Assembly: GCA_024710565.1 (NCBI GenBank)
Contig: JANJUN010000024.1
Span: 1 to 43,615, forward strand
Origin: Candidatus Altimarinota bacterium
Lineage (GTDB): Bacteria; Patescibacteriota; Gracilibacteria; BD1-5; UBA6164
Length of the DNA: 43,615 nucleotides
Reading direction: 5' to 3'
A program made the position numbers and the translations under genes. Positions 1 through 43,615 of the stretch are shown here, piece after piece. The first letter of the stretch is position 1. Each line of letters opens with the position of its first letter. A model generated the notes under the pieces. It saw only the letters and a program-made list of their open reading frames with translations, was not told the origin of the DNA and searched no databases.

Positions 1-35
1 ACATACATATTATACATAAATATATAAATGTCAAA

Positions 36-59
36 ATAAAAAGAAGCCTTAGCTTCCTT
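36..59 (-). terminator. Rho-independent terminator of the first gene
   Basis: On the minus strand the stem GGAAGC/GCTTC with loop TAAG is followed by a T-rich run. The stop codon of the upstream gene (49-51) lies inside the hairpin. Confidence 0.7.
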
Positions 60-513
60 TACGTTTTTCATTTCTTTTGAGAAGAGAGAAAACTCATTTT
101 CTATACCTATACAATATTTCCCCTAATGTTTGAATTTTAAATTCTTCATCAAAATCTTGCACACATATTTTATCAACATAATCAAGTGTCTCCACTACCA
201 CTAGGGCTTCATCAAACATTTTACCATAAACATGCGCTACCTGAGAAAAAGGATTTCCTGATGGAATATTTGGAGGAATAGATGACATATAATCTTGTAC
301 TCATAAATTGATAATCGTTTCTACTAGCGCAACGATTTTTTCCCTAAAATCAATTCACGTATCTTCACTCTCTTCATTTCCTTTTGGAGTAAATAAAACG
401 ACCTTATCTCCATATACCCCCTGATCAATATCTAGAATGACTTGTTCATCTATCGTACTTCCTTTCCTTTTTCAAGATTTTGGAAATCTTCATACTCATA
501 TTACGTTTCCCAT
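49..513 (-). CDS. Hypothetical protein, 154 aa
   Basis: I do not recognise this family. The frame runs 154 codons from ATG at 513 to TAA at 49-51 and needs six in-frame TGA codons read as glycine. The N-terminal third is rich in Gly and Lys followed by a strand-like stretch (VILDIDQGVYGDKVVLF). The rest is acidic and mostly helical in character, with a basic C-terminal tail (LLKRNEKRKGS). No signal peptide or membrane segment is visible. A strong promoter (TATAAT at 540-545, TTGACA at 562-567) would start transcription about 20 nt before this ATG, which supports the chosen start although the frame stays open upstream. It is divergent from the nucleotidyltransferase gene. Confidence 0.8.
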
Positions 514-539
514 GAAAAATAAATAAAAAATAAGAGCGA

Positions 540-567
540 ATTATAAAAATAATCTAAAAAATGTCAA
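540..567 (-). promoter_or_regulatory. Promoter of the 154-aa gene
   Basis: Minus-strand TTGACA (562-567) and TATAAT (540-545), both perfect consensus, 16 bp apart. Confidence 0.8.
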
Positions 568-580
568 AGAGAAAATTCCT

Positions 581-608
581 TTGATTTTTCTCAAAATAAA
601 ATTATAGT
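581..608 (+). promoter_or_regulatory. Promoter of the nucleotidyltransferase gene
   Basis: TTGATT (581-586) and TATAGT (603-608), 16 bp apart, about 30 bp ahead of the ATG at 638. The promoter lies back to back with the minus-strand promoter at 540-567. Confidence 0.65.
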
Positions 609-637
609 GAAATAAATATTTTTTAATCCCTATTTTT

Positions 638-1819
638 ATGAAGGCTATAATACTCGCTGCCTGAGAAGGAACTCGCCTCAGACCATTTTCAAATACCAAA
701 CCAAAACCTATGATAAAGATATTTGGAAAACCTATTTTAGAGCACAATATAGAAAAAATCGTTTCATATGTAGATGAAATTATTATTATTGTAAAATACA
801 AAAAAGAAGTCATAGAAAGCTATTTTAAAAATGAATATATGGGGGTGAAAATTAGCTATATTGAACAAAGCAATGAAAAAGGAACCTGAGCTGCTATCAG
901 AGGAGTATCGCTGTGAAAAACTGATATTTTACTCCTCAATGGAGACTCTATTTTTGAACAAAAAGATTTTGATAAAATTATTCACTTTTCATGATATGGT
1001 GCTCTGGTTAAAAAAGTATCTGACCCAAGTAAATATGGGATTTTCAAACAAGATGAAAATGGCATTGCCCAAGAAATCATCGAAAAACCAGAAACTTTTG
1101 TCTGAGATTTAGCCAATCTATGAGTATATAAATTCAATGAAGAAATTATTGAGATATCAAAAAATATTCCCCTTTCAAAAAGAGGAGAATATGAAATCAC
1201 CGATAGTATCAATGCCTTTATAAAAAAGCATCCATTTCATCTATTTCCTATAGATGGTGATTTTATTGATGTTGGATACCCTTGGGATATATTAGAAGCA
1301 AATGCAAGCTTTTTAAATGCTCTTACAAAAACCTCTGTTGCCTGAGAAATAGAAGAATGAGTAACGATAAAAGGAAAAGTTATTTTAGAAGATTGAGCTA
1401 TCCTGAAAGCAGGAACCTATATCGAAGGAAATGTTTATATTGGAAAAAATAGTTCGATTGGTCCAAATGCGTATCTGAGGGGTTCAACTGTTATTGGTGA
1501 AAATTGTCATATTTGAGCTTCAGTAGAAATAAAAAATTCCTCTCTTTGAGATCACACCAATGTCGCACACCTGAGCTATATTTGAGACAGTATTATCGGA
1601 AATCATGTGAATATCGGAGGAGGAATGATTACGGCCAATTTAAGACACGACAAATGAGATATAAAAGTAATGGTAAAATGAGAACTTATCAATACAAAAC
1701 GCCATAAACTCTGAGTGATTATTGGAGACAATACTAAAACAGGAATAAAAACTATGACCTATCCAGGAAGAGTCATAGAAAGCGATAGCTTTACCATGCC
1801 CTGAGAAATAGTAAAATAA
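638..1819 (+). CDS. GlmU-like bifunctional sugar-1-phosphate nucleotidyltransferase, 393 aa
   Basis: The protein begins MKAIILAAGEGTRLRPFS, the nucleotide-binding signature of NTP-transferases, with the basic KPKPM segment next. LLNGDSIFE supplies the metal-binding Asp of the catalytic loop. From about residue 240 it changes to a left-handed beta-helix hexapeptide repeat domain (VTIKGKVILEDGAILKAG and following) ending in VNIGGGMITANLRHD, typical of GlmU-type acetyltransferase regions. The likely role is making a UDP- or dTDP-activated sugar for envelope polymers. Length fits archaeal/bacterial GlmU-like two-domain enzymes but is shorter than E. coli GlmU. Several signature glycines, including AAGEGTR and NIGGG, are written TGA. 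The exact substrate cannot be decided. It is a single-gene unit with its own promoter and terminator. Confidence 0.93.
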
Positions 1820-1850
1820 AAGCATCTCTCAAAAGATGCTTTTATTTTAC
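1818..1850 (+). terminator. Terminator of the nucleotidyltransferase gene
   Basis: Perfect 10-bp stem AAAAGCATCT/AGATGCTTTT with a 6-nt loop and a T-rich tail. It starts within the stop codon. Confidence 0.85.
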
Positions 1851-1852
1851 TA

Positions 1853-1967
1853 TTCAAATGGAGCCATTAACGGGAATTGACGCCCTCCCGGGTCAGTCAT
1901 CCGTTTTGAAAGCTCTTATTCATCGCTCTCAAATTTTTGCAAAAGCAAAAACCCTCCATTCAATTCC
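1853..1967 (-). repeat. tRNA-tail element 1 (downstream of tRNA-Thr)
   Basis: Read on the minus strand, the element starts with GGAATTGAATGGAGG (1967-1953). A small hairpin TTTTTGC/GCAAAAA follows, then a 9-bp stem UUUGAGAGC/GCUUUCAAA closing the loop GATGAATAAGA (1914-1924), then ACGGATG..GACCCG. It ends in a 28-bp exact copy (1853-1880) of the 3' end of the neighbouring tRNA-Thr and its flank (2014-2041), including the encoded CCA. The stem contains a G-U pair only if the minus strand is the RNA, the same strand as the tRNA. No ORF is present. It is homologous to the element at 42750-42860 and shares the hairpin with 26109-26281. Function is unknown. Confidence 0.75.
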
Positions 1968-1977
1968 TAAGTATGTA

Positions 1978-2010
1978 TTAAAAAAGTCTCCTTTTTGAGG
2001 AAACTTTTTT
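1978..2010 (-). terminator. Terminator after tRNA-Thr
   Basis: Stem AAAAAGTTTCC/GGAGACTTTTT on the minus strand, with one mismatch and a T-run. It lies between the tRNA and tail element 1. Confidence 0.75.
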
Positions 2011-2019
2011 CTTTTCAAA

Positions 2020-2095
2020 TGGAGCCATTAACGGGAATTGAACCCGTGACCTCTCCCTTACCATGGGAACGCTCTACCAACTGAGCTATAATGGC
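2020..2095 (-). tRNA. tRNA-Thr (anticodon GGT)
   Basis: 76 nt. The acceptor stem GCCATTA/TAATGGC, the anticodon loop ATGGTAA and a T-arm with TTCAATTC are all present. The discriminator is T and CCA is encoded. A TATAAT-like -10 follows the rpmA terminator about 15 bp upstream of the gene, so the tRNA may have its own promoter. Confidence 0.93.
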
Positions 2096-2120
2096 AGTGG
2101 AAGAATTATATAGAAACTCA

Positions 2121-2150
2121 AAAAAAATCAAGCAAAAGCTTGATTTTTTT
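2121..2150 (-). terminator. Terminator of rpmA
   Basis: Perfect 13-bp stem AAAAAAATCAAGC/GCTTGATTTTTTT with an AAAA/TTTT loop, directly after the rpmA stop codon. Confidence 0.88.
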
Positions 2151-2151
2151 A

Positions 2152-2424
2152 TTATTTTACTGAAACATAAACATCTCTATACACTCTTCCATCAAATCTT
2201 ACTCTTCTTTTTTCGCTAAATGAAACCACTCCGTCTCTATTTGCATAAAGAGTAAAATCTTTTCCTTGTGAAACACCTTCACTTGGCCAGAATTTATTTC
2301 CTTTTTGTCTTACGATAATACTTCCAGTTCTTGCTTCGAGTCCTCCAAAAATTTTTACTCAGAGTCTCTTGGCATTGGAATCACGACCATTAGCCGTTGA
2401 TCATTGAGCTTTCTTGTGAGCCAT
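2152..2424 (-). CDS. rpmA: Ribosomal protein bL27
   Basis: 90 aa, starting [20 protein letters not shown], the conserved L27 N-terminus that reaches toward the peptidyl transferase centre. [12 protein letters not shown] and GKDFTLYA also match the family. There is no cleavable N-terminal extension of the Firmicutes type, so the mature N-terminus is encoded directly. Two glycines are written TGA (QG and LGV). In most bacteria rpmA follows rplU; here no rplU is seen and the gene sits last after rpsG, 35 bp downstream. Confidence 0.97.
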
Positions 2425-2458
2425 ATTTTAATATTTTAAGAATTAAATTTAGAAAAAA

Positions 2459-2896
<438 letters not shown>

Positions 2897-3009
2897 AGTT
2901 TTTTATAAATAATAAAGTAAATTTTCACCAAAAGAGGATAAAAAGTAACTTTGTAAAATAAAAATTCTACTGTTTGCTTTTCTCTTTTTTGATTACTCTT
3001 TATATAATA

Positions 3010-3077
3010 GAGAATTAAGAATTTTAAATTTTTAGAAACAAAAGATTTTTTAAAAATCTAAAATTCTACTTAATTCT
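3010..3077 (-). promoter_or_regulatory. Hairpin in the rpsL-rpsG intergenic region
   Basis: Inverted repeat with arms 3010-3035 and 3057-3077; AGAATTAAG pairs at the base and AATTTTAGA further in, with a 3-nt bulge. In E. coli S7 represses its operon by binding the rpsL-rpsG intergenic RNA. A comparable role here is inference from position and structure only. Confidence 0.45.
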
Positions 3078-3078
3078 T

Positions 3079-3501
3079 TTATTTCTTTGGTCTTTTTGCA
3101 CCGTATTGACTTCTTGCTTGTTTTCTGTTTTTTACTCCTTCCGTATCAAGAACTCATCTTACGATATGATATCTTACTCAAGGAAGATCTTTTACTCTTC
3201 ATCCTCTAATAGCAACTACAGAGTGTTCTTGAAGGTTGTGCCCTTCTCATCCGATATAAGCATTTACTTCATACCCATTGGTAAGTCTTACTTTTGCTAC
3301 TTTTCTCAGAGCTGAGTTTGGTTTTTTAGGAGTCATAGTAGTAACTTTTGTACAAACTCATCTTTTTTGTGGAGCTCATTTTGGTAGTTCAAATTGTTTG
3401 TTCCCCTTAATTGAGTTTCTTATAACTTGTAAAGCAGGAGATTTTGATTTTCTCAATTTATCTCTTCTACTTTTCTTTACTAATTGATTTATAGTAGTCA
3501 T
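3079..3501 (-). CDS. rpsL: Ribosomal protein uS12
   Basis: 140 aa. It begins [13 protein letters not shown] and contains [22 protein letters not shown], the decoding-centre loop around the streptomycin-resistance lysine, then [25 protein letters not shown], the second decoding loop. Six glycines are TGA, several in these invariant loops, which is strong evidence for the code. The promoter at 3533-3560 lies just upstream, so rpsL-rpsG(-rpmA) probably forms its own unit behind rpsI. Confidence 0.98.
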
Positions 3502-3532
3502 TTTTAGTAATTTATAGATTTAAAACGACAAA

Positions 3533-3560
3533 ATTTTATTAAAAAATAAGTATTTGTCAA
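3533..3560 (-). promoter_or_regulatory. Promoter of rpsL
   Basis: TTGACA (3555-3560) and TAAAAT (3533-3538) on the minus strand, 16 bp apart. Confidence 0.75.
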
Positions 3561-3595
3561 ATATATAGTACCTTTCTTGAAAAGTAAAGAAAAAA

Positions 3596-3988
3596 CTATC
3601 TTTTTGACCAAGATGGAGATTTTCTCGCTTTTTTCTTTCCTGGTTTTTTTCTTTCAACCTTTCTTGCATCTCTTGTTAATAAAGAAGCTGCTTTCAAGAT
3701 TTTTCTATTTGCTTCGTCTTTTTCAGATAAAGCTCTTGCAAGAGAGTGTCTAATAGCTTGTACTTGTGCAGAAATTCACCCTCCTTGTACTTTTACTTCA
3801 AAGTACACTTTGTCTTTTAAAGACGTAAGTTTAATTGGTAAAAATGCTACATCAAATAAGTCTTGTCTTGTGATATATACAGAAATATCTTTTCCATTTA
3901 TTGTATTTACACCACTCCCTTCGAATAATCTTACTTGTGCTGAAGCTGTTTTTCTTCTTCCAATTGCATGAATATATTTATTAGCCAT
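3596..3988 (-). CDS. rpsI: Ribosomal protein uS9
   Basis: 130 aa with the family start [21 protein letters not shown]. It ends in the invariant SKR, whose last arginine contacts P-site tRNA. The [18 protein letters not shown] motif contains one TGA glycine (GG). Stop is TAG. It follows rplM by 55 bp, the usual rplM-rpsI pair. Confidence 0.98.
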
Positions 3989-4043
3989 AATTTAAAAATA
4001 ATTATATTTTATTTTAAGTATCCCGGTTAGGGGTAGGTATCCT

Positions 4044-4478
4044 TTAGGATAAAGTTATTGTTTCTGGTTGTTGAGCTTTAAAACCATGTTCACTTCCAAC
4101 TACTAGCTTTAATCTTGCTAACATATTTTTTCTTAATTTATTTTTTGGGAGCATTCCAGATACAGCTTTTTTAAGTGCTTCACTTGGTTTTTTATCAAGT
4201 AATTTTCCAAGAGAAATTTGTCTAATTCCCCCTAAAAATCCAGTATGTCTGTAATAAATTTTATCTTCAATTTTGTTTCCAGTCACAGCTATTTTTTCTG
4301 AATTGATTACTACGATGTAGTCTCAATTATCAACATGAGGAGCATATGATACTTTATTTTTTCCTTTTAATATTGTAGCAATTTGAGTTGAAAGTCTCCC
4401 TAATGTTTGACCTTCAGCATCAACTACATACCATTTTCTAGCATCATTTCCTAATTGTTTTGGCATTAATGTTTTCAT
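4044..4478 (-). CDS. rplM: Ribosomal protein uL13
   Basis: 144 aa. [19 protein letters not shown] near the N-terminus and [12 protein letters not shown] in the middle are L13 hallmarks. One glycine (DNGDYIVV) is TGA. The ATG at 4478 was chosen over the internal ATG five codons later because the family usually carries a few residues before the conserved W-Y. It starts 21 bp after rplQ ends, continuing the alpha operon into rplM-rpsI. Confidence 0.97.
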
Positions 4479-4498
4479 AATATGCGGTTAAATAATAA

Positions 4499-4861
4499 CT
4501 AAAGTAATTCAAGTAATACTAATTTAGCATTATCTCAATCCCTATATTTTATAGGAGTAACTCTTGTAAATCAAGAAGTTCTGTTTCATTTAAATTTTGG
4601 GGCTACATTTTTGAATAATTCTAAAGAAGATTCTTTAGTAAATAAGTATTGCATTACATATCTAATAGCATTCATTTCATCTTTTGTATTTACTACATTG
4701 ATGAGGTTGTCTATCATAGGTACTATAAATGCTGCTTTTTTAGGAGTAGTTTTAATAGCTTTATGTAAAAACAAATTTGTTAAAAGATTTCTTTCCATAG
4801 CTTTCCTATGTTGGAATGTTTTTCAGTTAAACTTTAAGTTTTTCCTTACTCTATGTCTCAT
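4499..4861 (-). CDS. rplQ: Ribosomal protein bL17
   Basis: 120 aa. It opens MRHRVRKNLKFNGKTFQHRKAM, the L17 signature, and ends in a beta-hairpin region with R-V-T-P-I-K-Y-R-D-G-D, typical of the C-terminus. Four glycines are TGA, including the first conserved one (FNGKT). Stop is TAG. It follows rpoA with a 51-bp gap. Confidence 0.97.
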
Positions 4862-4912
4862 AATATAAAATTATAAATTATAAATTTTCGTTAAAATTTT
4901 ATTAACTTCCTT

Positions 4913-5893
4913 TTAATCATCTCAAAGAAGTTTTAAACCTCTTTCTCAAAGTGCTTCTCTTATTTCTGTCATAGCTTTTTTACCAAACCCTTTTATGCTT
5001 GAAAGTTTTGTTTCTGTACATTTAATAAGTTGTTCAATAGAAAGGATATTTCCGTTAATAAGTGCATTGAGTGTTCTTGGTGAAAGTCCCATAATCTCAA
5101 TTGGAGTATATGTTTCTTTTTCCAATTCTTCTTTAATTTCTTCTTTTTCTTTTTGAAGTAAATCTGCAACATTTGAAATAAAGTGACCTTCTACTTGAAG
5201 AGATTCTTCATTAAATATTGAAAAATATGACGATAACATATTTGAAGAAAATTTTAATGCGTCTACAGGTGAAATCACTCCATTGGTAGCGATAAGCATC
5301 TCAAGTGCATCTAAATTCGTAATATCTCCAAATCTCGTATCATTTACTTCATATTTTACATTTACTACAGGTGAAAAGTTTGCATCAACCAGTAACACAT
5401 TTACATCGTCTTCTCTTTTTTTCAAATCCTCTATACTGAGATATCAAACTGATTTTTCTACTCTAATTTCGATTTCTAAAGATAATCCATCTTTATCAAT
5501 TTCAGTAATATAGAGATCTTTATTTAATATTTCAATTCCAGCTGAAGCTTTTATATCAGAAGCAAGAACTTTTCCAGCTTTATTTTTTGATAATTTAATC
5601 CATTCAATATCTGGAGTTTTCTTATCAATAATCAATCCTTTTAAGTTCAGCATAATATCTAATACAGAATCTTTCACTCCTGGAAGAGTTGAATATTCAT
5701 GACTTACACCCGTTACCTTAATTCCAGTTACTTTTGCTCCTGGAATAGAAGATAAAAGTACTCTTCTTAAAGAGTTTCATAAAGTTACTCAATATCATTT
5801 TGGTAAAGGTCCTAATGCAAATTTAGAAACATTTACTTCTAAATCTTGTTGAGAAATTTTTGGAACTCAAATTACATTGTGTATAATATGCAT
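4913..5893 (-). CDS. rpoA: RNA polymerase alpha subunit
   Basis: 326 aa. The N-terminal dimerisation domain shows [28 protein letters not shown]. The C-terminal domain has LSPRTLNALINGNILSIEQL and IKGFGKKAMTEIREAL, helix-hairpin-helix elements that bind UP-element DNA and activators. About seven glycines are TGA. A functional alpha-CTD fits the A/T-rich tracts upstream of the rRNA promoters in this window. It lies between rpsD and rplQ as in most bacteria. Confidence 0.98.
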
Positions 5894-5935
5894 TTTTAGT
5901 AAAATTATGAAATAACAAATAGAAAACAAAAAATA

Positions 5936-6559
5936 CTATTTTGAGTAGAACTCAATAATTTTTTGAATATCAATTACCTGATCAAAATCTTCATTTTCTG
6001 GTAATGCTTTTATTGTTATTTTAATATTTTTTGGATCAACTTCGATCCATTTTGTTTTACTAACTGCTCCTTTATTTTCTTTAGAAAACTCAGCAAGTTC
6101 TTCAATAAGAGATTTGTATAAAGGACTTTCTTTAAATTTATCTCTTAATTCAATCACATCTCCGATTTTTACTAAAATTGATGGAACGTCAATATTTACT
6201 CCGTTTAATTTAAAATGAGCATGTGAAACAAATTGTCTTGATTGCATTCTTGTTCTTGCAAAATTTGCTCTGAAAAGAACGTTATCAATTCTCAGTTCTA
6301 ACATTCTGAGCATTTTATCTCAAGTAGTTCCTGGAGTTTTAGATTTTACGGCTTTTGCGTAATAGGCAGCAAATTGTTTTTCTGACAATCCAAACATTCT
6401 TTTTGCCATTTGTTTTTTTCTTAATTGTCATCCAAACTCAGAAGTTTTTCTTGATTTTAGAAGCGCTCTTTTTGATTGACTTAAGTCATATTTTTCCGTA
6501 CCAAAAAGATTGATCCCTTCTCTTCTACATAATTTTTTCTTTGGTCAAGTATATCTCAT
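5936..6559 (-). CDS. rpsD: Ribosomal protein uS4
   Basis: 207 aa. It starts MRYTGPKKKLCRREGINLFG and carries the S4 RNA-binding core (MLRMLELRIDNVLFRANFARTRMQSRQFVSHAHFKLNG). No CXXC zinc knuckle is seen; a single Cys remains near the N-terminus. Three glycines are TGA. Stop is TAG. In the alpha operon it often acts as the translational repressor; no specific target was identified here. Confidence 0.98.
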
Positions 6560-6606
6560 AAACCTTGATTTATTAAATACTAAAAATTAAAATATTTTTG
6601 AAACTA

Positions 6607-6999
6607 TTATAAGCTTCTTGTTTTTTTCTTTCTACATCAGTTGTGTGGAACTGGAGTTATATCAAATATTCCTCTCAATTCTAATCCTCCTGAAATAAGT
6701 CCTCTAATAGCTTGTTCTCTTCCTACTCAGATCCCTTTAACATATACGTCAACGGTTTCTAAATTATGTAAAGTTTTTGCTTTACTTGCAGCTTGTTCAA
6801 CAGCCATTTGTGCAGCATATGGAGTTGCCTCTCTTGCTCATTTAAATCCAGCTGTTCCTCATGATGCCCAAGTTAATACATTTCCTTTTTCATCAGTAAT
6901 TGAAACAATAGTGTTATTAAATGAAGCCATAATATGAGCTTGTCATAGTTGTACTATTTTTTTCGTCTTTTTTGACTTTTTAACGGTAGTTTTAACCAT
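6607..6999 (-). CDS. rpsK: Ribosomal protein uS11
   Basis: 130 aa. AHIMASFNNTIVSITD and GKGIGVGREQAIRGL-like segments identify S11, ending with the conserved DITPVPHNGCRKKKTRSL. Five glycines are TGA, including the one in PHNGCR, invariant across life. It sits 31 bp after rpsM and 48 bp before rpsD. Confidence 0.98.
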
Positions 7000-7029
7000 A
7001 AATCTACTTTATATTAAAATATTAAAATA

Positions 7030-7395
7030 CTATTTTTTCTTGTTAGCAATAGCAACAGATTTACCTTTTCTTGTTCTAGAGTTCGTTTTTGTATTTTGAC
7101 CTCTCACAGGAAGTCTTTTCTTGTGTCTTTGACCTCTATAACAATTGATTTCTTGTAGTCTTTTAATATTTCCAGCTACAAGTCTTCTCAAATCTCATTC
7201 AACAAGAAAATTTTTGATTTCCTCTCTTATTACATCGAGTTCATCTTCGCTAAGCGTTTCAATTTTTCTTGTTTTTTCTATTCAAACTTTTTCTAAAATA
7301 ACATTAGACATTGGTCTACCAATACCATAAATATATGTCAAAGCTATTTCTACATGTTTACCATTTGGTAAATTTACTCAAGCAATTCTTGCCAT
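7030..7395 (-). CDS. rpsM: Ribosomal protein uS13
   Basis: 121 aa. It starts [26 protein letters not shown] and has the C-terminal [27 protein letters not shown] motif that contacts tRNA and the 30S head. Three glycines are TGA, including the first invariant one (RIAGV). Stop is TAG. Confidence 0.98.
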
Positions 7396-7419
7396 AAAAA
7401 AACTAAATTATAAATTAAA

Positions 7420-7533
7420 TTAACCTTGTCTTTGTTTATGTTTTGGGTTTTCACATATTACCCTAACAATTCATTTTCTTTTAATTACTTTACATTTATC
7501 GCAAATTTTCTTAACAGAAGCAGATACTTTCAT
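7420..7533 (-). CDS. rpmJ: Ribosomal protein bL36
   Basis: 37 aa, MKVSASVKKICDKCKVIKRK followed by GIVRVICENPKHKQRQG. The zinc-binding C-x2-C...C...H pattern is complete. The single glycine between the two halves is TGA; the final one is GGT. It is placed between infA and rpsM as in most bacteria. Confidence 0.97.
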
Positions 7534-7559
7534 AAGATATTAAAAATAAGTAATAAATA

Positions 7560-7790
7560 TTATTTTTTTCTAAAGATAATCCTTCATTTACTCAAATCAT
7601 AAGGACTAAGTTCAAGAAGTACTTTATCTCACTCTATAAGCTTAATAAAATTAATTCTCATCTTTCAACTGAGATATCACTTTATGATTTCTCATCAAAA
7701 TTCCTCTGGTAATTGAACATCAAATACCAGATTCGGGAGTGCCTTTACAATAGTTCACTCAACCTCGATCTTTTCTTCCTTATTGGACAT
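7560..7790 (-). CDS. infA: Translation initiation factor IF-1
   Basis: 76 aa, an OB-fold S1-like protein that occupies the ribosomal A site during initiation. VEGTIVKALPNLVFDVQLPE, SGKMRINFIKLIEGDKVLLEL and the C-terminal SPYDLSKGRIIFRKK match IF-1 in order and length. All seven glycines are written TGA, an extreme case for a conserved essential gene. It heads the infA-rpmJ-rpsM-rpsK-rpsD-rpoA-rplQ series. Confidence 0.97.
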
Positions 7791-7888
7791 AATAATTTCA
7801 GGCTTTTAAAAATAATAGCCATGAGAGTCTATACAAAAAAAACAAAAAAGCAAATCTTTTTTTACTTTTTTGTTTTTTGTTTATTATA

Positions 7889-8284
7889 CTATGTTAAACT
7901 CTGATTTTTTTTATTTCTTTGTTCTATCACCGCCCTGATTTCTGTCAAAATATTTGGATGTGTTTTTCCTAATTGTTCGATAGAAAACGCGAGTAATACT
8001 ACCAATGTAGTATCTTCTACTGCTTTCACCGAGGCAGATCTAAGTTTTGGCTCAGTAAAAATTGACATTTCTCCAACAAACTCACCTGGTTTTATAAATC
8101 ATAGGATTTTCTCCCCATCACATACCTCGAGTTTTCCAGAAGTAACGATATACATACTCGTTGACTCATCTCATTTATGAAATAAGATTTCTCCTGATCT
8201 TACCCTTCTTTCCTGACAAAACATTTTCAAGGTATTAAGATCTTGTGAATTTAAAGAAGAAAATAATTCAACTCCTTCTAACAT
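7889..8284 (-). CDS. Cyclic nucleotide-binding domain protein, 131 aa
   Basis: A single cNMP-binding (cupin-like) domain: ELFSSLNSQDLNTL, then GEILFHKGDESTSMYIVTSGKLEV, and the phosphate-binding cassette region GEFVGEMSIFTEPKLRSASVKA. The usual R-S-A/T-A arginine in the cassette is present (RSASV). There is no DNA-binding helix-turn-helix, so this is a stand-alone sensor or regulatory subunit, not a Crp-type transcription factor. Which ligand it binds cannot be told. It starts 23 bp after infB ends and is probably cotranscribed with it. Stop is TAG. Confidence 0.9.
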
Positions 8285-8306
8285 AGAATAATGTATTAAT
8301 AATAAA

Positions 8307-10736
8307 TTATTTTTGAGTTTCAACTTTAAAGATTTCTAAAATATCTCAAAGTTCAACTTTTACTGGTGTTTTTAATTTAATTCAACATTCAATAGGTCAT
8401 TCTAAATCAAGCACATCAATAATTCATGATTTCAAATTTTCTATTTTTCCCGTTCATAACAATTTGTCTTTTCTGATAATTCTTGCCTGAACTCCTTTTT
8501 GAATTTTTCCATCGGCTTTGAGTTTCAATCATAAAATCATAAACTCTTCCCCTTCATAGAATATTCCTCAAATAGTCGCTTCTCACAATACCGTCTCAAC
8601 TTCTTTTGGATCAAGCATTCCTGTAATAATTTTTTCAACTCTTTCTGTAATATGATAAATAACTTTCGATGCAATATATTCAATTTTTGTATCCTCAATA
8701 ATATTTCTCGTATTTCCAAGTAAATCAACATTAAACCCTATCAAAAGAGCAGAACTTCCTTGACACATAACAACATCCCCTTCAGTGATATTTCCTACTC
8801 AAGAATGAATAATAGTTACTTTTGTCTCATCGGTAGAAAGTTTTAATAACGCTCATTTTATAGCCTCTAAACTTCCATTCGTATCAGCTTTCACTACTAC
8901 CTTTAATTGTTTTAGATTTCCTGATTTAATTTTTAACATGATCATATCGATAGAAGAACTTGCTGCTGATTTTTTGGACGCCATAAGTTCTTTATATTCC
9001 AAAGCTTTTACTCTTGCTTTTTCAATATCAGAAACTACTTGTACGATATCTCCTCATTCACACACACTATCAAATCCCACCACAAGCACTGGAGTAGAAG
9101 GAAGTGCTTCATCAATATTTTTCCCCATATCACTTTTCATAACTTTCACTTTTCCATATGATCATTTACACACAATAGAGTCTCATTTTTTAAGTGTTCC
9201 TGTATTGATTAATACCGTAGAAACTGGTCCTAGTTTTGTATCAAGATGTGACTCTAAAATAGTTCCTACTGCTTGTCTATTTGGATTTGCTTGAAGTTGC
9301 TCCATTTCTGCAACCAAAAGAATAAGTTCTAAGAGTTGGTCTATTCCAGCTCCTGTTTTTGAAGACACTCCTACCATAGGCACATCTCCTCCCCAATCCT
9401 CAGGAAGAAGTCCATGACTCGATAATCATGACTTTACATTATCAATATTCGCTCACTCTTTATCTATTTTTGTTATAGCAACTACTATTTTTAATTCAGC
9501 CTCTCTAGCATGATTGATACTTTCTACCGTTTGTGGTTTTACTCACTCATCTGCAGCTACTACTAAGATAGCAATATCTGTTGATTTTGCTCACCTCGCT
9601 CTCATTATCGTAAAAGCCTCGTGTCCTGGAGTATCTAAAAATGTTATTTTTTGTCCATTATACTCTACTTGATACGCTCATATACTTTGTGTTATTCATC
9701 CAGCTTCCTTATCAGCTATTTTTGTTTTTCTTAAATAATCCAAAAGAGAAGTTTTCCCATGATCAACGTGCCCCATGATACTAATAATAGGAGCTCTTGG
9801 TATCAATAATGATCTATCATCTTCATTTAATAGTGTCGAAATATCCCCTGATAACATATCCTCTACTCCAAATCAAGCAGAAATATCTTTTTGTAATTTT
9901 ATATTAAATACATCTGAAATAATTGATGCTGTTTCATAATCTACTTTTGAGTTAATCGTAACCTTCATACCATTTTTCATAAACTCAGTGATGAGCTTCA
10001 TAAGTGGTACTCCTATTTTTTCAGAGAGTTCTTTTACTGATAATACATCCGGAATTACTACGGTTTCTCCAGTACGATCAGTTAGATTTTGAACCATGTC
10101 TTCTACGTTCTTCTCTTCTTTTTTTTGCGGTTTAATCTTATTTGATCTCGAAAAAGAAAAGTCATCTTCATCTAAAATAATATTTTTTGAATATTTTGAA
10201 CTTTTATCTTTTTTGAATTGTTTTTTTGGAACCTCTTCATCTTTCTTTTCTCAAAACACCTTTTGTTTTGGTTTCAAAGAAAATTTTACATCTTTCTTAG
10301 AAGTATCATCAAAAGGTTTTGATTGAACTGATGAGGTTTGTGTACTCGTAGAATAATTTCCAGCTTTAGGGGTGAATGGTTTTCTTTCTGAAGAACTTGC
10401 ATTATAATCCTTCTTTACTTCTTTAAAAGGTGCTTTTTTCTCTAAATCTTTATTTTCCTGTCATTTTTTAGTAAAGTACTCCTTTCTCATTTCTGGTTTC
10501 TTTACCATTTCTGATTTTTGAGATATTTCTTCAATTGGTTTTTTAAAAATTGGTTTTTTAGGTTCTTTTTTGATTTCTTTTTTCTCTTCGTGCTCTCCAC
10601 TATCTTTTTCAGTATCTTTTTTAGGCTTAATTTTTCCCTTGATGGTAATTTTTGGTTTTTTATCTAACAATTCTTGAGGAGATGATGGATTTTGATTTTG
10701 AGAATAGTAATCATCAACTATTTTTTTATCTGACAT
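8307..10736 (-). CDS. infB: Translation initiation factor IF-2
   Basis: 809 aa. The first 230 residues are a Lys/Glu-rich, low-complexity N-domain. An IF2-N segment ([21 protein letters not shown]) follows, then the GTPase domain with [15 protein letters not shown] and a G4 motif TKID. Domains II-IV bind fMet-tRNA and include [15 protein letters not shown] near the end. The G4 motif has Thr where E. coli has Asn (NKID). Many invariant glycines are TGA. Promoter at 10771-10798. Confidence 0.98.
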
Positions 10737-10770
10737 TCGCGTAGTAACTTAATAAATAAAAATTTCATAG

Positions 10771-10798
10771 ATAATAAGTTTTTTTTGTGTATTGTCAA
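10771..10798 (-). promoter_or_regulatory. Promoter of infB
   Basis: TTGACA (10793-10798) and TATTAT (10771-10776) on the minus strand, 16 bp apart. Confidence 0.75.
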
Positions 10799-10814
10799 AA
10801 AAAATAGGAAAAAC

Positions 10815-10842
10815 TTGTAAAATTTGAAAAAAATGTTATAAA
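10815..10842 (+). promoter_or_regulatory. Promoter of the Jag-like gene
   Basis: TTGTAA (10815-10820) and TATAAA (10837-10842), 16 bp apart, divergent from the infB promoter. Confidence 0.5.
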
Positions 10843-10873
10843 GACGATAAATTTAATTCTTAAATTATACCCT

Positions 10874-11371
10874 ATGAGTTGAGATGTGATAAAAGAAATA
10901 ACTTTAAATTTTTTCCAAAAGCTTTGTATCGAAATCGAAAATATTGAGATTGTTTCTGAGGCAGAAAATATCTATTATATCAAATTAAAAACTCCTGATT
11001 CTTGACTCCTTATTTGATACTCTGGGAAAACGCTTGAAGATATCAGAACAGTTCTAAAATCAATTATTGCTCAAAATTTAGAAAATAAACACCTCATCCT
11101 CCATGTGGAAATCAATGATTATTTGAGTAAAAAAGAAGACAAACTTCACGATTTTGTCATGAAAAAAATAGCAATAGTAAAAGCTTGAAAATGAGATGTC
11201 GTGCTTCCATTTTTCAATTCATACGAAAGAAAAAAAATTCATTCTTATGTGTGTGAACTCAATGACAGTGAAATTTTTACCAAAAGTGTCTGAGATGGAA
11301 ATGAAAGAAGACTTCATATTTGTAAAAAAAGTAAAAATATTACCATTGATATGGATGGTATTGATATTTAA
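10874..11371 (+). CDS. Jag/KhpB-like RNA-binding protein (KH + R3H domains), 165 aa
   Basis: Residues about 35-70 form a KH domain with the GxxG loop GYSG (LLIGYSGKTLEDIRTVLKSII). Residues about 110-150 form an R3H domain with the hallmark arginine and histidine (NSYERKKIHSYVCE). The C-terminus ends NITIDMDGIDI. The N-terminal Jag-N domain found in longer homologues is missing. Jag/KhpB proteins bind RNA and affect cell-envelope functions in Gram-positives; a similar role here is inference. It is the first of three plus-strand genes, with the others following after 17 and 89 bp. Confidence 0.88.
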
Positions 11372-11388
11372 TTAAATATTTGCCCACT

Positions 11389-12522
11389 ATGAAAGAAAGA
11401 TGAATCCAACTCTTGGTGTTTTTTATGATTTCGATTATTTTATGATGATTTTATTATATAAATAATGAAAATTATAAAAAAGTAAAAGAAATTCAATACA
11501 GTATTACCAAACACCCTGAATTACTTCCAGAAAAAGATATCGTATTGTACACCTCATTTGGTTTTTCCAACCTCAGAGCTGATATATATTGGCTTGAAAC
11601 TATCCAATATATTGGATGAAATGCTATTCACAGTGAATATAAAAAATACTTATATAGCATGTTAGATCTGATTACTGAGCTCAATCCTTTTTTTGAAAAA
11701 CCCTATATCATATGACAGCTTTTACTCCCATCTTATAATGAAAGATATGAAACCCTTTCTTGAGATGATCAAGAAGGAAACAAACTCCAAGCTGAAAAAA
11801 TTGGACTCAAAGGAATTGAGAATTTTTGTGATAAAGAAAAAATAAACCTGATTAAAAATGAGCCTAATTTAGAAAAAATATGGTCAGAAGAAAAATATAA
11901 AAATCCTTGTAAAACTCCGGATATTGCTTTTTGACAAGGTTTTTTATACTACTTCTATTTTAAAGATCCTCTTGCTTCTGCAAATTATTATAAAATAGCT
12001 TCGGCTCATGAGGACGCACTTGATTGAGCTCGTATCATGGCTGCTATTATGAGTGGGAAGTGAGGAGAAAGAGAAAAATCCCTTATGACCTTTTTAACCC
12101 TCGCAGCACAAGAGGAGAAAAATGAAGCCTGCAGTATTTTTTCTCAAGAACTCCAACAGATTAGTTATATCACTTTTTCACAAGGAGTTCCGCTCTCCTG
12201 AGAAGTAATAAAAAATATAGAAACTCTTAGAAAGCAACACTTTGTATTTGATGAAGAAGCTGAAAAACAAATTATTTCATGAAATAATTGTAACAACTAT
12301 ATCAATAAAGCTATTAGAGAATTAAATCTGGCATATTTAGAACAAGCCAATAAAGAATACTTCGACCAAAAAGGAAAAAATGCACAAAATGCAAAAGAAC
12401 TCTACCAAGAGTGATATATAGATTTTCTACCAACTGATTTTCAACAATACGAAGATTATGGTATTATTTACATATATAATACTGAAACTGGACATTTTGA
12501 TTATGAGATGGGAAACTATTAA
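11389..12522 (+). CDS. Membrane-anchored helical-repeat-like protein, 377 aa
   Basis: Not recognised. One N-terminal hydrophobic anchor (IQLLVFFMISIILGGFYYI, residues 6-24) follows a short basic segment, so the remainder is probably outside the membrane. The rest is mostly helical with TPR-like pairs, such as DPLASANYYKIASAHEDALDGA and TFLTLAAQEEKNEACSIF. Two cysteines (in ENFCDKE and YKNPCKTPD) could form a disulphide. The N-terminal half is rich in Tyr and aromatic residues. It is preceded by the Jag-like gene and followed by the secreted Fn3-like gene, suggesting an envelope or pilus-related module. That is inference from neighbours alone. Confidence 0.85.
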
Positions 12523-12611
12523 AGCAGAGTACTATTTGATATTCAAGGCATACTTGACTTGAAAAAAAAGTATGATATGATTTTTTCACTTTATATCTTA
12601 AATAATAGATT

Positions 12612-13337
12612 ATGAAATATTGAAAAAAAATCCTATGTTTTCTATGAATTACGCTATTTTCTATTGGGTTTGTAGGTGCTCAGTATGATAATGAAACTTT
12701 CAAAACAATACATAGTTCTGACCTCAACTTTCAAGCAAAAGTAGTAGATGGAGAAGTACAGATGTCTTGGGATGCCTTTACCCAAAATAAAGAATATGGA
12801 TTTTCATATTATAAAGTCGTTCGTTCTTTTGATAAAAATAATCCTTATTATCCTGAAGATGGATACATTAGTTATATTAGCGACATAAATACTACTTCCT
12901 ATACAGATAAGGATAGATACTCAAAAAAAGCATATTATAGAGTGTGTGCTATCGCTTATGACAAAGGAAAATACAGATTTTGTTCTGATGTAGTTTCAGT
13001 AACAAAAGGTGACTCTCAAGAAATAAAAAAATGAGAATCTCCTAAAAAAGATATTCCAAAAGATACTTCTTCAAAGAATATTCTGAATAAAAAAGTTCAA
13101 ACACAACTTGATAATATCTTTAATAAATACAAGAATAAAATAGAAAATAAATTTTCTCAAGACGAACAAAAAATAGAAATGGTAGACGCTATCATACAAG
13201 CACTCAGCAAACATAACGGATCAGAAAAACAAAAGCTTTATGTTAATTACCTTATAGAAAAATTTACTACCTATAAAAGTACTCTCTCTGAATGAATTGG
13301 AGAAATAGACTCACTTATCGAAAACTTATTAAAGTAA
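12612..13337 (+). CDS. Secreted protein with fibronectin-III-like domain, 241 aa
   Basis: The signal peptide is KKILCFLGITLFSIGFVGAQ with probable cleavage after VGA. Residues about 35-130 look like a fibronectin type III fold: VQMSWDAFTQNKEYGFSYYKVVRS, a TSYTDKD turn and AYYRVCAIAYDKGKYRFCSDVVSV, where Y-R-V is the usual Fn3 strand. The two cysteines in that segment could pair. A Lys-rich linker follows, then a helical C-terminal third rich in Lys, Glu and Asn. It may act as an adhesin or surface anchor for this presumed epibiont. The ATG at 12612 was chosen because the signal peptide starts there. Confidence 0.82.
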
Positions 13338-13385
13338 ATAATGAAAAAAAACTTCATCCTTTATGGGATGAAGTTTTTTTCATTA
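13338..13385 (+). terminator. Terminator after the Fn3-like gene
   Basis: Long stem AAAAAACTTCATCC/GGGATGAAGTTTTTT with a short loop, followed by T-rich sequence. Confidence 0.85.
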
Positions 13386-13453
13386 TTTTATGCGAATATA
13401 AAAGCATCCTGGTATCATATTTTTCCTTTCTTATAAAATTTGAATAAAAAAAT

Positions 13454-13482
13454 TTGACATTTATATAATTATGTGGTTTAAT
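13454..13482 (+). promoter_or_regulatory. Promoter of the structured RNA
   Basis: TTGACA (13454-13459) and TTTAAT (13477-13482), 17 bp apart. Confidence 0.6.
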
Positions 13483-13488
13483 ATATTT

Positions 13489-13746
13489 GTAATACTTATT
13501 GATGGTAGCAATACCGATAAATAAAAACAAACTCGTAAAACAAAAATAAAAATAATTAAAAAGTATAATAAAAACTCTTTAACTTATATGTGCCAAATAT
13601 AATTTGTACCTATAAGTTTGAAGCAAGGCTCCCAAATATCCTTGTAAAACACTTAGGAAAGATAGGTATTACATAAAAACATACGCTCTATACAATTCCG
13701 AAAGACAAATGCATTGGGGATAAAAGTATAGAGCACTTTTTTTTTG
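13489..13746 (+). ncRNA. Unassigned structured RNA, about 255 nt, upstream of tig
   Basis: This stretch between the Fn3-like gene and tig has no ORF but has a promoter ahead and a T9 run at its end. Visible helices: a hairpin with GNRA loop GCAA around 13500-13522; AACTTATATGTGC paired with GTACCTATAAGTT around 13579-13617 (one mismatch); CAAGG/CCTTG around 13625-13645; and a terminal stem GCTCTATAC/GTATAGAGC around 13685-13735 that ends in the T-run and looks like a terminator. No CCA end or TTCGA loop is present, arguing against tmRNA. The conserved boxes of RNase P RNA and the SRP RNA apical loop were not found. It could be a 6S-type RNA or a regulatory leader of tig. Confidence 0.55.
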
Positions 13747-13806
13747 TAATTTTTTAAAAAATACATATAATCTTGCCACTTATTTTATTTTAATTTTAGA
13801 TAACTT

Positions 13807-15102
13807 ATGAAATCGAGTATAAAAAAACTAGAAAAATCAATAATCGAACTGACGATTGAAGAAAGCAAAGAAAATATTGCAAAATATAGAAAAAAAGTAT
13901 TAACTGATTTAAGAAAAAACGCTGATATAAAAGGGTTTAGAAAAGGAAGTAATATTCCTGAAGACGTAATCATTAAACACTACTGAGAAGAAAGAATTTC
14001 AGCATTTATGGTAGATGAAGCTCTCAATAAAATTTACTCTCAAGCTTTAAAAGAAAATAATATTCTTCCTATTGCACAATGAGAAATTAAAGAAATAAAA
14101 TCTCAAGATCCTTTGGTGGTAGTGATGCATATTGAAGTATTTCCTGAAATTGAAGTAGATGCAAAATATAAAAAAATAAAACTTCCAAAAACTCATTTTG
14201 AAGTAAAAGATGAAGAAGTAGATCAAACACTCACAGAAATCCAAAAGAAATTTACCCGTTTTGAAGAAGCTTCTAGTGAATATGAAACAAAAATGGGTGA
14301 TAAAGTATATATCACAACTCAATGATATGATACGAAAGGAAATAAACTTGAAAATACAAATATGGAAAACTATCCTCTTGTACTCGGAAGTAATGTTCTT
14401 GTTCCTGGTTTTGAAGAAGGTTTAGTTGGAAAAAAATCTGGAGAGAAAGTAGAACTTGATATCTCTTTTCCAAAAGATTATCACAATGAAGATTTTAAAG
14501 GGAAAAAAACAAAATTTGAAGTAGAAATTGAAAAAATTGAATCTGCAAAAACTCCTGAATTTACTCCTGAATTTATTAAAGATCTCAGAGGAAAAGATTT
14601 AGATTTTAACTGATTTAAAGCGCTCATAAAAGAAGAACTTCTAGAAACAAAAGAAACAAATGCGAGACTACAAGATGAAAATACTCTTATTGAAGAATTA
14701 TTAAAATTTTCAAAAATAGATTTTGGTGAATCTTTATTAAAAAATCAAATAGGAAAAGTATACGAAGAAATTAAAAATAATATCGTTCAATCTGGTGCAA
14801 AAGTATGAGATTATATCGCATCTCTTGGATTAAGTGAAGAAGGATATATCGAAAGCAATGTAAAACCTATAGCGATAAGAAGACTACAAGCTGAACTTAT
14901 TCTTCATAAACTTGGAGAGTTAGAAAAAATAGAAACATCTCAAGAGGAAATAACTCAAGAAGTAGAAAAAATTATAGCAAGATTTGGAAGCGAAGAGGTT
15001 GTAAAAAGATTAAAAGAACTCTACATTCCTGGGACAAAATACTATGAAGAACTCAAACAAAGAATTACTTACAGAAAACTTATTGATAGTTTCTTTGAAT
15101 AA
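13807..15102 (+). CDS. tig: Trigger factor (ribosome-associated chaperone)
   Basis: 431 aa. The N-terminal ribosome-binding domain contains the signature GFRKG (KGFRKGSNIPEDVIIKHYGEE), which docks at the exit tunnel. A central FKBP-like PPIase domain (about 150-235) has LGSNVLVPGFEEGLVGKKSGEKVELDISFP. A long helical C-terminal domain provides the chaperone arms. Five glycines are TGA. Length is normal for the family (about 430). It is convergent with rplO, with a terminator between. Confidence 0.97.
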
Positions 15103-15108
15103 AACAAT

Positions 15109-15137
15109 AAAAAATCCGTCAAATTGACGGATTTTTT
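15109..15137 (+). terminator. Terminator of tig
   Basis: Stem AAAAAATCCGTC/GACGGATTTTTT with a 5-nt loop, directly after the stop. Its A/T symmetry lets it also serve the convergent rplO. Confidence 0.88.
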
Positions 15138-15182
15138 TAACACCTATGGGACAATAAAAAAACTTGATTTTCTCAAGTTTCC

Positions 15183-15638
15183 CTATACAAGTTCTACACT
15201 TCCTCAAGCTTTTGTGATTTTTTCTTGAGCTGAAGCTGATACTTTATCAATTTTTAAAGTGATTTTAGAAGAAATTTCTCCTTCACCTAAAACTTTTACT
15301 TTATAATTTCTGTTTCTTACGATTAAGTTGGTAAGTAACACGTCTTTTGTAATTTCAGTAATACCTTTTTGAGCTAATATTTCTAAATCTCAAAGATTTA
15401 CCACAGAATATTTGGTAGTAAATTTTGCATTAGAAAACCCTTTTAATTTTGGCATTCTTCTGAAAAGTGGAGTTTGTCCTCATTCAAACCAAGGTCCAAC
15501 ACCTCCTCAAGCTCTACAGTTTTGTCCATTTAATCATCTTCCACAATAGGTTCATTTTCCTGACCCGTTTCATCTTCAAAGTCTTTTAGATTTTTTTCTT
15601 GAACCAGCTTCAGATGCAATATTATTTAATGAAAACAT
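15183..15638 (-). CDS. rplO: Ribosomal protein uL15
   Basis: 151 aa. The Gly/Arg-rich N-terminus (RLGRGNGSGKGTYCGRG, then [25 protein letters not shown]) is the L15 extension into 23S rRNA. Many of these glycines are TGA. It is the last gene of the spc-type cluster. secY and adk, which usually follow, are absent. rpmD, which usually precedes it, is also absent, leaving rpsE 85 bp upstream. Confidence 0.97.
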
Positions 15639-15723
15639 AGTTTAATAATTAATAACTAATAACTAATAATTTAATGTTTCTGAAGAAAAATATATCCTCC
15701 AGGGCTCATTATTCATTATTTTT

Positions 15724-16203
15724 TTATTTAAAAGAAGTTAATGCTTTTAAGGTAGCTCTTGCATTATTGATAAGATTGGTAGAACCGTATCTTTTTCCAA
15801 GTACATCTTTATACCCAGCAACTGCTAAAACTTTTCTCATTGATCCTCCAGCAATAATTCATGTCCCTTCTGAAGCAGGATGAACCATTACTTTTGCTGA
15901 TTTAAATTTTGCTTCAATATTATATGGAACCGATCCATTTTCCATTTGCACTTTTACCATATTCTTTTTTGCATCAGATACAGCTTTGGCAATTGCATCA
16001 ACAACTTCCCAAGATTTTCCAGTTCAAAGTCCAACTTTTCCTTTTCCATCTCCAAGAACGATTACTGCTCTAAATCTCAGTTGTCTTCATCAAGAAGTAA
16101 CTCTTGTTACTCTATCGATAGCAAGAAGTTCTTCTTTAAACTCTTTTTCTTGTTTGAAGGCACCTGGTTTTTTGAAATTTTTTTCAGATTTTTCCTTACT
16201 CAT
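15724..16203 (-). CDS. rpsE: Ribosomal protein uS5
   Basis: 159 aa. The double-stranded-RNA-binding N-domain has [37 protein letters not shown], and the C-domain has [33 protein letters not shown] is used for several invariant glycines (SGG, GLGTG, EGTG). It ends soon after [10 protein letters not shown], as is common in reduced genomes. Confidence 0.98.
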
Positions 16204-16222
16204 AGATTGTTAAGTTTAAATA

Positions 16223-16564
16223 TTAAAATTTTAATCCAGCAGATCTTGCAGCATCAGCTAAAGCTTTTACTCTACCATGATATGCAAATCATCCTCTGTC
16301 AAATACTATTTCAGTAATATTGAGAGATTTTGCTTTTAAAGCTAATTCTTCACCAACTTTTTGAGCTTTTTGTGACTTAGTTCCATTATCGATTTTTAAA
16401 TCAGATGCTGCACATAAAGTGCTTCCAGTCACATCATCAATTAATTGAGCGTAGATATTAGAATTACTTCTATACACACTCAAACGAGGTCTTGAGCTAC
16501 TTCCAGAAATTTTTGCTCTAATTCTCTCTTGTCTTTGTAATCTTTTTACAAATTTTGCTAACAT
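16223..16564 (-). CDS. rplR: Ribosomal protein uL18
   Basis: 113 aa. [26 protein letters not shown] and the C-terminal [26 protein letters not shown] are the 5S-rRNA-binding signatures. The RGG motif includes a TGA glycine. It begins 106 bp after rplF and is separated from rpsE by 19 bp. Confidence 0.97.
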
Positions 16565-16669
16565 AACGTTAATTAAGTTAAAAATTATAAGTTAAAGTTA
16601 CTAGTCATAAGGATTTTTTATGAGCTTTACTCATGAAAATTTTCACTCATAACTTTTTAACTTTATATA

Positions 16670-17215
16670 TTATTTACCTGATTTTCAAGCTTTTCTTCTA
16701 ATATTTTCTCATACATACTTAATTCATTTTCCTTTGTAAGGTTCTGGTTTTTTCATAGCTCTAATTTTTGAAACATATTCTCAAAGGAGTTGTTTATCAG
16801 AAGAAGAAAAATGAATTGTATTTTTTAATTTTTCATCAGCTTTTGCGAGTACATTTTTTGGAACTTCTACTTCAACTTTATGAGAGTATCAAATACTCAA
16901 AATAAGTTTAGTTCATGAAACCTCCATTTTATATCATACTCCGTTAATTTCTAATGATTTTGTGTATCCTACTGATACTCCAACCACCATATTATTTATA
17001 TTTGCTCTCGTAGTTCCCCATAAAGCTTTTGATAACGGGTTTTCCAAATCTTTTGGAGTAACCGTTACTTTTCCATCTTCTACAGAAACTGATACAAGTT
17101 CATGTATTTCAGTTTTTAAAGTTCAAAGTGGTCCAGATACTTCAATCACATTATCAAGAATTTTAGCCTCAACTTTTGGAGCTAATACTACTGGCAATTT
17201 ACCAATTCTAGACAT
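16670..17215 (-). CDS. rplF: Ribosomal protein uL6
   Basis: 181 aa. It starts [13 protein letters not shown]. Its two homologous domains are visible, the second with [12 protein letters not shown]-like strands and the C-terminal [26 protein letters not shown], the 23S-binding end. About seven glycines are TGA, several in this C-terminal motif. Order rpsH-rplF-rplR-rpsE is standard. Confidence 0.98.
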
Positions 17216-17248
17216 AATATTATTTTTTTAGTATATAAAATCAATGTA

Positions 17249-17644
17249 TTAAAATATTTCACAAATAAGTTCCCCACCTACATTAAGAGTTCTTGCTTCA
17301 TATCAAGTAATTACTCATTTTGGAGTAGAAAGGATGTATATTCATTTTCAATTTCTTGATTTTTTAATATCCTTTGTTCAAACATAAATTCTTTGACCAG
17401 GTTTAGAAATTCTTTTAAATGTAGGAACATATAATGTTTGTCTTACATCGTTTAATGTAACTAGCAAAGCTTTCTTATTATTTCCTTCATCTACTTCCTC
17501 AAAATCAACAATGTATTTATTTTTCTTAAGAATCTTTAATAAATCTGATTTTAATTTAGAGTATGGTGACTTAACTTCTAGAATTCTTGCTAAATATGCA
17601 TTTCTAAGTCTTGTCAATAAATCTCCGATTGGATCTATTATCAT
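17249..17644 (-). CDS. rpsH: Ribosomal protein uS8
   Basis: 131 aa. The N-terminal MIIDPIGDLLTRLRNAYLAR and the C-terminal KGVITGYEARTLNVGGELICEIF are family signatures; the S/T-P-K-G-V-I/M-T segment contacts helix 21 of 16S rRNA. Five or so glycines are TGA, including the one after RIYV. In E. coli S8 represses the spc operon; no matching leader was identified here. Confidence 0.97.
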
Positions 17645-17680
17645 AATTATAAAACTTAATAAACTAAATTTAATTTTTTA

Positions 17681-17905
17681 CTACCAACTTGATTTTCTTA
17701 CTCATGGTAATTCTCAAGCATTTGCTTTTTCTCTCACACAAATTCTACACATATCAAATTTCCCCATGTATCATCTGGTTCTTCCACACACACTACACAT
17801 ATGAAAAACTTTTGTAGCAAACTTTGGTTTTCTTCAATCTGCAATAGCCCTTAAAAACTTAGTTTTTAATTTTTCAGCTTTTGCAATTTTTGATTTTCTT
17901 GCCAT
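17681..17905 (-). CDS. rpsN: Ribosomal protein uS14, zinc-binding form
   Basis: 74 aa. Two CxxC pairs ([24 protein letters not shown]) form a zinc knuckle. The C-terminus LPGVRKSSW is the S14 signature. The N-terminal half is basic and a little longer than the usual 61-aa type-Z form. Four glycines are TGA. Stop is TAG. Confidence 0.96.
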
Positions 17906-17931
17906 TATACTTTTATTAAAAAATTAAAAAA

Positions 17932-18471
17932 TTATTTAGAAAAAGGGAACCCTAACTCTTCTAAAAGTAATTTAGAAGCTTCTTTATTTCCAGTGTTAGT
18001 TTTAATTGTGATTTGAATTCCATGTGGTTTTACAACATCTAATTGAGGAACTTCTGGGAATATAGTGTGTTCTTTAATTCAAAAGTTATAATTTCATTCA
18101 GCATCAAAACTTTTTTTACTAATTCATCTGAAATCTTTTACTCTTGGTAAAACAATGTTTACTAATTTTTCTAAAAATGCATACATACTGTCACCTCTGA
18201 GAGTAACAGAAAGACCTACTGGCATTCATTCCCTTAATTTAAAGTTAGAAACCGCTTTTTTTGCAAGTCTTACTACCGGTTGTTGTCCTGAAATTAAAGC
18301 TAAATCTTGTTTTAAAGAAGAATAATCTTTATTTCCAGTTTTGATGTAGGTTCCAATTCACATATTCAAAACAACCTTTTCGATTTTTGGTGTTTGCATT
18401 ACATTTGACAACCCTAATTTTGTTTTCAAATTTGGAGCCACCTCATTAATATATTTATCTTTAATATACAT
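17932..18471 (-). CDS. rplE: Ribosomal protein uL5
   Basis: 179 aa. [41 protein letters not shown]-like residues and [25 protein letters not shown] identify L5, which links 5S rRNA to the central protuberance and contacts P-site tRNA. The length is standard. Several glycines in these motifs are TGA. Confidence 0.98.
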
Positions 18472-18492
18472 CTTTGATATATTTACAAAATA

Positions 18493-18837
18493 TTATTTTA
18501 TTATATAGTCTTTTGCTTCTCATCCTTTTACTTTTACAGCAACTTTTGAGAATCTATATTTTTTAGATCATGATTTGTCATTTATAGTAACGTATCATAC
18601 TCTGGTTGGTTTCGAAGTAAACGGACAAACAAGCATTACATTTGAAACATCCATAGCAGCTTCTTTTTTAACAGATTGCCCAGGAGTTGTTCCCATTTTT
18701 TTGTAATTTCTTGTAACCATATTAATTCCTTCAACCACAATTTTATTTGTTTTAGTTAAAACTTTCAGAACTTTTCATTCTTTTGATTTATCTTTTCCTG
18801 ATATAACTAAAACTTTATCATCTTTTCTAATTTTCAT
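18493..18837 (-). CDS. rplX: Ribosomal protein uL24
   Basis: 114 aa. The KOW motif DDKVLVISGKDKSKEGKVLKV is at the N-terminus and the VEGINMVTRNYKK segment follows. The C-terminal half is somewhat diverged but of normal length. It lies between rplN and rplE. Confidence 0.96.
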
Positions 18838-18856
18838 AAAATTTAATTATTTTAGG

Positions 18857-19225
18857 TTATAAAACTTCTGGAGCCATACTCACGATTTTTTGAAATCATT
18901 TTGTTTTTAATTCTCTGGCAACAGGACCAAAAATACGAGTTGCTTTTGGTTCTCCTTTATCATCAATTATAACACAAGCATTATCATCAAATCTTATAAA
19001 ACTTCCATCTGGTCTCGCAATTTCTTTTGCTGTTCTTACAATAATTGCTTTTACTACTTTTTTCTTTTTTACAGATCAGTTTGGATCAGCTTTTTTCACT
19101 GCTACTACAATTGTATCACCAATGGTAGCATATCTTCTATGAGATCATCCTAAAACTTTAATACATAAAACTTCTTTCGCTCAAGAATTATCAGCAACAA
19201 CCAATCTTGATTCAGTTTGTATCAT
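18857..19225 (-). CDS. rplN: Ribosomal protein uL14
   Basis: 122 aa, beginning [19 protein letters not shown], with the conserved [20 protein letters not shown] and ending [18 protein letters not shown]. The GDTI motif sits near the bridge to 16S helix 14. Length is exactly that of the bacterial family. Several glycines are TGA. Confidence 0.97.
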
Positions 19226-19249
19226 ATTATATTTCTTTAAATATTAAAT

Positions 19250-19471
19250 TTATACAACTACCTCCCATCTTTTTAATTTTGAAAGAGGTCTAGTTTCTTT
19301 AATAGTAACAACATCTCACTCATTGAATTTGTTTTCTTCATCATGAGCGTAGAATTTTTTTGTTACTTTAAATCTTTTTTTATATTTAGGGTGGTTTTTG
19401 TAAACTTGGGTAGTAACAACAATTGTTTTATCCATTTTACTACTCGACACGATACCTTTTTTTAATCTCAT
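19250..19471 (-). CDS. rpsQ: Ribosomal protein uS17
   Basis: 73 aa. MRLKKGIVSSSKMDKTIVV and HPKYKKRFKVTKKFYAHDEEN are the OB-fold signatures, followed by GDVVTIKETRPLSKLKRWEVV. The glycine of EGDVV is TGA. The protein binds 16S helix 11 and is an early assembler. Confidence 0.97.
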
Positions 19472-19493
19472 ATTTTAAAAATCTTAAAGAGTA

Positions 19494-19685
19494 TTAAATT
19501 GTTTTTTCAGTCATTACTGTCTGAATAACAGCAACATATCTTCTTAAAGGTTTTACTAAATGTGTTTGTTTCAACTCATTTAATTCAAGTTTCATAGTTA
19601 ACTCGTATAATTTCTTTTGAGCATCTACTAATTCTTTTTGTAAATCAGAAACCTCTAATTTTCTTAAATCTTTTATTTCTTTCAT
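19494..19685 (-). CDS. rpmC: Ribosomal protein uL29
   Basis: 63 aa from ATG at 19685: MKEIKDLRKLEVSDLQKELV, then KLYELTMKLELNELKQTH and an arginine-containing C-terminal helix. A TTG codon at 19703 would add six residues and overlap rplP, but the family normally starts at this ATG, so the shorter form is preferred. It has no glycine at all and therefore no TGA. Confidence 0.93.
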   Translation of the reverse strand: MKEIKDLRKLEVSDLQKELVDAQKKLYELTMKLELNELKQTHLVKPLRRYVAVIQTVMTEKTI

Positions 19686-19695
19686 GGCTAATTTA

Positions 19696-20100
19696 TTAAT
19701 CAACTAATATTTTAGTCTTAACTGGTAATTTATATGAAGCAAGTCTAAAAGCTTCCCTTGCATCTTCTGGTGAAACTCAAGTTATTTCAAACAAGATTCT
19801 TCCAGGTTTTACAGGAGCTCTAAACATTTCTAAAGATCATTTACCTCAACCCATTGGAACTTCCAAAGGTTTTGTAGTATAAGGCTTATCTGGAAAAATT
19901 CTAATCCATATTTTACCTCATCTTTTAACTTGACGAACCATCGCTCTTCTAGCAGCTTCAATTTGTCTAGAAGTAATAAAACCTCTAGTAACTGCCTTCA
20001 TAGCATAGTCTCAAAAACTGAGAGTAGACCCTCTGACAGCAAGTCATTTTAATCTTCCTCTATGAGTTTTTCTGTATCTCGCTTTCTTAGGTTGTAACAT
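19696..20100 (-). CDS. rplP: Ribosomal protein uL16
   Basis: 134 aa. It begins MLQPKKARYRKTHRGRLKG and contains [34 protein letters not shown]. The arginine at about residue 80 (family Arg81, hydroxylated in E. coli) falls in this region. Trp is TGG in KIWIRIF while glycines next to it use TGA, so TGA cannot be tryptophan here. It ends 11 bp before the rpmC start. Confidence 0.98.
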
Positions 20101-20145
20101 AAAAACTTAATTAAGTATATAAAAAATTTTTAAAAGTCAAATTTA

Positions 20146-20781
20146 TTATTTTCTTTTGAAAATATCTCATTTATAGATCCAAACTTTAATTCAGATAGTT
20201 CCATAAACTGTTTCAGCTCTAGCTGTAGTGTAATCAATATCAGCTCTTACTGTTTGAGTTGGAATGTTTCCTTCTTTAAAAGTTTCTTTTCTCGCAATTT
20301 CAGCTCCGTTTAATCTTCCTCAAACTTTCACTTTTACTCATTTTGCTCATTTTTCAATAGCTTTTGAGATTGCTTGTTTAATTGCTCTTTTATAAGGCAT
20401 TCTTTTTTCGATTTGATTAGTAATCATAAATCAAACGATTTTTGCATTTAAATCTGGGTTTTTTACTTCTTTTACTGATATTTTTACTTTTGCAGAAGTT
20501 TTTTTAGATAGGTTTGCTTCTAACGCACCTACGTTTTCACCTTCTTTTCCAAGTACTAATGAAGCTTTTGCTGTATAAACAGTCACTAAAACTTCTTTAT
20601 CATTTCTAGAAATAACGATATCTCCCGTTGGAATATCCTTAAATTCTTTTTTAAGAATCGCTCTGATTTTATTGTCGATCAATAATTGAGCAGCATATTC
20701 TTTTTTATCAGCAAACCAAGTAGCTGACCAATTTTTAATATAAGGAATTCTAAATGCTTGTGGACTTACTTTATGTCACAT
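20146..20781 (-). CDS. rpsC: Ribosomal protein uS3
   Basis: 211 aa. [30 protein letters not shown] is the S3 start (the second codon is TGA). The KH domain follows (residues about 40-105, [16 protein letters not shown]). The C-domain has [37 protein letters not shown], lining the mRNA entry. It ends without the long acidic tail seen in E. coli. Confidence 0.98.
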
Positions 20782-20865
20782 AGACGAATAAAATTAAAAT
20801 TTAAATATTTTTACCGTTGTATAACTAATGTCATCAAATATTTCTTTTTAGAAATATTTGCGTCA

Positions 20866-21192
20866 CTATTTAACTTGTAACTCTAATCTTATATTAGATG
20901 TTCTTTTTAGAATTGGATGCATTCTTCATCTTGATATAGGTTGTCATCTTTTATATACAATCCCTTTTGTAATAACCAGTTGATCAATATATAAGTTTGC
21001 TACATCTTGAGAGTTATTATTCACTGCATTACTTACTGCAGAGTGTAAAACTTTATAAAGAATATCTGCTCATTTTTTTGGAGCGAACTTTAAAAAGTTT
21101 AAAGCCCAAGTAGCATTTTTAGTTTTTATTATTTCTGCTACAACTCTTAATTTTTTCGGAGAAATTCTTATATTTTTTCAATAAGCTTTCAT
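20866..21192 (-). CDS. rplV: Ribosomal protein uL22
   Basis: 108 aa. It starts MKAYGKNIRISPKKLRVVAE and its C-terminal beta-hairpin region has YKRGQPISRGRMHPILKRTSNIRLEL, which reaches into the exit tunnel. Glycines in RG-Q and RGR are TGA. Stop is TAG. Confidence 0.97.
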
Positions 21193-21306
21193 AAATTAAA
21201 AATAATTAATTATTAAGTTTCAAGCTTGAAGATTAAAGCCTAGATTTTTATATATTTGCCTTTTTCTTTTTGCTTTTCGCTTTCAGCTTTTTAGCTTCAG
21301 CATTTA

Positions 21307-21570
21307 TTATTTGTTTCAAGAGTGACCTCTGAAAGTTCTTGTAAATGAAAATTCTCATAGTTTATGACCTACCATATCTTCTGTAACAAAAACTGGCGTA
21401 TGAACTTTTCCATTGTGAACTCAAAACGTATGTCCAACAAACTCTGGAGTAATCGTACAAGCTCTTGACCATGTCTTGATTACTGTTTTTTTCCCATCAG
21501 AATTTAATTTTTCTACCTTTTTCATCAATCTCTCATCAATATAAGGTCATTTTTTTAAACTTCTTGCCAT
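21307..21570 (-). CDS. rpsS: Ribosomal protein uS19
   Basis: 87 aa. [42 protein letters not shown] and the C-terminal [12 protein letters not shown] match the family. The KGP motif glycine is TGA. It lies between rplB and rplV. Confidence 0.98.
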
Positions 21571-21619
21571 AGTTTAATATAAATATAAATATAAAATATT
21601 TCGTTTTTGAAAATGATAA

Positions 21620-22468
21620 TTATCCAACCATTAATTTACCTTTTTTAGTTCTTAAAATCCATTTATTTGTAAATTTTTTCTTGCTTCTAGTTTTTTTACC
21701 AAGAGCAATTTTTCACCATGGAGTTTTTGGAGCTTTTAATCAGATTGGGTTATGTCCTTCTCAACCTCCGTGTGGATGGTCAACTGGGTTCATTTGTTTT
21801 CCAAGTACTGTTGGTCTCACTCACATATGTCTCGTTCTTCCGGCTTTACCGATAACAATTTGATTATTATCTGGATTTGAAACTTGCCCTAAAGTTGCAT
21901 AACATTTTTTATGAACGAGTCTAATTTCTCCAGAAGGCATTTTTACTTGTGTATATTCTCCTTCTTGTGAAACGATTATAGCTTGAGAACCTGCAGATCT
22001 TACTGATGCTGCTCATTGTCCAACTATAAGTTCTAGATTGTATACAGACAATCCAACTGGAATATTTCAAACCTCTAATCTATTTCCTGAAACAAGTGGT
22101 GCTTTTTCTGAAGTCAACACAGTGTCTCCTACTTTCATATCTTTATGAGCTACTACATATCTTCTCTCTCCGTCTCTATAACAAATGAGTGATATCCAAG
22201 CAGTTCTATATGGATCGTATTCAATAGTTTCTACTTTTGCAGGTATTGATTTTTTATCATGGAAGTAAAAATCCACGAGTCTATATTTTTTTGCATGTCC
22301 TCATCCTTGGTGTCTTACAGTAATGGTTCAAGTATTATTTCTACCTGCATTTTTTTTCAATGTTACCGTAAGTGGTTTATAAGGAGTCATGGTAGTAATT
22401 TCTTCAAATGTATTACCAGTCATGGCTCTTCTTCAAGGAGTTGTTGGTTTAAATTTCTTAATTCCCAT
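21620..22468 (-). CDS. rplB: Ribosomal protein uL2
   Basis: 282 aa. The C-terminal signature VDHPHGGGEGHNPIG, which contains the peptidyl-transferase histidine, is intact, with three of its glycines as TGA. The SH3-like middle (ISLICYRDGERRYVVAHKDMKVGD) and the N-terminal KKFKPTTPGRRAMTGNTFEEI are also clear. It ends with KKGKLMVG. Confidence 0.98.
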
Positions 22469-22509
22469 TTTTAAAAAATTAATGTTAATATATCCGATAA
22501 AGGATGAAA

Positions 22510-22806
22510 TTAAATTTTGATAACTGATAAATCTAATTTAGCAGATGCGTCTTTTAAAGTTACATAAGCTTTTCTAGAAGTTCTTTTTCTCATAACCATT
22601 CCTTTTTTACCTTGCTTAAATTTTTCTCTTGTATTTAATACTCTTACAGATGAAACTTGAGCTCAGTATATTTCTAAAATAGCTTTTTTAATATCTATCT
22701 TAGTAGCAGTATCGCTTACTTCTAAAACATAAGTTGAGTTTTGTAATTCATTTCTTGATGATTTTTCAGTAACGATAGGCTTTTTTACAACTTCAAATAA
22801 TCTCAT
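22510..22806 (-). CDS. rplW: Ribosomal protein uL23
   Basis: 98 aa. VVKKPIVTEKSSRNELQNSTYVLEV starts the fold and KKAILEIYGAQVSSVRVLNTREK forms the core near the exit tunnel, where trigger factor and SRP dock. The only TGA is in YGAQV. Order rplC-rplD-rplW-rplB is standard. Confidence 0.97.
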
Positions 22807-22844
22807 AGTAAATTAATTATATGTTATTTTTAGATAAAAATTGA

Positions 22845-23465
22845 CTATCTAAGAGTATTTAATTTTTCAACTGAATCTTTTAATAAAACTAATGTAGTAT
22901 ATTTTAAAAGATCTTGAATATTTAAATAATCCGTAGTTAAAGTTTTTACATTGGCAATGTTTCTTGCTGATTTTTCAATCACTTCATTTTTTGTAGAAAG
23001 TGCAAGTAATACATTTTTAGTATATGGAATAGCATTTAAAACTGAAACCATGTTTTTTGTTTTTGCTTCTGAAAAGTTTAAAGTATCTAAAACAAGTACA
23101 TTGTTTGATTTTACTTTAGAAGAAAGGATTGAACATAATGCTAATCTTCTTTCTTTTTTATTCATAGCTTTTGTAAAGTTAACGGTATTTCTTGGACCAA
23201 AAGCAACTCAACCTCAAATTCTAATTGGAGATCTATTCCCTCAAGCTCTCGCCTTACCAGTTCCTTTTTGTTTATATATTTTTCTTGTTGAACCTCTTAC
23301 TTCAGCTCTTGTCTTAGTATGAGCAACAACTTGTCTTGCATTTGATAATTGATACACTAAAGCTCTATGTATTAAACCCTCGTTCACATCAATACCAAAC
23401 ACAGATTCATTTAATTCAATCGTTCCAATTTCTTTTCACTCTTGATTTAGTAATTTTGTTTCCAT
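22845..23465 (-). CDS. rplD: Ribosomal protein uL4
   Basis: 206 aa. [21 protein letters not shown] and [28 protein letters not shown] form the tunnel loop; its glycines are partly TGA. The second half ([24 protein letters not shown]) is the conserved Rossmann-like part. In E. coli L4 represses the S10 operon; the leader hairpin at 24117-24164 upstream of rplC is a possible target (inference). Confidence 0.97.
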
Positions 23466-23483
23466 TTAGTATAAATTAAAGAT

Positions 23484-24089
23484 TTAAAATTTTATAGAGA
23501 TTAAAGAATTTCTCGCTCCTGGTACTGGACCTTTTACTCCAAGTACTGACAAATCTTTATTTACGATTTCAACAGGAACTTTTCTAATAGTTACTTTAAC
23601 ATCTCACATATGTCCGTGCATTTTCTTTCCTTTATGTGTTCTTCTTGGTTTTCTGTTACCGATAGAACCAAGAGCTCTATGGAATTTAGAACCATGTGTT
23701 GCAAGTCATCCTGAAAAGTTATGTCTTTTCATTGCTCACGCAAATCATTTTCATTTTGAGAAACCAGTAATTTCTACCATTTCTACTCCATCAAGTACAT
23801 CTAATGTAAGAACATCTCCAACATTAAATTTTGAAGCCTCTTCCACTTTAAGAGGAACTTCTTTTATTTTAGAAAAATCAGAAAAGTTTAATGATTTTTT
23901 TCATTCTGCTAAAGAACCTTCTTTCCCTTCTTTTAAAACTCAGATAACAAGTGAAGTATATCCATTTGCTTCCTCAGTTTTTACTGCAACTACTTTTAAA
24001 GTTGGAACTTTAAGTAATGTAACAGGAACAAAATCATTTCATTTAACTATTCTTGTCATTTCTAGCTTTGAAGCTAATAATCAAGCCAT
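23484..24089 (-). CDS. rplC: Ribosomal protein uL3
   Basis: 201 aa. [33 protein letters not shown] is the L3 signature approaching the peptidyl transferase centre, with at least four TGA glycines. It ends PGARNSLISIKF. It is the first gene of this cluster: rpsJ, the usual leader gene of the S10 operon, is not found between it and the divergent pheS. Confidence 0.98.
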
Positions 24090-24116
24090 GTTAAAATAAA
24101 TTAAAATATAAAAGCC

Positions 24117-24164
24117 AGAGGTTAAACTAGTACCTCGACAGGAGTACTGTTTAACTTAACCTCT
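24117..24164 (-). promoter_or_regulatory. Structured leader of the rplC operon
   Basis: On the minus strand AGAG/CTCT and GTTAAAC/GTTTAAC arms enclose an inner AGTAC/GTACT hairpin. The outer arm can re-pair in two registers because GTTAA and TTAAC repeat. The hairpin lies between the promoter and the rplC ATG, and may be an r-protein autoregulation site. Confidence 0.5.
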
Positions 24165-24212
24165 TCAAAAACGTATCATTAGTCTTTTTACAGACAAATA
24201 AATAGCCCGACT

Positions 24213-24240
24213 ATTTTAGTAAAAAAAGCGGGAATGTCAA
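24213..24240 (-). promoter_or_regulatory. Promoter of the rplC-rplO cluster
   Basis: TTGACA (24235-24240) and TAAAAT (24213-24218), 16 bp apart; the 5' UTR would be about 115 nt. Confidence 0.75.
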
Positions 24241-24256
24241 AAAGAAATATTTTTTT

Positions 24257-24284
24257 TTGATTTCTTGTCCTTTTTATGTATAGT
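24257..24284 (+). promoter_or_regulatory. Promoter of pheS
   Basis: TTGATT (24257-24262) and TATAGT (24279-24284), 16 bp apart. Confidence 0.6.
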
Positions 24285-24305
24285 AAGCAAAATATCATTA
24301 AATAT

Positions 24306-25361
<1,056 letters not shown>

Positions 25362-25388
25362 TTTTTGCTAGAAACCAAATTATATGAT

Positions 25389-25423
25389 AAAATACTTATG
25401 ATTATTAACATAAGTATTTTTTT
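25389..25423 (+). terminator. Terminator of pheS
   Basis: Stem AAAATACTTATG/CATAAGTATTTT with an 8-nt loop and T-run. It abuts the next ATG at 25424, so it may also act as an attenuator-like leader of that gene. Confidence 0.75.
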
Positions 25424-26044
25424 ATGAATTGAATAACAACTTTATGGGATAGAGAAAAACAAAATTGAGACTCAACTGTATTAACTGATTGAACAAAATG
25501 TTTTAAATTATACCCATTAGAATATTGAATTGAATGATTAGATTTATATATTGAAACTCAAAATAGAATTCCAAGTATAAAAATTACATTTCCTCATTGA
25601 ATTGATTTGTGAGTTTGAATACCAATAAAAGAATTTGAAATAGATTTTTTAGGATTATTTTTAGATATATACGAAGCTAGTGATATAAAAACAAGGGAAG
25701 CGATTTTAGTTTCTGAAATTGAATATATAGAATGAGAAAGCTTATGAGATTTAATTAATCAATCTAATAGATTTCAATGACTAGAATATAAAATACTTCC
25801 ATTGCTTCATAGAATTCAAGAATATATCTCTGAGGAATCTTGACTTGATATGAATACAAATGAAAAATGGAAAAATCATCATTATTTAAAATATCAGATA
25901 AATTCACATAATATAAAAATTCAATCTATTGATATAGAAAATCAAAAAGCAAAACTTATAGTAACAGATATTTGTATGCAAATTTATGAATTTATCCAAA
26001 GAAATAGAGTAATAACAAAAAATTTACTTTTAATGAAAAAATAA
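25424..26044 (+). CDS. Hypothetical protein with weak protein-kinase-like pattern, 206 aa
   Basis: Not firmly assigned. Four segments recall a small kinase fold in order: a Lys in GTKCFKLYP (possible ATP lysine), VSEIEYIEGESLGDLI resembling a hinge, SHNIKI, and KAKLIVTDI with a DFG-like position. The catalytic HRD Asp is not evident, so a degenerate or pseudokinase is the most that can be suggested. No signal peptide is seen. Twelve of its thirteen glycines are TGA and Ile/Asn/Lys are abundant, a composition unlike its neighbours and suggestive of low expression or a different history. The start at 25424 follows directly on the terminator hairpin. Confidence 0.7.
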
Positions 26045-26067
26045 ATCAATTATAGTTATAAAGACAA

Positions 26068-26099
26068 AAAAACCTTAACATTTCTGTTAAGGTTTTTAT
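26068..26099 (+). terminator. Terminator of the 206-aa gene
   Basis: Perfect 13-bp stem AAAAACCTTAACA/TGTTAAGGTTTTT with a 4-nt loop. Confidence 0.88.
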
Positions 26100-26108
26100 T
26101 TGTTATAA

Positions 26109-26281
26109 AATGGTGGGTGATATAGGATTCGAACCATGTCCGCTTCCGCTTCGCTCCAGCACTCTTACGGAGTAACTCGGACTGCGAAGCTCTTATTCAT
26201 CGCTTCTCGTCTCGAGTTTCTTTCCTCATCGCCCCCTGCTTACGGGGAACATATACTCAAATAACCATTTTCACTACAATT
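26109..26281 (-). repeat. tRNA-tail element 2 (downstream of tRNA-Val)
   Basis: On the minus strand, after the tRNA-Val terminator, about 145 nt of GC-richer sequence leads to a 26-bp copy (26110-26135) of the tRNA-Val 3' end including CCA. It holds the hairpin GAAGC/GCTTC closing loop GATGAATAAGA (26191-26201), the same loop as in the elements at 1853-1967 and 42750-42860. Other small hairpins (CTCG/CGAG, CCCC/GGGG) are visible. The 5' part differs from the other two elements: GGAATTGAATGGAGG is missing. A composition of around 50% GC contrasts with the surroundings. No ORF. Confidence 0.7.
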
Positions 26282-26333
26282 AAAAAACTCTTTCAAAAAA
26301 TTTTTATTTAAAAATTTCTCAAAAGAGTTTTTT
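26282..26333 (-). terminator. Terminator after tRNA-Val
   Basis: 12-bp stem AAAAAACTCTTT/AAAGAGTTTTTT with an A/T-only loop. It ends the rRNA-tRNA transcript before tail element 2. Confidence 0.75.
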
Positions 26334-26334
26334 A

Positions 26335-26411
26335 TGGTGGGTGATATAGGATTCGAACCTATGACCCCCTGCTTGTAAGGCAGATGCTCTCGCCAACTGA
26401 GCTAATCACCC
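26335..26411 (-). tRNA. tRNA-Val (anticodon TAC)
   Basis: 77 nt. Acceptor GGGTGAT/ATCACCC, anticodon loop CTTACAA, T-arm ATAGGTTCGAATCCTAT, encoded CCA. It lies at the end of the rRNA operon, 16 bp after tRNA-Arg. Confidence 0.95.
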
Positions 26412-26427
26412 ATATATAATATAAGAA

Positions 26428-26502
26428 TGGTACCCGAGGCAGGGATCGAACCTACGACCTTTGGCTTAGAAGGCCACTGCTCTTCCGCTGAGCTACTCGG
26501 GC
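26428..26502 (-). tRNA. tRNA-Arg (anticodon TCT)
   Basis: 75 nt. The anticodon loop CTTCTAA decodes AGA, by far the commonest Arg codon in the window. CCA is encoded. The first acceptor pair is G1-U72 rather than a Watson-Crick pair. Confidence 0.93.
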
Positions 26503-26550
26503 ATAAATCTAATTTTCCTCAGATTTCAAAAAAAATCTTAATATCAAAAT

Positions 26551-26665
<115 letters not shown>

Positions 26666-26750
26666 ATTTTAACATTAAGACTTTAAAGATCATCGTTTAT
26701 GTCTTTAATCTGAACAAATAAAGTTAGTTAACAAAAATAATTATTGTTTC

Positions 26751-29697
<2,947 letters not shown>

Positions 29698-29825
29698 TAT
29701 TACAATTATTATTTTTGTAGTTAAATTAACTATTGTTAACTAACTTTAATTATTCAGATTATTTTAAAGAACAAATAAACGAAATTTTAGAAGGAAAATT
29801 TGAAAAAAAAACTTAAGGATATATA

Positions 29826-31301
<1,476 letters not shown>

Positions 31302-31417
31302 GTAATTTTGATTTTATTGTTTATCCGAGTTTTTAGTTCAAGATTTCTCTTCTAAAATTTCACTTATTTTAAAGAACTGTTTTATTGTATTTTTACTTCT
31401 TTGTTTGAAGCCCCGAT

Positions 31418-31445
31418 ATCTTATAAATTTTTCTCTTTTTGTCAA
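31418..31445 (-). promoter_or_regulatory. rRNA promoter P3 (proximal)
   Basis: TTGACA (31440-31445) and TAAGAT (31418-31423), 16 bp apart, 117 bp before the 16S 5' end. Confidence 0.75.
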
Positions 31446-31512
31446 AACTTTTTTTAATTTAAATTTTGAGAAATAGTTTGTAAAAATAAAATATTTTTTT
31501 TGAAGTGGGGGT

Positions 31513-31540
31513 AGTATATTAAAATAACTTTTTTTGTCAA
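31513..31540 (-). promoter_or_regulatory. rRNA promoter P2
   Basis: TTGACA (31535-31540) and TATACT (31513-31518), 16 bp apart. AAAAAAGTTT directly upstream resembles an UP element. Confidence 0.75.
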
Positions 31541-31693
31541 AACTTTTTTATATTTTCTTTTTTATCTATTTAGAACAATATATAGAGTAGATTTGACATT
31601 TATTTATTTTAATGTACATCTCTCTTGAAAGAGCTTGGGTATCTTATGAAAATATATGTTTTTGTCAAAACTTTTTTATATTTTCTTTTTTTT
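31531..31693 (-). repeat. Direct repeat of rRNA promoter upstream half
   Basis: A stretch of about 33 bp containing the -35 and A/T tract occurs at 31531-31563 and again at 31659-31691, suggesting a duplicated promoter. The proximal promoter shares TTGACAAAAA and AAAAAGT. Confidence 0.7.
31641..31668 (-). promoter_or_regulatory. rRNA promoter P1 (distal)
   Basis: TTGACA (31663-31668) and TAAGAT (31641-31646), 16 bp apart, just after the tRNA-CAU gene. Confidence 0.75.
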
Positions 31694-31697
31694 AAGA

Positions 31698-31773
31698 TGG
31701 TGGGCCTGGTTGGAATTGAACCAACGGCCAATCGGTTATGAGCCGACTGCTCTAACCCCTGAGCTACAAGCCC
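31698..31773 (-). tRNA. tRNA with CAT anticodon (elongator Met or Ile2)
   Basis: 76 nt. Acceptor GGGCTTG/CAGGCCC, anticodon loop CTCATAA, CCA encoded. It has a G1-C72 pair so it is not the initiator. Met versus Ile (lysidine-modified) cannot be settled by eye; a second non-initiator CAT tRNA lies at 42615. Confidence 0.9.
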
Positions 31774-31788
31774 ATCTTTGAAAGTAAA

Positions 31789-31879
31789 TGGCGGAAGGGA
31801 TGGGATTCGAACCCACGAAACCTGTAATAGGTTTACTCCCTTAGCAGGGGAGCCCCTTCAGCCACTCGGGCACCCTTCC
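31789..31879 (-). tRNA. tRNA-Ser (anticodon GCT)
   Basis: 91 nt with a long variable arm (AAACCTATTACAGGTTT region), anticodon loop CTGCTAA, acceptor GGAAGGG/CCCTTCC, discriminator G and CCA. Confidence 0.94.
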
Positions 31880-31933
31880 AAAAAAATTATAAGTTAGAAA
31901 CTTTTACATCTCTAACTTCTTTACTTCTTTTAA

Positions 31934-32021
31934 TGGCGGAGAGATAGGGATTCGAACCCTAGATGACTTGCGCCATGCCGGTTTTCAAGACCGGTGCAAT
32001 CGACCACTCTGCCATCTCTCC
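31934..32021 (-). tRNA. tRNA-Ser (anticodon TGA)
   Basis: 88 nt with a long variable arm. The anticodon loop CTTGAAA reads UCA serine codons; it is not the reassigned-UGA tRNA. Acceptor GGAGAGA/TCTCTCC, discriminator G and CCA. Confidence 0.94.
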
Positions 32022-32110
32022 AAAATAAAACATTTTAATGTACTCTTTTTCTTTTTATTTTCATACTTAATCTTTACATCATTTTTATATTCATAGTCTG
32101 AATACAAAAA

Positions 32111-32185
32111 TGGCTCCCCCAGTTGGATTCGAACCAACGACCAAATGGTTAACAGCCATCTACTCTACCGCTGAGCTATGGAGGA
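32111..32185 (-). tRNA. tRNA-Asn (anticodon GTT)
   Basis: 75 nt. Acceptor TCCTCCA/TGGGGGA, anticodon loop CTGTTAA, T-arm GTTGGTTCGAATCCAAC, discriminator G and CCA. It is first in the four-tRNA series preceding the rRNA operon. Confidence 0.95.
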
Positions 32186-32255
32186 ATATTTATTTTGCTT
32201 ACATATAAAGGAGTAACATCTTGCATCTATGACATTTCCTAACGAAGCGAAAAGA

Positions 32256-32283
32256 ATTGTATTTTTTTTTCATAAAATGTCAA
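32256..32283 (-). promoter_or_regulatory. Promoter of the tRNA-Asn series
   Basis: TTGACA (32278-32283) and TACAAT (32256-32261), 16 bp apart. Confidence 0.7.
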
Positions 32284-32380
32284 AATTTTTTTAACATTTT
32301 CTTATCATTTATAATATTTGTTTTAAAATAGGCGTTATTATTGTTTCTTATCAGAAGTTCTATGTATATTTTATTTGAAC

Positions 32381-32417
32381 AAAAAAGAGGAATTTCATTT
32401 TTAAATTCCTCTTTTTG
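32381..32417 (-). terminator. Terminator of the SPFH gene
   Basis: Stem AAAAAGAGGAATTT/AAATTCCTCTTTTT with a short loop and T-run on the minus strand. Confidence 0.85.
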
Positions 32418-32431
32418 GTAACATGTTATTT

Positions 32432-33292
32432 TTATCTCATTATATCGTCTATATTCATATTCATTAAACTTCCTCCTAATCATGAAATTTTTGGTAAAAC
32501 CCCATCCCATCTTTCTATAAACTTTAATTTTACGTATTCAGCTCATCATTGTGCTTGGATAGCTTGAGTTTGTATCTTTATTGCTTCCGCCTCAGCCTTA
32601 GCGCTTGTTACTCTTGCTTCTGCTTCTCATTTTGCTTGTTCGATTTTTTGTTGTGCTTGATATTTTATAGTTTCGAGTTTATTTTTTTCTGCAAGAGCTG
32701 TTTGTTCTGCTGTTACCTTTGCTTCAATTGCTTCATTAAATTGTTTTGAAAATTCAAAATTGGTAATCGATACCCTTTCAACATTTACTCAGTAGAGTTC
32801 TAATCATTTAATCAATCATTGTTTTAATCAATCAGAAACTTCTGATCTCTTTAAAATAAGTTCTTCTGCGGTAAATTTTGCTGTAGTTGCCTTTACCACC
32901 TCTTGAATAAGTGGCATCACTAATTTTTGAGCAACATCATCTTCTCTTCCGATGGTTTTGTAAATAGTTACGAGTTTTTTATCATTTAACGAATAATTAA
33001 CCGCAAGATTGGTTGATACATTTTGTAAGTCTTTTGACGCTGAAGATGCTTGTGATTCGGTTTTTTGTACCTTTATATCCATTTTTACTACTGTGGTAAT
33101 AAATGGTATTTTAAAATGAAATCCATCTAAATATACTTCATCACTGATATTTCAAAGAGTTTTAATCAATCCTCTTTGTCCTGGTTGAATAGTAAAAAAT
33201 GACGAGTTTGCAATTAAAAATACTATAAATAAAAACAGTCCTCTAAAAAATATTTTTTTTGAAGTTGTTTTTACCCCCTCTATTACTGACAT
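32432..33292 (-). CDS. SPFH/prohibitin-family membrane protein, 286 aa
   Basis: One N-terminal membrane segment (GLFLFIVFLIANSSFFTI, residues 18-35) is followed by the prohibitin/SPFH core: IQPGQRGLIKTLGNISDEVYLDGFHFKIPF. A long Ala/Glu/Lys coiled coil (about 195-250, AEAEAIKIQTQAIQAQ) drives ring assembly. Related proteins (prohibitin, HflK/HflC) scaffold membrane microdomains or control FtsH-type proteases. Only one such gene is present, closest to prohibitin by length. It follows gyrB by 21 bp and shares a transcript with it. Confidence 0.93.
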
Positions 33293-33313
33293 AGTTTTGT
33301 AAATTAGAAAATA

Positions 33314-35218
<1,905 letters not shown>

Positions 35219-35273
35219 ATTTATTAACACATTATGTTTTATTTTACATATCCTTTATGGACAAATTTGTTTT

Positions 35274-35301
35274 AATATATTTTTTTTGTTGAATAAATCA
35301 A
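35274..35301 (-). promoter_or_regulatory. Promoter of gyrB
   Basis: TTGATT (35296-35301) and TATATT (35274-35279), 16 bp apart. Confidence 0.55.
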
Positions 35302-35304
35302 GTT

Positions 35305-35742
35305 TTAATCTATTTTTAAATCTTGTGTAATAGGAAAACCTTGCAATTCTAGCATTTTACGCAAAAATTTTCACTCTAACTTTCAGGCTAAAAAATGAAT
35401 ATGAAGATGTTCTACACTTCTATTCCCCATTGTTTCACGAGTAAAAGAAAAATATTCTTCTCAATCAAAAATATTTTTTACTTTTTTATGAACTTCTCTT
35501 AACTCTATCAAATGTTTATCTTCGAGTTCTATAGAAGTTTTTATATGATCAAATGGAATTGCCATAATATGACGGTGGTCTCAAGAATACGAACTCAGGT
35601 TGTATAATATTTGCCAATGCGCTCATTGCCAAACTACTTGATTTTGATATTTTTCCTTATCACAAAAAGGACAATCATCTTGCCCAAACATTTCTTTTCA
35701 AAGTATTTTGTGATATTCCTCTCTTGAAATTGGTTGAAACAT
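35305..35742 (-). CDS. HIT-family protein (HxHxH nucleotide-binding), 145 aa
   Basis: The histidine triad is EHLHIHFLAG near residue 117. The upstream GDHRHIMAIPFDHI segment is the usual first strand region of HIT proteins. An N-terminal CPFC and a downstream GAHW could bind zinc as in some HIT hydrolases. The likely role is hydrolysis of dinucleoside polyphosphates or nucleoside phosphoramidates; the substrate is unknown. It lies between prfA and gyrB, on the same strand. Confidence 0.88.
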
Positions 35743-35806
35743 AAAAATCTTTTAGAAGTTAAATCTAAATATGATAATAACAAAAAGATTTGCTTGAAAA
35801 TTTGAG

Positions 35807-35847
35807 AGATGCAAATGAGTCGTAGAAAAACTACGATGAATGCGTCT
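35807..35847 (-). other. Hairpin between prfA and the HIT gene
   Basis: Nested stems CGTAG/CTACG with an AAAAA-type loop and AGATGC/GCGTCT (one G-U) separated by an internal loop. There is no T-run, so it is not an ordinary terminator. ATGAATGCG on the plus strand faintly recalls the conserved loop of the tRNA-tail elements. Confidence 0.4.
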
Positions 35848-35888
35848 GGAAAAATTTGAAAGTAAATATTGAAGCTATTACCATATTT

Positions 35889-36968
35889 TTATCCATTAAT
35901 TTTTGAAGCAGCTTCCAATTTTGCCTGTTCATCGGCTACGGCAAGTGCATCAACAATATGTCCAAGTTTCCCCATCATAATTTGTGGAATACCTGAAAAA
36001 TTTTGTCCGATTCTATGATCAGTTACTCTATCTTGAGGAAAATTATAGGTTCTGATTTTTTCTGATCTATCTCAAGATCAAACTTGAGCAAGTCTCTGTT
36101 CTCATCTTTCTCTAATTCTTCTTTCTTCTTCCATAGTATAGATTTTTGAACGAAGAATTTGTAGTGCCCTTTCTCTGTTTTTATGTTGCGATCTTCATTC
36201 TTGACAGAATACTGAAACTCAAGTTGGAATATGAGTCATATGTATTGCTGAGTCAGTTTTATTTACGTGTTGTCCTCAAGCTCATGAAGCACGACATGCT
36301 TTTACTTCTAAATCTTCCTCTTTTATTTCGATATCAAGCTCATCTACTTCTGGCATGATAGCAACAGTAATTGCTGAAGTATGCACTCTTCATTTTGATT
36401 CCGTTTCTGGAATTCTTTGAACTCTATGAACTCATGATTCGTATTTAAATCTTTTGTACGCTCCATCTCCTTTTACTTCCATAATAACTTCTTTTACTCA
36501 ACCGGTTTCAGAAAGAGTTTGTTCTACTACTTCAATACCAAAACCTTCATTTTGAGCAAATATCATATATGATTTTGCAAGTTCTCATGCAAATAAAGAT
36601 GCTTCTTCTCAACCAGTTCCAGCTCTAACTTCAAGCATAATATTTTTATCATCATCGTTATCTTTTGGAAGGAGTGAGTATTTAATTTTTTCTTCGAGTT
36701 CTGCAATCTTAGTTTCAGATTCATCTTTTTGCATTTTTGCCAGTTCTCTCATTTCTTCATCTTTTTCATTGTAGAGAATATCAACCGCTTCATTTAAAGA
36801 AGCATAGGTGTTTTTATACTCTTTATAGAGTTCTACAGATTCCTCAAGTTGTTTTTTTCTTGAAGAGAGTTCTCTGACTTTTTTTTGATCTTTAAAAACT
36901 TCTGGATTTGCCAGTTCTTCTTGAAGTTTATCGTATTCTAATAAGAGGTTTTCTAAATTGAATTTCAT
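35889..36968 (-). CDS. prfA: Peptide chain release factor 1
   Basis: 359 aa. The GGQ motif ([19 protein letters not shown]) that triggers peptide release is intact at about residue 232. The codon-recognition tripeptide is P-E-T (residues 187-189) in the P-x-T slot that marks RF1, which reads UAA and UAG. This fits the observed stop codons and the reassignment of UGA. An N-terminal helical domain of normal length precedes. No RF2 gene or methyltransferase prmC is seen next to it. Confidence 0.97.
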
Positions 36969-37059
36969 AAATTTTTAGTTATATATAAATGTTACTTTTG
37001 ATTTAATATAATGAAAAATAGGAAAATATCAAGGATATTGATATTTTTTATAACAAAAA

Positions 37060-37091
37060 ACAAAAAGAACTACTTTTATAGTTCTTTTTGT
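37060..37091 (-). terminator. Terminator of the Spy/CpxP-like gene
   Basis: Stem ACAAAAAGAACTA/TAGTTCTTTTTGT with a 6-nt loop, 17 bp after the stop codon. Confidence 0.85.
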
Positions 37092-37107
37092 AAAGGTCTT
37101 TACTTTC

Positions 37108-37932
37108 TTAATCTACTTCAGCCTCTATTTCTTGTTCTGTAACACTATCCTCAATAAGTTCTTTTAAGGCTTTGAGTTGGTCAAGTATCTTTTGTTTATT
37201 TACTTCGGAAAGTTTAGTATTTGTTTCAAATTTAGCAATCATAGCGTCTATCTTTGTTAAAATATTTGCTACCTTTTCTTGGTCTTTTTCAACAATCGTG
37301 TCAACTTTTTTACCAAGACTTTTTGTTAATATTTCTTTTTGAGCAATGATGTAAGATTTTCTCTCTCATCTTAATTCTTTTCTTTTCTCTAAACTCGCTT
37401 TTCTCAAGGCTTGATTTTCTTCAAATACTGCCTTTCTTGCATCTATATATGCGTGAGCTTGAGCATCTTGAGGAACAAGAGTTCTTAGTTCTTCAAAATA
37501 TGATTTAGATAATTCTTGCATTTTTACTCTCATTTCTGCTCTCAAAGCTTCTTTTTGTTCTGGAGTAGTTGCGAGATTTATCTTTGCTTCATAATCAGCT
37601 TTTAATGCATCCATCTCTAATGCGTGTTCTTTTCTTAAAGCTTCCACTTTAGCTTTATCTTCAGCTGAAAGATTGAGATTGTCTCTTAGGCTTCCACTTT
37701 GAGTTTTAAAATCTTGTAAATTATCTTTTACATTTTGATGAAGAGAGTCTCTTTCTTGTTTCATTTTTTGTTTCCATTCATCTTTAGTAACTCCTGTTTG
37801 GGTCAATACTCCCGTAGAAGTTGTTCCAGTTGATGTAGTAATAGTTCCAGAGGCTGTTTCATCTGCACTTACTCAAAGAGTTCATAATACAATAGTACTC
37901 AGTACTAACGAAGTTTTTAATATTGTTTTCAT
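37108..37932 (-). CDS. Secreted coiled-coil protein, Spy/CpxP-like, 274 aa
   Basis: The signal peptide is KTILKTSLVLSTIVLGTLG with cleavage around VSA. A Thr/Ser/Gly linker follows (ETASGTITTSTGTTST). The body is almost all charged helix: LNLSAEDKAKVEALRKEHALEMDAL and TPEQKEALRAEMRVKMQEL resemble the LTxxQ-type repeats of Spy and CpxP periplasmic chaperones, though the exact motif is imperfect. The C-terminal 80 residues are a second acidic/basic helix. The 18-bp box at 38012-38029 upstream matches the one before the response regulator, suggesting control by that system. The family assignment is by pattern, not by search. Confidence 0.75.
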
Positions 37933-38011
37933 AATACGACTATTAAAATATAAAGTTGATTTAATAATTTTGGCCTAATTTATTAAATACATGTTTATAA
38001 TAAAAAGAAAA

Positions 38012-38029
38012 TGTATGAATTTCGTATGA
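38012..38029 (-). promoter_or_regulatory. Response-regulator box upstream of the Spy/CpxP-like gene
   Basis: Direct repeat GTATGA...GTATGA with an 11-bp period (plus strand TGTATGAATTTCGTATGA), about 80 bp before the ATG. A TATTAT-type -10 lies just downstream on the minus strand. It matches 40720-40736 at 15 of 17 positions. Confidence 0.6.
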
Positions 38030-38037
38030 AAAACAAA

Positions 38038-38069
38038 AAAATAACTTGATTATTTCAAGTTATTTTTTT
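38038..38069 (-). terminator. Terminator of the two-component operon
   Basis: Stem AAAATAACTTGA/TCAAGTTATTTT with T-run, overlapping the stop codon of the 116-aa gene. Confidence 0.85.
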
Positions 38070-38400
38070 TCTCATGTATGATTTCTTTTAAAAGCTTAAG
38101 CAGAGGGATATTTTTTTGTGGAGTTTTTTTCTCTTGAAGTATTTGAGTAATTTTTAGAGAAAGTGCATTATAAAGTTCCTTTCTTTGTTTTATAGAAAGG
38201 GATGGGTTTATATTTAATTTTTTATCTAATTTTGATTGCAATTTCATCTTTATTGCTTCTATTTGTGCTTCTGATTTTTTCTGAGAAACTACATAATCTT
38301 TTTTCTCTTTTTTTCATCATGAAAAATCTCTTTCTTTTTGCGCAAATGCAAGACTAGAAAAAGTAAATAATAAACAAATAAATATACCTATATTTTTCAT
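38050..38400 (-). CDS. Small secreted protein, 116 aa
   Basis: A clear signal peptide (MKNIGIFICLLFTFSSLAFA, cleavage before QKE) is followed by a basic, helical body with INPSLSIKQRKELYNALSLK. The S-x-x-Q and leucine spacing recall the stress-sensor proteins of Spy/CpxP type,, but too weakly to assign. It is the last gene of the response regulator-kinase-lipoprotein operon, 18 bp after the lipoprotein, so it may be an accessory sensor or effector. Confidence 0.75.
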
Positions 38401-38418
38401 ACTAAAGTGGTTAGAAAA

Positions 38419-38823
38419 TTATTCTTTAAATATAATCTCGATCAATTTATCAATTTCTGCATCAGTAACACTTTCAATCAAATCAATTTCTTCCTGAGTG
38501 AAGATTTCCCCACCGCTCAAATACTCATTATTTTGTTGGAGTATCCCTTGAGTCCCCTCGATTGAATTCTGATCATGAGTAATATCTTCTATAGGAGATT
38601 GTACTTTTCAAGAAGCATATTCTCATCATGGTAAATTCAACCCATCAACCTGCCCCTGCGTATGAGTTACAGATGAATCTTCTTCTTCTTGTGGAGCAAG
38701 AAGTTTTTGAACTTGAATAATTTTTTGCTCATGAGAAATTTCAGAAATTGATTCTTGTGATTGATTGATACGACCACATGAAAGCAATGCAATACTCAAA
38801 AAGAAAAAAGAATATAGTTTCAT
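38419..38823 (-). CDS. Lipoprotein, 134 aa
   Basis: The signal sequence ends in a lipobox (IALLSCG), with Cys16 as the expected lipid anchor. The mature part is acidic, rich in Glu, Gln and Ser, with no recognised domain; it has FTQEEIDLIESVTDAEIDKL at the C-terminus. It starts 4 bp after the kinase stop and is probably translated together with it. An outer-leaflet partner of the kinase is a plausible role, by position only. Confidence 0.8.
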
Positions 38824-38827
38824 ATAA

Positions 38828-40039
38828 TTAAAATTTAATAGTAATTTTTGTAAACTCCCCCTTTTGACTCTCTACTTCAAGAGACCAATGATTGATATCT
38901 ACTATTTTTTTCACTAGTGCCAATCCAAGACCAAATCATTCATAACTCGTATAACTCTCTCGAAAATATCTCTGAAATATTTTTTTTAGATTTCATTTAT
39001 CTATTCCAACTCCATAATCCTGAATAATAAAAACTCATTTCTCAAAAAATATTTCTATCAATCCAGATTGATGTGAGTATTTAATAGCATTAGAAATAAG
39101 ATTTTTTAAACATAAATACACCTGCTCTCTATTTTCTTTTACATATTTTTTTGAGGGATGAATATTTTTTTGAAAAATGAGTTTTTTTGATCAAATCTCA
39201 TTTTTATACTCATCTAAAATTTCATCAATAAGCACTCATATATCAAGCTTTTGTTTTCTATAGGAAATATCTGAAAGATGTGCCATCCCCATAATACTTT
39301 CTAAAATTTTATTTAGCTTTAAAGTAGAAAGAAGGGAAACCTCGATAGCCTCTTGATAATTATGTGTTTTTTTAGCGAGACTTAAAGTTGAAATAATTTC
39401 AGTAAGTGGAGTTTTCATTTCATGATTTACTTGGGAAGTAAAATCCTCTAAAGCATGAATATTCTGCTCAATAACTCTAAAATTTCTTCCTACAAATTTA
39501 TACCCTATAAAATAAAAAAGGATAAAAAATGGTGATAATAAAAGAAAATAGAGTCCCATTTGTTTTCAGAAAATCTCAAAAGAATACTCATGATTAGTAA
39601 ATATAATAATTTTATACATTGTATCTTGAATAAGGATTTCTCAAACATAATATTTTTTTTCATTATCATTTGTAATTCATACTGGAAGAGTATCTGGATA
39701 AGAAAATCCACCAAAATCAAGTATTTTTTGATTATTTTCAAAAATAATCGTATTCTCCAATGTTTTCAAAATAATTTTTTCTAAAGTTTCATCATTTTCC
39801 ATCTCTTGAAAATATACCTGTTTATTTCTTAATATATTTTCTATTCCTTCTGCTTTTTGTATCAATGATTGTTGGATTTGAAAATGTGCTGAGATAAATT
39901 GAATCCCAACAAAAAGTATCTGGATAAGATACAAGAAAAACATAACAAAAAGAGCAAAGTAAACACTTAATTTTATTTTATACTTGTGAAGTAATTGATC
40001 GTTTTGCATATATCTTAATTGATTAGATATCATTCTCAT
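38828..40039 (-). CDS. Sensor histidine kinase, 403 aa
   Basis: Two membrane segments (about 28-50 and 162-185) flank an extracytoplasmic sensor domain of about 110 residues. No clear HAMP domain follows. The phosphoacceptor is His206 in QVNHEMKTPLTEI. The ATPase has the N-box NLISNAIKYS, G1 DYGVGIDKG, F-box FQRYFRE and G2 GFGLGLALVKK. The frame overlaps the response regulator by 25 nt, so the pair is translationally coupled. Starts at 40033 or 40009 are also possible. The signal sensed is unknown. Confidence 0.93.
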
Positions 40040-40671
40040 CTGATGGTTTGAATCAGATCTTTTTTGAGTTTTTTTCTGAGATATCCCACATAAATATCTA
40101 CCGTTCTTGATGGGAAAAAATCATCATATTCTCCCCAAATTTTTTCCAAAAGTTCTTTTTTGGTAACAACTCTTCCTTTATATGAAGCAAGATAATACAG
40201 TAAGTCATACTCTAGCTTACTCAAATGTATCATTTTTCATTGCTGAAGGACCTCTTTTTTAACCGTATTTATTTCAATATCTCATAAAACGATATTTTCT
40301 CATTTGAGTGAATAATTTCTTTTCACCAAAGCTTGTATTCTCAAAAGAAGCTCCTCATAGTTAAAAGGTTTGGTAAGATAATCATCCGCTCAAGAATGAA
40401 ATCCTGCTATTTTATCCTTTATCGTATCACGTGCAGTTAGTATAAGAATCGGTATATTTTTTCCACTTTCACGTATCGTTTCTATAACATCTATCCCACT
40501 ATATTCTCACAACCCTAAATCCATAATAATAAGGTCATAATCATTGATTTGTAATTCATAATTTACTTTTTCTCACGAAAAAAGTTGCCCCGATTGTATT
40601 CATTCCAATTGGAGATATTTCGCAATATTATTTGATAAAATCTCATTATCTTCGACGATAAGAATTCTCAT
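40015..40671 (-). CDS. OmpR/PhoB-family response regulator, 218 aa
   Basis: Receiver domain MRILIVEDNEILSNN with phosphoacceptor Asp51 in DLIIMDLGLGEYSG, switch Thr in LILTARD and Lys in YLTKPF. The winged-helix domain has KLEYDLLYYLASYKGRVVTKKELLEKIWG and SRTVDIYVGYLRKKL, ending RGEGYLIN. Such regulators bind direct repeats with an 11-bp period, and exactly such a repeat (40720-40736) lies 49 bp upstream. Confidence 0.95.
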
Positions 40672-40719
40672 AAGCAAAAAATTATGTTCTGACTATCATA
40701 TTGATATTATGATAGAATT

Positions 40720-40736
40720 GTATGAAAATCGTATGA
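40720..40736 (-). promoter_or_regulatory. Response-regulator box of its own operon
   Basis: GTATGAAAATCGTATGA on the plus strand: two GTATGA units 11 bp apart, about 50 bp before the regulator ATG, with a CATAAT -10-like sequence just downstream. Autoregulation is inferred. Confidence 0.6.
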
Positions 40737-40750
40737 TTTTAAAAAAGTTT

Positions 40751-42154
40751 TTACAAATTATATTTTAATTTTTCAAGAGGAATTTCTTTTCCTGCTACTT
40801 GTATTTTAGGAGAAAATCCTGTGTTTTCACTTCCCTCAAAGAAAAAACTATTATCCATATTTTCATTTTCCATGATACTTTGAAGTTTTGATTCTACCTT
40901 TTTAATAACTCCGAGTTTATCTAAAACATCGTACACTCTCATCACCGCTTCATCGTTAGAAAATTCAGTCATTCTCACGATTTGTTCGAGTCTTTTTCCG
41001 GTTGCTTTAAATATATAGTTTCCTATATATTCAAGATCAACATGTTTTGGATCTTCATTAAATTGAATATCAATAATTTTTAAATCTTGTTCATTGATAA
41101 ATTTGATTTGCTCATGATCAACCACTGAAGTAGAAAAATTATCTATCAAATAATCTTTTAATACTTCAATTCACTCTCAAGTAGCAGCTGAGATAATAAA
41201 TACTTTTTCCCCCAGGGGACTCTCTCTTCCTTCGGAATTCACCTTGTTCTTATTAAATTTTTTCTTAAATTCTTCTACTATAAAATCTTTCATCTCTTTA
41301 TCAAGAAGGTCTCATTTTGAAAATACAATAATTTCTTCTTTTTTTGCTAAATCTTGAGAAAACGCTCCAAGTTCAAAACGGATATTTTCATAATCCTGTA
41401 ATACCTGGTCGAGTCTATATAAATCTAAAAGGTGAAGTATTACTTTTGTTCTTTCGATATGTTTTAGAAATTCTATTCCGAGTCATTTTCATTCATGAGC
41501 TCCTGGAATAAGACCTGGAACATCTTCTAATACGAGACTTTTTCCTTTATGATCTAAAACTCATAAATTTGGTGTCAGAGTCGTAAATGGATAATCTCCT
41601 ATTTTTGGTTTTACATTAGTAACATTTCAAATCAGGGTTGATTTTCCCGCTGATGGAATACCAATAATTCAAATATCAGCTACGAGTTTTAATTCTAAAA
41701 TTACTTCTCTTTCCTCTCAAATATCCCCTATTTCAGCAAAGCTTGGTGCTTGTCTTGTTGAAGTGGTAAAATGTGCATTTCAAAATCCTCATCTCCCTCA
41801 TTGGCAGATAAGAAATTTCGTATTATTTTCTGATAGATCAATAATGATTTCCTGTGTGTTTGCATCTTTTACTATAGTCCCTACCGGAACAAAAATAACC
41901 AGATCATCTCATCCTGCTCCTTGCATAAGATTGGTTCCTCATTTCTCACCATCATTGGCTTTTAAAAACTTTTTATGTCTAAAATCTGAAAGAGTATTGA
42001 TATTTGATGTAGTTTGAAGATAAACATTTCCTCCATTTCATCCGTTTCATCCCCGTGGACCTCCTTTAGGAATATACTTTTCTCTTCTCCAAGTAACTAC
42101 TCCATTTCATCATTTTCCAGCAATCAGAGTTACTTTTACCTCATCTATAAACAT
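40751..42154 (-). CDS. obg: GTPase Obg/CgtA
   Basis: 467 aa. The Gly-rich N-terminal OBG fold (GGNVYLQTTSN and PKGGPRGGNGGNGG, in which several glycines are TGA) is followed by the GTPase: G1 GIPSAGKSTL, G2/switch DYPFTT, G3 DVPGLIPGAHEGKGLG and G4 FSKGD. The C-terminal OCT domain ends DVLDKLGVIKKVE and a longer acidic tail. It is involved in 50S assembly and stress response. In G4 the family N-K-x-D asparagine is replaced by Ser (SKGD). Confidence 0.97.
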
Positions 42155-42260
42155 TTGATAATAATTATTAATAAATAGTGAATAACTAATGAATTATTGG
42201 AATGAAAAATTCCACCATTTCGAATCAATTATTTTTTGGAGTATATTGATAAAAAAAAAT

Positions 42261-42287
42261 TTGACAAGAAAAAAAAATATATATAAT
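42261..42287 (+). promoter_or_regulatory. Promoter of the tRNA-Glu series
   Basis: TTGACA (42261-42266) and TATAAT (42282-42287), 15 bp apart. Confidence 0.65.
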
Positions 42288-42318
42288 AGTCAAGCTTTCA
42301 GGAAAGAAGGAAATATTT

Positions 42319-42393
42319 GCGGCTATCGTCTAGTGGTCAGGACATCGGGTTTTCATCCCGGTAACCGGAGTTCGATTCTCCGTAGCCGTGCCA
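42319..42393 (+). tRNA. tRNA-Glu (anticodon TTC)
   Basis: 75 nt. D-arm CGTCTAGTGGTCAGGACA and anticodon loop TTTTCAT are typical. The acceptor GCGGCTA/TAGCCGT has a G1-U72 end pair, then discriminator G and CCA. Confidence 0.94.
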
Positions 42394-42405
42394 TTAAAAT
42401 ATATA

Positions 42406-42470
42406 TTAGGGATTAGTAGACAGTATTGAAAGCAGTTGTAATAACTTACCGATTGTCTAGTAATCCCTAA
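42406..42470 (+). other. Inverted repeat between tRNA-Glu and tRNA-fMet
   Basis: Arms 42406-42422 and 42454-42470 pair over 17 bp with one central mismatch, leaving a 31-nt loop. It could be a processing signal between the two tRNAs. It has no T-run of terminator type. Confidence 0.5.
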
Positions 42471-42477
42471 AATTTAT

Positions 42478-42552
42478 CGCGGAGTAGAGAAGTGGCATCT
42501 CGCAAGGCTCATAACCTTGAGGTCGCATGTTCGATTCATGCCTCCGCAACCA
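42478..42552 (+). tRNA. Initiator tRNA-fMet (anticodon CAT)
   Basis: 75 nt. The unpaired C1-A72 end, required for formylation and initiation, identifies the initiator. The anticodon stem is CAAGG/CCTTG, so one of the three conserved G-C pairs next to the loop is A29-U41. CCA is encoded. Confidence 0.93.
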
Positions 42553-42567
42553 AAATAATAAAAAGTG

Positions 42568-42607
42568 AAAGTATAAAGCATGAAATAATTTTCACTTTAT
42601 ACTTTTT
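42568..42607 (+). terminator. Terminator after tRNA-fMet
   Basis: 11-bp stem AAAGTATAAAG/CTTTATACTTT with T-run. Confidence 0.75.
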
Positions 42608-42614
42608 AATTTAA

Positions 42615-42691
42615 GTCAGTGTAGCTCAGTTGGTTAGAGCGCGGGATTCATATCCCCGAGGTCGGTGGTTCAATTCCACTCACTGACACCA
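42615..42691 (+). tRNA. tRNA with CAT anticodon (elongator Met or Ile2)
   Basis: 77 nt. Acceptor GTCAGTG/CACTGAC, anticodon loop TTCATAT, CCA encoded. G1-C72 rules out the initiator. Position 31-39 is an A-C mismatch in the anticodon stem. One of this gene and the one at 31698 should be Ile2. Confidence 0.9.
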
Positions 42692-42705
42692 TAAGTAAAT
42701 AATTT

Positions 42706-42738
42706 AAAAAACACTTCCTCCCAAAAGAAGTGTTTTTT
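42706..42738 (+). terminator. Terminator after tRNA-CAT
   Basis: 12-bp stem AAAAAACACTTC/GAAGTGTTTTTT with T-run, between the tRNA and tail element 3. Confidence 0.8.
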
Positions 42739-42749
42739 CTTTCTGTGAT

Positions 42750-42860
42750 GGAATTGAATGGAGGTTTTTTGCGATAGCAAAAATAAAATTGCGATGAATA
42801 AGAGCAATTTTAACGGATGGCCGACCCGTAGAGCGCCAATTCCACTCACTGACACCATAA
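42750..42860 (+). repeat. tRNA-tail element 3 (downstream of tRNA-CAT)
   Basis: It starts GGAATTGAATGGAGG (42750-42764), then the hairpin TTTTTGC/GCAAAAA with loop GATA. Next is the 8-bp stem AAAATTGC/GCAATTTT closing loop GATGAATAAGA (42793-42803), then ACGGATGGCCGACCCG. It ends in a 24-bp exact copy (42837-42860) of the tRNA 3' end and flank (42671-42694). GGAATTG at the 5' end can pair with CAATTCC in the copied tRNA tail, closing the whole element. It is the same design as element 1 across the window and on the opposite strand. Confidence 0.75.
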
Positions 42861-43211
42861 TATTCTTTTGGTCAATTGAATGAGAATATTTTTCTTCTTC
42901 AATAAAGACCTGATGAAATAGCGGAAACTTAGGAATAAAGAAATAAAATAATAACTAATAAAAATTAATCCCCTCCCTAGAAAATAATATAAATTTTTTA
43001 GGGAGGATTTTTTATCTAAAAATTTAATAATATGTAAAAATGATGAAATTTCTATAAAATTTTATTAAAAATGTTAAGAATTTTTAACTCTTAACTACTC
43101 TAGCCCCAAAAATAATAGTATTATGATAATATAAATAATAAAGTAAATAAAAAAAGTGAAGAAAAAACGTTTTATATATTTTTATACAAAACGTTTCAAT
43201 TCATACATATT
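42861..43211. other. AT-rich gap without genes
   Basis: Three hairpins are visible and no convincing ORF: AATATTCT/AGAATATT around 42860-42890 (T-run on plus), a stem with CCTCCCTAGAAAA/TTTTTTAGGGAGG around 42967-43012 with a T-run, and AAACGTTTT/AAAACGTTT at 43158-43188, which terminates the minus-strand gene at 43212. Confidence 0.6.
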
Positions 43212-43493
43212 TTATTTCTTTTTGAAAGGGCTCATGCTGGAACCAGAAATAGCAAAAATACCATTTACTAATCATTTTACACCTCCAGAAGCTAATCAAA
43301 TAGCAACTTTTCCAGGAGTAATTTTTTCTTTATCTAATTTCGCTTGTTCAATAGCAAGATCAATTTGTGCCAAAGCTACTTTATATTGTTGCTCTGTAAT
43401 ATTTCCTGCCCCCCATAACTCTAATAATCTTCTTTTTTCGTTTAAAATTCATTGAGATTCTCTATTTTTTTTGATATCTGATAATATTCCCAT
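43212..43493 (-). CDS. Small hypothetical protein, 93 aa
   Basis: Not recognised. The N-terminal 60 residues are helical (LNEKRRLLELWGAGNITEQQYKVAL resembles the SHOCT-type short C-terminal domain pattern of L-x-x-G-x-I-T/S-x-x-E-F). They are followed by a Gly/Ala/Ile-rich, mildly hydrophobic stretch (VAIGLASGGVKGLVNGIFAI) that may associate with membranes. Three glycines are TGA. Its own promoter (43523-43550) and terminator make it a single-gene unit. Confidence 0.75.
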
Positions 43494-43522
43494 AGATATT
43501 TGATTATAAATATAATAATTGT

Positions 43523-43550
43523 TTTATATTTATTTTTTACATATTGTCAA
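43523..43550 (-). promoter_or_regulatory. Promoter of the 93-aa gene
   Basis: TTGACA (43545-43550) and TATAAA (43523-43528), 16 bp apart. Confidence 0.75.
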
Positions 43551-43615
43551 TATTTAAAAAATTCTAAAAATTCTAATATTAAACTGGACACTTTGAGTAT
43601 AATAAAAATTATACT

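Follow-up and report, generated by a model that had tools for sequence, protein, structure and literature searches.

Behind three tRNA genes in the window (the whole stretch of DNA that was analysed, 43,615 nucleotides) lie short elements that resemble mobile DNA of a new sort, very small and without genes. Our main reading, to which we give a probability of roughly 0.6, is that they are site-specific, non-autonomous mobile elements whose insertion point in tRNA (and tmRNA) genes lies between T55 and C56.

Elements behind tRNA genes in the window and in the lineage

The features of the three loci, as annotated in the window, are the following:

2020..2095, minus strand: intact tRNA-Thr(GGT) (ARAGORN; Rfam RF00005)
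within 2020..2095, minus strand: tRNA-Thr positions 56-76, the first of the two tail copies
1968..2019, minus strand: left segment from tRNA-Thr to the core, with a terminator-like hairpin and a T run
1961..1967, minus strand: 5' strand of helix P1, GGAATTG, the 'guide', complementary to C56-62 of tRNA-Thr (CAATTCC)
1934..1951, minus strand: helix P2, TTTTTGC-TTTT-GCAAAAA (covariation)
1905..1933, minus strand: helix P3, with the conserved loop GATGAATAAGA
1880..1897, minus strand: helix P4, ACTGACCCGGGAGGGCGT (covariation)
1873..1967, minus strand: whole 95-nt core behind tRNA-Thr (covariance model R1, 105.4 bits)
1853..1880, minus strand: tRNA-Thr 3' end repeated exactly over 28 nt (T55, C56 to CCA, TTTGAA)
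26335..26411, minus strand: tRNA-Val(TAC) (ARAGORN)
26136..26270, minus strand: variant, longer core behind tRNA-Val
26110..26135, minus strand: 3' end of tRNA-Val in copy, with identity starting 4 nt ahead of C56
42615..42691, plus strand: tRNA-CAT with an element (ARAGORN)
42692..42749, plus strand: left segment with terminator hairpin, behind tRNA-CAT
42750..42843, plus strand: core behind tRNA-CAT (R1, 109.2 bits)
42837..42857, plus strand: copy of tRNA-CAT positions 56-76

An earlier note on this DNA had described an element behind tRNA-Thr ending in an exact 28-bp copy of the 3' end of that tRNA and the same arrangement at tRNA-Val and tRNA-CAT, all of which we could confirm (copies at window 1853-1880, about 26135..26110 and 42837-42857), the Val core being a longer variant. 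The Thr and CAT elements are clear homologues of each other in a DNA search, and the P3 hairpin GATGAATAAGAGC (26201..26189) is the sole feature that the Val element has in common with them. Among the CAT genes the arrangement is present at the one at 42615-42691 and not at the others. Unrelated or variant cores with an identical tail-copy layout were also observed at tRNA-Val in genomes G038 and G039 and, in degenerate form, in G006, and a short variant core at this tRNA reads TTGGATGAGAAGTTTATGCCCCTTGTGGGTAAATCC.

In the genome (1.23 Mb) a DNA search identified more copies after the Leu-TAG, His and Gln tRNA genes, and a tandem array on contig C20. The local 3' end is repeated at most 420 nt downstream in 6 of the 34 tRNAs of this genome (for His the first half only), five of these repeats being exact over 21 nt; mismatched pairings of tRNAs and downstream regions, used as a control, reached zero mismatches in 0.7% of cases, some being adjacent tRNAs, and chance as the source of these tail copies is excluded. 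The region 42856-43615 likely belongs to an array made up of tRNA-CAT, one unit and at least 750 bp of other sequence, inside which the window ends, and contig C20 begins with further cores bearing the tRNA-CAT tail. Since tRNA-CAT and the gene flanking C20 are neighbours in genome G001 (about 1.4 kb apart), C20 is likely the far end of the tRNA-CAT array, with an assembly gap between the two. At G000:C26:37450-40940 the tRNA-Gln element lies within a perfect inverted duplication, probably an assembly artefact.

Beyond the window the layout recurs, always in the same orientation, at 64 tRNAs belonging to 22 kinds and also at tmRNA; of the 48 genomes of the family 21 have it, with for instance about 10 of 30 tRNAs concerned in G039 and 13 of 30 in G053. 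A covariance model built from an alignment of six cores recovered about 71 places in 21 of the 48 family genomes and had no matches in 29 further genomes of the order, and in a scan of 84,980 species genomes matches were confined to this Gracilibacteria lineage. The named homologues are all from Candidatus Gracilibacteria or 'Patescibacteria', and TGA is decoded as glycine (open frames under table 25). No Rfam family matched the element even at E 5, barring chance-level matches to unrelated families.

Junction, guide strand and fold of the core

The identity between tail and upstream tRNA begins precisely at C56 in 62 of 64 cases, and 39 of the 64 cores having an upstream tRNA carry an exact 21-nt tail. 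The earlier observation that each copy is that of the local tRNA holds at every tRNA kind. The 5' strand of P1 follows the local tRNA as well: it forms on average 6.38 of 7 pairs with C56-62, compared to 4.95 after permutation (maximum 5.30 in 1000 permutations), and 3.72 versus 2.42 pairs at the four variable positions. Decayed tails mostly retain C56-62 as well as CCA and the adjoining flank, the changes falling in the acceptor strand between them. In displaced Leu tails (L065, L075, L077, L087, L102 and L110) this strand is altered in parallel (TGGGC to TCTAGC, TCTCGC or TCTGGC), with C56-62 and CCA retained.

Left segments appear alike, by eye, for the same tRNA across genera, suggesting that some insertions are old and were kept vertically; a similarity of the left segment to the region upstream of the tRNA, or a complementarity to the tRNA, was not found. 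Another small repeat, TTAAGTTTCTCTTGC..GATTGAC..GTCAAGAATCGGAAGGAAAGTTA, was observed in genus g4 (L229, L233, L093, L098 and L110), where it starts directly after the CCA of tRNAs or after element tails and also interrupts some cores.

The core consists of four helices, of which P1 closes the structure and encloses P2, P3 (loop GATGAATAAGA) and P4. Among 73 distinct sequences 95.8% of the cells are paired and double changes occur in 358 cells, compared to 86 in shuffles, and sliding the structure along the alignment abolishes the covariation signal. The P3 loop covaries too (GAUGAAUAAGA / GACGAAUAGGA; the loop in relatives is GACGAATAGGA), in a manner that fits tandem G.A pairs flanking a U-A or C-G pair. 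A small peptide starting from an ATG in this loop was considered and rejected, as many cores carry GACGAA and no ATG.

When G-C and G.U pairs in P2-P4 are taken together, 2.6% are G.U, versus 10.5% in the tRNA stems of three of the core-family genomes (Fisher p 9e-10), and the overall share of G.U in P2/P3 is 0.5-0.6%. This scarcity suggests pairing at the level of DNA rather than RNA and weakens a reading in terms of RNA alone, as support and not as proof, because the G.U deficit is partly compositional and the A.C counts, and with them the G.U:A.C ratio, are dominated by a single P4 column (which holds 16 of the unpaired P4 cells).

The fold could also belong to an RNA with a function linked to the tRNA, in regulation or processing, in which P1 pairs with the tail copy or with the T-arm of the upstream tRNA and so switches the folding of the tRNA. 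The strong covariation, including that of the loop, agrees with this, as do the cores retained at Leu-CAA and His in several species and the persistence of positions 56-62 in decayed tails. We nevertheless consider it unlikely: the cores are patchily distributed, many are separated from the tRNA by a terminator, some copies are broken (L110, L111 and L118), a core also occurs in a non-tRNA repeat (see below), and both the scarcity of G.U and the correlation with a recombinase point elsewhere. Among the options that the note had offered, a new class of RNA ending in a tRNA-like tail is a weaker alternative.

Probable insertion, spread between tRNAs and candidate mobiliser

Empty sites in close relatives, the comparison that the note had called for, were found in genus g4, where orthologous Ser, Gly, Ile and Tyr tRNA loci are filled in some species and empty in others; at filled loci the original downstream flank comes after the second tail copy. 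When same-genus pairs at the same tRNA were left out, the nearest relative of a core was found at a different tRNA of the same genome or genus in 37 of 50 cases (13.4 expected from shuffling) and at the same tRNA of another genus in one of 50. Cores are thus alike within genomes and genera and not by kind of tRNA, which indicates that they spread or were homogenised between tRNAs while their ends stayed local. Four cores (two in G024 and one each in G022 and G054; class B) lie within a dispersed non-tRNA hairpin repeat, copies of which occur without a core in the same genome or in relatives. The class B unit has its own left end, so that CGATTAC-AAA-GTAATCG forms P1 as a hairpin, and is inserted ahead of a T-loop-like CRAATT. 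The host repeat, TTTAGGGGGAGCAA...TTGCTCCCCCTAAGACCCC (e.g. L338 in G024:C77 and L343-L350 in G023), is present in dozens of copies in G023, G024 and G012 and sometimes houses a core. Together with the T55/C56 junction and the local tails, the empty orthologous sites, the spread between tRNAs within lineages and the same core in a non-tRNA repeat support the earlier suggestion that targeting makes use of the tRNA 3' end or rebuilds it.

Such targeting could alternatively duplicate the target, in a way that resembles target-primed reverse transcription or casposase-like integration: a P1-guided, precise nick between T55 and C56 and a variable second nick past the CCA would be followed by entry of spacer and core, and repair would duplicate the 3' end. 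A local copy at any tRNA would then be accounted for by a unit that needs no tail, and so would the copied blocks of genus g5, which run sharply 10-23 nt beyond the CCA, and that of tRNA-Val in G037, which runs about 59 nt beyond it (terminator included; 80 nt overall). We regard this route as rather improbable, however, since no duplication is seen at class B insertions, which have a left end of their own, CGATTAC, and since reverse transcriptase is unrelated to the cores (10 of 21 genomes with and 13 of 27 without them), on which ground a target-primed retroelement was also rejected as mobiliser.

Units occur in tandem in L067 and on contig C20, and the tmRNA of G042 (L277:3344-6340, G042:C27) is followed by two cores 2.8 kb apart, between which an ATP-grasp gene and a gene with a Beta-lactamase2 domain are found. 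The cargo unit at this tmRNA, and the position of core plus displaced tail where the far end of an island would be, are what could be expected if the cores were attachment-site scars of deleted large tRNA-integrated islands or phages; dozens of insertions are, however, uniformly short (about 116-166 bp) and the viral contigs searched contained no core, making this very unlikely. Motif matches in IMG/VR were discarded as chance matches inside coding sequence. An ordinary tandem duplication of tRNA genes with later decay, which the note had kept in view and which a locus resembling a tRNA pseudogene copy (Lys in G053) recalls, is hardly credible given one conserved family of four-helix cores behind 22 tRNA kinds, with no visible remnant of tRNA positions 1-55.

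For the insertion between T55 and C56 that we favour, the mobile unit would begin at C56 in one tail copy and comprise the remainder of that tail, the spacer and the folded core up to its last nucleotide. On insertion the tail of the incoming unit would complete the tRNA and the old tail would be displaced behind the core. The core would serve as a folded recombination site, probably of single-stranded DNA, in which P1 may read the 7 nt beside the crossover by pairing them with the internal guide. A core could possibly gain the tail and guide that match another tRNA by gene conversion after mis-insertion, or by templated repair. Spacer and core are too short to encode an integrase, in agreement with the note. 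A tyrosine recombinase would presumably act in trans, for which a 273-aa protein of the IntI/XerA type is the best candidate.

Two classes of tyrosine recombinases were found, a Xer-like one in nearly every genome and this 273-aa class in 10 of 48, eight of which have cores; 13 genomes hold cores without it. Proteins of the 273-aa class exceed the cut-off of NCBIfam NF040815 (site-specific tyrosine recombinase/integron integrase) and fall short of that of TIGR02249; the nearest solved structure is V. cholerae IntI4. Genomes with the gene contain 36 cores where 22 are expected (within-genus permutation, p=0.002), an association tested after the pattern had been noticed and on incomplete assemblies. 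No core was found adjacent to the IntI-like genes on the chromosome, and the enzyme is a putative mobiliser.

The IntI/XerA-type gene also lies in two integron-like loci (L382:8762-12560 in G039:C13 and L381:8540-9110 in G053:C14), together with a conserved attI-like block (..TAGTTAG) and repeated sites TGCTAACGTCCGCAAC...GTTGCGGACGTTATG, which by their consensus read like classical attC sites; four of these occur in G039, about 1.02-1.3 kb apart. With the gene beside attC-like sites, G039 and G053 seem to have true integrons. The cores themselves were rejected as attC sites: they differ in inner structure and cross over at T55/C56, the attC-like sites having a GTT crossover. An IS200/IS605 mobiliser was rejected as well: the Y1 transposase is missing from most core-rich genomes (none in g4, G000, G053, G007, G054 and G043) and found in a few other core-bearing ones.

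As a tentative proposal, the elements may represent mobile DNA of a new kind, miniature cassettes of folded DNA in which a 7-nt guide reads the universal T-loop half (C56-62) of nearly all tRNAs and which an IntI/XerA-like recombinase moves in trans, with the tRNA set as distributed attachment sites and sometimes loaded with cargo (as at the tmRNA of G042).

Comparison with known systems

tRNA genes are classic landing sites for mobile DNA, and every integrase known to us is restricted to one or a few tRNAs. An element behind 22 tRNA kinds with a locally matched guide makes a change of integration specificity directly testable, the core is a candidate recombination site recognised by shape, and Gracilibacteria gain integron-like systems. 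In the literature searched, from which most subscription papers were absent, we found nothing on integrons or tRNA-linked repeats in Gracilibacteria, Absconditabacteria or Patescibacteria.

The principle of restoring the tRNA is described in the reports on T-loop integration, e.g. by Ms6 (PMC1762012), and on Islander (PMC4383910). With the Islander-type tRNA/tmRNA islands and prophages (tyrosine integrases) the elements share insertion in the T-loop half, restoration of the tRNA by the element's 3' end and a displaced tRNA fragment that marks the far end; they differ in having no integrase gene, in their size (about 160 bp), and in that a single core family, its guide strand covarying with the local tRNA, serves many kinds of tRNA. 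MITE-like repeats are likewise small, dispersed, gene-less and patchy, but our elements are specific to a single position in tRNAs and have local ends. Structured RNAs in Rfam also have a conserved, covarying multi-helix fold, yet the cores match none of these families. IS200/IS605 elements and their miniatures resemble them in hairpins, in a guide that pairs with the cleavage or target sequence and in the lack of target duplication (class B), and are set apart by Y1, by another target and by the three hairpins plus 7-nt guide of the core.

As in integron cassettes, a folded site closes the unit, with a closing stem of about 7 bp and the crossover at its inner 3' side, and units occur in tandem; a possible further parallel is the IntI-like recombinase of associated genomes, which scores below the cut-off of TIGR02249. 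Unlike attC (GTTRRRY, G/TT crossover), the junction is T55/C56 and the two nucleotides before C56 in the copy are never TT (0 of 64); P2, P3 and P4 lie inside P1 where attC forms a single imperfect hairpin (R''-L''...L'-R') with extrahelical bases; tRNA genes take the place of attI, and these genomes have real attC-like sites apart from the cores. The proposed mechanism is like tRNA-restoring integration and topologically like attC recombination, and by the features tested it is a member of neither.
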